Positions 1-64,000 of a stretch of DNA of 64,000 nt are shown here, piece after piece. The DNA lies in contig NZ_CP062976.1 of assembly GCF_014898075.1 (NCBI RefSeq), forward strand, positions 1,736,001-1,800,000, in the 5' to 3' direction. The stretch is from Neisseria yangbaofengii. Its GTDB lineage: Bacteria; Pseudomonadota; Gammaproteobacteria; Burkholderiales; Neisseriaceae. Below the pieces are notes generated by a model. The model was not told the DNA's origin and did no database searches. It saw nothing but the letters and a program-made list of their open reading frames with translations. The translations under genes were made by a program, and so were the position numbers. Within the stretch, counting starts at the first letter, position 1. Each line of letters opens with the position of its first letter.

Positions 1-660
1 GTCGGCTCATGGGCGGTAGAAGCATTGGCACGCAGCGGCATCGGCCGTTTAACTTTGATTGATTTGGATAATGTTGCCGAATCCAATGTCAACCGCCAGC
101 TTCATGCGCTGACCGATGATTTCGGCAAGGCCAAAGTCAGCGCTTTGCACGAGCGCATTGTACAAATCAATCCGGCTTGCCGAGTAGTTGAAATCGAAGA
201 TTTTGTAACCGAAGAAAACCTGCCCGATTTGTTTTCGGACGGCTTTGATTTTGTAATTGATGCCATCGACCAAGTGCGCGTAAAAGCAGCGATGGCAGCT
301 TATTTTGTGCAACACAGGCAGCCGTTTATCTTAAGCGGCGGCGCGGGCGGACAAAAAAATCCGGCCTTGATTCGGACTGCCGATTTAAGCAAAGCCACCC
401 ACGACCCTTTACTGGCCAATCTGCGCTACACCTTACGCAAACGCCACGGCTTCAGCCGCAACACTGCCGACAAAATGAGTGTACCGTGTGTGTATTCCAC
501 CGAGAACATTATCCCGCCGCAATCAGGCGAAGCCTGTGCGACAGATGCTGCGCCGCAAGGTTTATCGTGCGCCGGTTATGGTGCGAGTATGCTGGTAACC
601 GCCGGTTTCGGCCTGTATTGTGCGCAAGCGGCGATTGACCATATTGCGGGTGGCAAATGA
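1..660 (+). CDS. tcdA: tRNA threonylcarbamoyladenosine dehydratase (5' end outside window)
   Basis: Partial gene: the frame is open from base 1, so the start lies upstream. TcdA is an E1-like enzyme that uses ATP to cyclise the t6A37 base of ANN-decoding tRNAs into ct6A. Visible are the end of the glycine-rich nucleotide-binding stretch (VGSWAVEALARSGIG), the acidic strand LTLIDLDNVAESNVNRQ with the NxxRQ of the E1/ThiF fold, and SGGAGGQKNPA further on. About 219 residues are present of the roughly 250-270 usual for the family. The stop overlaps the start of scpA (ATGA), so the two are translationally coupled. ThiF and MoeB share the fold, but the C-terminal half fits TcdA best. Confidence 0.88.
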   Translation, partial: VGSWAVEALARSGIGRLTLIDLDNVAESNVNRQLHALTDDFGKAKVSALHERIVQINPACRVVEIEDFVTEENLPDLFSDGFDFVIDAIDQVRVKAAMAAYFVQHRQPFILSGGAGGQKNPALIRTADLSKATHDPLLANLRYTLRKRHGFSRNTADKMSVPCVYSTENIIPPQSGEACATDAAPQGLSCAGYGASMLVTAGFGLYCAQAAIDHIAGGK

Positions 661-1517
661 ATACTGCCGAGATGACGAGGCCGTCTGAAAGCGCAGTGGC
701 GTATGTGTTCGGCCAACCCGTCACCGACATCCCACAGGATTTGTTTATCCCGCCCGATGCGCTGGAAGTGGTGTTGTCGGGCTTTCAAGGACCGCTGGAT
801 TTGCTGCTGTATTTAATCCGCAAGCAGAATATTGATGTACTCGATATTCCGATGGTGAAAATCACCGAGCAATATCTGCACTATATTGCACAAATAGAAG
901 CCTATCAATTTGATTTGGCAGCGGAATATTTATTGATGGCAGCTATGCTGATTGAAATCAAATCACGCCTGCTGCTGCCACGCCCCGAAGAAATCGAGGA
1001 CGAAGAAGCCGACCCGCGCGCCGAATTGGTACGCCGCCTGCTGGCTTACGAACAAATGAAGCTGGCCGCACAAGGTTTGGATGCCCTGCCCCGCGCCGGC
1101 CGCGATTTCGCATGGGTGTACCTGCCTTTGGAAATTGCTGCCGAAACGAAGCTGCCTGATGTCGCCGTAGCCGATTTAACGCAGGCTTGGCTTGGCATTT
1201 TATCGCGTGCCAAACACACGCGCAGCCATGAAGTGGTACGCGAAGCCATTTCCGTGCGCGCGCAGATGACGATGATTTTACGCCGTCTGAACGAGTACGG
1301 TTTCAGCCGTTTTTCCACTTTATTCAAGCCGGAACAAGGCGCGGCTTATGTGGTGGTAAATTTCATCGCGCTGCTGGAATTGGCCAAAGAAGGCTTGGTG
1401 CGCATTGTACAGGAAAGTGGTTTCGGCGAAATCGAAATCCACTTAAAACAGGCCGAAACCGAGCAAATCGAGTTGCCCGAACCGCTTTCAGACGGCCTCA
1501 ATGCCCAAAATCCATAA
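657..1517 (+). CDS. scpA: Segregation and condensation protein A
   Basis: ScpA is the kleisin subunit that bridges SMC heads in chromosome condensation and segregation. The 286-residue product has the family's N-terminal signature FQGPLDLLLYLIRKQ (about residues 43-57), followed by VLDIPMVKITEQY and YLLMAAMLIEIKSRLLLP, and a C-terminal winged-helix region. The first 40 residues precede the conserved domain and include RPSES, encoded by a DNA uptake sequence read in frame. Near the C-terminus the inverse orientation encodes LSDGL. The start overlaps the tcdA stop by four bases. scpB is not adjacent, unlike in many bacteria. Confidence 0.92.
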   Translation: MNTAEMTRPSESAVAYVFGQPVTDIPQDLFIPPDALEVVLSGFQGPLDLLLYLIRKQNIDVLDIPMVKITEQYLHYIAQIEAYQFDLAAEYLLMAAMLIEIKSRLLLPRPEEIEDEEADPRAELVRRLLAYEQMKLAAQGLDALPRAGRDFAWVYLPLEIAAETKLPDVAVADLTQAWLGILSRAKHTRSHEVVREAISVRAQMTMILRRLNEYGFSRFSTLFKPEQGAAYVVVNFIALLELAKEGLVRIVQESGFGEIEIHLKQAETEQIELPEPLSDGLNAQNP

Positions 1518-1593
1518 AAGTTTGTAAACTTCCAGTCATCTTGGCCGCCAAACGTGTTTTAATACTTTATCGCCCGTAAATGAGAACATCTTT

Positions 1594-2817
1594 ATGACCT
1601 CACACGACCCCATCATCAAATCGCTGCTCGACACCGATTTATACAAATTCACCATGCTGCAGGTGATTTTGCACCAATTCCCGCAAACTCACAGCCTGTA
1701 TGAATTCCGTTGCCGCAACAAAGAAATGGTTTACCCGCTGGCCGACATTCAAGAAGAATTCGAACGCGAATTGGATGCCCTTTGCCAACTGCGCTTTACC
1801 GACGACGAATTGGATTACCTGCGCCGCCTGCGCTTTATCAAAAGCGACTTTGTCGATTACCTCGAGCTTTTCCAACTGAAACGCCGATTTGTCAAAGTGC
1901 GTTCCGACGCACAGGGCCGTCTGCACATCCGTATTGAAGGCCCGATGATTCAGGCAATGTTCTTTGAAATCTTCATCTTGGCGATTGTGAACGAACTTTT
2001 CTTCCGCCGTTTGGAAACGCCGGAAATATTGGCCGAAGGCGAACGCCGTTTGCAAGCCAAAGTTGATTGCCTGAAAACCATTGCCGCCCGGCAAGACCCT
2101 TCCGACCCGCCGTTTTTGATTTCTGATTTTGGTACCCGCCGCCGCTATAATCTGGCCTGGCAGGAACACGTTGTGCGCACCTTAAACGATGCCGCACCGC
2201 ACATTGTACGCGGCACCAGCAACGTTTACTTGGCGAAAAAACTCAACATCACACCCATCGGCACCATGGCGCACGAATTCCTGCAAGCCTTCCAAGCCTT
2301 GGACGTGCGCCTGCGCAATTCGCAAAAAGCCGCCCTTGAAGCATGGGTACACGAATACCGAGGCGACTTAGGCATTGCACTCACCGATGTGGTCGGCATG
2401 GATGCCTTCCTGCGCGATTTCGACCTTTACTTTGCCAAACTGTTTGACGGCCTGCGCCACGACAGCGGCGATCCGTATGCGTGGGGCGACAAAGCCTATG
2501 CGCACTATAAAAAGCTCAAAATCGACAGCCATACCAAAATGCTGACCTTTTCAGACGGCCTCGACATCGAAAAATCTTGGGCATTGCACCAATATTTCAA
2601 AGACCGTTTCAAAACCAGCTTCGGCATCGGTACCAACCTCACCAACGACATGGGGCATACGCCGCTCAATATCGTGTTGAAGCTGGTGGAGTGCAACGGC
2701 CAATCCGTTGCCAAGCTTTCCGACTCACCGGGTAAGACCATGACCACCAACGACACCTTCCTTGCCTATCTGCGTCAGGTATTTGAAATCCCCGAGCCTG
2801 AAGCGGATCAGAAATAA
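1594..2817 (+). CDS. pncB: Nicotinate phosphoribosyltransferase
   Basis: Converts nicotinate and PRPP to nicotinate mononucleotide with ATP hydrolysis, the first step of NAD salvage. The length (407 residues) fits the bacterial PncB class. Recognisable stretches are the N-terminal [23 protein letters not shown], the histidine-bearing [10 protein letters not shown], which matches the region of the phosphorylated His in enterobacterial PncB, and GIGTNLTND near the C-terminus. A short GAGAAC lies upstream of the ATG. The gene stands alone and is followed by an uptake-sequence hairpin terminator. Confidence 0.95.
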
Positions 2818-2820
2818 AAT

Positions 2821-2859
2821 AAAAGGCCGTCTGAAAGATTAATTTTCAGACGGCCTTTT
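2821..2859. terminator. Uptake-sequence hairpin terminator
   Basis: Two uptake sequences in inverted orientation form a 16-bp stem (AAAAGGCCGTCTGAAA and its complement) with a short loop. A-rich and T-rich flanks lie on either side, so it can terminate pncB on the plus strand and the lipoprotein gene on the minus strand. Confidence 0.85.
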
Positions 2860-2876
2860 ATCATTTAATCAATCGA

Positions 2877-3413
2877 TTATTTTTTCAAACGTGCAGTGGC
2901 TGTTTTATCCAATAAACAACCGCGGGTCACGATTTGATCCACCACTTCGGTTTTGCCGTTGACTTGAGTCGTACCGCGAATGGTCAACATATTGCCGTCA
3001 ACTTTGTCCACGTCGGCTGGCGTTGCTTTCTCAGCAAACCAAGCCACGTTTTCACCCCAGAAAATATTCTGATCGTTCGCGCCGACTACGCGGAACAGAT
3101 TCGGTGTCAACTCGTTTTTAAAGCGAACTTGCGCTGCCACCAACTGATTGTTTTTCACACCATACATCACGGTTAATTTCTCTCCGCCTTTCGCGCCACA
3201 TTTATAGGCAACTTCTTTGGTCGCATCGATAGAATCCACTTTAACCGTTTGCGGACCGCTGACAGCTTGCGCTTGTTGCGGCGCCGGCTGAGTTTGTCGG
3301 GCTTGGGCCGGTTGTTCGGCAGAGGCAGGTTTGGTACTGCCGGTACTGCTACATGCCGACAAAGCCACAGTAGCCACGATTGCCGAAGCGATCCATTTCA
3401 AATTTGCATTCAT
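2877..3413 (-). CDS. Small lipoprotein, possibly ACP/MliC-like fold
   Basis: A 178-residue protein with a lipoprotein signal peptide: MNANLKWIASAIVATVALSAC, with the lipobox LSAC placing the acylated Cys at about residue 21. A low-complexity Ser/Gln/Ala/Pro linker follows to residue 55. The folded part carries VAYKCGAKGGEKLTVMYG and, near the end, VTRGCLLD. The spacing of one Cys before a VxYG strand and one close to the C-terminus recalls the MliC / neisserial adhesin-complex-protein fold, which binds and inhibits C-type lysozyme. That resemblance is by motif layout only and is an inference. It is probably anchored in the outer membrane. Confidence 0.75.
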   Translation of the reverse strand: MNANLKWIASAIVATVALSACSSTGSTKPASAEQPAQARQTQPAPQQAQAVSGPQTVKVDSIDATKEVAYKCGAKGGEKLTVMYGVKNNQLVAAQVRFKNELTPNLFRVVGANDQNIFWGENVAWFAEKATPADVDKVDGNMLTIRGTTQVNGKTEVVDQIVTRGCLLDKTATARLKK

Positions 3414-3795
3414 GTGTTTACTCCTATTCAGTTGGTTCTGATTAATGTACCTATTACCTTAGCAGAGAAAGCCGTATTTGTATTGGATTTGAATGAAAAT
3501 ACCTATGCCTTCCCTCCACAAAACCAATTCGACCAAACATCCCTATATAAATAAAACCGTGAAAACAAGCCTCTAAACCAAGGCTTTACGCACGAAAAAC
3601 TTAATCAATTTTAGTAAAGACATGGTTTACATATAAATCATTTAACCTTAAGCCGCCTAAATATTCAACCAATCCACCCGGTAAACAACATGACATGAAA
3701 ATCATGTATGCTTAAGAAAATGATGCCCATGCCGTCTGAAAAATAGAATTGACCGAAACCGGCACAATTCCTATTTTGAAAAATTTGAGAAATAC
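3414..3795. other. Intergenic region between lipoprotein gene and tRNA terminator
   Basis: About 380 AT-rich bases that must hold the minus-strand promoter of the lipoprotein gene. A single AT-dialect uptake sequence lies near 3730. No convincing ORF, RNA gene or long repeat is visible. Confidence 0.6.
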
Positions 3796-3834
3796 AAAAA
3801 ATTAAAGCCTTGCTGAAAACAGCAAGGCTTTAAT
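3796..3834 (-). terminator. Intrinsic terminator of the tRNA pair
   Basis: A perfect 15-bp stem (3801-3815 with 3820-3834, loop of four) runs into a T-run on the minus strand. It sits directly downstream of tRNA-Glu and is not built from uptake sequences. Confidence 0.88.
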
Positions 3835-3841
3835 GAAAATC

Positions 3842-3916
3842 TGGCACGCCCACGGGGAATCGAACCCCGGTTACCGCCGTGAAAGGGCGATGTCCTAACC
3901 GCTAGACGATGGGCGC
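3842..3916 (-). tRNA. tRNA-Glu (anticodon TTC)
   Basis: Read on the minus strand: a seven-base acceptor stem GCGCCCA pairs with TGGGCGT, discriminator G, CCA encoded at 3842-3844. The anticodon loop CCTTTCACG gives anticodon TTC, and the T arm contains GGTTCGATTCC. It is the second gene of a two-tRNA transcript with tRNA-Arg, 20 bases downstream of it. Confidence 0.96.
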
Positions 3917-3936
3917 GGAATAAAGGATTTTCCCAA

Positions 3937-4013
3937 TGGCGCACCCGGAGCGATTCGAACGCCCGACCCTCTGGTTCGTAGCCAGATACTCTATCCAACT
4001 GAGCTACGGGTGC
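3937..4013 (-). tRNA. tRNA-Arg (anticodon ACG)
   Basis: Minus strand: 5' GCACCCG pairs with CGGGTGC, CCA is encoded, the D arm reads TAGCTCAGTTGGATAGAG, and the anticodon loop CTACGAA gives ACG (the A is expected to become inosine). The T arm contains GTTCGAATC. First gene after the promoter at 4032-4060. Confidence 0.96.
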
Positions 4014-4031
4014 GCTGTAGGAAAGATAGGG

Positions 4032-4060
4032 ATTATAGGGATACGCTTCACATCTGTCAA
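4032..4060 (-). promoter_or_regulatory. Consensus sigma70 promoter for the tRNA pair
   Basis: On the minus strand TTGACA (4055-4060) is followed by exactly 17 bases and TATAAT (4032-4037), a perfect match in both boxes. tRNA-Arg begins about 18 bases downstream of the -10 box. Confidence 0.93.
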
Positions 4061-4132
4061 GCGTCCGACTGGAAAAAAATCTCAAAAAGTGTAGAATGCG
4101 CGTTTATTTGTTGAATTTACAGGAAAAGAAAA

Positions 4133-5524
4133 ATGGCGCACGCTTCGCGTTGGCCGCGGTTGGCTGTTGCTTTTTCCCGCTTGGGTTTGCCGGTGGCGGT
4201 GGTAGATTTGGAAACGACCGGCGGCAATCTCTATCAGGACCGTATAACGGAAGTGGCGGTATTGCGTTTTGAAAACGGCCAAGCCAAGCGTTATGAATGG
4301 CTGGTCAATCCGCAACAGCCGATTTCGGATTTTATTGCCCGCTTAACCGGCATTGATGATGAGTTGGTCAAAGATGCACCGTTTTTCAGCCAAATTGCCG
4401 CCGATTTGCTGCCGCTTTTGCGCGGTACGCTGCTGCTGGCACACAACAGCCGCTTTGATTACACGTTTTTGCGACATGAATTTCGGCGCATAGGCATTGA
4501 TTTTGCGGCACCGGCTTTGTGCACGGTACAATTGTCGCGCCGTCTGTATCCGCAGTTTCACAAACACAATCTCGACAGCATCATTGAACGTATGGGTATT
4601 TCGGTGGGAAACCGCCACCGCGCCATGACCGATGTTTTGGCTTTGGTGGATTTTTTGGAAAAAAGTCTGAAAGAAAAAGGGGAGGAAGACTGGCTCAACC
4701 ACAGCCGTGTCTTACTGAATCCGAAAATGCTGCCGGCCTGGTTGCCGAACACCTTGGCCGGGCAGCTCTACGCCCTGCCCGACAGCGAAGGCGTGTTGGT
4801 CTGGCTGGATAAATACGGCCAAGCGCAAGCGGTGCAATCGCATACACGCGCTTATTTCGAAGTGGCAGCCATGTTGGCCGGCAAAAAAATTCCGAGTTTC
4901 GTACAAAGCGCGGCTTCTATCTGCTTTATGCCGGCCATAGGGCCTATGCATGCTTTGTGGTTGAAAGCGCAAGCCATGGTGCAGTTTAATCTCAGGCCGT
5001 CTGAAACTGTGCGCACGTTTACCACGGTGCAGTTTTCACCGGACGGACACGGCGTATTGCAGGCGCGATTGGTGCCGATGAGCAACGGCATTCACCTCCA
5101 TCGCCCTTATGGTTTTTTCCTGCATAAAAAAGGCGCCAAACGCGCTTTGGCCGCATGGGCGCAGGAATACGGCCTTTGTCCGGATTTGCTGAATATCCTA
5201 CCGGAAACCAACGCCAAAAACGAACCTTGCCCGATTCAGGCCATCGGACAATGCGACGGTTCCTGCCAAGATGCCAACGGCGTACGGCAGCAAAACCGCC
5301 GGGTACTCTCGCTCGCACCCTTGCTGCCCGTGGCCGATTGGGGTAGAGCGCACGAAATCGACATTTGCGAAACCGACCAATTATCGGGCCAGACGCTGAC
5401 TTTCCGATGCACCGCCAATGCCGTCGCCCTGCCCGATGGCCGCTGGTATTTTGACGACACGCTGCCTGCCGTCATCAAAGCGAAATTCAAACAAGGCAAA
5501 ACCGCCATCAAGATTCTGAATTAA
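4133..5524 (+). CDS. DEDDh 3'-5' exonuclease fused to a UvrC-like region
   Basis: A 463-residue protein. The N-terminal domain (about 18-185) is a DnaQ/epsilon-type exonuclease with the three Exo motifs: VVDLETTGG (DxE), HNSRFDYTFL and HRAMTD (HxxxxD), so the catalytic residues are intact. The rest resembles the nuclease half of the DnaQ-UvrC fusion proteins found in many bacteria. LPDSEGVLVWLDKYGQAQAVQ sits where a GIY-YIG motif would be but lacks the GIY, YIG and catalytic Arg pattern. EPCPIQAIGQCDGSC corresponds to the UvrC-type Cys cluster. Likely a DNA-repair or processing exonuclease with a degenerate second nuclease. GGAAAAG precedes the ATG. A DNA uptake sequence encodes LRPSET inside the gene. 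Confidence 0.8.
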   Translation: MAHASRWPRLAVAFSRLGLPVAVVDLETTGGNLYQDRITEVAVLRFENGQAKRYEWLVNPQQPISDFIARLTGIDDELVKDAPFFSQIAADLLPLLRGTLLLAHNSRFDYTFLRHEFRRIGIDFAAPALCTVQLSRRLYPQFHKHNLDSIIERMGISVGNRHRAMTDVLALVDFLEKSLKEKGEEDWLNHSRVLLNPKMLPAWLPNTLAGQLYALPDSEGVLVWLDKYGQAQAVQSHTRAYFEVAAMLAGKKIPSFVQSAASICFMPAIGPMHALWLKAQAMVQFNLRPSETVRTFTTVQFSPDGHGVLQARLVPMSNGIHLHRPYGFFLHKKGAKRALAAWAQEYGLCPDLLNILPETNAKNEPCPIQAIGQCDGSCQDANGVRQQNRRVLSLAPLLPVADWGRAHEIDICETDQLSGQTLTFRCTANAVALPDGRWYFDDTLPAVIKAKFKQGKTAIKILN

Positions 5525-5557
5525 GTTTCAGACGGCCTTGAATGATGGTTTTGAAAC

Positions 5558-5594
5558 AGGCCGTCTGAAAAACGATTGATTTTTCAGACGGCCT
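5558..5594. terminator. Uptake-sequence hairpin
   Basis: AGGCCGTCTGAAAA pairs with TTTTCAGACGGCCT around an unpaired nine-base loop. A further uptake sequence lies at 5525-5537 just after the exonuclease stop. Probable terminator of the exonuclease gene, without a long T-run. Confidence 0.7.
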
Positions 5595-5710
5595 TCCCAT
5601 ATCCTGTTTTCTAAAATCAAACCCATCAATCTTTCTGCGCCCATATCGTCAAGCATAACGGGTGTTATACAATAGGCCGTCTGAAACCATATTCTCCACG
5701 GCCTTTTGTC

Positions 5711-6502
5711 ATGCAAAATCCTAAAATCGTTTTCTTCGACATCGACGACACTATTTACCGCAAATACACCGATACACTGCGCCCATCCGTCGGTGAAGCT
5801 TTGGCCGCCTTGAAACAGCGCGGCATTTTGACCGCCATTGCCACCGGCCGCCCGCCTGTTGCCATTCCGGCCAAGGTCAAAACATTGATTCAGGAAGCGG
5901 GCATCGACATGCTGGTGACCATCAATGGCCAATATATTGAGTTCCAAGGGAAAACCTTGCAGCATTATCCGATGGTGGCCGATGAAGCAGCGGCAGCGTG
6001 TGCCTTTCTGGCGCAACAAAACATTGCTTATGCGTTTGTAAACAATGCCGAAATCGCTGTTTCTGAAGAAACCGAACGGGTCAAAGATGCCCTGTCGAGA
6101 ATTGTCTCGTCTTATCAAGTTGATGCCCATTATTACCGTCAGCAACCGGTGTACCAATTATTGGCCTTTTACACACAGGAACGGGATTTGGAAATCGATG
6201 CCGCCGTCGGCCAAATGGGTTTCAAAACCGTACGCTGGCATGAAAATGCGGTGGATGTTCTGCGTCGGGAAGGCTCGAAAGCGCGCGGCATCGAACATGC
6301 GATTGCGAAACTCGGCATAGACATGAAAGACGTGATGGCCTTCGGCGACAGCTTCAACGATGTGGAAATGATGCAGGCCGTCGGCTTTGGCGTGGCGATG
6401 GGCAACGGCGAAGAAAGCGTGAAAGCACTGGCCGGTTATGTCTGCCCGAGCGTAGACGAAGACGGCGTGTTGCGCGGTCTGCAGGATTTGGGCGTGATTT
6501 GA
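5711..6502 (+). CDS. HAD-superfamily (Cof-type, IIB) phosphatase
   Basis: The 263-residue protein has HAD motif I FFDIDDTIY (nucleophile and acid/base Asp), motif II in ATGRP, and motif IV GDSFNDVEMMQAVGFGVAMGNG near the end, with a type IIB cap between. This is the Cof/YidA family of cytoplasmic phosphatases acting on small phosphorylated metabolites such as sugar phosphates or flavin precursors. The substrate cannot be read from sequence. No clear ribosome binding site precedes the ATG. An uptake-sequence-like hairpin ends just upstream. Confidence 0.85.
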   Translation: MQNPKIVFFDIDDTIYRKYTDTLRPSVGEALAALKQRGILTAIATGRPPVAIPAKVKTLIQEAGIDMLVTINGQYIEFQGKTLQHYPMVADEAAAACAFLAQQNIAYAFVNNAEIAVSEETERVKDALSRIVSSYQVDAHYYRQQPVYQLLAFYTQERDLEIDAAVGQMGFKTVRWHENAVDVLRREGSKARGIEHAIAKLGIDMKDVMAFGDSFNDVEMMQAVGFGVAMGNGEESVKALAGYVCPSVDEDGVLRGLQDLGVI

Positions 6503-6879
6503 GCCTATTTACCGGAACTGCGAATGAACAGGCCGTCTGAAAACACGCTTCTTCCGCCACTACCTACTAAAGTAGGTAGTGGCGTTTTTATTTGCGATTG
6601 AACAGAAAATCATCTGCACGCAGGTTTCAGACGGCCTTTTATTGATTTTTCGGTGTTTGGCAAGCTTTTTTGCCATACGTTGCAAAGTTCATGTCCGCTA
6701 TTCATTTGAAATAACAGACCGATTTGCACAAATTGCTATACCGCCGAAAGTCGGTTTTGGATACCGCTGTTTTATACCCTTTTCTCATGCTTTAAGCGCG
6801 TGGCGGTTTTGCATCTCACGATTTATATTGTTAATCGACAATAAAACATCCGGCAATCACTGCCAGCGAGGACACGACC
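6503..6879. other. narG upstream region
   Basis: 377 bases holding two inverted uptake sequences (6530-6543 and 6625-6640) that flank a non-uptake hairpin terminator, then about 240 bases leading to narG. A weak dyad ATTGTTAATCGACAAT lies at 6827-6842. The regulatory sites expected for a NarL/FNR-controlled promoter must lie here, but I find no strong match to either consensus. Confidence 0.6.
6555..6593 (+). terminator. Strong hairpin terminator upstream of narG
   Basis: CGCCACTACCTACT at 6555-6568 is perfectly complementary to 6571-6584, followed by TTTTTATTT. It is a classic intrinsic terminator for the HAD phosphatase gene and insulates narG from upstream transcription. Unlike most terminators in this window its stem contains no uptake sequence. 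Confidence 0.88.
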
Positions 6880-9800
6880 ATGAGCCATTTCTTAGACCGA
6901 TTGAAATTTTTCACCCGAAAGCATGAAGCATTTGCCAACGGCCACGGCGCCGTGACCACAGAAGACCGCAAATGGGAAAACGCCTACCGCAGCCGCTGGG
7001 CGCACGACAAAGAAGTACGCTCCACCCACGGTGTGAACTGTACCGGTTCGTGCTCTTGGAAAATTTTTGTGAAAAACGGTTTGATTACTTGGGAAATCCA
7101 GCAAACCGACTACCCGCGCACCCGTCCCGATCTGCCTAATCACGAACCGCGAGGCTGCCCGCGCGGCGCATCATACAGCTGGTATGTGTATTCCGCCCAA
7201 CGCGTGAAATACCCGATGTTGCGCGGCATATTGGCGCAAATGTGGCGCGATGCCCGCCAAACCCTGTCGCCGGTGGAAGCATGGGCATCGATTGTAGAAG
7301 ACCCTGCCCGCGCCAAAGCTTATAAAACCCAACGCGGCTTGGGCGGGTTCGTACGTTCGACTTGGGACGAAGCCTACGAATTAGTAGCCGCAGCCAATGC
7401 CTATACCATCAAAAACTACGGTCCCGACCGTGTCATCGGTTTCTCACCGATTCCGGCAATGTCGATGGTGAGCTATGCCGCCGGTGCGCGTTATCTGGGC
7501 TTAATCGGCGGCGTGCCGCTGTCTTTCTACGACTGGTATTGCGACTTACCGCCTGCCAGCCCGCAAACTTGGGGCGAACAAACCGACGTGGCCGAATCGG
7601 CCGACTGGTACAACGCCGGCTATCTTTTAGTATGGGGTTCCAACGTGCCGATGACGCGCACGCCCGATGCCCACTTCTACACCGAAGTCCGCTATAAAGG
7701 CACCAAAACCGTGGCCGTGTCTTCCGATTACGGCGAAATGGCCAAGTTCGGCGATATCTGGCTGGCACCGAAACAAGGTACTGATGCGGCCTTGGCAATG
7801 GCGATGGGCCATGTGATTTTGAAAGAATTCCATCTCGACAAGCCGTCTGAATACTTCCAAGACTATGTCCGCCGCCTGACCGACATGCCGATGCTGGTTC
7901 GTCTGAAAGAAGACGGCCAAGGCTTCCGGCCGGAATATTTCCTGCGCGCTTCCGCCCTTGACGGCAATTTCGGCGAACAAGAAAACCCCGACTGGAAAGT
8001 ATTGGCTTGGGACGAGCTTTCAGACGGCCTGATGGTGCCAAACGGATCGGTCGGCTTCCGCTGGGACGGCAGCCAAAAATGGAATCTGGAAACGCGCGCC
8101 CAAGGCCAAGACGTAAAAGCCGCCTTGAGCCTGAAAGAGCGTGCCGATGAAATAGCCGATGTCGGCTTTACCTATTTCGGCAGCGACAACGACGAACTGA
8201 TTTACCGCAAAGTGCCGGCCAAACGCATTCAATTGGCCGATGGCAGCAGCGCCTTGGTGGCAACCGTATTTGATCTGATGATTGCCAACTACGGCGTCGA
8301 TCACGGCTTGGACGACCCGAATGCCGCCAAAGATTACAGCGAAGACAAACCGTACACCCCCGCTTGGCAGCAAAAACACACCGGCGTTGATCCGAAGCTG
8401 GTGATTCAAGTGGCGCGCGAGTTTGCCCAAAATGCACACGACACCGAAGGCCGCTCGATGGTGATTCTCGGTGCCGGCCTGAACCACTGGTACCACATGG
8501 ACATGAGCTACCGCGGCATCATCAACATGCTGATGATGTGCGGCACCATCGGCAAATCCGGCGGCGGCTGGTGCCACTACGTCGGCCAAGAAAAGCTGCG
8601 GCCGCAATCGGGCTGGACACCGTTGGCCTTCGCACTTGACTGGCACCGCCCGCCACGCCAAATGAACGGTACATCGTTCTTTTATGCCCACACCAGCCAA
8701 TGGCGGCATGAAAAACTGGGCGTGGACGAAATTCTGGCGCCGGGCTTCAGCGACAGCATGCCGAATATGTCGATGATTGATTACAACGCCAAAGCCGAAC
8801 GCATGGGCTGGCTGCCTTCTGCGCCGCAACTGACGCAGAACCCGCTCGATGTGGCGGACGCCGCCGAAGCCGCGGGCGCGAATCCGGCCGATTATGTGGT
8901 CGGCGGCCTGAAAGACGGCAGCATCGACATGGCCTGTAACGACCCCGACAACCCGAAAAACTTTCCGCGCAACCTGTTTGTGTGGCGTTCGAATATTTTA
9001 GGTTCGTCCGGCAAGGGTCACGAATATTTCCTGAAATACCTGCTCGGCACGCAAAACGCAGTCTTGAGCGATGAAGAAGACTGCATCACGCCGTCTGAAA
9101 TCACTGTACGCCCGGCAGCGGAAGGCAAACTCGATTTGCTGACCTTGCTCGATTTCCGCATGAACACGACTTGTCTTTACGCCGACGTGATTTTCCCGAC
9201 CGCAACTTGGTATGAAAAAGACGATTTGAACACGTCCGACATGCACCCGTTCATCCACCCACTGACCGAAGCGGTGCAGCCTTTGTGGCAAAGCAAATCC
9301 GACTGGGAAATCTACAAAGGCCTGGCGAAAAAATTCAGCGAAATCGCCAAAGACTATCTGGGCGTGCGCAAAGACATCGTGCTGACCCCGCTCATGCACG
9401 ACAGTCCGCAGGAAATGGGGCAGCCGTTTGACCCGAAAGACTGGAAACACGGCGAATGCGAACCGATTCCGGGCAAAACCATGCCGGCAATGACCGTGGT
9501 CGAGCGCGATTATGGTGCGGTGTATGACAAATTCACCTCCATTGGCCCGTTACTGGAAAAAATCAACAACAACGGTAAAGGCCTGGCATGGCAAACCGGC
9601 CATGAAGTCGAATTCCTGCGCAAACTCAACGGCACACGCAGCGAAGGCGCAGGCAAAGGCCAGCCGAAACTGGAAACCGCCATCGATGCCGCCGAAATGA
9701 TTCTGACCTTGGCACCGGAAACCAACGGCCATGTGTCGATGAAAGCTTGGCAGGCTCTGGGCAAAGCCACCGGCCGCGACCACACGCATTTGATTGCAGC

Positions 9801-10551
9801 GAGCGAGCACACCCAAATCCGTTTCCGCGACATCGTAGCGCAACCGCGCAAAATTGTATCCTCCCCGATTTGGTCGGGCGTGGAAAGCGAAGAAGTCTGC
9901 TACAACGCCGGTTATACCAATGTGCACGAACTGATTCCGTGGCGCACCATTACCGGCCGCCAACAGTTCTACCAAGACCACCATTGGATGCGTGCGTTCG
10001 GCGAGCATTTGTGCGTATACAAACCGCCGGTGGATTTCAAAACCACGCAAAAACTATTGGGCAAATACCCTAACGGCAATCCGGAAATCACGCTTAATTT
10101 CCTGACGCCGCACCAAAAATGGGGTATCCACTCCACCTATTCGGAAAACATCCGTATGCTGACGCTCTCGCGCGGCGGCCCGCATGTTTGGGTATCGGAA
10201 ATCGATGCCAAGCGCGCCGGTTTGGTGGATAACGACTGGGTAGAAGTGTTCAACGCCAACGGCACCATTGCCTGCCGCGTGGTAGTGAGCCAGCGGATTC
10301 CGGAAACCATGATTCTGATGTATCACGCGCAGGAAAAAATCGTACACACGCCTGCGGGCGAAATATCGAAAAAACGCGGCGGCATCCACAATTCCGTGAC
10401 CCGTACCGTGTTGAAACCGACCCACATGATCGGCGGTTACGCCCAACAAGCTTACGGTTTCAACTACTACGGTACGGTCGGTTCCAACCGCGACGAATGG
10501 GTGATTGTACGCAAGATGAACAAAGTGGATTGGATGGACGATCCGGCCTGA
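6880..10551 (+). CDS. narG: Respiratory nitrate reductase alpha subunit
   Basis: The 1223-residue catalytic subunit of the membrane-bound, cytoplasm-facing nitrate reductase, reducing nitrate to nitrite at a Mo-bis-MGD centre. The FS0 [4Fe-4S] ligands are in the same positions as in E. coli NarG: H50, C54 and C58 in [10 protein letters not shown], and C93 in RGCPRGAS. The molybdenum-ligand Asp is present as D222 in [20 protein letters not shown]. The N-terminus ([11 protein letters not shown]) aligns closely with E. coli, which fixes the start, and GAGG lies about 10 bases upstream. There is no Tat signal. In-frame uptake sequences encode LSDGL near residue 388 and KPSE/PSE elsewhere. First gene of narGHJI. 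Confidence 0.97.
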   Translation: [1223 protein letters not shown]

Positions 10552-10627
10552 GTTCCAGACGGCCTGAAATAAAGCATCAAGGCCGTCTGACAACACTTCC
10601 CGCAAGCAGACATACCCATAAAAAATC

Positions 10628-10660
10628 TTTCAGATGGCCTCTGAAAAAGGCCGTCTGAAA
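10628..10660. repeat. Imperfect uptake-sequence inverted repeat between narG and narH
   Basis: TTTCAGATGGCCT pairs with AGGCCGTCTGAAA with one wobble pair. Another uptake sequence lies at about 10581. No T-run follows, so read-through into narH is expected. It may instead act as an mRNA processing or stability element. Confidence 0.5.
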
Positions 10661-10683
10661 CACAAAACACAAGGAACACCATT

Positions 10684-12240
10684 ATGAAAATCCGAGCGCA
10701 AATCGGCATGGTTCTGAACCTCGACAAATGTATCGGCTGCCACACCTGCTCCGTGACCTGTAAAAATGTATGGACGGCACGCGACGGCGTCGAATACGCA
10801 TGGTTCAACAACGTGGAAACCAAGCCCGGTATCGGCTTTCCGAAAAATTGGGAAGACCAGGAAAAATGGAACGGCGGCTGGGTGCGCAAACCCGACGGCA
10901 AACTGGTACCGAAACAAGGCGGCAAGCTGAAGATTCTGGCCAATATTTTCGCTAACCCGAACATGCCGCAAATCGACGACTACTACGAGCCGTTCACCTA
11001 TGACTACGAGCATCTGCAAAATGCGCCGAAAATGAAAACACCGCCGACCGCGCGCCCTGTTTCGGTATTGACCGGCAAAAAAATGGACAAAGTCGAATGG
11101 GGGCCGAACTGGGAAGACGACTTGGGCGGCGAATTTGAAAAACGCGCCAAAGACGTATTATTCGAAGGTATTCAAAAAGACATGCACGCCGCATTCGAGC
11201 AGACCTTCATGATGTATCTGCCGCGCCTGTGCGAACACTGCCTGAACCCGACCTGCGTGGCATCCTGTCCTTCCGGCAGCATCTACAAGCGCGAAGACGA
11301 CGGCATCGTGTTGATCGACCAAGATAAATGCCGCGGCTGGCGCATGTGTGTCTCCGGCTGCCCGTACAAAAAAATCTACTACAACTGGACCAGCGGCAAA
11401 GCGGAAAAATGCACCTTCTGCTACCCGCGCATCGAAAACGGCCAACCGACCGTGTGCTCGGAAAGCTGCGTCGGCCGTATCCGCTATTTGGGCGTGCTGC
11501 TGTATGACGCCGATAAAATCGAACAAGCCGCCTCAGTAGAAAATCCGCAAGATTTGTATGAATCGCAATTGGGCGTGTTCCTGAATCCGAACGATCCTGA
11601 AGTGCAACGCCAAGCATTGGAACAAGGCATAAGCCAAAGTTGGCTCGATGCGGCCAAACGCTCGCCTGTGTACAAAATGGCGATGGAATGGAAAATTGCC
11701 TTCCCGCTGCACCCCGAATACCGTACGCTGCCGATGGTTTGGTATGTGCCGCCTTTGTCGCCGATTCAATCTGCCATTGAAAACGGTTTGGTCGGCGAAA
11801 ACGGCATCATTCCGAGCGTGGACGAAATGCGTATTCCGCTGCGTTATCTGGCCAACCTGCTCACCGCGGGCAAAATCGAACCGATTAAAGACGCGCTCGA
11901 ACGCATGATTGCCATGCGCCGCTTCAAACGCGGCCAAGTGGTGCACGGCGAAACGCTGGAGCAAACCTTAGACGGCACCGGCCTGACCCCTGCGCAAGTG
12001 GAAGAAATGTATCAAGTGATGGCGATTGCCAACTATGAAGACCGCTTCGTGATTCCGACCAGCCATAAAGAAATGGTGGAAGAAACCTTCAACGAAAAAG
12101 GCTGCGGCTTCACTTTCGGCAACGGTTGTTCGGGCGGCGAAAGTAACGAAAGCCTGTTCGGCAAACGCAAAGCTGCACCGATTGTGTTCCACGGTTTGCG
12201 TAAGGACGCCGGGAAAAACCGCGAAGAAGGAGTGCACTGA
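10684..12240 (+). CDS. narH: Respiratory nitrate reductase beta subunit
   Basis: A 518-residue iron-sulfur subunit carrying electrons from NarI haem to NarG. Four Cys clusters are visible: CIGCHTCSVTC (16-26), CEHCLNPTCVASCP, CRGWRMCVSGCP, where Trp replaces a Cys as in the [3Fe-4S] site of E. coli NarH, and CTFCYPRIE...CSESC. The length is typical. AAGGAACACC precedes the ATG. The stop and the narJ start overlap (TGATG). Confidence 0.97.
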   Translation: MKIRAQIGMVLNLDKCIGCHTCSVTCKNVWTARDGVEYAWFNNVETKPGIGFPKNWEDQEKWNGGWVRKPDGKLVPKQGGKLKILANIFANPNMPQIDDYYEPFTYDYEHLQNAPKMKTPPTARPVSVLTGKKMDKVEWGPNWEDDLGGEFEKRAKDVLFEGIQKDMHAAFEQTFMMYLPRLCEHCLNPTCVASCPSGSIYKREDDGIVLIDQDKCRGWRMCVSGCPYKKIYYNWTSGKAEKCTFCYPRIENGQPTVCSESCVGRIRYLGVLLYDADKIEQAASVENPQDLYESQLGVFLNPNDPEVQRQALEQGISQSWLDAAKRSPVYKMAMEWKIAFPLHPEYRTLPMVWYVPPLSPIQSAIENGLVGENGIIPSVDEMRIPLRYLANLLTAGKIEPIKDALERMIAMRRFKRGQVVHGETLEQTLDGTGLTPAQVEEMYQVMAIANYEDRFVIPTSHKEMVEETFNEKGCGFTFGNGCSGGESNESLFGKRKAAPIVFHGLRKDAGKNREEGVH

Positions 12241-12899
12241 TGAGCAACCCTTTGGTTTACAAGTGGCTTTCGGCCTTGATGTGTTACCCCGAGCAAGCAC
12301 TGATTGACGCGATGCCCGAGTTTCAGACGGCCTTAAACGAATGGCCTGAATTCAATCCGAAGCGCGAAGCATTACAAGCCTTTTTGGATTATCTGGGCAA
12401 CACATCTTTGCGCGAACTACAGGAATATTATGTGCTGAATTTCGACCGTAACCGCCATCAGTCGCTGTACCTCTTCGAACATGTCTATGGCGAAGACCGC
12501 GATCGCGGCAGTGCAATGGTGGATTTAATCGAGGAATACCGCCGCCACGGCTTTGAGTTGGGCGACGAAGAATTGCCGGATTATCTGCCTGCGGTGTTGG
12601 AATTCCTGTCGTTTATTCCCGAAGCAGAAGCGCAAAAAATCCTCGGCGATGCGGTACATGTGATTGCGCATATTGCCGGCAAACTCGAAGCCGCCGGATC
12701 GCCTTATGCCGCGCTGCTGCAAGCCGCGGTGACGCTGACGCCGGTCGAGCCGAAAGCCTTAATCGAGCCGCCGGTGCGCGACATGGACGAAGCTATGGAA
12801 ATGTTCGGCCCCGACATGGCAGGCATTGAGCCTTTACTGAAACCGACCGTCGAAACCGTACGGTTTTACCCCAAGGGCAGCCTTGGCGCTCGCTCTTAA
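12240..12899 (+). CDS. narJ: Nitrate reductase assembly chaperone
   Basis: The 219-residue TorD/NarJ-family chaperone binds apo-NarG and is needed for insertion of the molybdenum cofactor and FS0 before membrane docking. Family features are the N-terminal LVYKWLSALMCYPE and the central YYVLNFDRNRHQSLYLFEHVYGEDRDRG. The start overlaps the narH stop by one base, so expression is coupled. An in-frame uptake sequence near residue 25 encodes FQTAL. Confidence 0.94.
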   Translation: MSNPLVYKWLSALMCYPEQALIDAMPEFQTALNEWPEFNPKREALQAFLDYLGNTSLRELQEYYVLNFDRNRHQSLYLFEHVYGEDRDRGSAMVDLIEEYRRHGFELGDEELPDYLPAVLEFLSFIPEAEAQKILGDAVHVIAHIAGKLEAAGSPYAALLQAAVTLTPVEPKALIEPPVRDMDEAMEMFGPDMAGIEPLLKPTVETVRFYPKGSLGARS

Positions 12900-12912
12900 A
12901 GGAGGATAAATC

Positions 12913-13596
12913 ATGAATACCTTCAATCAATTTTTCTTCGGCATTTACCCGTACATCTGTCTGGCGGTGTTTTTCTTGGGCAGCTTGGTGCGCTTTGACC
13001 GTGAGCAGTATTCGTGGAAAAGCGATTCGAGCCAATTGCTGTTTCACGGCCAATTGCGCTTGGGCAGTATTTTGATGCACGTCGGCATTCTGGCAGTGTT
13101 TTTCGGCCATTTGTTCGGCCTGTTGACCCCTTTGTGGTTTTGGGATGCCATCGGCGTGAGCCACGGCGCAAAACAGGTGTTTGCAATGACAATGGGCGGC
13201 ATATTCGGCGTGATGGCGCTGTTCGGCCTGATTTTGTTGATTCAGCGCCGTTTCAAAATCGACCGCATCAACGCCAACAGCTCTTGGCAGGATAAATTGG
13301 TGTTGCTTTGGCTCTTGATTACCTTGGTATTGGGCTTATGCACCATCTTTGTCAGCATGGGCCATCTCGACGGTCATGAAATGGTGAAACTCATGCACTG
13401 GGCGCAACACATCGTTACCTTCCGCGGTGGTGCGGCGGCCTATCTGGCAGACGTGAATTTTCTCTTTAAGCTGCATATTTTTATGGGCATGACCTTCTTC
13501 TTCATCTTCCCGTTCACCCGCATGGTGCACGTTTGGAGCGGTTTTGCCAGCGTAGCTTATGTCGGACGCGCATGGCAGTTGGTGCGCCGCCGTTAA
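12913..13596 (+). CDS. narI: Respiratory nitrate reductase gamma subunit (cytochrome b)
   Basis: A 227-residue membrane subunit with five hydrophobic helices that oxidises quinol at the periplasmic face through two b haems. Candidate haem ligands are seen as paired His in helix 2 (GSILMHVGILAVFFGHLFG) and in the last helices (LMHWAQHIVTF and KLHIFMGMTF). A very strong Shine-Dalgarno, AAAGGAGG, lies 5-6 bases before the ATG, 13 bases after narJ. It completes the NarGHI enzyme. Confidence 0.96.
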   Translation: MNTFNQFFFGIYPYICLAVFFLGSLVRFDREQYSWKSDSSQLLFHGQLRLGSILMHVGILAVFFGHLFGLLTPLWFWDAIGVSHGAKQVFAMTMGGIFGVMALFGLILLIQRRFKIDRINANSSWQDKLVLLWLLITLVLGLCTIFVSMGHLDGHEMVKLMHWAQHIVTFRGGAAAYLADVNFLFKLHIFMGMTFFFIFPFTRMVHVWSGFASVAYVGRAWQLVRRR

Positions 13597-13693
13597 TCCG
13601 GCCTTGCAGACGGCCTTTGTATTGCATGAATCCAAGGCCGTCTGAAAGCCGAATCTGAATTTGTATCAAACCATTAAGAAAGGCAGGGGGACA

Positions 13694-14917
13694 ATGGCCT
13701 CCGAAACGTATAAACGCTATTCCGTACTGATTACCAGCACCTTCGCATTTACCGTCTGCTTCATGATTTGGATGATGATGGCAGTGGTCGGTATTCCGGT
13801 GAAAAAAGAGTTGGGCCTGTCGGAAACCGAATTCGGTATTTTGGCCGCATTGCCCGTGTTATCCGGTTCGCTGATTCGCGTGCCGTTGGGCATTTGGACC
13901 GACCGTTACGGCGGCCGCATTGTGATGTTTGTGCTGATGATGCTGAGCGTGCCGGCAATTTTCCTGATGAAATATGCCGATGCCTACTGGCAGTTTCTGA
14001 TTATCGGCCTGATGATGGGTTTGGCCGGCGGTTCGTTTTCGGTCGGCACGCCTTATGTGGCGCGTTGGTTCCCGAAAGACCGGCAAGGCTTGGCGATGGG
14101 CGTGTTCGGCGCGGGTAATGCCGGTGCCGCCGTCAACAAATTCCTCGCCCCTGCGCTTATTGCTTACGGCACATGGCATTTCGTGCCGACCGTTTATGCG
14201 GCGGTGATGCTGGGTACGGCGGTTTTGTTTTGGTTCACCAGCTACCACGATCCGAAACATTTGGTGCCTTCCAACACCAGCCTGAAAGAGCAATTGCTGC
14301 TGTTGAAAGACCCGGGCGTATTGCGTTACAGCCAATATTATTCGGTGGTATTCGGCGGTTATGTCGGTTTGTCGCTGTGGATGACCAAATACTACATCGA
14401 TGAATACGGCCTGAGCATTCAGACGGCCGCTTTTCTGGCTGCCTGCTTCTCCCTGCCGGGCGGTGTGTTGCGTGCATTGGGCGGTTATCTTTCCGATAAA
14501 TACGGCGCATATAAGGTGACTTGGGGCGTGATGTGGGTATTGTGGGTGTGTTTCTTCATCTTGTCTTACCCGCAAACCGAAATGGTGATTCAGACGGCCA
14601 ACGGCCCGATGAGCATGAGCATAGGCTTGAACGTAACCGTGTTTACCCTGCTGATGTTTGCCGCCGGTATTGCGATGGCGGTAGGTAAAGCATCGGTATT
14701 CAAATTCGTGGCCAGTGACTACCCCGACAATATCGGCGCAGTTTCCGGCGCAGTCGGCTTAGCCGGCGGCATGGGCGGCTTCTTACTGCCGATTATGTTC
14801 GGCGCGCTTTTGGATTTCACCGGTATCCGCTCGACTGCCTTCATGCTGCTTTACGGTACGGTATGTATTTCGCTGATTTGGATGCACTTCTCATTCAAAG
14901 GCAAACGCCACGGATAA
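13694..14917 (+). CDS. narK: NarK-type nitrate/nitrite transporter (NarK1)
   Basis: A 407-residue major facilitator with about 12 hydrophobic segments. It has nitrate-porter features: MMGLAGGSFSVGTPYVARWFP in TM5, and the Gly-rich AGNAGAAVNKFLAP and SGAVGLAGGMGGFLLP, which are the NarK nitrate signatures. I chose ATG 13694 because GGCAGGGGG lies just before it. The open frame extends 11 codons upstream from a TTG with no such site. The first of two tandem NarK genes, likely the nitrate/proton symporter, following narI after an inverted uptake-sequence pair. Confidence 0.92.
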   Translation: MASETYKRYSVLITSTFAFTVCFMIWMMMAVVGIPVKKELGLSETEFGILAALPVLSGSLIRVPLGIWTDRYGGRIVMFVLMMLSVPAIFLMKYADAYWQFLIIGLMMGLAGGSFSVGTPYVARWFPKDRQGLAMGVFGAGNAGAAVNKFLAPALIAYGTWHFVPTVYAAVMLGTAVLFWFTSYHDPKHLVPSNTSLKEQLLLLKDPGVLRYSQYYSVVFGGYVGLSLWMTKYYIDEYGLSIQTAAFLAACFSLPGGVLRALGGYLSDKYGAYKVTWGVMWVLWVCFFILSYPQTEMVIQTANGPMSMSIGLNVTVFTLLMFAAGIAMAVGKASVFKFVASDYPDNIGAVSGAVGLAGGMGGFLLPIMFGALLDFTGIRSTAFMLLYGTVCISLIWMHFSFKGKRHG

Positions 14918-14924
14918 CCCTTCA

Positions 14925-14960
14925 AGGCCGTCTGAAATATTTTTCGGTTTCAGACGGCCT
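14925..14960. repeat. Inverted uptake-sequence pair between narK1 and narK2
   Basis: AGGCCGTCTGAAA and its complement separated by ten bases. No T-run follows on the plus strand, so it is at most a leaky terminator within the nar block. Confidence 0.6.
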
Positions 14961-14989
14961 GCTTGAAGACCATCACAAGGAGTAATGCG

Positions 14990-16372
14990 ATGTCGCGTTT
15001 AATTCAAGACTGGCGGCCGGAAGATTCCGATTTCTGGCAAAACGGCGGCAAGAAAACCGCTTCCCGCAATTTGTGGATTTCCATTCCTGCGCTGATGCTG
15101 GCGTTTGCCATTTGGCAGGTGTGGAGCGTGGCGGTGATTAACCTGCCGTCTATCGGTTTTCAATATAATGAAAACCAACTCTTCTGGCTGGCGGCCATGC
15201 CGGCTTTGTCGGGCGCAACTTTGCGCATTTTTTATTCGTTTTTAGTGCCGATTTTTGGCGGCCGCCGTTGGACGGCGATTTCCACCGCCAGCCTGCTCTT
15301 GCCCGCCATCGGTCTGGGTTTGGCTGTACAAACCCCCGACACCAGCTACACCACCATGCTAATTTTGGCTTTGTTGTGCGGCTTTGGCGGCGGCAATTTC
15401 TCGTCCAGCATGGCCAACATCAGTTTCTTCTACCCGAAAGCGGAAAAAGGCACCGCCATGGGCTTGAACGCCGGTTTGGGCAACTTGGGCGTATCGGTGG
15501 CGCAGTTTCTCGTACCGCTGGTGATTACCGCCGCATTGTTCGGTAGTTTGGGCGGCGAACCGCAAACTTGGGGCAGAGATGGCGTAACCAAACAAATCTG
15601 GCTGCAAAACGCGGGCTTTGTGTGGGTGCCGTTTATTATCTTGTCGGCCATTGCTGCATGGTTCGGCATGAACGATTTGGCCAACGCGAAAGCCGGCTTC
15701 AGAGAGCAGGTAGTGATTTTCAAACGCAAACACAACTGGATTATGTGCATCATTTATTTGGGCACTTTCGGCTCATTTTTGGGCTTTGCCGCCGGTTTCC
15801 CGTTGTTGACCAAAAGCCAGTTTACCGGCGTTGACCCGGTGAAATATGCCTTTATCGGCCCTTTGGTCGGTGCGCTGGTGCGCCCTTTCGGCGGCTGGTT
15901 GTCGGATAAAATCCAAAGCGGCGCAAAAATCACGCAATGGGTATTTGCCGGCATGATTATTGCCGTGTTCGGTGTACTGTTTTTCCTGCCTTCAGACGGC
16001 CACGGCGGTAATTTCTGGGGCTTCTTCGCCTGCTTCTTGGCGCTATTTGCACTCACCGGCATCGGCAATGGCTCAACCTTTATGCAAATTCCGATTATCT
16101 TTCTGATTCAGCAGCAGCGTTTGGCCGAACAAGGCGTCATCAGCCGCGAGCAAGCTTTAATCAACGCAGGCAAAGAAGGCGCGGCCGTAGCCGGTTTTAC
16201 CGGTGCGTTCGCAGCTTACGGCGGCTTTTTCATCCCCAAAAGCTACGGCACATCCATCGCACTCACCGGCAGCGTCAACATGGCTTTATACTGCTTTATC
16301 GCGTTTTACGTTATCTGCCTGTTGCTCAACTGGTGGTATTACACCCGCGCCCGAGCAGAAGTAAAATGTTAA
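14990..16372 (+). CDS. narK2: NarK-type nitrate/nitrite transporter (NarK2)
   Basis: The second NarK paralogue, 460 residues with about 12 hydrophobic helices. Nitrate signatures: GFGGGNFSSSMANISFFYP and NAGLGNLGVSVAQFLVP in the N half, and KEGAAVAGFTGAFAAYGGFF in the C half. It is longer than NarK1 and fits the type-2 (nitrate/nitrite antiporter) branch, which is an inference from class layout. ATG 14990 has AAGGAG seven bases upstream. The frame is open nine codons further but that start lacks such a site. Confidence 0.92.
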   Translation: MSRLIQDWRPEDSDFWQNGGKKTASRNLWISIPALMLAFAIWQVWSVAVINLPSIGFQYNENQLFWLAAMPALSGATLRIFYSFLVPIFGGRRWTAISTASLLLPAIGLGLAVQTPDTSYTTMLILALLCGFGGGNFSSSMANISFFYPKAEKGTAMGLNAGLGNLGVSVAQFLVPLVITAALFGSLGGEPQTWGRDGVTKQIWLQNAGFVWVPFIILSAIAAWFGMNDLANAKAGFREQVVIFKRKHNWIMCIIYLGTFGSFLGFAAGFPLLTKSQFTGVDPVKYAFIGPLVGALVRPFGGWLSDKIQSGAKITQWVFAGMIIAVFGVLFFLPSDGHGGNFWGFFACFLALFALTGIGNGSTFMQIPIIFLIQQQRLAEQGVISREQALINAGKEGAAVAGFTGAFAAYGGFFIPKSYGTSIALTGSVNMALYCFIAFYVICLLLNWWYYTRARAEVKC

Positions 16373-16384
16373 TGCCATGCTGAT

Positions 16385-16414
16385 TTCGGACGTCCTGTGC
16401 ACAGGGCGTCCGAA
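16385..16414 (+). terminator. Hairpin between narK2 and narX
   Basis: A 13-bp stem (16385-16397 with 16402-16414, one G-U pair) around loop TGCA. It is GC-rich but followed by CCTGTTAATAT rather than a T-run. It may attenuate transcription into narXL or protect the narK2 3' end. Confidence 0.6.
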
Positions 16415-16468
16415 CCTGTTAATATAGTCGGATTAAGATGTTAAAAAGTTTGTGATTTGAGTATCAAT

Positions 16469-18370
16469 ATGCTGCTGCCCCAACGCCTTTCCACCCGTTT
16501 GAAACTGTTAACGCTGCTGTGGCTGATTGCCGCCGCAGGTTCAATTGTTTTGACACTGATTTTGTCGTGGCGTTTGGAAGGCGGAGCCGCCGCCATCAAC
16601 GACACCGGCAGCCTGCGCATGCAAACCTACCGTTTGGGTCTGCTGCTCAACAGCCATGCACAGCAATCCGAAATCGATCACTATATCGAAGATTTTGACC
16701 TAACCCTTGCCGACTTAATTAACGGCGTGCCTGAGCGGCCTCTGTTTCTGCCCGACGATGAAGATGTGCAAGCCAATCTGGCTGGCTTGAAACACACTTG
16801 GACCAACGACATCAAACCGTGGTTTCAGACTATTTCGGCCGAACGTTTGGCCTTCGACCGCAGCGAAATCCCGCCCTTTATCCAATCCATCGATACCTTG
16901 GCTAAGTCGGTTGAAATCGTTAACAACCAATATATCAATAAATTACGCATTTTCCAATTGATGCTGCTGTGCATGGTTTGCATAAGCTCAATGATTATGG
17001 TATTCCTGCTTTACCGCTGGATTATCCTGCCGCTCACCCGCCTGCAAAACGGTGTCACGGCGATTCATGATGGGCAATTCGGCAAGCAGGTGCCGATCGA
17101 AAACGTGACAGAATTTGCCGAAGTCGATCACGGCTTCAACCAGATGAGTACCCGTCTGCACAACCTTTACCAAAATTTGGAGCAGCAGGTTGCCGATAAA
17201 ACCCGCGATTTGGCACAAAAAAACCACACCCTGGAAACACTCTATTACTTCAGCCACTTATTAAGCCAAGCGCAGACTGTTGCCGAAGCCGCCGAAGGCT
17301 TCTTAAACAAAATCATGAACATGGTTCCCGCTCAAGCAGGCAGCATCCGCCTGATTGATTTCCAGCGCAAACGCATGGATTTGATTGCACATTCTGGTTT
17401 GCCCGAAAACCTGCAAACCGCCGAAGCCTGCCGCAAACTGGAAGAATGCAGCTGCGGCCGGGCAGTGAACCAATCCGGCCGTCAAACAGTCAACTTCTAC
17501 AAAACACCGCCGCAAAATCACGAAGTGGCCGAACCCTTGTGCAGCCAATCGGGTTTTCACTTTTTACGCGTGTTTAAAATCAGCAGCAACGGCGTAGATT
17601 TAGGCATGATGACGCTGTATTTCAATCATGCCGGCGCAGACAACGGCGATGATCATTTGCTCGAATCGCTGTGCCAACAATTGGGCATCACCGTGAGTAA
17701 TTTACGCTTGGGCATCGAAAACCGCCAATTGGCCGTCTTACAAGAGCGCAATCTGATTGCGCAGGGGCTGCACGACAGTATCGCCCAAACGCTGACCTTT
17801 TTAAACCTGCAAATCCAAATGCTCGACAAAGCCTTGGAAAAATCCGGTTTGAATCAAGATGCCAAGGTCAATGAAAAGCTGCAATTTATCAAAGAAGGTG
17901 TGCAGGAATGCTATGAAGATGTGCGTGAATTACTGTTGAATTTCCGTACCAAAATTACCCATAACGAATTCAATGATGCCGTTGAGCGCTTGATTGCCCG
18001 CTTCCGCCAGCAAACGAAAACCGACACCGTCACCGACTGGCAGGACAATGGTCCTCTGCTGACTGCCGAGCAGCAATTGCAGTTTATCTTTATTTTGCAG
18101 GAAAGTCTGTCGAATATCCGCAAACACGCACAGGCCACGCAGGTAAATGTTTCGTTTCATAATCAAGAGGATTTCGAGATGAAAATCGAAGACAACGGCT
18201 GCGGCTTCGATACTGCCGATTTAAATGATTTTGCCGAAAACGGCCACGTCGGGTTGAATATTATGTATGAACGTGCGCAACGCATCCATGCCGATTTAAA
18301 CGTGGTATCCCGGCCCGGACAAACCACAATTTCACTGCTACTACCGAAAAAAGAAAGAATTTTAGAATGA
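16469..18370 (+). CDS. narX: Nitrate/nitrite sensor histidine kinase
   Basis: A 633-residue kinase with two membrane helices flanking a periplasmic domain. The conserved NarX/NarQ P-box that binds nitrate is present just after helix 1 as NDTGSLRMQTYRL. A HAMP segment follows helix 2. A central GAF-like region contains a Cys cluster, CRKLEECSCG, as in NarX. The HisKA_3 H-box is GLHDSIAQTL, the N-box ESLSNIRKHAQ, and the G boxes DNGCGF and GHVGLNIMYERA. The central Cys cluster favours NarX over NarQ. ATG 16469 is preferred (GAG seven bases upstream). An in-frame TTG lies four codons earlier. Overlaps narL (ATGA). Confidence 0.9.
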   Translation: MLLPQRLSTRLKLLTLLWLIAAAGSIVLTLILSWRLEGGAAAINDTGSLRMQTYRLGLLLNSHAQQSEIDHYIEDFDLTLADLINGVPERPLFLPDDEDVQANLAGLKHTWTNDIKPWFQTISAERLAFDRSEIPPFIQSIDTLAKSVEIVNNQYINKLRIFQLMLLCMVCISSMIMVFLLYRWIILPLTRLQNGVTAIHDGQFGKQVPIENVTEFAEVDHGFNQMSTRLHNLYQNLEQQVADKTRDLAQKNHTLETLYYFSHLLSQAQTVAEAAEGFLNKIMNMVPAQAGSIRLIDFQRKRMDLIAHSGLPENLQTAEACRKLEECSCGRAVNQSGRQTVNFYKTPPQNHEVAEPLCSQSGFHFLRVFKISSNGVDLGMMTLYFNHAGADNGDDHLLESLCQQLGITVSNLRLGIENRQLAVLQERNLIAQGLHDSIAQTLTFLNLQIQMLDKALEKSGLNQDAKVNEKLQFIKEGVQECYEDVRELLLNFRTKITHNEFNDAVERLIARFRQQTKTDTVTDWQDNGPLLTAEQQLQFIFILQESLSNIRKHAQATQVNVSFHNQEDFEMKIEDNGCGFDTADLNDFAENGHVGLNIMYERAQRIHADLNVVSRPGQTTISLLLPKKERILE

Positions 18371-19020
18371 GTACAAGCATTGTTTTGATTGATGATCACA
18401 CACTGTTTCGACGCGGCATCAAATCCGTGTTGGGTGAAGCGGATTTTGAAATCATCGGTGAAGCCGAAGACGGCCTCAGCGGCGTAAAATTAGTTGAACA
18501 GGTTCACCCTGATGTCGTATTGTTGGATTTAGACATGCCTGTGATGAACGGCAGAGAAGCGCTTGGACAAATTCTCAGCAGCAACCCGTCGCAAAAAGTG
18601 GTCATGCTCACTGTATCGGAAGACAGCGACGATTTGATTGAATGCATGAAGCTGGGGGCACAAGGCTTTTTATTGAAAAACATCGATGCCGATTTTCTTA
18701 TCAATGCCATCGCCAAGGCCGCCAACGGCGACAGCGTATTTTCTCCTGAAATGACCGCCCATTTGGTGCAGTCACTCATCAATCCGGTGCAGGAAAACAC
18801 GCCTGATGCCTTAGAATCACTGACCCCGCGTGAATTGGAAACCTTAAAACATCTCGCCATCGGTCATAGCAACAAAGTCATTGCCAAGCATTTGAATTTA
18901 GCCGAATCGACCATCAAGGCTTATGTGCAAAGCATCTTGAGAAAGCTCAACTTAAGCAGCCGCGTACAAGCCGCAGTGTATGCGATACAGCATAATTTGG
19001 TTTCCAAAGCCGATAAATGA
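18367..19020 (+). CDS. narL: Nitrate/nitrite response regulator
   Basis: A 217-residue LuxR/NarL-family regulator. The receiver domain has the acidic pair IDDH, the phosphorylatable Asp in LLDLDMPVMNG, Thr in MLTVSED and Lys in FLLKNIDAD. The C-terminal HTH is LTPRELETLKHLAIGHSNKVIA followed by STIKAYVQSILRKL. It overlaps narX by four bases, so the kinase and regulator are coupled. Likely controls narGHJI-narK in response to nitrate. NarP cannot be excluded from sequence alone. Confidence 0.9.
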   Translation: MSTSIVLIDDHTLFRRGIKSVLGEADFEIIGEAEDGLSGVKLVEQVHPDVVLLDLDMPVMNGREALGQILSSNPSQKVVMLTVSEDSDDLIECMKLGAQGFLLKNIDADFLINAIAKAANGDSVFSPEMTAHLVQSLINPVQENTPDALESLTPRELETLKHLAIGHSNKVIAKHLNLAESTIKAYVQSILRKLNLSSRVQAAVYAIQHNLVSKADK

Positions 19021-19026
19021 TGGCAT

Positions 19027-19060
19027 AAAGGCCGTCCGGACCTTCAGACGGTCTTTGTTT
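19027..19060. terminator. Terminator after narL
   Basis: AAAGGCCGTC pairs with GACGGTCTTT (one G-U) around a loop CGGACCTTCA, followed by GTTTTG. It is built from one degenerate and one diverged uptake sequence, and lies between convergent narL and ltgA. Confidence 0.75.
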
Positions 19061-19074
19061 TGAGATTTAAGCCA

Positions 19075-20925
19075 TCAATAACGTGCGGGAATCGTACCCA
19101 TGCGGTGTTTCAATGAAGTTTGCGGTTCATTAAACAATGATGCATAGTAAGTTGCATTGGTCATGACCTTTTTCACGTAATCGCGTGTTTCGGTAAAGGG
19201 AATGGTTTCGGCGTAAATCGCACCCTCCAAAGGTGCGGCAGCCTGCCATCTGCGTGCGCGGCTCGGGCCGGCGTTATAACCGGCAGTCGCCAATACTTCG
19301 TTGTTTTGCAGATTGCGACGGGTATCGGCCATGTACCATGTACCCATGCGGATATTACCGTCCATGGTATAGAGTTCGCTGCTGCTCATACCGATTTTAC
19401 CGGCAATTTCGCGAGCCGTAGCAGGCATTACCTGCATCAAACCTTGCGCACCGGCATATGATTGCGCACCCATGACAAAGCGGCTTTCTTGGCGGATCAG
19501 GCCGTACACCCAAGCCGGATCGACGCCGGCTTGGGTAGCGTAACGCACGGTGGTGTCTTTAAACGGCGACAGGTAGCGTAAGTTGTAATTCAATTTGTGC
19601 TCGGTGCGGTCGGCGGTATTGATGGCCATATCATAAAATTGGTTGTCATACGCCACTTGTGCTGCAGTAAGCAAGTTGTCTTCGCTGAAGCCGCGCGTAG
19701 CATAGCGCCATTCCGCCTGCGCTTGACGACGCATTTTACTGTCGCCGCCGGCTTGGCTGGTTTTGAACAAGGTCAAGGCACGGTTGATGGCACCATCATT
19801 GGCCATGCGGCTGACATCGCTGCGGCTGGTTTGACCGACGTTGTTTTTGATATTGATGCGGCGGCCGAGTTCTTCGGTTGCCAACACGGCGTAAAAATTA
19901 CGGCCGGAAGCGGCGGCTTGTTCATACAACGATTTGGCGCGTGCGCTATTGCCCTGTGCGGCGTAGCTGCGTGCCAACCAATATTGCCAAGTCGGCGATT
20001 TTTGCAGTTTGGCCGGCATTTCTTGAATCACGCTCGACAATTCGTTCCAACGTTGCAAACGCAAAGCGGCGCGGGCGTACCATTCGAATTGATCGTCGGT
20101 CAATTGTTTACGATCGGCAACGCGGCCGTAGTAGCTCAACGCGGCCGGCATATTTTGGCTATACGCCTGATATTGACCCAATACGCCCCAAGCGAAGCTG
20201 CTTTGCGCACGGCTCAAGCTGTCTTCCATTGCCGACAGGCTGGCGGCGGCAGAAGGCGATTTACGCGCATCTTTCCCGATAACCGACAGCAAACGGTATT
20301 CTTGCGTACCTTGCGCGCCTGTATCAAACGGACTGCCCAATGATGCAGCCAAATTGCGCGCATCAGTGATTTGATTGTTGCTTAACAAACCGCGCACACG
20401 GCGCCATGCTTCATCGGCTTTCAGACGGCCTGAAGCTGCGGCTGCTTCTACCAAACGGGTACAGCCTTGCGGCAGGCGTGCGGTTTCACGCACCAAGTCG
20501 GCAGCTTTAGCATAATTGCTGCTGCTCAAATCAGCATAACATTCCACTTCTTGCGAGCGGCCTGCCGCTTCTAATTTTTTGTATTCTTGTTGGAACACTG
20601 ACCATTGGCCGCGCGCACCCAGGCTTTTCAGCCATTCATTGCGCACGGTTTCCGCCATAGCACTGTTGCCTGCTTGCGCCAGATACTGCTGCGCCCACGC
20701 GTCATCACCACGCTTGGCTGCGTCCAATGCACTTTCATATTGGCTGAAATCGGACAAAATTTTCGATTGGCTGTCGGCACGGCGTGACGGAATCGATGCC
20801 GGTGATTGGCTCTCTACGCGTGACTCGCGGATCATGGTCGGTTTGCTGCTTTGCGAAGCGCAGGCGGCCAATACGGCCAATGCCATTACGCTCAGCGACA
20901 GGGTAAATGTGCGTTGTACGTTCAT
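19075..20925 (-). CDS. ltgA: Soluble lytic murein transglycosylase, lipoprotein (LtgA type)
   Basis: A 616-residue Slt70-family enzyme that cleaves peptidoglycan glycan strands with formation of 1,6-anhydromuramic acid. The lipobox LAAC in MALAVLAACAS marks acylation, so it is likely bound to the outer membrane. A long alpha-superhelical U/L region fills the middle. The C-terminal catalytic domain has the glutamate motif RQESRFVMGAQSYAGAQGLM, QVMPATAREIA and AGYNAGPSRARRW. Length and lipobox match neisserial LtgA. One in-frame uptake sequence encodes SGRLKADE. It stands alone. Confidence 0.92.
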   Translation of the reverse strand: MNVQRTFTLSLSVMALAVLAACASQSSKPTMIRESRVESQSPASIPSRRADSQSKILSDFSQYESALDAAKRGDDAWAQQYLAQAGNSAMAETVRNEWLKSLGARGQWSVFQQEYKKLEAAGRSQEVECYADLSSSNYAKAADLVRETARLPQGCTRLVEAAAASGRLKADEAWRRVRGLLSNNQITDARNLAASLGSPFDTGAQGTQEYRLLSVIGKDARKSPSAAASLSAMEDSLSRAQSSFAWGVLGQYQAYSQNMPAALSYYGRVADRKQLTDDQFEWYARAALRLQRWNELSSVIQEMPAKLQKSPTWQYWLARSYAAQGNSARAKSLYEQAAASGRNFYAVLATEELGRRINIKNNVGQTSRSDVSRMANDGAINRALTLFKTSQAGGDSKMRRQAQAEWRYATRGFSEDNLLTAAQVAYDNQFYDMAINTADRTEHKLNYNLRYLSPFKDTTVRYATQAGVDPAWVYGLIRQESRFVMGAQSYAGAQGLMQVMPATAREIAGKIGMSSSELYTMDGNIRMGTWYMADTRRNLQNNEVLATAGYNAGPSRARRWQAAAPLEGAIYAETIPFTETRDYVKKVMTNATYYASLFNEPQTSLKHRMGTIPARY

Positions 20926-21061
20926 GTCGTCTTTCTTCTTCAGATCTTCAGGTATGATTTATTATTGCCGGTATGGTTGCAGCATTCTAAATGATTTATG
21001 GCAAATATCCGAATTGCAAACTGATATTTACATTTTTTGCCGGACTGAATACCACAATAAC

Positions 21062-21102
21062 AAGGCCGTCTGAAAAGCCATATTGCTTTCAGACGGCCTT
21101 TT
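21062..21102. terminator. Uptake-sequence hairpin after apt
   Basis: AAGGCCGTCTGAAAAGC pairs with GCTTTCAGACGGCCTT around CATATT. It lies just downstream of apt on the minus strand and upstream of ltgA. Confidence 0.8.
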
Positions 21103-21117
21103 GCTGATTTATATCGA

Positions 21118-21678
21118 TTACATGCAGCCTTCGTTTTGACACAACGTAAACAACGGTACTCCGGCTTCACGGATTTTCTTACCGCCGGTCAAATCAGTGA
21201 ATTCCAAAATCGCCGCCGCTTCAATCACCTCGCCACCGAGCTTGCGGATCAATTCCACACCGGCCAACATGGTTCCGCCGGTTGCCACCAAATCATCCAC
21301 CAGCAACACGCATGCACCTGATTTAATCGCATCAGCGTGGATTTCCACCGTTGCTTCACCGTATTCCAAGGCATAGCTTTGCGACACGGTGTCAAACGGC
21401 AATTTGCCTTTTTTACGAATCGGCACAAAACCCACATTCAATTGATAAGCCAAGGCTGCGCCGATGATAAAACCGCGCGCATCCAAGCCGGCCACCACAT
21501 CGATTTTCTGCCCCATATAGCGGTAAACCAACAAATCCACCAACAGGCGGAAATACTCCGCGCTTTGCAAAACCGGCGTAATATCATGAAATAAAATACC
21601 TTTTTTCGGCCAGTTTTCAATTTTGCGGATTTTTTCCGCCAAGGCATCAACGCCCATCACATCAGGATGAATCAACAT
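21118..21678 (-). CDS. apt: Adenine phosphoribosyltransferase
   Basis: A 186-residue purine-salvage enzyme forming AMP from adenine and PRPP. The PRPP-binding loop is [14 protein letters not shown]. Upstream stretches are [17 protein letters not shown] and [14 protein letters not shown], typical of Apt. The chosen start (21678) has GGAAGA just upstream. The frame is open 12 codons further, but that extension is not part of the family. Neisserial Apt is of the same length. Confidence 0.94.
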
Positions 21679-21816
21679 ACTTAATCTTCCGAGATTGAAT
21701 ATTTTTAACGTCATATTGTAACAAATTTATGCTGCCGATGTTGAGACCGCCTGAACATCCAAATCCGGCAAGCATTGTGTTATAATTTCTTGAAAATATC
21801 CCACTGGCAAAACATC

Positions 21817-22434
21817 ATGCGACACAACAAAAAAGGCAATATTTTCATCATCTCCGCCGCTTCGGGCACCGGCAAGACCACTTTGGTTTCGCGCCTCGTG
21901 AAAAACAACAGCGATTTACGCGTATCGGTTTCCCACACCACCCGCCAGCCGCGCGAAGGCGAACAACACGGCGTACATTATCATTTTGTTCCCAAAGAAG
22001 AATTTGAATCCTTAATCGAGCAAAAAGCCTTTTTAGAACACGCCAATGTATTCGGCAATTACTACGGTACCAGTATCGCTGCGGTCAACCAATTGAGCGA
22101 GCAAGGTTTCGATGTGATTTTGGAAATCGACGTACAAGGTGCCGAACAAGTGCGCCGTGTGCTGCCGGAATCTATCGGCATCTTCATTCTGCCGCCATCG
22201 TTTGACATCTTGGCAGGCCGTCTGAAAGGCCGCGCGACCGATAGCGGAGAAGTCATCGCTACCCGCCTGGCCGAAGCACGTCGCGAAATCGAGCAAGCCT
22301 TTGATTTTGATTATATTGTTATCAATGAAGACTTAGATGTTGCCGAAGCCGATTTGCTGCACATCATCAAGTCAGGCCGTCTGAAAAAATCCGCCCAACA
22401 AGGTTTTCTCACAAACCTGTTGGAAAATTCTTAA
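21817..22434 (+). CDS. gmk: Guanylate kinase
   Basis: A 205-residue enzyme phosphorylating GMP to GDP. The P-loop is SAASGTGKTTL near the N-terminus. VSHTTRQPREGEQHGVHYHF and the GMP-binding region with DVILEIDVQGAEQVR follow. ATG 21817 (MRHNKKGNIF) matches the family start; an earlier in-frame ATG would add 14 residues. A TATAAT lies at 21781. An uptake sequence at the C-terminus encodes SGRLKK, as does another internal one (AGRLKG). Followed closely by rpoZ. Confidence 0.95.
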   Translation: MRHNKKGNIFIISAASGTGKTTLVSRLVKNNSDLRVSVSHTTRQPREGEQHGVHYHFVPKEEFESLIEQKAFLEHANVFGNYYGTSIAAVNQLSEQGFDVILEIDVQGAEQVRRVLPESIGIFILPPSFDILAGRLKGRATDSGEVIATRLAEARREIEQAFDFDYIVINEDLDVAEADLLHIIKSGRLKKSAQQGFLTNLLENS

Positions 22435-22487
22435 AAAACAGCGAAAATACGCTATCCGATTTATTTTTTTGAAAGAAAGCAAGCAAT

Positions 22488-22694
22488 ATGGCACGTATCA
22501 CCACCGAAGACTGCACCCCGAAAATTCCGAACCACTTCGATTTGACCTTGATTGCCGCCCGCCGCGCGCGCCAATTGGAAAACGGCAACCAACCTTTGGT
22601 TGACGACATCCGCAACAACAAACCGACCGTAACCGCCTTGCGCGAAATAGCTGCCGGCCAAATCGGCGTTGAATTGCTGTCCCGCAACAAATAA
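22488..22694 (+). CDS. rpoZ: RNA polymerase omega subunit
   Basis: A 68-residue omega subunit that assists folding of the beta' subunit. It starts MARITTEDC and carries the conserved [12 protein letters not shown] and [14 protein letters not shown]. It lies 53 bases after gmk and upstream of spoT, the gmk-rpoZ-spoT order seen across proteobacteria. GAAAGAAAGCAAG precedes the ATG. Confidence 0.96.
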
Positions 22695-22730
22695 TACACG
22701 TGCCGCCACGGAGGCTGACGCACCCATTCA

Positions 22731-22752
22731 ACCGCGCTCTAATGCGCGGTTA
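22731..22752 (+). terminator. Hairpin between rpoZ and spoT
   Basis: AACCGCGC and GCGCGGTT form a perfect 8-bp stem with loop TCTAAT, followed by ATTTG. Without a T-run it may be a partial terminator. Confidence 0.5.
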
Positions 22753-22897
22753 TTTGCCCACTTAACTTTGACATAACAATATGGCAAGCCATGCGTTTTA
22801 TTCTGCAGCTGCCTGCCGATAATATTTACCGCTTCTTATAATCACCCGATAGCGCCCCCACCACCAAGTTATCCAACCCGAGAGAGGCCGTCTGAAC

Positions 22898-25054
22898 ATG
22901 CCCGCACCCCTATCTACCGCCCCCTACGATGCGCTGACAGCCGAAGCCCGAGAATTACTCTTTAAAACGGCATCTTATCTCAGCAAAAAAGAACAAGTAC
23001 AGCTCGAAAAAGCCGTCGCCTACGCTTTTCGCGCCCATGACGGCCAAACCCGCAAAAGCGGCGAACCTTACATCACCCACCCGATTGCCGTAACCACCCA
23101 ATTGGCCGTTTGGCACATGGATGTGCAAGGCTTGTGTGCCGGCGTGATGCACGATGTCTTGGAAGACACCGGCGTATCCAAAGTCGAAATGGCGGCGGAA
23201 TTCGGCGAAACCATTGCCGAAATGGTAGACGGCTTGTCCAAATTGGAAAAACTCAAATTCGAAGACCATGAAGAGCATCAGGCCGAAAGCTTCCGCAAAC
23301 TGATTCTCGCCATGACCAAAGACGTACGGGTCATCATCATCAAGCTTTCCGACCGCCTGCACAATATGCGCACACTCGGCTCAATGCGCCCGGACAAACG
23401 CCGTCGCATCGCCAGAGAAACGCTCGATATCTACGCCCAAATCGCCAACCGCATCGGCTTAAACAATGCCTATCAGGAATTGCAGGATTTATCGTTCCAA
23501 AACCTGCATCCAAAGCGCTACGAAACGCTGCAAAAAGCGATGGACAACAGCCGCAAAAACCGCCGCGACGTGGTCGGTAAAGTATTGCGCGCGTTCGGCC
23601 ACCGCTTGGTTGATGCCAACATCGAAGCCAAAATCAAAGGCCGCGAGAAAAACCTTTACAGCATTCACCAAAAAATGCTGCAAAAAAAACTGCGTTTTGC
23701 CGATGTGATGGACATTTACGCCTTCCGCGTCATCGTCAACAGCGTACCGGCCTGTTACGCTGCTTTGGGTGCGTTGCACAATCTCTACAAACCCAAACCC
23801 GGCCGTTTTAAAGACTACATCGCCATTCCGAAAAGCAACGGCTACCAAAGCCTGCACACCACGTTGGTCGGCCCTTACGGCTTGCCGATTGAAGTGCAAA
23901 TCCGCACGCACGAAATGGATGCCGTCGCCGAAGGCGGCGTGGCCGGCCACTGGATTTACAAATCCGGTGAAAACACCATCGACCAAGCCACGCTGCACAC
24001 CAACCAATGGCTCAAGAGCATTCTCGATTTGCAGGCCAGCAGCGCCAATGCGATCGAATTTTTGGAACATGTCAAAGTCGATTTATTCCCGAACGAAGTC
24101 TATATCCTGACCCCGAAAGGCAAAATCCTTACCCTGCCTAAAGGAGCTACCCCGATTGACTTCGCTTATGCCGTGCACACCGACATCGGCCACAAAACCG
24201 TTGCCGCACGCATCAACAACACCATGATGCCTTTGCGCACCAAGCTGAAAACCGGCGATTCGGTTGAAATCATCACGTCAGAGCACGCAAAACCGAATCC
24301 GGCATGGCTCAATTTCGCCATGTCCAGCCGCGCCCGCAGCGCCATCCGCCAGTACATCAAAACCATGAACCGCCATGATGCGATTGTATTGGGTGAAAAC
24401 CTGCTGCAAAAAGCCCTGTCCAGCCTGTTACCGAAAGACGTATTGATTTCAGACGGCCTCAAAGAAAAATATTTGAGCGATTTGAGCGACAAAAAAACCT
24501 CGTTTGAAGAAGTGTTATACAACGTCGGCATGGGCAATACCCAGCCCGTTTCCGTGGCCATGCACATCGCCGAACTGGCCGGCCAACACTTCGGCAGCGA
24601 AGTCAAACTCAGCCCGATCAAAGTCAACGGCCAAGAAACCGGCCGCGTGCATTTGGCCGAGTGTTGTCATCCGGTTGCAGGCGATGCCGTCCGTGCCTTG
24701 TTGGTTCAAGGCAAGGGCATGATTATCCACCGCGATACCTGTAACGTGTTACTTAAGTCCGACCCCGAACAGCAACTTGATGCCGATTGGGACAACCTGA
24801 ACAACCAAAGCTACCGCCTCAGCCTCAACATCCAATCGGAAGACACCCACGGCCTGTTGGCGCAAATGGCGCAGGCCATTTCCAGCTCCGGCGCCGATAT
24901 TGAATCGGTCAACACCCCGTCGTCCAACCGCGCCGGCAGCGAAGGCTTTGTCGAATTTGGTTTCATCATCAAAGCCAAAGATTTGGCCCAGGTCAAACAA
25001 ATCATTCACAAGCTGCACGCCATTCCGCATGTGCGTAAAGTGATTCGCGGCTAA
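22898..25054 (+). CDS. spoT: Bifunctional (p)ppGpp synthetase/hydrolase
   Basis: A 718-residue stringent-response enzyme. The N-terminal HD hydrolase domain has the metal motif HDVLEDTG and HAHDGQTRKSGEP-like residues. The synthetase domain contains KPGRFKDYIAIPKSNGYQSLH, whose RFKD (RxKD) is the form found in bifunctional enzymes rather than the ExDD of RelA. TGS (ILTLPKGATPIDFAYAVHT), a Cys-containing conserved region (LAECCHPVAGD) and a C-terminal ACT domain follow. An uptake sequence lies between GAGAGAGG and the ATG, filling the ribosome-site spacer. Another encodes LISDGLKEK inside the gene. Confidence 0.95.
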   Translation: MPAPLSTAPYDALTAEARELLFKTASYLSKKEQVQLEKAVAYAFRAHDGQTRKSGEPYITHPIAVTTQLAVWHMDVQGLCAGVMHDVLEDTGVSKVEMAAEFGETIAEMVDGLSKLEKLKFEDHEEHQAESFRKLILAMTKDVRVIIIKLSDRLHNMRTLGSMRPDKRRRIARETLDIYAQIANRIGLNNAYQELQDLSFQNLHPKRYETLQKAMDNSRKNRRDVVGKVLRAFGHRLVDANIEAKIKGREKNLYSIHQKMLQKKLRFADVMDIYAFRVIVNSVPACYAALGALHNLYKPKPGRFKDYIAIPKSNGYQSLHTTLVGPYGLPIEVQIRTHEMDAVAEGGVAGHWIYKSGENTIDQATLHTNQWLKSILDLQASSANAIEFLEHVKVDLFPNEVYILTPKGKILTLPKGATPIDFAYAVHTDIGHKTVAARINNTMMPLRTKLKTGDSVEIITSEHAKPNPAWLNFAMSSRARSAIRQYIKTMNRHDAIVLGENLLQKALSSLLPKDVLISDGLKEKYLSDLSDKKTSFEEVLYNVGMGNTQPVSVAMHIAELAGQHFGSEVKLSPIKVNGQETGRVHLAECCHPVAGDAVRALLVQGKGMIIHRDTCNVLLKSDPEQQLDADWDNLNNQSYRLSLNIQSEDTHGLLAQMAQAISSSGADIESVNTPSSNRAGSEGFVEFGFIIKAKDLAQVKQIIHKLHAIPHVRKVIRG

Positions 25055-25072
25055 GCTTTTGACCTATCATTT

Positions 25073-25104
25073 AGGCCGTCTGAAAAATTTCAGACGGCCT
25101 TTTA
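25073..25104. terminator. Terminator after spoT
   Basis: Back-to-back uptake sequences AGGCCGTCTGAAAA and TTTCAGACGGCCT form a tight hairpin followed by TTTT. Confidence 0.88.
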
Positions 25105-25166
25105 AATACCCCCAATATTATCCATTCCAAAATAATACAACGTCTATTAAAATCCCTTACCCAAAC

Positions 25167-25196
25167 TTGACACACAAAAGCAATCTATAAGATAAT
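25167..25196 (+). promoter_or_regulatory. Probable sigma70 promoter of the rpsU-dnaG-rpoD operon
   Basis: TTGACA (25167-25172, perfect) with an 18-base spacer to GATAAT (25191-25196, five of six). It would start transcription near 25203 and give a 5' leader of about 220 nt before rpsU. Confidence 0.7.
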
Positions 25197-25202
25197 CACA
25201 AA

Positions 25203-25422
25203 ATTGTTTCCGGTCTTTTACATCTTCATACATACGCAAATAAAAGGCCATATCCGGCACCAAGCCGACTTGTTAGGAGGTGATGTTCACATCACGGCGC
25301 GTATCCCGCCAGCTTGTTTAAGCACCAGCGATACAGACAAAACCCTATCGATAAAGGCTGTCTGAACCCAACTTAAACTTTTTCAGACTGCTGTAAACTT
25401 AAAGAATTTTGAAGGAAATAAA
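25203..25422 (+). promoter_or_regulatory. Long 5' leader of rpsU with anti-16S element and micro-ORF
   Basis: Transcribed leader predicted from the promoter at 25167. At 25275-25284 it has AGGAGGTGAT, perfectly complementary to the 16S rRNA 3' tail. GTGATGT at 25280-25286 can pair with ACATCAC at 25289-25295. ATG 25283 opens a 12-codon frame to the stop at 25319-25321 (MFTSRRVSRQLV). Its spacing from AGGAGG is only two bases, too short for normal initiation, so the element may be regulatory rather than a translation start. Short hairpins CAAG-CCGA-CTTG (25261) and GCTT-GTTT-AAGC (about 25312) flank it. Confidence 0.45.
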
Positions 25423-25635
25423 ATGCCTGCAATCCGTGTAAAAGAGAATGAACCATTTGAAGTTGCCATGCGTCGTTTCAAACGCGCCGTAGAAAAAACC
25501 GGTCTGTTGACTGAACTGCGTGCCCGCGAAGCTTACGAAAAACCAACTACCGAGCGCAAACGCAAAAAAGCTGCTGCCGCCAAACGCTTGCAAAAACGCC
25601 TGCGCAGCCAACAACTGCCTCCTAAAATGTATTAA
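25423..25635 (+). CDS. rpsU: 30S ribosomal protein S21
   Basis: A 70-residue, very basic protein of the small subunit platform near the anti-Shine-Dalgarno. It starts [27 protein letters not shown]-like and ends in a Lys/Arg-rich tail. GAAGGAAAT lies just upstream of the ATG. First gene of the macromolecular synthesis operon, and followed by a strong terminator before yqeY. Confidence 0.96.
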
Positions 25636-25664
25636 TACGGACGCAATCTCCTATTGAGCAAGAC

Positions 25665-25697
25665 ACACCGTAAGGCCGAATGCCCTACGGTGTTTTT
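25665..25697 (+). terminator. Internal terminator between rpsU and yqeY
   Basis: ACACCGTA pairs with TACGGTGT, with inner GGC/GCC pairing and a CGAAT loop, then TTTTT. It is not uptake-sequence based. Its position mirrors the terminator between rpsU and dnaG in E. coli, which keeps primase levels low. Confidence 0.9.
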
Positions 25698-25713
25698 GCC
25701 TTTATAAATCCAT

Positions 25714-25719
25714 TATAAT
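25714..25719 (+). promoter_or_regulatory. Candidate -10 box for yqeY-dnaG
   Basis: TATAAT preceded by CCAT, 48 bases before the yqeY ATG and just after the terminator. No good -35 box is found at the proper spacing (TGTTTT at 17 bases), so the assignment is tentative. Confidence 0.35.
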
Positions 25720-25761
25720 GCCGACATCACCCAGGTCGTCTGCAACCCTACGGAGCCCGTC

Positions 25762-26211
25762 ATGAGCCTGAAAATCCAGCTTACCGAAGACATGAAAACC
25801 GCAATGAAAGCCAAAGACCAATTGTCTTTAAGCACCATCCGCCTGATTAATGCCGCTGTCAAACAATACGAAGTCGATGAACGCGTCGAAGCCGATGATG
25901 AAAAAGTCATTGCCATTCTGACCAAAATGGTGAAACAACGCAAAGACAGTGCCAAAATCTACGCCGAAGCCGACCGCCACGATTTGGCACAAAAAGAAAT
26001 CGACGAAATCGAAGTCCTCAACCGCTACCTGCCGCAAATGATGAGCGAAGAAGAAATCAAAACCGCCGTCGATACCGTCATCACCATGACCGGCGCCACC
26101 GGCATGGCCGATATGGGCAAAGTCATGGGCGTATTGAAAACCCAGCTTGCCGGCAAAGCCGATATGGGCGAAGTCAATAAAATTCTAAAAGCCGCCCTGA
26201 CTGCCGAATAA
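25762..26211 (+). CDS. YqeY/GatB-like domain protein
   Basis: A 149-residue protein of the YqeY family, which shares the tRNA-binding tail domain of the GatB amidotransferase subunit. Typical stretches are LTEDMKTAMKAKDQLSLSTIR, RKDSAKIYAEADRHDLAQKE, IEVLNRYLPQMM and GKVMGVLK. The biochemical role is uncertain. It is commonly found between rpsU and dnaG in betaproteobacteria, as here. AACCCTACGGAGCC precedes the start. Confidence 0.9.
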   Translation: MSLKIQLTEDMKTAMKAKDQLSLSTIRLINAAVKQYEVDERVEADDEKVIAILTKMVKQRKDSAKIYAEADRHDLAQKEIDEIEVLNRYLPQMMSEEEIKTAVDTVITMTGATGMADMGKVMGVLKTQLAGKADMGEVNKILKAALTAE

Positions 26212-26218
26212 ACACCAA

Positions 26219-26245
26219 AGGCCGTCTGAATCTTTCAGACGGCTT
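26219..26245. repeat. Uptake-sequence hairpin between yqeY and dnaG
   Basis: AGGCCGTCTGAA and TTCAGACGGCTT with a loop TCT. No T-run follows, so it is probably permissive for dnaG transcription. Confidence 0.6.
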
Positions 26246-26297
26246 ATCCCCCGTTATTAAACCCATTAAGCTGCTTACGCCTGAATCGCCCTGTCCC

Positions 26298-28085
26298 ATG
26301 ATTCCTTCCGATTTCATAGACGAACTGCTTGCCAAAGTCGATATCGTAGATATTATCGACGAACAGGTGCCGCTGAAAAAAAGCGGCGCCAACTATATGG
26401 CCTGCTGTCCGTTTCATAAAGAGAAAACCCCGTCGTTTTCCGTCAGCCCGAGCAAGCAGTTTTACCACTGCTTCAGCTGTGGGGCGCATGGTTCGGCCAT
26501 CGGTTTTATCATGGAATACCAGGGCTTGTCGTTTACCGAAGCAGTGCAGTATCTGGCCGACCGAGTGGGCATGACCGTGCCGAAAGTGCGCGGGCAGAAC
26601 GACAATCCCGAAGTGCGTGCCGAGCGCAAGAAAAAGCAACAAACCTTAGAAGAAACCACCGCTTCAGCCGCTTCGTTTTACGCGCAACAGCTTAAATTTC
26701 AAAAGCCGGCGCAGGATTATTTGGCAGGACGCGGTTTGAGCGCGGAAATCATCGCCCGCTACGGCTTGGGCTATTCGCCCGACGGCTGGCAGCCGCTGGC
26801 GCAAGTATTCCGGCCCTACCCCAATACCGCCTTGGTCGACAGCGGCATGGTCATCGACAACGAAGGTAAACATTACGACCGCTTCCGCCGCCGGATTATG
26901 TTCCCGATTCGCGATCAGCGCGGTCAGGTTATCGGCTTCGGTGGGCGCGTGCTGGACAATTCAAAACCGAAATACCTCAACTCGCCCGATACGCCTTTGT
27001 TCGACAAAGGCCGCAATCTCTACGGCTTATACGAAGGCCGTGCGGCGATTAAAGAAGCCGGCCGAATCTTGGTTGTCGAAGGCTATATGGACGTGGTTGC
27101 CTTGGCGCAATTCGGCATCGGTTATGGCGTGGCCTCACTCGGTACATCAACTACCGCCGACCATGTGAAAATCTTGATGCGTCAGGCCGACAACATCTAT
27201 TTCTGTTTTGACGGCGATGCCGCCGGTAGAAAAGCCGCATGGCGCGCGCTGGAAAACGCCCTGCCTCAGTTGAAAGACGATAAATCGCTGCATTTTCTGT
27301 TTCTGCCCGAAGAACATGACCCCGACAGCTACATCCGCGCATTCGGCAAAACCCAATTTGAAGATGCCCTGCTCAATCAAAGCAAGCCTTTGTCGGAATA
27401 TTTCTGGCAACACCTTTCAGACGGCCTCAACCTGAATACACAGGAAGGCAAAGCGGAATTAGTCAAAACCGCCTCGCCGCTGTTGGCGCAAATCACCGCG
27501 CCCGCGCTGAACTTTTTATTGAAACAGACACTCAGTGAATTGGTCGGCATCGATCCGGCCAATTTGGCGCAACTGCTCGGCCAAGAAGCGCCCAAGCGCC
27601 ATGTGAAACAAAAAAGCTACAAACTGCCGCAAGAAACCTTCAAGCAGCCGGTGATGCTCACTTTGGCGCAGCGGCAAATCCGCAGCCTCTTGATAAATCC
27701 GAATTGGGCTGCATATATAGATTTGCCCGAATACCTCGCGCTGGAAGGCGATTTTGCCTGCTTGGCCAATCTGGCCGAAACCATCAAAAGCTTTGCCCAA
27801 CCACCCAGCAGCGCGCAGATTTTAGAGCACATGCGCGGTTCGCCCCATGAAACCTCGTTAAACCAAATCTTCCAATCGACCCGTCATGCCGATGACGAAG
27901 TGGCGGAAGACAACGAAGAAGCCTACCAAGCCGAATGCGAAAATTTCAAAATCGGCATGAAAAAGCTGTTAAATGAGTTAAAATACAGCCAAATTGAATC
28001 ACTCAAACAAAAAAGCCTGCAAAGCGGTTTGAATGATTATGAAAAAAAACTTTTGGTATCGTTATTGATGTCGAAAGCAAATTAA
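26298..28085 (+). CDS. dnaG: DNA primase
   Basis: A 595-residue primase making RNA primers at the replication fork. The N-terminal zinc-binding domain has CCPFHKEKTPSF and FHCxxC as YHCFSCGAHG. The TOPRIM domain shows VVEGYMDVVALAQFG (catalytic Glu) and CFDGDAAGRKAAW (DxD-type Asp). A C-terminal helical DnaB-binding region ends in a Lys-rich tail. An uptake sequence encodes LSDGLNLN near residue 376. Second core gene of the rpsU-dnaG-rpoD block. Confidence 0.96.
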   Translation: MIPSDFIDELLAKVDIVDIIDEQVPLKKSGANYMACCPFHKEKTPSFSVSPSKQFYHCFSCGAHGSAIGFIMEYQGLSFTEAVQYLADRVGMTVPKVRGQNDNPEVRAERKKKQQTLEETTASAASFYAQQLKFQKPAQDYLAGRGLSAEIIARYGLGYSPDGWQPLAQVFRPYPNTALVDSGMVIDNEGKHYDRFRRRIMFPIRDQRGQVIGFGGRVLDNSKPKYLNSPDTPLFDKGRNLYGLYEGRAAIKEAGRILVVEGYMDVVALAQFGIGYGVASLGTSTTADHVKILMRQADNIYFCFDGDAAGRKAAWRALENALPQLKDDKSLHFLFLPEEHDPDSYIRAFGKTQFEDALLNQSKPLSEYFWQHLSDGLNLNTQEGKAELVKTASPLLAQITAPALNFLLKQTLSELVGIDPANLAQLLGQEAPKRHVKQKSYKLPQETFKQPVMLTLAQRQIRSLLINPNWAAYIDLPEYLALEGDFACLANLAETIKSFAQPPSSAQILEHMRGSPHETSLNQIFQSTRHADDEVAEDNEEAYQAECENFKIGMKKLLNELKYSQIESLKQKSLQSGLNDYEKKLLVSLLMSKAN

Positions 28086-28274
28086 GCCCGAATCCTTTCT
28101 TAGGCCGTCTGAAAACATTGTCCCATGCTGCGAACCAATAAGCGCAGAACACCCGTTTTCTTAAAGTTTCAGACGGCCTCAGCGTGAATATCCCGATGAT
28201 ATGCGCTGCTTCGCCCTCAGGTGCCGGCCTTGTGGCAAACCGTTGGCATTTTTCACTAAAACAACGAGATATCT

Positions 28275-30233
28275 ATGTCTAAAAATCACGAAGAATACCA
28301 AGAGCAAGATGATAACCGTCCGTTGACCGTAGAAGAGCAACGTACTCGTCTGCGACAGCTCGTCATCATGGGTAAAGAGCGCGGTTACATCACCTATGCG
28401 GAAATCAACGATGCCTTGCCGGACGATATGTCTGATGCCGACCAAATCGACAACATCATCAACATGATTACCGGCTTGGGCATCCAAGTTACCGAGCAGG
28501 CGCCTGATGCCGAAGATATTCTGCTCAGCGACAATGCCGCCACCATAACCGATGACGATGCCGTTGAAGAAGCCGAAGCGGCACTCTCCAGCGCAGATTC
28601 CGAGTTCGGCCGCACCACCGACCCTGTGCGTATGTATATGCGCGAAATGGGGCAGGTTGACCTGCTGACGCGCGAAGACGAAATCATCATCGCCAAAAAA
28701 ATAGAAAATGCTTTTAAAAACATGGTTCAAGCCATTTCTGCCTGTCCGGGTTCAGTGGCAGAAATCTTGGCCTTGATTGAGCAAATCCGCAACGAAGAAA
28801 TCCGCGTCGATGAAGTGGTTGAAGCCATTATCGACCCGAATGAAGTCTTGCTGAACGAATTGGGCTTGGGCCATTTAGAAAGCAATGCTTCCGACGACAC
28901 CGCAAGCAGCGATGACGATGAAGAAGGCGGCAGCGACGGGGATGAAGAGGGCGACAGCGATGATGACAGTGCAGCCGATGCCGAAAGCATGACTGCCGCC
29001 AACTTGGAAGAGCTGAAACAAAAAGTCTTGGAGCATTTTGTCCAAATCAAAGCCGATTATGCCGAAATGACCGCACAATTGGCCAAACATCACAGCCAAC
29101 ATCCGGCTTATTTGACCCACCGCGATGCCATTGCCAACAAATTGTTGGAAGTGCGCTTCTCAACCCGTCAAATCGAAAACTTGAGCAACAACCTGCGCGG
29201 CCGCGTCGAGCAAATCCGTAAGCTCGAGCGTGAAATCCGCGACATCTGCCTAGACCGCGTGCACATGGATCGCGAATACTTCATCAACAACTTCCTGCCG
29301 GATATTACCGATTTAAACTGGGTAGAAGAAGAAGTCGCCAAAGGCCGCGTATGGAGCGATGCACTAAACCGCTTCCGTCATGCCATCATCGAAAAACAAA
29401 CCGCGCTTTCCGATATACAGAAAGAAACGCAAATCTCGATTAAAGAATTGAAGGAAATCAATAAAAACATGGTTGCCAGCGAGCGTGAAACCGCGGCTGC
29501 CAAGCAGGAAATGATTCAGGCCAACTTGCGTTTGGTGATTTCGATTGCCAAAAAATACACCAACCGCGGCTTACAATTCCTTGATTTGATTCAAGAAGGC
29601 AACATCGGCCTGATGAAAGCCGTGGATAAATTCGAATACCGCCGCGGCTATAAATTCTCGACCTACGCCACTTGGTGGATTCGTCAGGCGATTACCCGCT
29701 CAATTGCCGACCAAGCGCGTACCATCCGTATTCCGGTGCACATGATTGAAACCATCAACAAGATGAACCGCATTTCGCGCCAATACCTGCAAGAAACCGG
29801 CGAAGAACCGGATTCAGCCAAATTGGCCGAACTGATGGAAATGCCGGAAGACAAAATCCGCAAAATCATGAAAATCGCCAAAGAGCCGATTTCGATGGAA
29901 ACCCCAATCGGCGACGATGATGATTCACACTTGGGCGATTTCATCGAAGATGCCAACAACGTAGCACCGGCCGATGCCGCCATGTATTCCAGCCTGCACG
30001 AAGTCACCAAAGAAGTTCTGGAAAGCCTGACCCCGCGTGAAGCCAAAGTATTGCGTATGCGTTTCGGTATCGACATGAACACCGACCATACGCTGGAAGA
30101 AGTCGGCAAACAATTTGACGTAACGCGCGAGCGTATCCGCCAAATCGAAGCCAAAGCCCTGCGCAAACTGCGTCACCCGACCCGCAGCGACCGCTTGAAA
30201 AGCTTCTTAGACAGCGAAGACAACAAGCAGTAA
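28275..30233 (+). CDS. rpoD: RNA polymerase primary sigma factor (sigma70)
   Basis: A 652-residue housekeeping sigma. Region 1.2 contains [21 protein letters not shown]. The non-conserved region holds a strikingly acidic Asp/Ser/Glu/Gly stretch around residues 212-240. Region 2 is [21 protein letters not shown] and [17 protein letters not shown], region 3 is [13 protein letters not shown], and region 4.2 is [23 protein letters not shown]. The start at 28275 ([13 protein letters not shown]) has ACAACGAGAT upstream. It closes the macromolecular synthesis operon, about 190 bases after dnaG. Confidence 0.97.
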
Positions 30234-30249
30234 TGCTCGAATACAAAAT

Positions 30250-30273
30250 CCGCAGATTATCCATAATCCGCGG
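30250..30273 (+). terminator. rpoD terminator hairpin
   Basis: CCGC-A-GATTAT pairs with ATAATC-C-GCGG (one mismatch, CC loop), followed by CTTTGTTT, 17 bases after the rpoD stop. Confidence 0.7.
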
Positions 30274-30290
30274 CTTTGTTTAGCATTGAT

Positions 30291-30330
30291 AAAAGGCCGT
30301 CTGAAAGAATTTACTTTCAGACGGCCTTTT
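30291..30330. terminator. Bidirectional uptake-sequence terminator
   Basis: AAAAGGCCGTCTGAAAG and CTTTCAGACGGCCTTTT form a long stem between convergent rpoD and the DUF4126 gene. Confidence 0.85.
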
Positions 30331-30339
30331 CAATATTCA

Positions 30340-30912
30340 TCAAACCGTTTGAGTCCGCCGCCGATATTGACGGTATTTGCGCCACAGCCAAAAACCAATT
30401 ACCAACAACACCGCCACTGCCAAAAACGGTACAAACAAACTCAACACCGCCATCACCGTTGCAATGCCGGTTTCTGCTGCCGACACCACCGGATTGGCCA
30501 AGCCCGCCGTGGTCGCCGTGCTCGCTGCACGCGTGGCGGCGTTCACGCCTTTAATCGCCGCAGCCGCACCGCCGCCCGCGATAATGGCCAAAGCCCAAGT
30601 GACCGCAGGGCTTAAGTCTGCCGTAGTGGAAACCATCACCGCTGTCCCCGCCAAACCGGCCAGCGGCACCGCCAAAGCATCCAACAAATTATCGATAAAC
30701 GGAATCAGATAAGCGCCGATTTCCACCACCGTCGCCACACCCAAAATAATCAGCGCAGGCGTGGAAGCGAGCCATGCAAAGCTCTCGTTAATCGGCCACA
30801 GCCCGAAATAGGCCGACAAACTCAGGGCAAACAATGGTAAAAATACGCGAAAGCCCGAACTGGCCGCCAAGCCTATGCCCAGCGCAATGCTTAAAATCGT
30901 GGTAAAAGTCAT
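30340..30912 (-). CDS. DUF4126 family membrane protein
   Basis: A 190-residue protein with about five hydrophobic segments. It opens ILSIALGIGLAASSGFRVFLPLF, the signature of the DUF4126 family, and contains the Gly/Ala-rich TWALAIIAGGGAAAAIKG. The C-terminus is basic (WRKYRQYRRR) and likely cytoplasmic. The function of the family is unknown. It sits alone between rpoD and an NAD(P)-binding protein gene on the opposite strand. Confidence 0.8.
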   Translation of the reverse strand: MTFTTILSIALGIGLAASSGFRVFLPLFALSLSAYFGLWPINESFAWLASTPALIILGVATVVEIGAYLIPFIDNLLDALAVPLAGLAGTAVMVSTTADLSPAVTWALAIIAGGGAAAAIKGVNAATRAASTATTAGLANPVVSAAETGIATVMAVLSLFVPFLAVAVLLVIGFWLWRKYRQYRRRTQTV

Positions 30913-30956
30913 GATGTGTTTTCAAAATCAAATAATCCCCTACTATACGCGCAAAC

Positions 30957-30995
30957 AGGCCGTCTGAACAATGAATAGGCGTTTTCAGACGGCCT
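30957..30995. repeat. Inverted uptake-sequence pair between divergent genes
   Basis: AGGCCGTCTGAA and TTTCAGACGGCCT, with another uptake-like sequence at about 31045. It lies between divergently oriented genes, so it is not in a terminator position for either. Confidence 0.6.
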
Positions 30996-31119
30996 GAGTG
31001 CGTTTACACCGATTTTTATGCGACAATAGACAAAACCAACCTGTTCAGACGGCCTGTTTCCCCCCTTAATTTGCCTGCATTCGGACTCGGCCAAGCCGTA
31101 GAAACACAAAGGAAAAAAT

Positions 31120-31761
31120 ATGAAAGCCCTTATCATCGGCGCAACAGGCGCGACCGGCAAGCCGCTGACCCGGCAATTGCTGCAACATCCTGATATTGAT
31201 CAAGTCACCGTATTCGTACGTAAACCGCCGGATTTTACCCATCCTAAACTCACGGTCGAAATCATCGATTTTGACAAGCCCCGCACTTGGCAGGATAAAG
31301 TCACCGGTGATGTGTTGTTTAGCTGCCTTGGCACCACCATCAAACAAGCCGGCAGCCAAGAGAAGCAATACCAAATCGATTTCACCTACCAATACCAATT
31401 CGCCCAAGCCGCCAAACGAAACGGCGTGGCGCATTATGTGCTGGTTTCCGCAGGCATGGCCAACCCAGAATCCAAATCGTTTTACATGCGCATGAAAGGC
31501 GAATTGGAACAAGCCATTAACACCTTGAATTTTGAGCACGCCAGCATCCTGCGCCCGCCGCTGTTGAAACGCCTCAATAGCGGCCGCACCGGCGAAGTTT
31601 GGGCAGAAAAAGCTTTAGAATTTCTGAATAGCTTTGGTTTGCTGTCGGCACAAAAACCTTTACCGACCAGCCAACTTGCCACCGCCATGATTAAAAGCTT
31701 CACGCTCAAACGCAGCGGTATTTTGGAAAAAGAAGATATTTGGGCATTGCTTGACGCGTGA
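31120..31761 (+). CDS. NAD(P)H-binding (atypical SDR) protein
   Basis: A 213-residue Rossmann-fold protein. The N-terminal nucleotide-binding motif is ALIIGATGATGKPLTRQLL (GxxGxxG). VTGDVLFSCLGTT and VAHYVLVSAGMANP follow, as in the NmrA-like/HTATIP2-like atypical short-chain dehydrogenases, which often lack the classic YxxxK site. AAAGGAAAAAAT precedes the ATG. The substrate and whether it is catalytic or a redox sensor cannot be told. Monocistronic, followed by an AT-dialect hairpin. Confidence 0.82.
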   Translation: MKALIIGATGATGKPLTRQLLQHPDIDQVTVFVRKPPDFTHPKLTVEIIDFDKPRTWQDKVTGDVLFSCLGTTIKQAGSQEKQYQIDFTYQYQFAQAAKRNGVAHYVLVSAGMANPESKSFYMRMKGELEQAINTLNFEHASILRPPLLKRLNSGRTGEVWAEKALEFLNSFGLLSAQKPLPTSQLATAMIKSFTLKRSGILEKEDIWALLDA

Positions 31762-32071
31762 CTTCAATTGATTCATCAGAGTGGCAGTCAATCAGAATGC
31801 CGTCTGAAACCTGTGTTTCAGACGGCATTTTGTGTAGAAAGCCCTAGTGTTGTTTGCACTTTTTCTTTTTTGCCCGAAGACCCGGTTGGGGATTTCCGAG
31901 CGTTGCCGGGAATGCCGAAAGGCACGGCAAAGCCGCATGGTTCTTGATAACGCCCGAAAATCCTAAAACAATCATTCGGGCAAAAAACAAAAGCCGTTTG
32001 GCATAAAAATGTAAACAACCCGACGATTTCCTATACATTTTGTTCAATCCGCTTCAACTGCACAGCATCAA
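31762..32071. other. Intergenic region between NAD(P)-binding protein gene and phoH
   Basis: About 310 bases. An AT-dialect uptake-sequence hairpin at 31796-31830 (AATGCCGTCTGAAAC/GTTTCAGACGGCATT, then TTGTG) ends the upstream gene. Small open frames in the rest have no ribosome site or recognisable content. Confidence 0.6.
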
Positions 32072-33046
32072 TTACTCGGCGCGTTTACTCTCTTCGGCTT
32101 TTTCCGCTTCTTCATAAGCTTCAACGATTTTCTGCACCAAAGGATGACGCACCACGTCTTCGCTGGTGAAGGTGTGGAAATACAGGCCTTCCACGTCGGC
32201 CAATTTTTCACGTGCGTCTTTCAGGCCGGATTTGATATTGCGCGGCAAGTCGATTTGGCTGATGTCGCCGGTAATCACCGCTTTGGCACCAAAACCGATA
32301 CGTGTCAGGAACATTTTCATCTGCTCAGGCGTGGTGTTTTGCGCTTCATCGAGAATCACATACGCGCCATTAAGCGTACGGCCGCGCATATAGGCCAACG
32401 GTGCGATTTCAATCAAGCCTTTTTCCATCAGCTTGGTCACTTTGTCGAAACCCATCAAATCATACAGCGCGTCATACAGAGGGCGCAGGTAAGGATCGAC
32501 TTTTTGCGCCAAATCGCCGGGCAGGAAACCCAGTTTTTCGCCCGCTTCCACCGCCGGACGCACCAATACAATGCGCTCGATTTGATGTTTTTCCATCGCG
32601 TCCACTGCCGCCGCCACGGCCAGATAGGTTTTGCCCGTACCGGCCGGGCCCAAACCGAACACGACATCGTGATTGAGCAAGGCGCGGATGTAGCCGTTTT
32701 GACGCGGTGTGCGCCCGCCGATGCTGCCGCGTTTGGTGCGGAAATAGTATTGATGGCCGCGGTGTTTTTCTTCATGTTTTTCATCAGCGGTTTTGGCTTC
32801 GACGGCGGCCAACTGAATCACATGATCGTCCAAATCGCCTTTTTCGGCGGTTTCAGCCAAAGCCAACAAAGCACGGCGGCCTGCGTGGGCGAGTTCGCCC
32901 ATAAAGGTGAAATGTTCGAAGCGGCGGCTGATTTCGATATCCAAAGCCTTGGCCAAGGTTTCCAAATTGCCGTCGAGCGCGCCGCACAGGCGTTGCAGCA
33001 CGGTATTGTCGATATCTTCGAATTGCAGATGAACGGTATGGCTCAT
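32072..33046 (-). CDS. phoH: PhoH-like ATPase (YbeZ)
   Basis: A 324-residue cytoplasmic ATPase of the PhoH/YbeZ family, linked to RNA metabolism and ribosome maturation with YbeY. Walker A is GPAGTGKTYLA, Walker B VILDEAQN, and the family motifs VLVRPAVEAGEKLGFLPG and FLTRIGFGAKAVITGD are present. Start 33046 (MSHTVHLQF) is preferred, with GGAAAAAGAAAA upstream. The frame opens six codons earlier. ybeY does not follow, unlike in E. coli. Confidence 0.92.
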   Translation of the reverse strand: MSHTVHLQFEDIDNTVLQRLCGALDGNLETLAKALDIEISRRFEHFTFMGELAHAGRRALLALAETAEKGDLDDHVIQLAAVEAKTADEKHEEKHRGHQYYFRTKRGSIGGRTPRQNGYIRALLNHDVVFGLGPAGTGKTYLAVAAAVDAMEKHQIERIVLVRPAVEAGEKLGFLPGDLAQKVDPYLRPLYDALYDLMGFDKVTKLMEKGLIEIAPLAYMRGRTLNGAYVILDEAQNTTPEQMKMFLTRIGFGAKAVITGDISQIDLPRNIKSGLKDAREKLADVEGLYFHTFTSEDVVRHPLVQKIVEAYEEAEKAEESKRAE

Positions 33047-33167
33047 ATTTTTTTCTTTTTCCAATCAAATAATTTCCGTTTCATTGTTATAAGGCTTAGC
33101 GGGCAAAAATTCAATGCGCGGCGGTGAGTTTTTTCATCACAAATTTGGCAATACTTGTAAAAATAAA

Positions 33168-33189
33168 ATACAATTCATTATCATTTACT
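33168..33189. promoter_or_regulatory. Fur-box-like sequence before hmuS
   Basis: ACAATTCATTATCATTTAC, an AT-rich ATTATC/ATT pattern partly matching the GATAATGATAATCATTATC Fur consensus, 50-70 bases before the hmuS start. Consistent with iron regulation of the downstream haem genes. Judged by eye only. Confidence 0.4.
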
Positions 33190-33237
33190 CTTTCAACTGC
33201 CGATAGGCCGTCTGAAAATCAATACAAGGATTTCATC

Positions 33238-34269
33238 ATGGACAATCTCTGGCAACAATATCAAGCCAACAAAGCCGCCCGCAAAGGCATGTATTTCCCG
33301 CGCGAAGGGGCGGCGGATTTAGGCGTAAGCGAAGGCGCATTAACGGCCGATGCACTGGAAAGCGTGTATCTGGGCAGCAACATACGCGATGTCGTACTGA
33401 GACTGAGCACTTTGGGCGAAGTGCAATGCGTAGTGCGCAATGATGTGTGCGTGCATGAAAAACAAGGCGTGTATGAAAACGTCAGCCTGGCACCGGCTTC
33501 GGGCATCGCGCTCAATATCGGCGGCATCGATTTACGGATTTTTCCGGCGCGTTGGCGACATATTTTGGCAGTTACCAACCGCGACGGCAGTAAGGTTTCG
33601 CGCTCGATTCAGTTTTACGATGAATTCGGCACCGCGCTACAAAAAGTGTTTATGCACGATGATAGCCGCATCGCTGCTTGGGATGCTTTGATTGCCGGAT
33701 TCAAAACCGATGGCAAGCCGCAATTTACCGCCGCCGAGCCGCCGCCGGTAGAAATTCCTCCTCCTTTGCCTGAAAACCGCATTGCCGCGTTTCAAGAGCG
33801 TTGGTTGGAAATCAAAGATGTGCATCATTTCAGCGGCCTATTGGAAACCTTTGCGCTTGACCGCCAAGCGTCCTACCCTTGCGCGCCGCAAGGCATGACG
33901 AAAAAACTCACCCATGAAGCATGGCAGTCGGTTTTAGAACAAGCACGCGATGCCGGCATCGAAATCATGATTTTCGCCGGCAACCGCGGCCTGGTGCAGA
34001 TTCAAACCGGCAAAGTGCATCATATCGTTCGCACGCATGGTTATTTGAATGTACTGGATAGCAAAGAAGAAGGCTTCAGTATGCACCTCAAAGATGACGA
34101 GATTGTCGAAACATGGGTGGTGCGCCGCCCTGTGCGCGAAGGCTTTGTTACCTGTATTGAAGGTTTCGATTCGCGCCGCCGCACCGTAATACAGATTTTC
34201 GGCCGCCGCCAAGAAGGCGAAACCGAACCGGACAAATGGACAGAAATCACCGATCGCTTACTGGCTTAA
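33238..34269 (+). CDS. hmuS: Haem-handling protein (HemS/HmuS family)
   Basis: A 343-residue cytoplasmic protein of the HemS/ShuS/HmuS family, which receives haem from the ABC transporter and traffics or degrades it. It has the two-repeat layout: YFPREGAADLGVSEGAL at the start and LGEVQCVVRNDVCVHEKQG in repeat one, and MIFAGNRGLVQIQTGKVHHIV followed by LDSKEEGFSMHLKDDEI in repeat two. ATG 33238 has AAGGA upstream. The open frame extends further, across an uptake sequence, but that region is the promoter. First of five haem uptake genes. Confidence 0.9.
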   Translation: MDNLWQQYQANKAARKGMYFPREGAADLGVSEGALTADALESVYLGSNIRDVVLRLSTLGEVQCVVRNDVCVHEKQGVYENVSLAPASGIALNIGGIDLRIFPARWRHILAVTNRDGSKVSRSIQFYDEFGTALQKVFMHDDSRIAAWDALIAGFKTDGKPQFTAAEPPPVEIPPPLPENRIAAFQERWLEIKDVHHFSGLLETFALDRQASYPCAPQGMTKKLTHEAWQSVLEQARDAGIEIMIFAGNRGLVQIQTGKVHHIVRTHGYLNVLDSKEEGFSMHLKDDEIVETWVVRRPVREGFVTCIEGFDSRRRTVIQIFGRRQEGETEPDKWTEITDRLLA

Positions 34270-34319
34270 AATCCGGTTTAATATCAATACTCTTTTTATT
34301 CCATTGGCCGAAACAACCC

Positions 34320-34349
34320 AAAGGCCGTCTGAACATTCAGACGGCCTTT
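34320..34349. terminator. Uptake-sequence hairpin after hmuS
   Basis: AAAGGCCGTCTGAA pairs with TTCAGACGGCCTTT with a two-base loop region (CA). The receptor gene following it therefore probably has its own promoter. Confidence 0.8.
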
Positions 34350-34372
34350 ATTCACATAAAATCGATAATAAC

Positions 34373-34407
34373 TTGCATTCTTTTAATTTATTGTAAATAA
34401 TAATTAC
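34373..34407 (+). promoter_or_regulatory. Receptor promoter with Fur-box-like dyad
   Basis: TTGCAT (34373) and TAAATA (34394) form a weak sigma70 pair. The near-dyad GTAAATAATAATTAC at 34393-34407 overlaps the -10 region, as expected for a Fur operator in front of an iron-regulated receptor. Confidence 0.45.
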
Positions 34408-34436
34408 TTCTATTTCACAAACACACACTCATCATC

Positions 34437-36644
34437 ATGAAACCTCGTATCTTAACCCTCAGCATCGCCGCTCTATTTACCGCTCCGCTTTATGCTGCCG
34501 ATCTGATGCAGCAAGAGTTGGAAACCATCACCGTCACCGCCGACCGTACCGCGCAGAAACTCGATAAAGCCGCGCCGAATGTGGCCGTAGTTACACGCCA
34601 AACGCTTAATCAGGCCAATGCGTCCAACCTTGACGACATCATGCTGTACGAAGCCGGTGTCAGCGTGCCATCAGACAACAACCGCCGCGGCCATGCCGGT
34701 GTGAATATTCGCGGCATCGACGGCAACCGCATTCTGATGATGGTTGACGGCATCCGCATTCCCGAATCTTACGCAGGCGGCGGCACCAACGGCGCGATTT
34801 CCGGTCGCGATATGGTTGAGCCCGACACGTTGAAGCAGGTCGATATCGTCAAAGGCCCTTATTCCGCGCTGTATGGCAGCGATGCCTTGGGAGGCGTGGT
34901 CAATATGGCCACTTATTCGCCTTCTGATTTTGTCGATGCCGACAAACGCAGCCATTTCGGCCTGAAATACGGCTACAAAAGCCGCGACCGCAGCCACGGC
35001 GTGACCGCCGGCATAGCAGGTTTCCATGAAAATGCAGAAGGTTTGCTGATGCTGACCCGCCGCCAAGGCCATGAAACCGAAAACATGGGCGGCAATAAAA
35101 GCCACTCTGCCTCCCGAACCGCCACCAATCCGCAAAAAAACAACAGCTACAACATCTTAGCCAAAGGCAACATCGGCAACGAAACCCACCGAGCAGAAGC
35201 CTTGTTCGAACAATTCTACCGCGCCAACGACACCAATCTGGCTAACAGTTTGGGCAGCAGTACGGTACAACGCGGGCCGGTTGCCGTTACCACAGAGAAC
35301 AGCATTGCTACCGCACGCGACCGAGCGCGCCGCCAACGTATGGAATTGGGCTACCGTTTCCATGGTGAGAATGCTTTGAAAGAAGCTTCGGTCAATATGT
35401 ATCAGCAAAAACTGACTACCGAGGACGATGCCGTCAATGCCAGCGTGACCAGCATCAACGGCCGCAACAACGCTGATTCAACCCGCTATTCTGATTACGG
35501 TTTCGAGCAAACCATCCGTGGCATCAACAGTAAAGGCGTATGGGAAACACAAACCGGTGCGGTGAAACACACCATTGTTGCCGGTGCGGAATTCAAACAC
35601 ACCGAAACCGCCCGTCCGCGCGACAGCCTGACGGTAGATAACTTAACCGGCGCCACCAGCAGTGTGTACGCCGGCAGCATCTATCCGAATAAAACCTTTC
35701 CCGACAGCACACGCAAAACCTTCAGCCTGTATGCCCAAGACAGCCTGACCTTTGACAACGGCATCGTGCTGACTCCGGCTTTGCGTTATGAAAAAGACAA
35801 ACTCGACACCCGCATCGACCAAGCCTATCTCAATGCTAACCCCGATGGCCAAGCCACCGGCTTCAGCGACCACGCCTTTGCGCCCAGCCTGCGCTTGAGC
35901 GTACCCATGGGCGAACGATTCACCGGCTTTGCCAGCTACTCGCGCGGTTTCCGCACACCGCCGTTTGACAGTGCTACTATGGCCTTTTCCAACACCACCC
36001 ACGGCTATGCGGTATTGCCCAACAACAACCTAAAATCCGAACATTCCAACAGCTTTGAAGCGGGCTTGAAATACAGAGACGACCGCACCCGCGCGCAAAT
36101 CACCGCGTTTTACAACCGCTATAAAAACTTTATCGACCGCACCGAAATCGGCTCAACAACAGTCAACGGCCGCAACATTATCCGGTATCAATACCAAAAT
36201 CTGGACAACGTCAAAACCTACGGCGCGGAGCTGGCCGCCAGCCACACAATCAGCGGCAACTGGCGCATCAACGGCAGCTTGGCTTGGATGAAGGGCGAAC
36301 AGAAAGACGGCACACCGCTCGATACCGCCTACCCGCTCAATGGTGTCTTGGGCGTAGATTATGTGCAGGAAAAATGGGGGGCCAATGCCAAACTGCGCTG
36401 GTCAAAAAAACACGGCCGCGTCAGCAGCAACGGTATTTTCCAAGCTCCGGGCTACGGTGTATGGGACATCGGCGCATGGTATAAACCGAACAAAAACATC
36501 GAATTAGGCGCAACCATGTACAACGCCGGCAACAAAAAATACTGGCAGCATGCCGATGTGGCCGGCATGAGTACCGCCAACGTGCTCGATCTCTACACCG
36601 AAAGCGGCCGTAATGTGGCGGCCACGTTGCAGATAAAGTTTTAA
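34437..36644 (+). CDS. hmuR: TonB-dependent haem/haemoglobin receptor
   Basis: A 735-residue outer-membrane receptor. A signal peptide (MKPRILTLSIAALFTAPLYA) is followed by a TonB-box-like ETITVTA and a plug domain with NIRGIDGNRILMMVDGIRIP and VDIVKGPYSALYGSDALGG. The 22-strand barrel ends in the terminal Phe of LQIKF. FRTPPF and PNNNLKSEHS are variants of the FRAP and NPNL boxes of the haem receptor group. The position between hmuS and hmuTUV supports haem as ligand. tonB-exbB-exbD are not in the window. Confidence 0.88.
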   Translation: MKPRILTLSIAALFTAPLYAADLMQQELETITVTADRTAQKLDKAAPNVAVVTRQTLNQANASNLDDIMLYEAGVSVPSDNNRRGHAGVNIRGIDGNRILMMVDGIRIPESYAGGGTNGAISGRDMVEPDTLKQVDIVKGPYSALYGSDALGGVVNMATYSPSDFVDADKRSHFGLKYGYKSRDRSHGVTAGIAGFHENAEGLLMLTRRQGHETENMGGNKSHSASRTATNPQKNNSYNILAKGNIGNETHRAEALFEQFYRANDTNLANSLGSSTVQRGPVAVTTENSIATARDRARRQRMELGYRFHGENALKEASVNMYQQKLTTEDDAVNASVTSINGRNNADSTRYSDYGFEQTIRGINSKGVWETQTGAVKHTIVAGAEFKHTETARPRDSLTVDNLTGATSSVYAGSIYPNKTFPDSTRKTFSLYAQDSLTFDNGIVLTPALRYEKDKLDTRIDQAYLNANPDGQATGFSDHAFAPSLRLSVPMGERFTGFASYSRGFRTPPFDSATMAFSNTTHGYAVLPNNNLKSEHSNSFEAGLKYRDDRTRAQITAFYNRYKNFIDRTEIGSTTVNGRNIIRYQYQNLDNVKTYGAELAASHTISGNWRINGSLAWMKGEQKDGTPLDTAYPLNGVLGVDYVQEKWGANAKLRWSKKHGRVSSNGIFQAPGYGVWDIGAWYKPNKNIELGATMYNAGNKKYWQHADVAGMSTANVLDLYTESGRNVAATLQIKF

Positions 36645-36790
36645 GCCGAATCCGTTTTCAGACGGCCTTTAAAATGAAGGCGGGCCGACTGAAAGAAATT
36701 TAATTATGTTTTTAAAATCAAGATGATGATTTTCAGACGGCCTTATCCACATTTCATCAGGCTGTCTGAAAAACAAACAGAAAGTCCGAT

Positions 36791-37582
36791 ATGAACATCA
36801 AAACCTTAGCTTTTTGCGCACTATTTTTTACTGCCACAGCCGCCCATGCCCAGCGCATTGTGGTGCTTACCCCCGATGTCGGCGACATTGTGGTGGCACT
36901 CGGTTCTCTCAACGAAGTGGTCGGCCGCAGCCAAACCGTGCAAAACCCCGCCCTAAAAAGCAAACCCGGCATCGGTATCCACCGCAACCTTGCCGCCGAA
37001 CCGATTATTGCCGTCAACCCCGACATCGCACTCGGTACATGGATGGCGCAGCCTGCCGGTATTTTCGCGCAGTTGAAAAAAGCCGGTGTGAATGCCGTCA
37101 ACGTGGCACCGACCGATGACATCGACGCCTACCCGCAAAGCATCCGCACCGTAGGCAAACTCATCGGCAAAACCGCCCAAGCCGAACAGCTTGCCGGCAG
37201 ATGGCAGGCGCAGATGAAGCAGCAGCCGGCCAACGGAAAACGCTATCTCTTCAGCTACGACGGCCGCATCATCGCCGGTAAAAATACCGCAGCCGACGAA
37301 CTCATCAAACGCGCCGGCGGCATCAACGCCGCAGCCGCCATCGACGGCATGAAACCGATGACGCGCGAAGCATGGCTGGCCGCCAAACCCGATGTGATCA
37401 TTATCGCCGACCACCATGCGCAAACACTGGGCGGCCTCAAAGGCTTTGCCGCCAAACCCGAAGTCGCCGCCTCTCCTGCCGCCAAAAACGGCAAAATCTA
37501 TTTCTGGAAAGCCAACGATATGTTCCGCTACGGTTTGGATACCCCGCAAGTGGTGCAGCGTTTGAATGCGCTGGGAAAATAA
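36791..37582 (+). CDS. hmuT: Haem ABC transporter, periplasmic binding protein
   Basis: A 263-residue secreted binding protein of the BtuF/HmuT type. The signal peptide ends at about AHAQ (residues 18-21). Recognisable stretches are RIVVLTPDVGDIVVALGSLNEVVGR and a linking helix of the class III binding proteins, then KPDVIIIADHH. It delivers haem from the receptor to HmuU. Uptake sequences form a stem right after the stop (37588-37622). Confidence 0.88.
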   Translation: MNIKTLAFCALFFTATAAHAQRIVVLTPDVGDIVVALGSLNEVVGRSQTVQNPALKSKPGIGIHRNLAAEPIIAVNPDIALGTWMAQPAGIFAQLKKAGVNAVNVAPTDDIDAYPQSIRTVGKLIGKTAQAEQLAGRWQAQMKQQPANGKRYLFSYDGRIIAGKNTAADELIKRAGGINAAAAIDGMKPMTREAWLAAKPDVIIIADHHAQTLGGLKGFAAKPEVAASPAAKNGKIYFWKANDMFRYGLDTPQVVQRLNALGK

Positions 37583-37587
37583 GCCGG

Positions 37588-37622
37588 AGGCCGTCTGAAA
37601 GCAGCTTGGTTGCAGACGGCCT
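37588..37622. repeat. Uptake-sequence inverted repeat after hmuT
   Basis: AGGCCGTCTG pairs with CAGACGGCCT around a 15-base loop. The 210-base gap to hmuU also holds a degenerate uptake-like sequence at about 37769 (AAGGCCGTCCGAAC). No gene is visible there. Confidence 0.6.
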
Positions 37623-37791
37623 GTAGGTAAACGGAACATAAGTATCGTTCAACCCGTCACCCCCGCCCTCTCACGCCCTGCATAGGAGGGATGGGCAAAA
37701 TCATCGCCTGCCGGAAATCTCACCCAACAATTAAGATTGATGTTCCCGGCAATAAATCCGAACTTTAAGGCCGTCCGAACACCTCACCAAC

Positions 37792-38733
37792 ATGAAACCA
37801 CACACCCTTATCCTGAATATCCTCCTTACCCTCGCCGCCATTTATTTGTGCAGCGGCATCGGTTTTGGCGAATGGCAATCTCCGCTGCTAATGGACGAAA
37901 CCGTGCAGCAAATCCGTCTGCCGCGTATCTACACCGCTTTGCTGGTCGGCGCAGGTTTGGCGGCTTCCGGCGCAGCTTTGCAGGCTTTGTTTGAAAACCC
38001 GTTGGCCGACCCCGGCCTGATTGGCACCTCGGGCGGCGCGGCCTTGGGTGTAATTATTGTGTTGGCTTTCGGCGGCGGCGTAATCAGCGTGCCGATGGCG
38101 GCATTTCTCGGTGCATTGGGCGTGTGTTTGCTGATTTTGGCGGCACATCACTTATTCGGCGGCGGCACCTTGGGCTTGCTGGTGTTGGGTTTTGTGTTGA
38201 GCGCATTTTCCACCGCCATCGTCAGCCTGATTCTGTTTCTGTCAGACGACATGGTGTTACGCAGCGCGACCACTTGGCTGTCGGGCAGCTTGGCCGAATC
38301 GGGCTTTACTTCACCATTGTCCGCCTTAATGCCGATGGCGGCGGGCTTTATGATTCTGCTGTTTTGCAGCAATCGTTTGGATGTGTTGATGACAGGAGAA
38401 GACACAGCGGTGAGTATGGGCGTATCGGTGGCTGCGGTGCGGCTGCAAACCGTGACCGGTGCAGCCTTGATGACCGGTGCCGCAGTATCATTGGCAGGCA
38501 TCATCGGCTTTTTGGGTATGATGATTCCGAATGTGCTGGCACAAACGGTCGGCGGCCGACGCAGCAAACTGATTGCCTTATCGGCTTGGTTCGGAGCGGT
38601 TTTCCTGTTAGTCATTGACGGCGCGGCGCGTTGGCTGACTTATCCGGTTAATGTGCCGGCCGGCATTGTCATTGCGCTGCTGGGCGGGCCGTTTTTCTTG
38701 TATTTGTTTATCAAACCGTTGCAAGGCCGCTAA
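37792..38733 (+). CDS. hmuU: Haem ABC transporter permease
   Basis: A 313-residue FecCD-family permease with about nine to ten hydrophobic helices. Family signatures are LPRIYTALLVGAGLAASGAALQ, NPLADPGLIGTSGGAALG and GIIGFLGMMIPN near the C-terminus, where the ATPase coupling region lies. The stop overlaps the hmuV start by one base (TAATG). Confidence 0.92.
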   Translation: MKPHTLILNILLTLAAIYLCSGIGFGEWQSPLLMDETVQQIRLPRIYTALLVGAGLAASGAALQALFENPLADPGLIGTSGGAALGVIIVLAFGGGVISVPMAAFLGALGVCLLILAAHHLFGGGTLGLLVLGFVLSAFSTAIVSLILFLSDDMVLRSATTWLSGSLAESGFTSPLSALMPMAAGFMILLFCSNRLDVLMTGEDTAVSMGVSVAAVRLQTVTGAALMTGAAVSLAGIIGFLGMMIPNVLAQTVGGRRSKLIALSAWFGAVFLLVIDGAARWLTYPVNVPAGIVIALLGGPFFLYLFIKPLQGR

Positions 38734-39467
38734 TGAATGCTTCTTTTGAAATTCAGTCACTAAAAGTAGAGATGCGCGGCAAAACCCTGCTTGAGGTGGA
38801 CTCGCTTTTGTTTCCACATAATAAAAATACCGCCATCATCGGCCCCAACGGTGCGGGCAAGTCCACCCTGCTCAAAGCCTTAATCGGCCAAACCGGCAGC
38901 GGTACAGTTAATCTTTTCGGCCAATACGCCGCACCGCAAATCAAGCAAGGCCGCGTAGCGTGGGTCGGGCAGCACGGCCGATACGCCATGCCCATGACAG
39001 TGCGCGAATACATTGCCTTATCCGGATTTTCACAAACAGGCCGTCTGAAGCGCGCAGCCACACAAACCGATGAATTATTGGCATATTTCGATTTAACCGA
39101 CTTAGCCGATAAACGCATCAGCCGTTTATCCGGCGGCGAGCAGCAACGCGCCAACATCATCCGTGCGCTGTTGCAAAACGCACCCGTGTTGCTGTTGGAC
39201 GAGCCCTGTAACCATCTCGATATCCGCCATCAGCACAAACTGATGCAATATTTGCGCGATCAACAAAACACTTCCGGCAGCATCATGGTGCTGCACGATT
39301 TGAATCTAGCCGCCCATTACGCGCAGCATATCGTTTTAATGAATCAGGGGAAAATCATCGCCACCGGCGCACCGCAAGACGTGATGCGCGAAGATTTGCT
39401 GCAACAGGTTTATCATTGGCCGATACGCTGCATACGCGATGAAACAGGTTTGTATTTTCATGCATAA
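38733..39467 (+). CDS. hmuV: Haem ABC transporter ATP-binding protein
   Basis: A 244-residue ATPase. Walker A GPNGAGKSTLLK, Q-loop in VGQHGRYAMP, signature LSGGEQQRANIIRALLQ, Walker B VLLLDEP, and H-loop VLHDLNLA. It follows hmuU with a one-base overlap and ends the haem locus. An in-frame uptake sequence encodes TGRLKRAA. Siderophore ABC ATPases are similar, so the haem assignment rests on the neighbours. Confidence 0.92.
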   Translation: MNASFEIQSLKVEMRGKTLLEVDSLLFPHNKNTAIIGPNGAGKSTLLKALIGQTGSGTVNLFGQYAAPQIKQGRVAWVGQHGRYAMPMTVREYIALSGFSQTGRLKRAATQTDELLAYFDLTDLADKRISRLSGGEQQRANIIRALLQNAPVLLLDEPCNHLDIRHQHKLMQYLRDQQNTSGSIMVLHDLNLAAHYAQHIVLMNQGKIIATGAPQDVMREDLLQQVYHWPIRCIRDETGLYFHA

Positions 39468-39468
39468 T

Positions 39469-39506
39469 AAAAGGCCGTCTGAATCTTAAGATTCAGACGG
39501 CCTTTT
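39469..39506. terminator. Perfect 38-bp uptake-sequence palindrome
   Basis: AAAAGGCCGTCTGAATCTT directly followed by its exact reverse complement. Bidirectional terminator between hmuV and the Sel1 lipoprotein gene. Confidence 0.85.
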
Positions 39507-39592
39507 ATTGACAATGATATATTTTACATAAATGCCTATGAAAACTTGATGCATTTTCCACCATATTTTTTTTCACATGCACTCATCTATCG

Positions 39593-40159
39593 TTACAGTT
39601 TGACATCCAAACGTTTCAATGCTGCGCGCGATTCTTTATCGCCGGCTGCGGCAGATTTTTGATACCACTCAATCGCTTCTTGCAAATCTTCGCTCTCCGA
39701 CATGCGGCCTAAAGCGGTCATGGCAGGAGCAGAATAAACGTCACCCTGTCGGGCGGAAAGTCCGTACCATTTCAAGGCTTGCCCGCGGTTTTGCGTCACG
39801 CCAATGCCTTGTTCATAACAATAGCCCAACCAAAATTGGCCGGTTACATCGCCCCATTGCGCGGCTTTGCTGAATTCCGCTACTGCGCGACGGGCATTTT
39901 TTTCCACGCCGTATCCGTTTAAATACATTAAACCAATATAACGCGGTGCAGTCATGTGACCCGCCGCCGATGCTTGGGTGAAATATGTCATCGCTTCGGC
40001 GTAATGGTGTTGCTCATAAGCTTGTATGCCTTTTTCCACTAAGTTATTGGTTTGCCGGCTTGTTTGGCTTTCGGTAATGTTTTTAGGTTGTGTGTTTTGG
40101 TTGGGTGCATGGCAGGCACCAAGAGCAATTGCCGTGATAAACAACAGTATCCATTTCAT
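39593..40159 (-). CDS. Sel1-repeat lipoprotein
   Basis: A 188-residue protein with a lipoprotein signal (lipobox LGAC in ITAIALGACHA) and about three to four Sel1-like repeats of 36 residues: AMTYFTQASAAGHMTAPRYI, FSKAAQWGDVTGQFWLGYCY, WYGLSARQGDVYSAPAM and WYQKSAAAGDKESRAAL. Such solenoids mediate protein contacts in the periplasm or at the envelope. The partner is unknown. Monocistronic. Confidence 0.85.
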   Translation of the reverse strand: MKWILLFITAIALGACHAPNQNTQPKNITESQTSRQTNNLVEKGIQAYEQHHYAEAMTYFTQASAAGHMTAPRYIGLMYLNGYGVEKNARRAVAEFSKAAQWGDVTGQFWLGYCYEQGIGVTQNRGQALKWYGLSARQGDVYSAPAMTALGRMSESEDLQEAIEWYQKSAAAGDKESRAALKRLDVKL

Positions 40160-40385
40160 TGCGTCCCCTTCATTCAGAATCCGTTATAAGCTATTTTTAT
40201 TGAACATTATAGGCCGCCTGAAAAAATATTGTCGCTAAAACAGCTGTTTTTATTCGCTTTTTATGTTACATTACAATTCTTTGCGCGTATCGGCGCATTA
40301 ATAACACTCGTTGTTGCATTCGCATTATTAAAATAAAATATTACGGAATCTAATGTCTTCATCTTCCCTAAATATAGGAATCACC

Positions 40386-41462
40386 ATGCCTGCGCTTGAT
40401 TTTATTCGCGATGATATTAAAGCCATGACTGCTTATCACGTTGCCGATTTGCCAAAAAATTTTATCAAACTGGATGCAATGGAAAGCCCGTATCACCCGT
40501 TTGCCGGTTCGCCCGAGCTGTTAAACGAATGGGCGGCGCTGTTGGCTCAAGCCGATGTGCATCTCTATCCCAACCCTGCTGCCGGCGGCCTGCAAGAAGC
40601 TTTGCGCGAAGCCTTTGATATTCCTGAAACAGCAGCTGTGGCTTTGGGGAATGGCTCGGACGAATTGATTCAGTTCATCAGCCTGCTGTCAGCCAAACCG
40701 GGCGCGACCATGCTGGCATTGGAACCGAGCTTTGTTATGTATAGACAAAATGCGGCTTTGTTTGGCATGAATTATGTCGGCGTGCCGCTGAATGAGGATT
40801 TTACGCTTGATTTACCGGCTGTTTTGGCCGCCATTGAAACACACAATCCTGCGCTGGTTTTTATCGCCTATCCCAACAACCCGACCGGCGTGCGTTTTAA
40901 GCGTGAAGAAATCGAAGCGGTGATTCGTGCGGCAAAAGGCATTGTGGTAGTAGACGAAGCCTACGGTGCGTTCAGCGACGATAGTTTCCTGCCGCTGGCA
41001 GGCAGCGTGGATAATCTGGTGGTAATGCGCACCGTCAGCAAAATTGGTTTTGCCGGTATCCGTATCGGCTATGCCGCCGGCAGCACAAACATCATGAACG
41101 AATTGGCCAAAATCCTACCGCCCTATAATATGAATCAATTAAGCTTGGCCACAGCAAAATTTGCCTTGCGACACTTCGAAGTCATTAATAACAATGTGTT
41201 AAAATTAAAAGCCGAGCGCGAACGTATGTTTGCCGGATTATCTGCGATAGGCCGTCTGAAAGCCTTTCCGAGCAAAGCCAATTTCATTACCGTCCGCGTA
41301 CCTGATGCGGCCGAATTATTTGAAACCTTAAAACAAAACAAAATTCTGATTAAAAAACTGCATGGCAACCATCCGCTCTTGGATCAATGCGTCCGCCTGA
41401 CCATCGGTTCGCCCGAGCAAAATGATGCCGTCTTAAACATTATCCGCAAGCTTTACGCTTAA
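40386..41462 (+). CDS. hisC: Histidinol-phosphate aminotransferase
   Basis: A 358-residue PLP enzyme of histidine biosynthesis converting imidazole acetol phosphate to histidinol phosphate. Motifs: [28 protein letters not shown], and the PLP Lys in [18 protein letters not shown] 40386 with AGGAATC upstream is preferred over the ATG 33 bases earlier. The gene is directly followed by hisB (17 bases), forming a small his operon. An in-frame uptake sequence encodes IGRLKA. Confidence 0.92.
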
Positions 41463-41479
41463 ACACGGGACTTGTCACC

Positions 41480-42421
41480 ATGAATAAAACCAAACGCCAT
41501 TTAGACAATCTTTATTTACTGATTGAAGAAGCCGGTTCGCTCACCAAGCTGGCGCGCCAATGCGGTTATGAAAACGCCGCTTCCCTGTCTCAACTCAAAC
41601 GCCGCTTGGAAGAACAAGCGGATGACGAAAAAGCCCGCGGCATTCGCCCCAGCTTGGCGCAAAAACTGGAACAAGGCATGAGCAAACGCAAAGGCTGGAT
41701 CGACCGCGACCACAGCAAAAGCAAAGAAAAAGCCGCAGCAGAAGAAAAAGCCGCAGAAGCCGCCAACCTCACTTTAATTCAAGGTGGTATGCCGTCTGAA
41801 AATGGTGTGGTACAAATCGCTACCGAAGGCCGCTATGTCAGCGTGACCCGCAACACCAGCGAAACCCAAATCACCGTCAAAATGAATCTCGACGGCAGCG
41901 GCATCGGCCGTTTCGACACCGGAGTGCCGTTTCTCGATCACATGCTCGACCAAATCGCCCGCCATGGCTTGATTGACTTGGATATCGTGTGCAAAGGCGA
42001 CTTACACATCGACGACCACCACACCGTTGAAGACATCGGCATTACCTTAGGCCAAGCCTTAAAACAAGCCTTAGGCAACAAAATGGGCATCCGACGCTAC
42101 GGCCACGCCTATGTACCTTTAGACGAAGCCTTAAGCCGTGTGGTACTCGACCTTTCCGGCCGCCCGGGTTTGGAATACAACATCGAATTCACCCGCGCCA
42201 TGATTGGCCGCTTTGATGTCGATTTATTCAGCGAATTCTTCCATGGCTTGGTTAGCCACAGCATGATGACGCTGCACATCGACAACCTGCGCGGTAAAAA
42301 TGCCCACCACCAAGCCGAAACCGTGTTCAAAGCCTTCGGCCGTGCCCTACGCATGGCAGTGGAATACGATGAGCGCATGAGTGGAAAGATGCCTTCTACC
42401 AAAGGCACGTTGACTGCTTAA
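41480..42421 (+). CDS. hisB: Imidazoleglycerol-phosphate dehydratase with N-terminal HTH-like extension
   Basis: A 313-residue HisB, against about 195-200 for the monofunctional enzyme. The catalytic part (about 115-313) has [35 protein letters not shown] and [15 protein letters not shown] with the paired metal-binding His motifs. The first 75 residues, with [22 protein letters not shown] and later [20 protein letters not shown], look like an XRE/Cro-type helix-turn-helix. A Lys/Ala/Glu-rich linker joins them, partly encoded by an AT-dialect uptake sequence (MPSENG). I recall similar lengths in other neisserial HisB. The role of the extension is unknown. Confidence 0.9.
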
Positions 42422-42440
42422 TAATAGCCATTCAAATTCA

Positions 42441-42477
42441 AACCGTATTTCAGGCCGTCTGAAATACGGTTTTTTAA
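42441..42477 (+). terminator. hisB terminator with the uptake sequence spanning its loop
   Basis: AACCGTATTTCA pairs perfectly with TGAAATACGGTT, and the seven loop bases GGCCGTC plus the start of the right arm make up an uptake sequence. TTTTTT follows. Confidence 0.88.
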
Positions 42478-42987
42478 TTTATTGAGATTTTTTTACACTA
42501 CTCCTCTTAAATAACCCTGTATTTACAATGGTTATTTTTATAATTTCTGCAACAAACTGAAACAAGCACCGTAAATATTTTCAAATTTGCCGATTAATTT
42601 CCATCACCTGATATCTATCTTGATTATTTCCTGGAATATTACACAGCAATAATCACTTTATTTATGATATTTGCCTTTTTGTTCGTTTAAAATAATTTAT
42701 ATCATAATATTCAAATTGATTTAAATTAAATATCCAAATACAAAATCCGTTTATCGAAATACTTGACCGAATATCCAATTAAGTATTACCATAACTACAT
42801 CTCACTATCAGATAAATTCTATTTAATAAAAAATATTAGTATAATATTACAAATATTACAAAATAATTGAAACTTAGATTTAATATTATTAATATCAAAT
42901 TAAAGTTATTCCCAAGCACAATAAAACGTTATTTTTTAAATAATACAAGATTTTTAATTTATTAAATTTTAAATAAAGGAAGATTTT
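42478..42987. other. AT-rich region upstream of the beta-helix gene
   Basis: About 510 bases of very AT-rich sequence, far above the rest of the window, with many A/T tracts and no uptake sequence. No ORF or RNA gene is visible. It probably holds the promoter of the downstream gene; several -10-like hexamers can be picked but none stands out. AAGGAAGA at 42977 is the ribosome site. Confidence 0.6.
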
Positions 42988-45030
42988 ATGTCCGGAGCCG
43001 CCAATCAGATTCCCACTTTAAAAACGTTAGTCAGTGCTTCAACCACACAACGCAGCAATGATTCAACCGTAGCCACCAAAACCACAGCCTCAGGCATCAC
43101 TTATAAAGTTTATTCCAACAGTAAATTCGGCAAATACATTGATGCCGGCCAATTTGGCACCGATAAAACCGGTAAAACCGATAGCTCAGCAGCCATCAAA
43201 GCCGCGCTTGAAGCGGCCAATAAGGAAAAAGCCGCCGTTTATTTGAGCGGCAAACTGTATATTGCGGATCAAATCGTTATCAATAAATCTTTGAGTAATG
43301 TAAAAGGTTTGTTTGGCGACGGTATGGGCGCAACCAAAATCAGCTTTGATACCAAGCAAGACGGCGTTTTCAACTCGAACAACAATGATGGCGACATTCG
43401 AAAATATGCCGGCATTTTGGTTGATGGCGTCAACAACATAAATATCTCGAATTTATCCGTTGAATACACCCGCACCAGTGATTTCTATCGCAAAGGCCAA
43501 AGTTACTTCGGCAAGGTAACCGGTATTTTGGTCAACGATGCCGACAACACCCTGATTTCAGGCGTAGAAGCTTCGGGGGCCAACCGTGCAGGGATTTTAT
43601 TTACCTCAACCAGCGCCAGCAGCAAAGACAGCCGCACCGGCACCACCTACAAAACCCGCGTGGGAAATGGTGAAATCGACGAAAACGATGCCGGATTGCC
43701 TTTGGGTGAAAACAATAGAATTGAAAACAGCTATCTACACCACAACCGCGTTGGCGGCGCATTAGTCGCCTATCAAGAAGATTTTACAGCCAACGGCAAT
43801 ATCGCCGCATGGAACGGCTCGCAACACGATGGCGGCACCGGTTATGGTATTGCCGCTTTGGCAGGCACCTACAATTTCGGTATTACCTACACCAACAACT
43901 ACACCGACCACAATTACCGTAAAGGCTTGGATGTACATGACGGTACCGACATTGTAATTCAAAACAACGTATCCAATGGTGACCGCTTATACGGTATCGG
44001 CGTTTATAACCGCCAATACGCCATGGATAAGGTGGTGATTAAAGACAACACCGTCATCCAAGATCCAAGCTTCCGCCTTTATCATGATGATGATTTAGGC
44101 CAGTATTATCATGGTTATGCCGGCATTCAGCTTCAAACCAATACCCAACGCCGGGATTTACATACCGAAAACAACGCCAATTATGAAATCAGCGGCAACA
44201 AAATCAACGGGTTGGCTGTTTATCGTGATGCCCTACATACTTATGGTATTGAATTTCGCAATCATGAACATTCCATCAATTACACCGTCAACATCACTGA
44301 CAACACCATCGAAGGAACCAGCAGCAAGTATCTGATTGCCGCGATTAACGACACTTCACTAAATGGTAAAAACGGTGCCGGTTCCGGCACGATTAATATC
44401 TCGGGCAATACCGCCAATATCGGTGAAATCGTGAAAGGCACGGTACCCATCTACGTTGAAGAGAAAAATGCTTCCGATACTTTGCGCGGCAGCGTGACAG
44501 TCAGTGATAACGACATCACCATCAATAAAACCAACGGCGTAGTCGAAGGTGTTCAATTGATTGGTAATGCCAAAACATACGCCGTTACCGACAACAACTT
44601 TGCTTTAAAAGGTATTTTAGACAAATCCATCATCAGCTTTATCGGCACCAGCAATAAAGAAAGCGCCAGCGTAACCATCAGCGACAACGAATTGGTAACC
44701 GGCCCGCGCATTAAACTGACGGCAGATTGGCTGCAACACAAAAATGCATCTTATGTAGCCATTGATAATACCCATAATGGCAAAGCGATGGATGTTTACT
44801 CCAACTTAAATGCCAAACAGCTAAAATCGTTCAACGATACCAAGGAAGCGGCCGACGCAATAGAAAAAGAATTGACCACTATTTTCGACATCGATAAAAA
44901 TACATTTAAGGTCAATGCCCTTTTCACCGCTTACGACCAAGCGAAATTAGGTGAAGCCAAGGCTTATTCATACGATGCTTTAGACGACACTTATACCATC
45001 AACACCTTAAATTCACTCGATATTTTATAA
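42988..45030 (+). CDS. Orphan right-handed beta-helix (pectate-lyase-like) protein
   Basis: A 680-residue protein without an N-terminal signal peptide. Residues about 45-110 (YIDAGQFGTDKTGKTDSSAA, KEKAAVYLSGKLYIADQIVI, LFGDGMGATKISF) resemble the entry of the pectate-lyase-3 / mannuronan C5-epimerase beta-helix. Repeated coils follow with N-rich turns (NNINISNLSVEY, DNTLISGVEA, NRIENSYLHHNRVGGALVAY, TDIVIQNNVSN, VVIKDNTVIQD, NVTITDNTI-type). The C-terminal 80 residues are helical and end in TYTINTLNSLDIL. The missing signal, high Asn/Asp/Thr/Ser content and hydrophobic tail would fit type I secretion, though no RTX nonapeptides are seen. It could be a polysaccharide lyase or epimerase, or a non-enzymatic surface protein. 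Function unknown. Confidence 0.7.
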   Translation: MSGAANQIPTLKTLVSASTTQRSNDSTVATKTTASGITYKVYSNSKFGKYIDAGQFGTDKTGKTDSSAAIKAALEAANKEKAAVYLSGKLYIADQIVINKSLSNVKGLFGDGMGATKISFDTKQDGVFNSNNNDGDIRKYAGILVDGVNNINISNLSVEYTRTSDFYRKGQSYFGKVTGILVNDADNTLISGVEASGANRAGILFTSTSASSKDSRTGTTYKTRVGNGEIDENDAGLPLGENNRIENSYLHHNRVGGALVAYQEDFTANGNIAAWNGSQHDGGTGYGIAALAGTYNFGITYTNNYTDHNYRKGLDVHDGTDIVIQNNVSNGDRLYGIGVYNRQYAMDKVVIKDNTVIQDPSFRLYHDDDLGQYYHGYAGIQLQTNTQRRDLHTENNANYEISGNKINGLAVYRDALHTYGIEFRNHEHSINYTVNITDNTIEGTSSKYLIAAINDTSLNGKNGAGSGTINISGNTANIGEIVKGTVPIYVEEKNASDTLRGSVTVSDNDITINKTNGVVEGVQLIGNAKTYAVTDNNFALKGILDKSIISFIGTSNKESASVTISDNELVTGPRIKLTADWLQHKNASYVAIDNTHNGKAMDVYSNLNAKQLKSFNDTKEAADAIEKELTTIFDIDKNTFKVNALFTAYDQAKLGEAKAYSYDALDDTYTINTLNSLDIL

Positions 45031-45038
45031 TCCCAATC

Positions 45039-45074
45039 AAAGGCCGTCTGAAACAGATGTTTCAGACGGCCTTT
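45039..45074. terminator. Uptake-sequence terminator between convergent genes
   Basis: AAAGGCCGTCTGAAAC pairs with GTTTCAGACGGCCTTT. It serves the beta-helix gene and serB. Confidence 0.85.
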
Positions 45075-45089
45075 TACTTGGTAATCTGA

Positions 45090-45926
45090 TTAGCGGAACC
45101 ATCCACGAATACGCTCTAATCCGCCAAAATTAATGCAGGCATCGGCATGGACTTGTGCTTTCGGTTTGGCACGATAGGCTACACCGATACCGGCGGCTTC
45201 CAGCATAGGAATGTCGTTGGCGCCATCACCCATAGCTAAGGTTTGTCCGGCAGTTAAGCCGAGTTTGTCGCGGTACTCTTGTAACAACGCTTGTTTCCTT
45301 TGTGCATCTATTACATCGCCCAATACTTGGCCGGTGAGCCTGCCATCGATGATTTCTAAAACATTGGCAAACTGGTACTCAAGGCCGAATCGGTGTTGCA
45401 GGCGTTCGGTGAAGAAGGTAAAGCCGCCGGAAACCAGCAGGAATTTCACATCATGTTTTTTGCATTGTGCCAATAAATATTCCCCCCCCGGTGACAGCTG
45501 CAACACGTTTGCATATACATCATGTAAAAACTGTTCGTCCAAGCCTTTGAGCAGCGCCACGCGGCTGCGCAAGGATTGTTCGAAATCCAGCTCGCCGCGC
45601 ATCGCGCGCTCGGTGATTTTGGCCACTTGTTCTTTCAAACCGGCACCGGCGGCAATTTCGTCAATACATTCGATGTTAATCAATGTGGAATCCATATCGC
45701 TGACAATCAGCCCCAAATCACCAAATGCCATATCGGGCAATACCGCGGCATCGATTTCTTGGCGGTCAAGCTCGGTTTTAACGGCAGCAGGCAGGGTAAA
45801 ATCTTCGGCTACGGCAAAACGCAGGCTGTGCGGTGTGTGTTGCGGCCCGGCCAGATTGAGACTGTGCAATGCACTTAAATCGCAGCGTGAGAAATCGGGG
45901 TGTTGAAGCACAAGAACGTTTGGCAT
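45090..45926 (-). CDS. serB: Phosphoserine phosphatase
   Basis: A 278-residue HAD phosphatase completing serine synthesis. Motif I is SDMDSTLINIECIDEIAAGAG, motif II LLVSGGFTFF, and motif IV MGDGANDIPMLEAAGIGVAYRAKP. An N-terminal region of about 75 residues precedes the HAD domain, as usual in proteobacterial SerB. The coding strand contains a run of eight G at 45482-45489 (residues PGG of LSPGGEYLLA), which makes the frame prone to slippage. A mutation there would truncate the enzyme before motif II. Confidence 0.94.
   Translation of the reverse strand: MPNVLVLQHPDFSRCDLSALHSLNLAGPQHTPHSLRFAVAEDFTLPAAVKTELDRQEIDAAVLPDMAFGDLGLIVSDMDSTLINIECIDEIAAGAGLKEQVAKITERAMRGELDFEQSLRSRVALLKGLDEQFLHDVYANVLQLSPGGEYLLAQCKKHDVKFLLVSGGFTFFTERLQHRFGLEYQFANVLEIIDGRLTGQVLGDVIDAQRKQALLQEYRDKLGLTAGQTLAMGDGANDIPMLEAAGIGVAYRAKPKAQVHADACINFGGLERIRGWFR
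45482..45489 (-). repeat. G8 homopolymer inside serB
   Basis: Eight consecutive G on the coding strand, at about codon 146-148 of serB. Poly-G tracts of this length are a classic substrate for slipped-strand mispairing in Neisseria. Confidence 0.9.
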
Positions 45927-46124
45927 AATGAGAAAAAGTATTCGGTTGGAGAACCGCGATTATAGCAAAGAAAGAAAAGGCCGTCTGAAATGACCTGCAC
46001 CGCAAAAGCCGGACTAAACCCCAACAGACTAAGGCGCAGATTTTACAACCCAATATAGTAAATCCACTTTAACAAGGGATAATGACATCCAAACCGGGTT
46101 GCATAGTGGGTTCTTTTCAAGAAA

Positions 46125-46166
46125 AAGGCCGTCTGAAAATGCTTGTTTAATTTTCAGACGGCCTTT
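46125..46166. terminator. nhaC terminator
   Basis: AAAGGCCGTCTGAAAAT and ATTTTCAGACGGCCTTT around GCTTGTTTA. Downstream of nhaC on the minus strand. Confidence 0.8.
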
Positions 46167-46175
46167 GTCGTAAAA

Positions 46176-47555
46176 TTATTTTTTAGTCAGCGTCAAACCC
46201 GTCCAACCGAAAACCAGCGTCAAAATCAGGCTTAAATAACAGAAGAAGGCAAACGGCAGGTATTCCCATACCGGCACACTCAAAGTCTGGCTGATGAACA
46301 CGCCGCACACGCTCCAAGGCACCAAAGGATTAATCACTGTGCCCGCGTCTTCCAGCGTGCGCGATAAATTGCGCTGAGGCAGGCCGAGTTTGTCATACAC
46401 CGGTTTGAAGGTTTCACCGGCGAGCAGAATACTCAAATATTGTTCGCCAATCAAAATATTCACCCCTAAAGACGTGGCGGCCACGCTGAAGGTGGCGCGG
46501 CTGATGTTGGTCAGGAAATTTCGGATGATATCGAGCAAGGCCGGAATTACACCCAAGGCGAACAGCAAGCCGCCCAAACTCATGCCTAAAATCACGATGG
46601 TTTGCGTGAAGAACATGCTTTCCAGGCCGCCGCGCGAAATCAGGCGGGTAATGTCTTTGAATTGTTCGCCTTCCAGCTTGTAGCCGCCGAAGAACCATGC
46701 ACCCAATTGCTGCAAATCAGGGCTGCTGTGGAAATACGTCACCACCAAAGCAGCGATGGTACAGAAAATCATCGACACCACTGCGTTCACGCGCATCATG
46801 GCCAATACCGCCAGCAATATAAACGGAATCAGTGAATCCAAATGCACCAAGCCCGTAGCTTCCAAGGCATTGCGGAAATTTTCGATATTATTCAAATCAT
46901 CAATTGCCACCCTCGGCAATACCCACAACATCAAGGCCGCGCTAATCAGCCACGCCGGAACGGTGGTATACATCATGTTTTTGATGTGTTCAAACAAATC
47001 AATGCCGACAATCGAGGCGGCAATACCGGTCGTGTCCGATAAAGGTGACATTTTATCGCCGAAAAACGCACCCGACACAACAGCACCGGCGGTCATTGCC
47101 AGATTGGCTTCAAATGCCGTGGCAATGCCCATAAAGGCCACGCCGACCGTAGCACAAGTGGTAAAACTGCTGCCCACCGCCACGCCGACCACGGAACACA
47201 AGGCAAACGCCGAGAAATAAAAGTAAGTCGGTGAAATCAAGCCGAAACCGTGATACATCAGCGTCGGAATCGCTCCGCTCATCATCAGCGCGCTTACCAT
47301 CAGCCCAATAAAGAAAAACAGATACACCGCGCCCATACCTTGGTTGATGGCTTGAATCATGCCGTTTTGCATGTCGTTGTATTCCAAACCGCGACATAGA
47401 CCATACAAAATCAGGGCAATAATCGCGCTGATAATCGACATATGCGGCAGCCAGCCAAGTGAAATAATGGTATAACCCATCATGGCAACCAGTAAAACTG
47501 CCACCGCCACCGCTTCTAAACGCGGCATGTCGAGCAGTGATTTAAAACCGGACAT
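46176..47555 (-). CDS. nhaC: NhaC-family Na+/H+ antiporter
   Basis: A 459-residue inner-membrane protein with about 11-12 hydrophobic helices. Family stretches are VGVAVGSSFTTCATVGVAFMGI, GAVVSGAFFGDKMSPLSDTTGIAASIVG, NILIGEQYLSILLAGETFKP and LEDAGTVINPLVPWSVCGVF. NhaC proteins exchange cytoplasmic Na+ (or organic anions in related members) for protons or other solutes. The ion specificity is inferred. Monocistronic. Confidence 0.9.
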   Translation of the reverse strand: MSGFKSLLDMPRLEAVAVAVLLVAMMGYTIISLGWLPHMSIISAIIALILYGLCRGLEYNDMQNGMIQAINQGMGAVYLFFFIGLMVSALMMSGAIPTLMYHGFGLISPTYFYFSAFALCSVVGVAVGSSFTTCATVGVAFMGIATAFEANLAMTAGAVVSGAFFGDKMSPLSDTTGIAASIVGIDLFEHIKNMMYTTVPAWLISAALMLWVLPRVAIDDLNNIENFRNALEATGLVHLDSLIPFILLAVLAMMRVNAVVSMIFCTIAALVVTYFHSSPDLQQLGAWFFGGYKLEGEQFKDITRLISRGGLESMFFTQTIVILGMSLGGLLFALGVIPALLDIIRNFLTNISRATFSVAATSLGVNILIGEQYLSILLAGETFKPVYDKLGLPQRNLSRTLEDAGTVINPLVPWSVCGVFISQTLSVPVWEYLPFAFFCYLSLILTLVFGWTGLTLTKK

Positions 47556-47683
47556 ATTCTGTTTCCTATCTTTGAGACATCCGGCATTTTATCGGGTTTA
47601 CGTCATTTCACAAACAAATTTTTACACCAGCCGCATGTTTTCATCAAAACTTCATCATTTATTTAATGATTGCCCAATAAACA

Positions 47684-47714
47684 AAAAGGCCGTCTGAATT
47701 TCAGACGGCCTTTT
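47684..47714. terminator. gluP terminator
   Basis: AAAAGGCCGTCTGAA directly followed by TTCAGACGGCCTTTT. Near-perfect palindrome downstream of gluP. Confidence 0.85.
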
Positions 47715-47728
47715 AAAAGCCAAGCAGT

Positions 47729-48943
47729 TTACGCTTCGTCGGCTTTGTAGCCTTTTACCGCAAAGAAGACGATGTACACATAACAGATTGCCGATACGAT
47801 GTAAGAAGGCAGCAAGCCGTAAGTATCGGCCGCCCAACCTTGTACCACCGGTACAATCGCACCGCCCACAATCGCGGTACAAATCACGCCGGAAGCGGTG
47901 CCGGTGAATTTGCCCAAACCTTTGGTTGCCAAAGAGAAGATGGTCGGGAACATAATCGAGTTAAAGAAACCGATCAGCAACAATGCCCACATGGTTACCG
48001 CACCACCGCCGGCCAGAATCGCGATAATAATCAGTGCAATTGCCACAGTTGCATTAAAGGCCAGATATTTGTTCGGTGCGATTTTGTTCATCAAAGCCGA
48101 TCCTACGAAACGACCCACCATTGCACCACCCCAGTAAATCGACAAATATGCCGCACCGGTACTGTGGTTCAAGCCGGCCAAGGCTTCCAAAGCGTTAATC
48201 ATCATCGAGCCAATGGCCACTTCTGCGCCTACATAGCAGAAAATACCGGCCGCACCAAGCACCATGTGTCTGTATTGCCATACACTGGTTTTGCCGTCAT
48301 GATTGGCTTCGGTTTCTTCTTGGGCAATTTTGCGCGCATCCGGCAACTTAATCATGGCCACGGCCACAGCCAACAGCAACATAAAGCCGGCCAAACCCAA
48401 GTAAGGGGTTTGCACAGAAGAAATGCGCTCGGCTTCAGAAGCAGTCGCGTCCATAAAAATCAACATCGCCCCCAACGGCGGCGCAATCATGGTCGCCAAT
48501 GAATTAAACGCCTGAATCAGGGTCAAAGTGGTTGATTCTTTGCCTTTTGGCGCCAACAAGGTGACATAAGGATTACCCGCCACTTGCAGCAAAACGATAC
48601 CGCTGGCCAAAATAAACAATGCGCCTAAAAATACAGCATAAGAGTGGCTGCCGGCAGCCGGATAAAACAGCAAACAACCAACCGCAGCCACCACGAAACC
48701 ACCAATTACACCGGTTTTATAGCCGAATTTTTCGACAAAATAGCCCATTGGAATCGACATAATGGCATACGCGCTGAAGAAACAGAATTGAATCAACATC
48801 GCCTGCACATAAGTCAGGTTGAAAATTTCTTTCAAATGGGGAATCAAAATATCATTCATGCAGGTGATGAAACCCAGCATGAAGAACAGAGAACCCAATA
48901 CCGTTAAGGCCGGAGTATTGCCTTTATGAGTTTGCGCAGACAT
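47729..48943 (-). CDS. gluP: Glucose/galactose transporter, FHS-type MFS
   Basis: A 404-residue sugar/proton symporter with 12 hydrophobic helices, in the fucose-galactose-glucose (FHS) branch of the MFS. It opens FFMLGFITCMNDILIPHLKE, with the branch's FxxGF and ND motif, and contains SYMVLF-type AVFLGALFILASGIVLLQVAGNPYV and RFVGSALMNKIAPNK. Neisserial GluP has the same length and is the expected orthologue. Which sugar it carries is inferred. Confidence 0.88.
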   Translation of the reverse strand: MSAQTHKGNTPALTVLGSLFFMLGFITCMNDILIPHLKEIFNLTYVQAMLIQFCFFSAYAIMSIPMGYFVEKFGYKTGVIGGFVVAAVGCLLFYPAAGSHSYAVFLGALFILASGIVLLQVAGNPYVTLLAPKGKESTTLTLIQAFNSLATMIAPPLGAMLIFMDATASEAERISSVQTPYLGLAGFMLLLAVAVAMIKLPDARKIAQEETEANHDGKTSVWQYRHMVLGAAGIFCYVGAEVAIGSMMINALEALAGLNHSTGAAYLSIYWGGAMVGRFVGSALMNKIAPNKYLAFNATVAIALIIIAILAGGGAVTMWALLLIGFFNSIMFPTIFSLATKGLGKFTGTASGVICTAIVGGAIVPVVQGWAADTYGLLPSYIVSAICYVYIVFFAVKGYKADEA

Positions 48944-48987
48944 GAGGTGCCTTTCGTCTTATTTGTAATCAAATTAAATTAATAAAG

Positions 48988-49001
48988 TTAACTTACGTTA
49001 A
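48988..49001. promoter_or_regulatory. Small palindrome in gluP upstream region
   Basis: TTAAC-TTAC-GTTAA, about 45 bases upstream of the gluP start in an AT-rich stretch. It may be an operator. No regulator is assigned. Confidence 0.25.
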
Positions 49002-49158
49002 TTTAGACGGAATCATACTGCTATTTTATTATTTTGCAAACCATTATTTCTGCACTTTTGTCAGAATTGACATAAAATTGTGGCAAATCAAATAATATTG
49101 TTGTTTGAACTGCTTATAATCGATTTATACCGTTATATTCCTACAGAATAATTTCAAT

Positions 49159-49575
49159 ATGTCTTTACTCTACGCTTACATAGCCTTGGCTTTTTCTGCC
49201 TTCACTTCCGCCACCATTCTGCCCGGCACATCCGAAGCCGTGTTTGCCGTATTTGTACACCAATTTCCTTGCCATGCTTGGGGTGCTTGGTTGTGTGCAG
49301 GTTTATTTAATGGATTGGGCAGCATGGTTTCATACGGCATGGGACGGTTATTGCCTGATAAAAAAAGGCCGTCTGAAAAAGTCATCCGCCGGTTTGAACG
49401 CTACGGCACATGGACGCTCTTGCTGGCTTGGGTGCCGGTTATCGGCGATGCCCTACCGGTTGCCGCCGGTTGGCTGAGATTGAATCTGCTCAAATGTGCC
49501 GTGATTTTATTGATTGGCAAATTATTACGCTACGCAGTAATTTTGCGGGGAATGCAAGGGGTGGTCGCAGCGTAA
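49159..49575 (+). CDS. YqaA/DedA-like small membrane protein
   Basis: A 138-residue protein with about three to four hydrophobic segments. SATILPGTSEAVF near the N-terminus, GLGSMVSYGMGRLLP and RYGTWTLLLAWVPVIGDALPVAAGWLR are typical of the YqaA branch of the DedA/SNARE-associated family, membrane proteins thought to affect lipid or envelope homeostasis. An uptake sequence in frame supplies KRPSEK in the cytoplasmic loop. Monocistronic, followed by an uptake-sequence terminator. Confidence 0.85.
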   Translation: MSLLYAYIALAFSAFTSATILPGTSEAVFAVFVHQFPCHAWGAWLCAGLFNGLGSMVSYGMGRLLPDKKRPSEKVIRRFERYGTWTLLLAWVPVIGDALPVAAGWLRLNLLKCAVILLIGKLLRYAVILRGMQGVVAA

Positions 49576-49590
49576 ATTTAAAACACTGAA

Positions 49591-49625
49591 AAGGCCGTCT
49601 GAAACATTTCGTTTCAGACGGCCTT
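49591..49625. terminator. Terminator between yqaA-like gene and aspC
   Basis: AAGGCCGTCTGAAAC pairs with GTTTCAGACGGCCTT around ATTTC. Confidence 0.82.
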
Positions 49626-49642
49626 GATGGCATTGAGAATAC

Positions 49643-50836
49643 TTACAGCACTTTCACAATGCTTTCGCACAAATAATCGATATTGTCATCGGTCATGCCG
49701 GCCACGTTGATGCGGCCTGAACGCACGATATAGACGGCAAATTCATTTTTCAAACGGTCAACTTGCTCAGGCGTTAAACCGCTGAATGAGAACATACCGT
49801 TTTGTTCGATAATAAAATCAAAATTTTGTGTCGCACCTTTGGCTTTTAACAATTCAACAAATTTTTCGCGCATAGCTTTGATACGGCCACGCATTTCGTC
49901 GAGTTCGGCAATCCATTGCGCTTTCAATCCGGCATCTTTCAACACCAGCGCGATGGTATTGGCACCGTGCGAAGCGGGATTTGAATACAAGGTTCGGATG
50001 ATGGTTTTGACTTGGCTGTGTACACGGTTGGCGGTGTCTTCGTTTTCCGCCACCACGGTGAACGCACCCACACGCTCACTGTACATACCGAAGTTTTTCG
50101 AATACGAACTGGCAATCAGCAATTCTTTATTGCATTTCAAGAAGCTGCGCAAACCGTAGGCATCCTCTTCCAAACCGTTGCCAAAGCCTTGGTAAGCAAA
50201 ATCAAACAGCGGCAACCAGCCTTTTTCAACCGACATTTGCGCCAGTTTATCCCATTGCTCAGGAGTCGGGTCGATACCGGTCGGGTTGTGGCAGCAGCCG
50301 TGCAGCAACACCACATCGCCTTTTTCAGCTTGGCTCAAGTCTTCAATCAAACCGTCCCAATCCAGCTTGTGTTCGGCGGCGTTGTAATAGCGGTAATCGT
50401 GCACTTCGATGCCGACGGCTTTGAAAATGGCATTGTGGTTCGGCCAAGTCGGGTTGGAAATCCAAACGTTTTTTACGTCCAACTGACGTTTGGCCAATTC
50501 GGCGGCCACGCGCAGCGCCCCTGTGCCGCCCAAGCTTTGCGCGGTTTTGGCGCGGCGGTTGGCAATGATTTCGTGATCTGCACCAAACAACAAAATCTGC
50601 GTTTGCGCATTGTATTCGGCCACGCCGTCGATGGTCAGGTAGTTTTTGCTGGTTTCGGTGTCCAGCAAGCGTTTTTCCGCTTCTTTCACCGCTTTGACAA
50701 TCGGGGTTTCGCCTTGGGCGTTTTTATACACGCCGATGCCGAGATTGACTTTTTCAGGACGGGTTTCAATTTTAAATGCTTCGCCCAAACCCAAAATCGG
50801 GTCGGCCGGCGCGGCTTGAATGGTATCAAAAAACAT
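49643..50836 (-). CDS. aspC: Aspartate/aromatic aminotransferase
   Basis: A 397-residue class I PLP aminotransferase very close in layout to E. coli AspC/Tyr[54 protein letters not shown], the PLP Lys in [18 protein letters not shown], and the substrate Arg in [13 protein letters not shown] 50836 is the family start. The open frame extends 21 codons upstream without matching sequence. AspC and TyrB cannot be told apart by eye. Confidence 0.92.
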
Positions 50837-51087
50837 ATGTTTGCTCGCTTTGATTTGAAGAATATCGCGGATTATTTTGGATAAAGTAACGGCACACATC
50901 TGCCCGGCTTCGATTCAAATTTGACCCGCCATAAAAAATGAGAATGTAAAACAGTAACCCTTGAAATTTTACGCCTTTTCAGGCCGTCTGAAAACCGGAT
51001 TTAGCTTTATGCAGACAAACTACAATCTTTTTGCCGCAATGTTTTTTCACAAAAAAAGCACACTTCGAATCAGTGTGCTTTTGATAT

Positions 51088-52518
51088 TTAAGCGCGGTTG
51101 CTGTATTTATAACCCAAGGTTTCGGCTTCTTCGATGGTATGGACATACACATCACCATTGGCCGTATCCATGCGCACCAAATCATACGGTTCCCACGCAC
51201 CTTGGCGGATTTCTTCGTATTTGGCCGGATTTTTATCCGCCAAATAAGGCAGGAAATATTTTTTACTGCCGCGTTTGCCGGTGTGACATTTTATCAGCGG
51301 ATACGGCTGTACCGCCAAATCGTCCAGCAGCAATACGCCCTGTTCTTGTGCATAAGCCGCCACCTGCTCGGATAATTTCGGCTTGGCCGCCAATACAGCC
51401 TGCACATCGCCGCGAATGGCGCGTTTATCGATAATGCCCTGCATGTTTTTCACGATGCGGTCGATGACATTATTGACATTGGTTTTCGCCACCACGCCAT
51501 CACTCCAATATTTGGTTTGCACAAAATGGGTGATGCCGTCTTTTTCACAAATCAAATCAATGCCGCGGTTGGAATTGGCCACGCCTTCTGTTAAGCCGTA
51601 ATACTCCACGCGCCAGCCCGCTCGTTCGTAAAGATAGCCGAGATAGCGCTCATAGCGGTCACCTGCTTCGCGCTTAGACAAATTGCGGCGGTTGGCATAT
51701 TCCCACAATTCGCGCTCGCGGCCTTTGAGTTCGTCTTCATCGACTTCGGCACGCGGGGCAACGGCGGCGGTAAAACCGGCCGGAAACGCGGCGGAACGCA
51801 GTGCGGCTGCTGACTCATTATCCTCTATTGCGGCAACGGCTTCGGCTTCAACTACATTTTGACCGGCAGCAGGCAACGATTCTGCTTCTACCCCTTCATT
51901 TGCTTCAGCTGCCTGATGGTTTTCAGACGGCATCTTTTGCGATGCTGTTTCAGACGGCATTTGATTGGATGCTTGAGTCTCAACAGCTTCTACCTCTTCA
52001 TCGTCCTCTTCATCATCTTCGCTCGGCAACTCTTCTTCCGCAATCAGGCGTGCATGACGTTCAAGCAATTCGCTGAAAGCATCCGTCCATTGGCGCCACT
52101 CTTGCGATGCGACTGAATTGCCGTGTTTTTCATAAAATGCTTCTTCAAAATACATGCGGTATTTGAGCTGCTCTTTGCGAATCAAGGCTTCTTCGTCGGC
52201 GGAAAATTCCGATTTCACTTGCAGCTTGGCTTCCCATCCCAACACGTCTTTTTCAAATTTGGCGTAGGCAGCTTTGATTTTATTTAAATCATTGTCGGAA
52301 ATATCGGTTTGGTCTTCCTCCAACGGCTCATCGCCGTGATTGGCCACCACCGCCACCTGCATTTTTTCTTTCGCAGCCTGACGCGATAAAGCTTTTTCCT
52401 GTTCAATCCGCTTCTCGGCCTCAAGCTGATTTTTCTTGCGCTGCTCCGCCCAGCCCAATATCACGGCTAAGGCCACAATCAGTAATACAATCAACCCTAT
52501 GATTAAAATAACATCCAT
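51088..52518 (-). CDS. Membrane-anchored Mrr-type restriction-endonuclease-fold protein
   Basis: A 476-residue protein. One N-terminal hydrophobic helix (IILIIGLIVLLIVALAVILG-like, residues 3-24) is followed by a basic, then coiled-coil segment (24-75). The middle (about 165-265) is acidic and low in complexity, including EEDDEEDDEEVEAVE and two AT-dialect uptake sequences read in frame as MPSET and MPSEN. The C-terminal domain has GDRYERYLGYLYERAGWRVEY, NRGIDLICEKDGITHFVQTKYW, which is the D-(x)n-QxK catalytic pattern of Mrr/Holliday-junction-resolvase-like nucleases. Function is not known; no methylase is adjacent, so a classical restriction role is unproven. Could be a DNA-processing or DNA-uptake-related nuclease. 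Confidence 0.78.
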   Translation of the reverse strand: MDVILIIGLIVLLIVALAVILGWAEQRKKNQLEAEKRIEQEKALSRQAAKEKMQVAVVANHGDEPLEEDQTDISDNDLNKIKAAYAKFEKDVLGWEAKLQVKSEFSADEEALIRKEQLKYRMYFEEAFYEKHGNSVASQEWRQWTDAFSELLERHARLIAEEELPSEDDEEDDEEVEAVETQASNQMPSETASQKMPSENHQAAEANEGVEAESLPAAGQNVVEAEAVAAIEDNESAAALRSAAFPAGFTAAVAPRAEVDEDELKGRERELWEYANRRNLSKREAGDRYERYLGYLYERAGWRVEYYGLTEGVANSNRGIDLICEKDGITHFVQTKYWSDGVVAKTNVNNVIDRIVKNMQGIIDKRAIRGDVQAVLAAKPKLSEQVAAYAQEQGVLLLDDLAVQPYPLIKCHTGKRGSKKYFLPYLADKNPAKYEEIRQGAWEPYDLVRMDTANGDVYVHTIEEAETLGYKYSNRA

Positions 52519-52556
52519 TTTATATACTTTGTGTTATGGTTTAATTTATGCCGAAG

Positions 52557-52579
52557 GCCGTCTGAACGTTTCAGACGGC
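52557..52579. terminator. gph terminator
   Basis: GCCGTCTGAA and TTCAGACGGC with a CGT loop, downstream of gph on the minus strand. One arm carries the AG dialect, the other the AT dialect. Confidence 0.75.
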
Positions 52580-52589
52580 ATTGGTTTGT

Positions 52590-53237
52590 TTACAAAATTG
52601 CCAATAAATCCATCGGCGTATCAATGCGCGCGTCTTGCAACCAGGCTTCCGTGTCGTCGGTTTCCGCGATGTAGCCCCAATTCGCCAACACCGCTTTCAT
52701 ACCGGCATTTTTGGCTGCCAGCATATCGCGTTCGGCATCGCCCAAATACACGCAATCTTCCGGCTTCACGCCGATTTGTTCGCAGGCGTGCAACATCGGT
52801 TTCACATTCGGTTTGGCAACACCGCAGGTATCCCCGCTCACCACCACCGCAGGCGACACGGCAAAGCCGAGCTTCGGCACCAGCTTATCGGTAAACTGCG
52901 CCGGCTTGTTGGTGATGATGCCCCATGCCAATCCGCGTTGGCCGAGTTCGCGCAATAAATCGTTTACGCCTTCAAACAACACGGTTTCATCGGCGTAACA
53001 TTCATCATAGCGTTCGAGAAAAGCCTGCCGCCATTGCGGATGGTCGGCATGATCAGGCGTTATACCTACGCCCATTTTCAGCAAACCATTTGCACCGTGG
53101 CTGGCGAACGGACGGATTTCATCCATTGTTTTTTCGGCCAAACCATTGGCACGCAATACGAAATTCAATGCGCCGCCCAAATCCAGCGCGGTGTCGGCAA
53201 GCGTGCCGTCTAAGTCGAATAATACGGCTTGGGTCAT
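52590..53237 (-). CDS. gph: Phosphoglycolate phosphatase
   Basis: A 215-residue HAD-IA phosphatase. Motif I VLFDLDGTLADTALDLGGALN, motif II in GIITNKPAQFT, Lys region in CGVAKPNVKPML and motif IV VYLGDAERDMLAAKNAGM. Salvages 2-phosphoglycolate from DNA 3' end repair. HAD substrate calls by sequence are not certain, but the DTALDLGGALN stretch is typical of Gph. Confidence 0.88.
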   Translation of the reverse strand: MTQAVLFDLDGTLADTALDLGGALNFVLRANGLAEKTMDEIRPFASHGANGLLKMGVGITPDHADHPQWRQAFLERYDECYADETVLFEGVNDLLRELGQRGLAWGIITNKPAQFTDKLVPKLGFAVSPAVVVSGDTCGVAKPNVKPMLHACEQIGVKPEDCVYLGDAERDMLAAKNAGMKAVLANWGYIAETDDTEAWLQDARIDTPMDLLAIL

Positions 53238-53362
53238 GAATCTTCCTTGTTTAACAGGCCGTCCGAACAGATGTAAACCTCAGACGGCATATTTTAACAG
53301 ATTTTAATGATGTTCGCCCTGCGCATATCCGCATCCGTTTTAAAAACGGGCAAACCTGCTTT

Positions 53363-54190
53363 TCAGACGGCCTTTCCTTCTTTCAAGCTCTGCTCAAAAT
53401 CTTCCAGCATGGCCAGTTCAAACGCACTAAAGCCCGCTTTTTCCCGCGCTTCGATATTCACATAACCGCGGAAAACAAACATATCGTAACGTGCAATCAA
53501 CCGGCGGAATAAGGCAATCGGCTCCAAACCGCGCTCACGGCACAAATACCGATACCAATGATTACCGAATTGCACATGGCCGACTTCATCGCGATAAATA
53601 ATGTCCAACACCGCACACGTTTCTACATCTCCGCGCTGTTCCACCTTGGCACGGATACCCGGCGTGACATCCAATCCGCGCGCTTCCAACACCCGCGGTA
53701 CCAACGCCATGCGCAGCAACGGATCGTAAGCGGTTTTATAAGCCATGTCCCACAAATGATTGTGCGCTTCAAAATCGCCGTAATCAAAACCATAATGGCG
53801 TAAACGCCCGCGCATCAGATTGAAATGATAAACTTCTTCTTTCGCCACCTGAATCCAATCGCGGGTAAACTGCGGCGGCATCAGGCGGAAACGGTAAGCC
53901 GCGTCCAAGGCCAGATTGATGGCATTAAATTCAATATGCGTAATCGCGTGCAACAACGCGCCATAGCCTTGCGGCGTGGCCATTTTGCGCGGTTTCACTG
54001 CTGAAGCCGGCACCAAATCCGGCTTTTGCGGCCGGCCGGCAAAGCGAAAATCCAAAGGCGGATGCGTGCCGTCATCGATTAATTCGATATGCTGAATCTT
54101 GGCAAACAATTGATTGGCCAACGTGCTTTTCTCATCGGGATCATCGGATAGCAAAGCACGTTCGAGCAAGGCATAAGGGCTGTAAGGCAT
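53363..54190 (-). CDS. DUF455 ferritin-like protein
   Basis: A 275-residue protein of the DUF455 family. The ferritin-like di-iron pattern is visible as HITHIEFNAINLALDAAYRF, VAKEEVYHFNLM and YRDEVGHVQFGNHWY. The start at 54190 (MPYSPYALLERALL) matches the family. The frame is open 29 codons upstream over an uptake sequence. Members resemble MiaE-like hydroxylases, but the substrate is not known. Confidence 0.85.
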   Translation of the reverse strand: MPYSPYALLERALLSDDPDEKSTLANQLFAKIQHIELIDDGTHPPLDFRFAGRPQKPDLVPASAVKPRKMATPQGYGALLHAITHIEFNAINLALDAAYRFRLMPPQFTRDWIQVAKEEVYHFNLMRGRLRHYGFDYGDFEAHNHLWDMAYKTAYDPLLRMALVPRVLEARGLDVTPGIRAKVEQRGDVETCAVLDIIYRDEVGHVQFGNHWYRYLCRERGLEPIALFRRLIARYDMFVFRGYVNIEAREKAGFSAFELAMLEDFEQSLKEGKAV

Positions 54191-54280
54191 AATGTTTCTC
54201 AAAACGATTGATGCCTTATTATATAACGCGATGCCCGTGTTCAGACGGCCTTCATCACATATGCCGTCTGAAAACATATA

Positions 54281-54308
54281 TAAAAACCGGCTCTTTGCAG
54301 AGCCGGTT
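54281..54308 (-). terminator. Terminator of the outer-membrane barrel gene
   Basis: AACCGGCTCT and AGAGCCGGTT form a 10-bp stem with a four-base loop, followed on the minus strand by TTTTTATAT. Not uptake-sequence based. Confidence 0.88.
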
Positions 54309-54326
54309 GGTTTTCACCGCAAGCGA

Positions 54327-55346
54327 TTAGAATTTGTATTGTGCACCGATACCCAAGTAGTCGGCACCTTTCCATTTCACACCATCATTACCGTTGCGTT
54401 TGAAGTAGTGATCGTAGTCGGCACGAACTGCCCAGTTGTCGGTCAGGTCGTAAGTTGCGCCCACACCGGCGGTTGCGCGGGCTTTGGTTTCTTTATCGCC
54501 TTCGGCACGTTGCTGCACACCGGCCACACCGGCTTTGGCAAACAAGCGTGCTTTATCGGTGACATTGGCACCGGCAGTCAGACGCGCAGCAGCAGTGTGG
54601 TTACGCACTTTCACGCTGTCGAGGCCATCAATAGATTCATATTTGTGTTTGTCGCCGCCTTGGTAGTAAACTTCCGCGCCCAATACATCATTAAATTGTG
54701 CGCCTACACCGATTTGGCCGGCGGCGGCAGTATCACGGTCGTCAAAATTGTAGTCTGCTTCGCTGGTTGAAACACCGTCACGCAAGGCGCCAACGCTGCC
54801 GAATACATAAGGGCGCACACCGCTTGATTGCGTTGCGGCAACCACAGGCGCAGCCACTACCGGTGCGGCAACAACCGGAGCCGGTTTAGGAGCGGGAATC
54901 GCTACCGGACGAGGCGCATTGCCGGAGAACCAGTTGTCACATTGTTTCATCGAAGCGCGAACCGGCTTGCCTGCGGCATCCAAATACACGTTCACCGCCA
55001 TATCCGGGCTGTAAGGCACATATTTACCTTGCAGGACTTTCGATACGCCGTCGCGACCCAATTTGCGGCCCACGCCCAAATCACACGCACCCAAGCGGTA
55101 TTGCGGGCCCAAATCTTTCAAAGCCGCCGTGCGTACAGACGCTTCGCCGGCGCGTTTCAAAGCCGGTTTGTGCGTGAAAGATTCATAGAATTTAGCCGTG
55201 CCGTTCAAAACAGCGGCATCACATTCGGCCGCCGTGTCATAGCCTTGGTTGCCGTGGGCATCAGTGACCATGCCTGCTTGCGCTTCCAGAGAAACAAAGG
55301 AAACACCGATTGCAGCCAAAGCGGCCAAAAGTTTCGTATTTTTCAT
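54327..55346 (-). CDS. Outer-membrane beta-barrel protein with N-terminal Cys domain
   Basis: A 339-residue protein. Signal peptide KLLAALAAIGVSFVSLEAQA (cleavage after AQA). Residues 25-145 form a Cys-containing domain with AAECDAAV, YRLGACDLGVGRKLG and MKQCDNWF. An Ala/Pro/Val-rich hinge with three PVVAA units follows. The last 170 residues look like an eight-stranded OmpA-type barrel with alternating strands and terminal GIGAQYKF. ATG 55346 has GGAG eight bases upstream. No C-terminal OmpA peptidoglycan-binding domain is seen. Specific function unknown. Confidence 0.82.
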   Translation of the reverse strand: MKNTKLLAALAAIGVSFVSLEAQAGMVTDAHGNQGYDTAAECDAAVLNGTAKFYESFTHKPALKRAGEASVRTAALKDLGPQYRLGACDLGVGRKLGRDGVSKVLQGKYVPYSPDMAVNVYLDAAGKPVRASMKQCDNWFSGNAPRPVAIPAPKPAPVVAAPVVAAPVVAATQSSGVRPYVFGSVGALRDGVSTSEADYNFDDRDTAAAGQIGVGAQFNDVLGAEVYYQGGDKHKYESIDGLDSVKVRNHTAAARLTAGANVTDKARLFAKAGVAGVQQRAEGDKETKARATAGVGATYDLTDNWAVRADYDHYFKRNGNDGVKWKGADYLGIGAQYKF

Positions 55347-55734
55347 ATTCAACGCTCCATATCATTGGCAAAATAAGCTGCCGCCATGCCTAAATGAGAG
55401 CAGCAACTCATGCAATCATCTTAATACAGCGCTTTTTATTTGGCTAATTTCTACCGTCAAAACATGACAAACTACAGATGAAATTCGCGTGTTTGCAACA
55501 AATTATCAATCTTAAGATTCAGTAAAGTTGCCGATAAATCGACAAAATACGCCATTTTTGCAGTTAAAAAAATGTGAAAAAATATCCGCTTACCCGCATA
55601 AAAACAACCAAGATTCAATTTCCTAAACCCAAATCCACACCTTTACAAAAATTAAATGCGCATACCGCCCACTTGTAAGCCGCGAAATTACGCCTATACT
55701 TAAGCCATCTATCCCTAAACAAAGGAAACGCGGT
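55347..55734. other. Divergent promoter region, barrel gene / lolA
   Basis: 388 AT-rich bases. lolA has TTGTAA-N16-TATACT at 55673-55700 as a probable promoter, 35 bases before its ATG. For the barrel gene the minus strand has TTGACG near 55460 but no clear -10. No uptake sequence or ORF of note. Confidence 0.55.
55673..55700 (+). promoter_or_regulatory. Probable lolA promoter
   Basis: TTGTAA at 55673-55678, 16-base spacer, TATACT at 55695-55700. Confidence 0.6.
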
Positions 55735-56355
55735 ATGAAACAACAAACCCTTTTGAAATGGATTGCAGCTGTCGGCATGGGCGCAGCCGTCGGCTTGGCT
55801 CAAGCAGGCGCAGTGGATGCCCTGAAAAAATTCAACAGCGATTCAGACGGCATCAGCGGCAACTTCAGCCAAACCGTCAAAAGCAAAAAGAAAACCCAAA
55901 CCACCTACGGCACCTTCCAAATCCTGCGCCCGGGTCTGTTTAAATGGGAATACACCAAGCCTTACAAACAAACCATCGTCGGCGACGGCAAAACCATCTG
56001 GCTTTACGATGTCGACTTGGCCCAAGTAACCAAATCATCACAAAACCAAGCCATCGGTGACAGCCCTGCCGCGATTTTGTCCAACAAAACCGCGCTCGAC
56101 AGCAGCTACACGTTGAAAGAAGACGGCTCGGCCAACGGCATTGATTACGCTTTGGCCACTCCGAAGAAAAACAACGCCGGCTATCAATACATCCGTATCG
56201 GTTTCAAAGGCGACACCTTGGCCGCCATGCAGTTGAAAGACAGCTTTGGTAATGAAACGGCAATTAATTTCAGCAGTTTGAACACCAAACCCAACTTGTC
56301 GCGCAACGCATTTAAATTCACCCCGCCTAAAGGCGTAGATGTGTTAAGCAATTAA
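55735..56355 (+). CDS. lolA: Outer-membrane lipoprotein carrier LolA
   Basis: A 206-residue periplasmic chaperone that takes lipoproteins from LolCDE to the outer-membrane receptor LolB. Signal peptide ends near GLAQAGA. Family stretches are GNFSQTVKSKKKTQTTYGTFQ, RPGLFKWEYTKPYKQTIVGDG, and WLYDVDLAQVT. AAAGGAAACGC precedes the ATG. It is followed by an AT-dialect hairpin. Confidence 0.94.
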   Translation: MKQQTLLKWIAAVGMGAAVGLAQAGAVDALKKFNSDSDGISGNFSQTVKSKKKTQTTYGTFQILRPGLFKWEYTKPYKQTIVGDGKTIWLYDVDLAQVTKSSQNQAIGDSPAAILSNKTALDSSYTLKEDGSANGIDYALATPKKNNAGYQYIRIGFKGDTLAAMQLKDSFGNETAINFSSLNTKPNLSRNAFKFTPPKGVDVLSN

Positions 56356-56368
56356 TTTATTAAATTTA

Positions 56369-56404
56369 AATGCCGTCTGAAATTTCCAACTTTCAGACGG
56401 CATT
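56369..56404. terminator. lolA terminator (AT-dialect uptake sequences)
   Basis: AATGCCGTCTGAAA pairs with TTTCAGACGGCATT around TTTCCAAC, then ATTT. Confidence 0.82.
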
Positions 56405-56461
56405 ATTTATGACTTCTTCACAAAATCCCAAGCGCAAGCGTGCTGACTGCGCTTTTGGTCT

Positions 56462-57544
56462 TTATTTCCGTTTCAACAACACACCACTTTCAATATGGTG
56501 CGTAAACGGGAATTGGTCGAACAATGCCGCGCGTTCGATGCTGTGTGTTCGGGCAAGTATCTCGAGATTACTGCGTAAAGTTTCGGGATTGCAGGAAATG
56601 TAAATTACGTTGTCGAATTGCGCCACGAGCTTCAGCGTTTCGTCATCAATGCCGGCGCGGGGCGGATCGACGAAGATGGTGGAAAACCGATAATCGGCCA
56701 ACACCACGCCCTGCTCTTGCAGGCGGCGGAATTCGCGGTTTCGGGTGTAGGCTTCGGTAAATTCTTCGGCTGACAACCGAACGATTTTAACGTTATCACT
56801 TTGGTTGGCTTCAATGTTCCACAGCGCGGCGTTGACCGATGCTTTTGATACTTCGGTAGCCAATACGCGTTGGAATTGCTTGGACAAAGGCAGGGTGAAA
56901 TTACCGTTGCCGCAATAAAGCTCGAGCATATCGCCGCCCAAGCCTTCTGCCGACTCACATGCCCATGCCAGCATTTTCTCGCACACACGCGCGTTGGGCT
57001 GGGTGAAGCTGCCTTCGATTTGGCGGTAATGGAAATCCTGCCGGCCGACGCGCAAAGTTTCAGTAACGAAATCTTGTGCCAACACCAACTTTTGCCCGCG
57101 GCTGCGACCGATAATCCACACGCCCAATTGCTCTTGCAAGGCATGCGCGGCGGCTTCCCAATCGGCATCGAGCTTTTTGTGGTAAATCATGGTGACCAAC
57201 ATTTCACCACTAAGCGTGGCCAAAAATTCTACCGCGTACCAACGGTTTTTCAAAATCGGTTGTTCTGTGACTGCGGCAATCAGGCGCGGCATTAATGCAT
57301 TGATGGCGGTATCGGCGGCATCAAACTGGTCGCAGCGCACCAAGCTCGCGCCGCCGGCCTTCTGCCCACGCTCGAACATGGCGTAAAAAATCTCGTCGCC
57401 TTCGTGCCACACTCGAAATTCCGCGCGCATACGGTAATGTTGTTCAGGCGATTCAAATACTTGGATTTCGGGAAAATCGAATCCTTGGAATAATTCTGTT
57501 AAGTAGCGGATTTTGCCGTTTAACTGCTGTTGGTAAGCGCTCAT
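56462..57544 (-). CDS. trmA: tRNA (uracil-5-)-methyltransferase
   Basis: A 360-residue SAM-dependent enzyme making m5U54 (ribothymidine) in tRNA. SAM-binding [18 protein letters not shown], catalytic region [14 protein letters not shown] and the nucleophilic Cys in [11 protein letters not shown]. The start at 57544 ([15 protein letters not shown]) is preferred. The frame is open 21 codons upstream into an uptake sequence. Confidence 0.94.
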
Positions 57545-57629
57545 TCTTTTTTGGCTCTGTGTAGGGGTTAGGCTCGGATTATAACCCAATAGGCCGTCTG
57601 AAAACACGGCTTCGGGTTCCGGACAATCC

Positions 57630-57770
57630 GAGGCCTTTGCAAAACCCTAGATTTGAGTACGGTTCAAAGTTAGAGCAGCACAGAAAATGCAGACATGCCG
57701 CAAAGATAGGCAAGCTTGCGAGCAGCGCATAACGAAGAAATGTACCGAAGATAGGGATTTTACAGAGGCC
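57630..57770. mobile_element. MITE-like relic with imperfect terminal inverted repeats
   Basis: About 141 bases. The left end reads GAGGCCTTTGCAAAACCCTA, and the right end, read in reverse, reads GGCCTCTGTAAAATCCCTA, giving imperfect inverted repeats with two substitutions and one indel. The end motif resembles the GAGACCTTTGCAAAA termini that I recall for neisserial IS5-family elements. No transposase fragment lies between. It sits in the trmA upstream region and contains no uptake sequence. Confidence 0.5.
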
Positions 57771-57926
57771 GCGACCTATTGCTTATTCTTTAAGCAATAT
57801 AATTTGCTCTTTTTTCTTCAAGCAATTATCTGATTTATCCACAAGGATTACACAGAAAATTCGGTCGGCGGTTGGGATAGATTGCGTTGAACGCATGCGG
57901 ATAAAATCAATTGTCTCCGACAAAAA
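57771..57926. other. Intergenic sequence between the MITE-like relic and the pta terminator
   Basis: Contains a small hairpin ATTGCTT-ATTCTTT-AAGCAAT at 57778-57798 and AT-rich sequence after it. No gene is visible. Confidence 0.5.
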
Positions 57927-57951
57927 GCCGTCTGAAACCATTCAGACGGCC
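57927..57951. terminator. pta terminator
   Basis: GCCGTCTGAA and TTCAGACGGC with an ACCA loop, downstream of pta on the minus strand. Confidence 0.75.
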
Positions 57952-57983
57952 GTGATTGAGTTTATCATCGGTACTTCAAGCGA

Positions 57984-59516
57984 TCAGGCTTCCATTTGCG
58001 CCGCTTGGATAGCAGTCAGCGCGATGGTGTACACGATGTCATCTACCAATGCGCCGCGCGACAAGTCGTTCACCGGCTTGCGCAAACCTTGCAGCATTGG
58101 GCCGACGCTCAAGACGTTGGCGTTACGTTGAACGGCTTTGTAGGTACAGTTGCCGGTGTTCAAATCCGGGAACACCAACACAGTCGCCTGACCGGCAACC
58201 GCGCTGTTCGGCGCTTTAGATTTGGCTACGCTCGGCACGGTGGCGGCATCGTATTGCAACGGGCCGTCAATCGCCAAATCGGGGCGTTTTTGCTGCGCGA
58301 TTTGAGTGGCTTGTGCCACGGCTTCAACATCAGGGCCGGCACCGGAAGTGCCGGTTGAGTAAGAAATCATCGCCACTTTCGGCTCGATACCGAAGGCTTT
58401 GGCAGAATCGGCAGACTGAATCGCGATGTCGGCCAATTGTTCAGGCGTCGGGTTCGGGTTCACCGCGCAGTCGCCGTAAACCAAGACTTGGTTTGGCAGC
58501 AACATGAAGAAAATACTTGATACCAAGCTCGCGCCCGGTGCGGTTTTAATCAATTGCAAAGCGGGACGGATGGTGTTGGCGGTGGTGTGAACTGCACCGG
58601 AAACCAAGCCGTCTACATCGTTTTGCGCCATCATCATGGTACCCAACACCACAGTATCTTGCAGCTGCTCGCGTGCCTGCTCTTCGGTCAGGCCTTTGCT
58701 CTTACGCAACTCGCACATCGGCGCAACGTATTGCTCGATCAAATCGGCAGGATCAATGATTTCCAAAGAATCCGGCAGGTTGATGTGGCGCTCTTTAGCC
58801 ACGGCTTCCACTTCGGCACGCGGTGCCAGCAATACGCAGCGGGCAATGCCTTTTTCATGACAAACCGCCGCAGCTTGCACGGTGCGGGGCTCGGCACCTT
58901 CCGGCAATACAATGCGTTTGCCGGCTTTGCGGGCGGTGTCCATCATGTTCACGCGGAATTGTGATGGCGATAAGCGGTTGCCGCCGCGGTTGGCCAATTC
59001 GTTCACATCGCCCAATTGCTCGGTTGAACCAAAGAAGGTCAAACCGGTTTGTTCGGCAGCAGCTTTACCCACACCCGGTGCTGCATTGTCCAACACGAAG
59101 CCGGCCAATACGCCCGGTGCGGTGATGTAAGATTGTTTGGCCAGATTCAATTTTTGCACGATGTCGTCAACATCGGTTTCGCACAATTCGTTTTCTTCGT
59201 CGCATGCGCCCACAGCAAACACCACTGCCGCATCCAACGACAAGGCCAATTCAAAGTTTTTGGTGGCCAAGAATACTTTATCCGCGTTTGGACGAATGCC
59301 TTTAATAACCACGTTTTCCGCGTTTATTTCGCTGATTTTGCCGACCAGCGCGTCTAACCAGTCATCGCTTTTGCCTTGTGCCAACAGCTTTTCGCCAAAG
59401 CCGTTTTCATCCAGTGCGCGCAGGGCTTGGCCATTCGGCAATGCAGCCGCCAAAGCCTGAGTGGTCGCCCAGCTGTCGATGCGGGCGGAAACGGGTACAA
59501 CCAATACGTTTGACAT
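57984..59516 (-). CDS. pta: Phosphate acetyltransferase
   Basis: A 510-residue enzyme interconverting acetyl-CoA and acetyl phosphate. The C-terminal catalytic domain (about 185-505) has [44 protein letters not shown]-type [12 protein letters not shown] and [16 protein letters not shown]-like middle segment precedes it. It is shorter than the 714 residues of E. coli Pta: the N-terminal P-loop-like part is absent or reduced to [12 protein letters not shown]. This is likely a lineage trait. ackA is not adjacent. Confidence 0.93.
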
Positions 59517-59911
59517 GTTTGTTCCTTTTCGTGGGGGATAAAAAAGATAAATTCGCGCTTATTTTATCACTTCGGCGCAGCGGTTTGCACCGATTACAAC
59601 GGAATTTGAGGGTAAATCGGCTTAACTTTGTTTGAAATCAGAGAAAAATAGGAGGTATCTATCATTTACAAATAAATATAAGTGGAATAAGGCCGTCTGA
59701 ATAAACTATGCAGATAAATTTACTTTTATTTTATGCAGGTCAATCAGCCATGAATAATCAATATTATATTTGAATATTTATATTAGCACTAAGTTAAAAT
59801 AATTAAATGATAGTTATTACTATTTTGAACTATTTTTATTTTTTTGTCGCAACAATATACATCTTTTTCTTGTACAGATATTTTTGTCTTAATTAATCAG
59901 AGAAGTATGTC
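59517..59911. other. AT-rich region between pta and the bacteriocin-like gene
   Basis: 395 bases, AT-rich beyond 59640, with one uptake sequence at 59691. It must hold the promoters of both divergent genes. No ORF of note. Confidence 0.55.
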
Positions 59912-60181
59912 ATGCGTGAAATAAATAACCGTGAATTATCGGCTGTCAATGGAGGCTTTGCTATTCCGGGAGCGATTGCCGGAGGCATTGCCGGTTACAG
60001 AGCTTATGCCGGAAATGTTGCTGCAAGCGGAAGGAAGTTCAACTGGCGGGATGCAGGTTACGCCACAACTTTAGGTGCAGCAGGAGGCGCAATAGGCGGG
60101 CCGATGGGAATTACTGCGGCAGTTGATTTGGTAGGTCTCGCTACGGTAGGTGGAATGGCTCAAGGTTTTCTTACCAGATAA
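59912..60181 (+). CDS. Double-glycine-leader bacteriocin-like peptide
   Basis: An 89-residue precursor. The first 15 residues, MREINNRELSAVNGG, fit the leader of class II bacteriocins and microcins cut by peptidase-C39 ABC exporters: the E-L-xx-V-x-GG pattern. The mature part (74 residues) is rich in Gly and Ala, with small-residue helices containing AGGIAGYRAYAG and GAAGGAIGGPMG, as in pore-forming class IIb peptides and blp-type bacteriocins. AGAGAAG precedes the ATG. A small membrane protein gene follows 126 bases later. No transporter is in the window. The antimicrobial activity is inferred from the leader and composition. Confidence 0.75.
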   Translation: MREINNRELSAVNGGFAIPGAIAGGIAGYRAYAGNVAASGRKFNWRDAGYATTLGAAGGAIGGPMGITAAVDLVGLATVGGMAQGFLTR

Positions 60182-60307
60182 TAATTGATAACATTAACTA
60201 AAGAATGGGAAGGTTTAATCTGGTAAGTTTGAGAGAAAACCTTCCTTCCTTTCTTTAATCCCTTTAAACAGTTACAAAACTTTTGACGATATATGGAGCA
60301 TCAACTT

Positions 60308-60484
60308 ATGCGTCATGACCTTGCTTTATTTTTTGTATGCATTTTTTTACTCTGCTTCTTCTTCGGTAGGTTGTTCAAACTCAAGGATTCTTTTCCTGCA
60401 GAGAAATACGGCTTCGGCATTAATTGGGTTTATCTGCTCATTGCGGCAGCAGCAATGGCCGTTTACAGCATCATTAAAAAATAA
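60308..60484 (+). CDS. Small two-helix membrane protein, candidate immunity protein
   Basis: A 58-residue protein with two hydrophobic helices (LALFFVCIFLLCFFFGRLF and WVYLLIAAAAMAVYSI) joined by a short charged loop KLKDSFPAEKYG, ending in KK. ATG 60308 has GGAG nine bases upstream. An ATG five codons earlier has no such site. Size and place just after the bacteriocin-like gene suggest immunity, but no known family is recognised. It could be unrelated. Confidence 0.55.
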   Translation: MRHDLALFFVCIFLLCFFFGRLFKLKDSFPAEKYGFGINWVYLLIAAAAMAVYSIIKK

Positions 60485-60493
60485 AACAGTTTG

Positions 60494-61570
60494 TTAATCG
60501 CCCATCGCCGCCAACAATTCGGCTTGATGCTCGGCAATCAGCGCATTGGTCAATTCGTCCAAATCGCCGTCCATGATGAAATCGAGTTTGTGCAGGGTCA
60601 GATTGATACGGTGGTCGGTTACCCGGCCTTGCGGGTAGTTGTAGGTGCGGATGCGTTCGCTGCGGTCGCCGCTGCCGATTAAGGATTTGCGTTCGGCGGC
60701 TTCTTTGGCTTGCGCTTCCCGTTTTTGCGCATCGTTCAAACGTGCCGCCAACACTTTCATCGCCTGCGCTTTATTGGCGTGCTGGCTGCGGCCGTCCTGA
60801 CATTCGACAACCGTGCCGGTCGGCAGGTGGGTAATGCGTACCGCCGAATCGGTTTTGTTGATGTGCTGGCCGCCGGCACCGGATGCTCGGAAGGTATCAA
60901 TCCGCAAATCGGCGGGGTTGATTTGAATATCTTCCAACTCATCGGCTTCGGGCATCACGGCAACGGTACACGCTGAAGTGTGAATCCGTCCTTGGCTTTC
61001 GGTGGCGGGAACCCGCTGCACACGGTGGCCGCCGGACTCGAATTTCAGACGGCTGTATGCGCCCAAGCCGACAATGCGGGCAATCACTTCTTTATAACCG
61101 CCCAATTCGCTTTCGTTGGCGGACACGATTTCGACCTGCCAGCGGTTGCGTTCGGCATAGCGGCTGTACATCCGCAGCAAATCGCCGGCAAACAGCGCCG
61201 CTTCGTCGCCGCCCGTCCCCGCCCGTACTTCGATAAAAATGTTTTTATCGTCGTCGGCATCTTTGGGCAGCAGCAGTTTTTGCAACTCGGTATCCAAGGT
61301 GTCGATTTTGGCTTTTGCCGCTTCGATTTCTTCGGCAGCAAATTCTTTCATTTCAGGGTCTTGCAGCATTTCTTCGGCGTCGGCCAAATCGCTCTGCGCC
61401 ATGCGGTAGCTTTGGAACACTTCCGCCACCGGCGTGATTTCGGCGTGTTCGCGCGTCAGCTTGCGGTAGTTGTCCATATCTTCGGTGGCTTCGGGCTGGC
61501 CGAGCAGATGGGTGACTTCTTCCAAACGTTCGCTAAGTTGTTGTAATTTTTCTAAAATAGACGGTTTCAT
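60494..61570 (-). CDS. prfA: Peptide chain release factor 1
   Basis: A 358-residue RF1 recognising UAA and UAG. The catalytic GGQ motif is [18 protein letters not shown]. The stop-codon tripeptide is PxT, seen as [13 protein letters not shown]. The typical [20 protein letters not shown] region is present. No hemK/prmC follows. A hairpin of mixed AG/AT uptake sequences lies in front of the start at 61587-61615. Confidence 0.96.
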
Positions 61571-61586
61571 ATTTTTTCCAAGACAA

Positions 61587-61615
61587 AGGCCGTCTGAAAC
61601 GGCGGTTCAGACGGC
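61587..61615. repeat. Uptake-sequence inverted repeat upstream of prfA
   Basis: GCCGTCTGAA-ACGGCGG-TTCAGACGGC, left arm AG dialect and right arm AT dialect. It lies 5' of prfA rather than behind a gene. Confidence 0.6.
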
Positions 61616-61652
61616 ATGAATGGGCGTTATTATAAAGTGTTTTAACGTAAAT

Positions 61653-62067
61653 TCAAAAAGATAATATGCACTGCGTCTGCAATTGCTGCACAAAAGTGCT
61701 GAGATTGTTTGGCACAGCTTGGTTTAAGGCTTGATTCTGCTCCAAGCTCTCGCGGTGGCTGAAGCCGGCTTGAAATGCATTGCCTTCGCTTTCAATTTCG
61801 GTGGTGAATTTGTCGCGGCTGATTTGCATATTGGTCAGGCGGCGGGTCATTTTCGCCATCACCTTACTGTGCCGACCGTGCTTTACTTGCAATTTCAACG
61901 CATCAACCGTCAGATTCACCGGCTTTTCACTACTTTAACTGTTGGGCACCGACCGGCGCATCGCCCAAGGCATTTTGTGTCTCGCGCCGCATTTCTTCGT
62001 AAGGCTCACCATAGCATTGTGCATTCAGCCACACGCAATGGTTGTAAACATGGGCTTTGTATGGCAC
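61653..62067 (-). pseudogene. Possible frameshifted coding remnant between tatD and prfA
   Basis: Two adjacent minus-strand frames read like one protein. From 62067 to 61930: VPYKAHVYNHCVWLNAQCYG and on to DAPVGAQQLK, then a stop. From 61919 to 61653 in another frame: NLTVDALKLQVKHGRHSKV, and on for 88 residues. A single frameshift near 61932 would join them. No family is recognised. Neither frame has a clear ATG with a ribosome site. It could also be chance open frame. Confidence 0.3.
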
Positions 62068-62112
62068 GAATCCTCGTTCGTGTCGCGAAAGGTGCAATAT
62101 AAAACAGCATGA

Positions 62113-62910
62113 TTATTTTAAGTCGGTAGGCCTAGCCGTTTGTTTAAGCAATTTTGAAATATTTTCTTCAGTTTTACAAGCAGTTTCTGCCAAATCGACC
62201 CCGCTTAATTCTGCCGCAATTTCCGCAATCCGCCGCACATTGGCGGGCGTGTTGGTTTCGTTGTGCAACATAAACGGGCTGTCGGTTTCCAACACCATAT
62301 CGTGCCAAGCCAGTTTCGCCACCACCTGCCGCACTTTTTTCGCCTTCGGATTCAATAAAAGCGAGCCTATGCCGATTTTAAAGCCGCAATGCAGCAAAAT
62401 CCGCGCCTCTTCCACGCTGCCGGAAAACGCATGCACTATGCCGCCTTGGGTAAAACCGGTGCGCTTTGCCGCATCGGCAATCGCGGCCGTGGCTTTGACA
62501 TTATGCACAATCACCGGCCTTTGCAATCTTTGCGCCAATTCAAGCTGGCGGCGGAATGTTTCGATTTGCCGCTGCTTTTGCGTTTCAGACGGCCTGTTTA
62601 CCAGAAAATCCAAGCCGGTTTCGCCCACCCATGCTTGCGGATATTGCAACAATAAGCATTCGAGTTCGGCAAAATCCTGCGGCGCGGCGGCTTCGGCAAA
62701 CCACGGATGAATGCCCAAAGCGATGTGGACACGCGGTTCAAACGGTGTGTTCATCTCTAATAATTGCACCACATCCGCCCAATCGCTGCGCTGGGTGGCG
62801 GGCACGATAAAGCGCATCACGCCCTGCTCGGCCGCCTGCGCCAAAATTTCGGGCAAACGGTCGCGTAAGGCGGGATCGGCAAGGTGGCAATGGCTGTCGG
62901 TAAAATTCAT
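62113..62910 (-). CDS. tatD: TatD-family metal-dependent DNase
   Basis: A 265-residue TIM-barrel hydrolase. Metal motifs: DSHCHLAD (HxH) at the start, LGIHPWFAE, VIVHNVKA, and LETDSPFML. The substrate could be DNA 3' ends or D-aminoacyl links; TatD and YcfH/YjjV paralogues are not separable by eye. An uptake sequence in frame encodes NRPSETQK. Confidence 0.9.
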   Translation of the reverse strand: MNFTDSHCHLADPALRDRLPEILAQAAEQGVMRFIVPATQRSDWADVVQLLEMNTPFEPRVHIALGIHPWFAEAAAPQDFAELECLLLQYPQAWVGETGLDFLVNRPSETQKQRQIETFRRQLELAQRLQRPVIVHNVKATAAIADAAKRTGFTQGGIVHAFSGSVEEARILLHCGFKIGIGSLLLNPKAKKVRQVVAKLAWHDMVLETDSPFMLHNETNTPANVRRIAEIAAELSGVDLAETACKTEENISKLLKQTARPTDLK

Positions 62911-62914
62911 CGTT

Positions 62915-62962
62915 AGGCCGTCTGAAAAGATATTTGTATTGGAAAACCGTTTCAGACGGCCT
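62915..62962. terminator. Uptake-sequence hairpin between ansA and tatD
   Basis: AGGCCGTCTGAAA and TTTCAGACGGCCT with a 22-base loop between. It lies between ansA and tatD, both on the minus strand. Confidence 0.6.
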
Positions 62963-63956
62963 CAAGCAAACCGAGCGAGTGTAAAGTTTGCTGCACCGTA
63001 CCGGCACTCCATTGATTCGACACCGCCAAAGTCAACAGCGCGGTGGCGGTTTCCAAATTGCACTTGCCGCCGTTCACCACGCCGGCTTGTCTCAGCGCAC
63101 TGCCTTGTTCATACACCGCGGCCGCGCAACCTTGCGGCACTTGGCTGATATTGAGCAACAAGCCGCCGCGTTCGGTAAAGCTCTGCACGGCTTGGATAAA
63201 TGCGGCATCGCTTGGCGCATTGCCGTGGCCGTAGCTTTGTAAAACCACTGCTTGCGCATCGGTGTGCCACAGGCCGTCTGAAAAATATTGTGCGCTGAAA
63301 CCGGGAATCAGCGTTTGGCCAATCACTTTCGCTTGCGTATCAAGCGATAGGATGTCGAGGCCGTCTGAAACTGATTGGCCGCAGCGCTCAGACAGCCTTG
63401 CCAGCACTTGCCGGCCGGCCGATTGCTGCCATTGCGCGAGTGCGCCGAAATGCGGGTTGTCGAATCCGGCGGCGGTTTGGGTGCTGACTTTGCTGCTGCC
63501 GATAGCGGGAAACACTTTGCCGTTAAACGCAATCAACACTTGCGGCAAGGCCAGTTCGAACGCGGCAACGGCAGTGGCCAAGTTCAGCGGTGCATCGCTG
63601 CCGGGCGCATCATACGGCCATTGTGAGCCGGTCAATATCACCGGTTTATCCAAACCTTGCAAGGCAAGCGCAAGCAGATTGGCCGTGTAGGCCATGGTGT
63701 CGGTGCCGTGTAAAATCAGTATGCCGTCGTATTGCGGGATTTTTTCGGCCAACAATGCCAGCCAGTCGCGCCAATGAGTCAGGTTGACTGCTGATGAGTC
63801 GATTAAAGGTTCGCAAACATGCCAGTCGAACTGAAGGCCGTCTGAAAACGGTTGCAGGGCTTTGCCGGCCAAATCGGTATCGGGACGCAAACCGTTGCTG
63901 CTGCTGCGCATGCCGATGGTGCCGCCGGTGTAGAGAACGAAGATCTTTTGTGTCAT
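62952..63956 (-). CDS. ansA: L-asparaginase, type I (cytoplasmic)
   Basis: A 334-residue enzyme converting asparagine to aspartate and ammonia. It opens KIFVLYTGGTIGM, with the catalytic Thr, and has the second signature LHGTDTMAYTANLLAL, with Thr-Asp. No signal peptide, so type I. Start 63956 (MTQKIF) is preferred over a frame opening five codons earlier. Three uptake sequences lie in frame in one gene, encoding PFSDGLQF, SVSDGLDIL and YFSDGLWHT. The last 40 bases of the window hold nothing further. Confidence 0.92.
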   Translation of the reverse strand: MTQKIFVLYTGGTIGMRSSSNGLRPDTDLAGKALQPFSDGLQFDWHVCEPLIDSSAVNLTHWRDWLALLAEKIPQYDGILILHGTDTMAYTANLLALALQGLDKPVILTGSQWPYDAPGSDAPLNLATAVAAFELALPQVLIAFNGKVFPAIGSSKVSTQTAAGFDNPHFGALAQWQQSAGRQVLARLSERCGQSVSDGLDILSLDTQAKVIGQTLIPGFSAQYFSDGLWHTDAQAVVLQSYGHGNAPSDAAFIQAVQSFTERGGLLLNISQVPQGCAAAVYEQGSALRQAGVVNGGKCNLETATALLTLAVSNQWSAGTVQQTLHSLGLLEAV

Positions 63957-64000
63957 GTGTTTTGCTCGCAAATAAAGGCATCTAGAGACCTTTACTCCGG

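Follow-up and report, generated by a model that had tools for sequence, protein, structure and literature searches.

The window, the 64-kb stretch of DNA analysed here as a whole, contains a gene pair encoding a double-glycine (GG)-leader bacteriocin-like precursor (59912–60181, plus strand) and a small immunity-like protein (60308–60484, plus strand). The pair lies between two minus-strand core genes, which we take from their sequences to be pta (phosphate acetyltransferase; 57984–59516) and prfA (peptide chain release factor 1; 60494–61570), within an inserted cassette of approximately 783 bases and 37% GC (59705–60487) whose left edge is uncertain by tens of bases. The AT-rich pocket described in the first-pass annotation is evident: GC content is 0.29 at 59700–59999, versus 0.49–0.58 inside pta and 0.55–0.60 inside prfA (300-base windows), and is 22% over the 207 bases upstream of the precursor. 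A GCCGTCTGAA core, presumably an uptake sequence, marks the left edge of the cassette (59692–59701, plus strand). This core occurs 92 times in the window with both strands counted; within 59300–60700 it is found at 59692 only and nowhere inside the gene pair, as annotated earlier for the interval between the genes. At the empty pta–prfA site of another genome (G016), an inverted pair of GCCGTCTGAA cores occupies the place matching 59692.

The 89-residue precursor begins MREINNRELSAVNGG and is organized into a 15-residue GG leader (59912–59956) and a mature peptide of 74 residues (59957–60178; 7117 Da and pI ~10, computed from sequence), of which 34 are Gly or Ala, matching the GG-leader, Gly/Ala-rich peptide first annotated. 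As described in excerpts of PMC10233263, class II microcins carry a GG/GA leader of 15–18 residues and a mature peptide of 5–10 kDa, ranges into which both leader and mass fall. The C-terminus, GGMAQGFLTR, with a single Ser in the 74 residues, lacks the Ser/Gly-rich siderophore-attachment region of class IIb microcins. Profiles of known families give only a hint, with PF10439 (Bacteriocin_IIc) scoring 14.8 bits against a curated cut-off of 27.1 and TIGR01847 (bacteriocin_sig) 13.1 bits against 15.7. Among solved structures, the toxin profile gave five matches, all non-significant (best E 0.059), and the immunity profile none at E up to 1; no toxin relative was found at E 1e-3 among 72,556 plasmid records. 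As a candidate phage gene the locus had a single non-significant PHROG match (E 4.2), and as a candidate defence gene no PADLOC match at E up to 1; both assignments were rejected.

The partner ORF begins 126 bases past the precursor stop and encodes 58 residues with two predicted transmembrane helices (hydropathy segments 5–23 and 38–56), a family signature of ~EKYGFGIxW and its own GGAG, a likely ribosome-binding site (60295–60298, plus strand), reproducing the two-helix neighbor noted at first pass. An alternative 63-residue frame from 60293 runs over this GGAG, making the 58-residue start the better one; in the G022 homologue, an ATG occupies the equivalent position. In being adjacent, within 51–216 residues, transmembrane and conserved in its pairing, the protein resembles the small membrane immunity proteins that PMC10233263, in its excerpted text, places beside class II microcins together with a C39-ABC exporter, adaptor and TolC. 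Between the two genes lies a hairpin (60199–60257, plus strand; folding z −3.5 over 67 bases). Its counterpart in N. weixii scores better (z −5.4 over 61 bases) even though the stem there carries an indel; the whole 129-base spacer reaches just −1.4. The hairpin, absent from the list of a simple terminator scan, may act as an attenuator or be terminator-like. No sigma-70-like promoter was found on the plus strand of 59500–60520; the promoter and terminator scans gave one match each, both on the minus strand and neither above shuffles. The cassette holds no regulator gene.

Short frames with weak profile scores in an AT-rich intergenic stretch could be chance ORFs rather than genes, a reading we rejected as vanishingly improbable in view of relatives in another species (E 1.2e-46 for the toxin and 1.3e-34 for the immunity protein), ordered pairing and purifying selection. 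Of 46 genus genomes covered by single-sequence searches, 10 have a toxin relative (E up to 1e-3) and 9 an immunity relative (E up to 0.1). Across 83 family genomes, the toxin profile matched 11, every one in Neisseria, and the immunity profile 9, eight in Neisseria plus one weak fragment outside the genus. A 300-genome sample of the order yielded four toxin-profile matches, two of them from the genus; the other two, from beyond it, adjoin a C39-like protein that has no ABC portion (recognised by eye); the scan of named genomes returned N. weixii and one weak match. The window genome itself encodes a 53% identical toxin relative (E 5.8e-24), which precedes an HlyD gene by 1.0 kb and a C39-ABC gene by 3.2 kb, with two immunity-family members just after it. 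Exporter-linked toxin copies are also present in G029, G039, G035 and, as a fragment, G012.

The first-pass annotation had staked its reading on co-occurrence of the two genes across isolates, and this is what was found. An immunity relative is present in seven of eight genomes with a VPGA-type toxin versus 1 of 38 others (Fisher 1.2e-6). The initial set comprised seven toxin genomes (G000, the window genome; G043, taken as N. weixii; G029, G039, G035, G012 and G022; Fisher 1.5e-7), to which G016 was added. The remaining profile-matching genomes of the 11 were left out: G006 because its subfamily and partner differ, G040 because its peptide was regarded as a Sec-signal precursor next to a stand-alone C39, and G036 because its match (E 6e-4) falls within a 946-residue frame. 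G016, the sole exception among the eight, carries a stop-truncated toxin remnant and no immunity relative. In the other seven, every VPGA-type toxin match has a same-strand immunity relative within ~250 bases, placed after the toxin except in G035 and one G039 copy, where it comes before. The pairing is conserved in both exporter-linked and orphan settings. Under identical criteria, none of the 46 larger ORFs in the window is followed by a small ORF with two helices. A lone weak immunity relative (54-residue frame, L129:1500–1660) was observed in G008, which has no toxin match in the single-sequence or profile searches; it lies near what we presume to be a murI-like gene.

The genome's matches to PF03412 all fall outside the 64-kb window, in keeping with the earlier view that an exporter would be supplied from elsewhere. 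A genome-wide search, proposed with that view, located two C39-ABC genes of full length, one at 2.269 Mb and the other at 2.308 Mb (~0.47 and ~0.51 Mb from the pair), each adjoined by HlyD genes. The genome also encodes TolC-type outer-membrane efflux proteins, one adjoining the second exporter cluster, and, at 0.383 Mb, a stand-alone C39 protein. The genome therefore contains the C39-ABC, membrane fusion and TolC-type components typical of class II microcins; exporter genes near the peptide, another such feature, are missing at the window pair and close by for its 53% relative. Across the 46 genomes, some C39 match was detected in 20, and a C39-ABC gene in 6 of 7 toxin genomes versus 8 of 39 others (p 0.0019), the 14 positives including partial or stop-bearing genes (G031, G020 and G015). 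This association says little about orphans, because in five of the six genomes with both, a toxin copy sits within the exporter cluster. In N. weixii, whose genome is scored 85% complete, no C39-ABC exporter was found, just a stand-alone C39 protein. The window genome carries a Nap-like module (L022:565–3339; G000:C1:380564–383338) in which precursors with a Sec-type signal (by eye) and a GA-type leader accompany a stand-alone FapD-like C39 peptidase with a profile score below cut-off. C39 matches in frames of ~190–260 residues were seen in several other Neisseria too.

A GG-peptide exporter cluster of the window genome also contains a JmjC_2/ROXA-like oxygenase gene (L014:7714–8868; G000:C1:2260713–2261867), as do the exporter clusters of G012, G029, G035 and G039; the C-terminal part of the oxygenase recurs in the window genome as two additional, truncated copies. 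The Pfam scan covered the G000 oxygenase, to which the others are 61–76% identical. Where the oxygenase gene is open (five clusters), 10 of 12 listed peptides carry a DxSGNNYxDGTNY-like C-terminal tail; where it is missing (four exporter clusters), 0 of 13 do (p 2e-5). The tail expression behind these counts was devised once the tails had been seen and passes over Gly/Ala-poor tail-less peptides. This count leaves out G015 (stop in the oxygenase match; 0 of 2 tailed), five orphan peptides and the G008 peptide, none tailed, and the regions without a listed peptide (L100, L102, L104, L107 and L108). An exact DNA pattern for the tail matched nothing in 108 loci. We suspect that the shared tail is an oxygenase substrate or an uptake tag; literature searches found no work joining JmjC with both microcins and bacteriocins, nor JmjC with RiPPs, 2-oxoglutarate and precursor peptides. 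Unlike its exporter-linked relatives, the window peptide is tail-less.

Of 46 genomes, 45 gave a PrfA match, and sequence downstream of prfA was taken from 43 genomes plus a second, partial copy in G022, giving 44 loci of some 1.2 to 2.4 kb each, one of which ends at a contig end. pta adjoins prfA in 10 of these, counting a shorter Pta in G018 and the prfA fragment of G022. Three of the ten junctions hold the cassette (the window, N. weixii and G022), and six do not, with spacers of 152–247 bases (G016, G014, G036, G037, G038 and G018). The tenth, in G008, holds a different short GG-leader ORF (L067:875–1000, minus strand), which suggests an insertion hotspot. In N. weixii, pta and the toxin are separated by an IS1595-type transposase, the toxin stops at codon 81, and the immunity protein is 97% identical to that of the window. 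The G022 toxin is missing its ATG and 28 residues from its interior, while the immunity frame beside it is open, with 67–68% identity to the window. This cassette adjoins just a 3′ fragment of prfA (L093:4114–4533), full prfA being located elsewhere, marking an old rearrangement. Synonymous changes number 17 of 98.6 sites in the cassette versus ~80 of 263 in its flanks (p ~0.016). Occupancy of the site thus differs between species and synonymous divergence lies below that of the flanks, which together support mobility of the cassette, probably through transformation and homologous recombination. A literature search found no work joining minimal mobile elements with Neisseria prfA.

Orphan pairs, those unlinked to an exporter, extend beyond this junction. 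Six more were observed in the window genome (L017, L018, L019, L020, L021 and L123), all with open partner frames. We counted 12 orphan pairs in four genomes: seven in the window genome, three in N. weixii and one each in G022 and G006, with the partnerless G016 remnant and G040 excluded. The toxin is broken in seven and the partner in none (exact McNemar p 0.016), every partner frame being open with two predicted helices. Broken toxins comprise those at 602k, 1537k and 315k in the window genome, all three in N. weixii (partners 3/3 intact) and that of G022; the window, 717k, 1119k, 1867k and G006 toxins are intact. The partners fall in several families, one of which is common to the window, N. 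weixii and G022. For the pairs other than G022 and N. weixii 2385k, toxin–partner gaps range from a 26-base overlap to 148 bases, except at 1537k, where the partner lies 417 bases on and the pairing is open to doubt. The pairs are not all independent, since 315k and N. weixii 2385k are one locus, broken in both species, where a single decay event may underlie both breaks; entering this locus once gives 6 versus 0 (p 0.031), and dropping 1537k as well gives 5 versus 0 (p 0.063). Some breaks could be assembly errors, given the estimated 85% completeness of the N. weixii genome. Exporter loss alone does not explain the decay, because four of the seven broken toxins lie in genomes holding C39-ABC genes (three in the window genome, one in G022) and because an exporter-linked copy in G012 and a second copy in G039 are also broken.

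Substitution patterns were compared between the window genome and N. weixii. Partner dN/dS at three loci was 0.055, 0.126 and 0.141, the last from three changes, so that on sequence comparison the partner is under strong purifying selection, with ratios drawn from few changes. At the window locus, the immunity gene has a dN/dS of 0.055 versus 0.29 for the toxin (80 codons; few changes), within which the leader gives ~1.1 and the mature part 0.17 over 65 codons; the 717k toxin, at 0.156 over 64 codons, resembles its own partner. Between the window genome and G022, synonymous sites of the immunity genes are saturated, with dN 0.22. The first-pass annotation had held strong purifying selection without a toxin-like pattern against its reading, and the outcome is mixed: selection is strong on the immunity gene and weaker on the peptide.

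Judging from the decay pattern, selection seems to keep the immunity half for longest. Taken further, the cassettes could be an immunity reservoir in which resistance to bacteriocins of other Neisseria is selected and the toxin is a decaying passenger, no longer exported or active. The seven-to-none imbalance of breaks, the stronger constraint on the immunity gene, the open immunity frame beside the ruined G022 toxin and the missing tail of the window peptide all favor it, and there is precedent in pneumococcal non-secreting 'cheater' strains that keep immunity, as described in excerpts of PMC4739721. We nevertheless consider this rather unlikely, as the window toxin is intact with a mature part conserved relative to N. 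weixii, and the five intact orphan toxins all occur in G000 and G006, genomes that both hold a C39-ABC gene.

The reading we favor, at somewhat better than even confidence, is that the window pair is an orphan class II microcin-type precursor with its immunity protein, exported in trans, both functions being predicted. By the excerpted account in PMC10233263, class II microcins such as microcin V share with it the leader, peptide size, small transmembrane neighbor and C39-ABC/adaptor/TolC components; their exporter genes adjoin, whereas here the exporter is remote and the activity is a predicted one. The Moraxella catarrhalis bacteriocin McbC and its immunity protein McbI, for which the cited portion of PMC2761928 reports experimental killing and immunity, show a similar layout, on which the likeness is drawn: a small immunity gene (74 residues) comes after the GG-leader bacteriocin, with McbA and McbB as secretion proteins. 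Unlike the window genes, the four mcb genes are transcriptionally linked and mcbC and mcbI overlap.

Comparable systems are known closer to home. N. meningitidis 8013 encodes double-glycine polypeptides and C39-ABC/adaptor units with a suggested bacteriocin role (NeMeSys, excerpts of PMC2784325). These peptides are, like that of the window, small and glycine-rich with GG/GA leaders, a C39-ABC, a membrane fusion protein and a TolC-like channel; the excerpted text, with which we compared by description, describes no immunity genes or orphan pairs, whereas the window pair sits as an orphan at a core-gene junction. Meningococcal NMB0097/NMB0098, likened to the window system by description rather than sequence, are implicated in meningocin secretion and required for growth inhibition by the producer, the bacteriocin gene itself being not identified according to the cited part of PMC9263626.

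Gonococcal Naps point in another direction. As excerpted from PMC11798529, they are GG-type cationic bacteriocin-like peptides of Neisseria with an immunity-like gene nearby, and they act in autolysis with no detectable antimicrobial activity; by analogy, they caution that resemblance to a bacteriocin does not make a peptide a killer. The NeMeSys authors, in the same excerpts of PMC2784325, raised a pheromone role for meningococcal GG peptides. The window peptide might accordingly be thought to serve self-lysis or signalling, with its partner as brake or receptor. We judge this improbable: mature Naps are shorter (16–36 residues versus 74), and the nap island encodes the C39 peptidase NapP and the FapF-like channel NapF (PMC11798529, excerpts), neither of which lies beside the window pair; moreover, the cassette lacks a regulator gene, and differing occupancy with toxin decay beside kept partners fits warfare better.

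Bacteriocin and immunity protein thus remain the best reading among those weighed. Under this model, the leader would be recognised, one of the two ABC exporters would use its C39 domain to cut behind Gly-15, and the 7.1-kDa cationic Gly/Ala-rich peptide would leave through HlyD and a TolC-type channel, with the inner membrane of Neisseria relatives as its site of action. The 58-residue two-helix protein, itself in the inner membrane, would block the mature peptide. The cassette would move without its exporter and integrate at core-gene junctions such as pta–prfA, and the immunity half would outlast decay of the toxin half. A commensal host, as first annotated, is plausible, because N. weixii is a named relative with the cassette at the same site.

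A broader joint reading is possible, though we hold it tentatively: some Neisseria may maintain a scattered bank of immunity cassettes at core-gene junctions (seven in the window genome), exchanged between species, in which the toxin would pay only in the presence of a C39 exporter, whereas immunity would last. Their exporter clusters would make a second, unrecognised peptide class whose tail is the substrate of the JmjC-type oxygenase, with window-like orphans as tail-less offshoots.

Class II microcin-type pairs are themselves a known kind, to which the window pair adds a probable Neisseria member. Its interest lies in the decay pattern and in the 2022 review PMC9263626, whose excerpted text had no characterised Neisseria bacteriocin. 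The candidate peptide–immunity pairs reside with exporters in the same genome and are amenable to gene-removal tests. If loss of the toxin with retention of immunity proves general, resistance to relatives would be a trait preserved in its own right.
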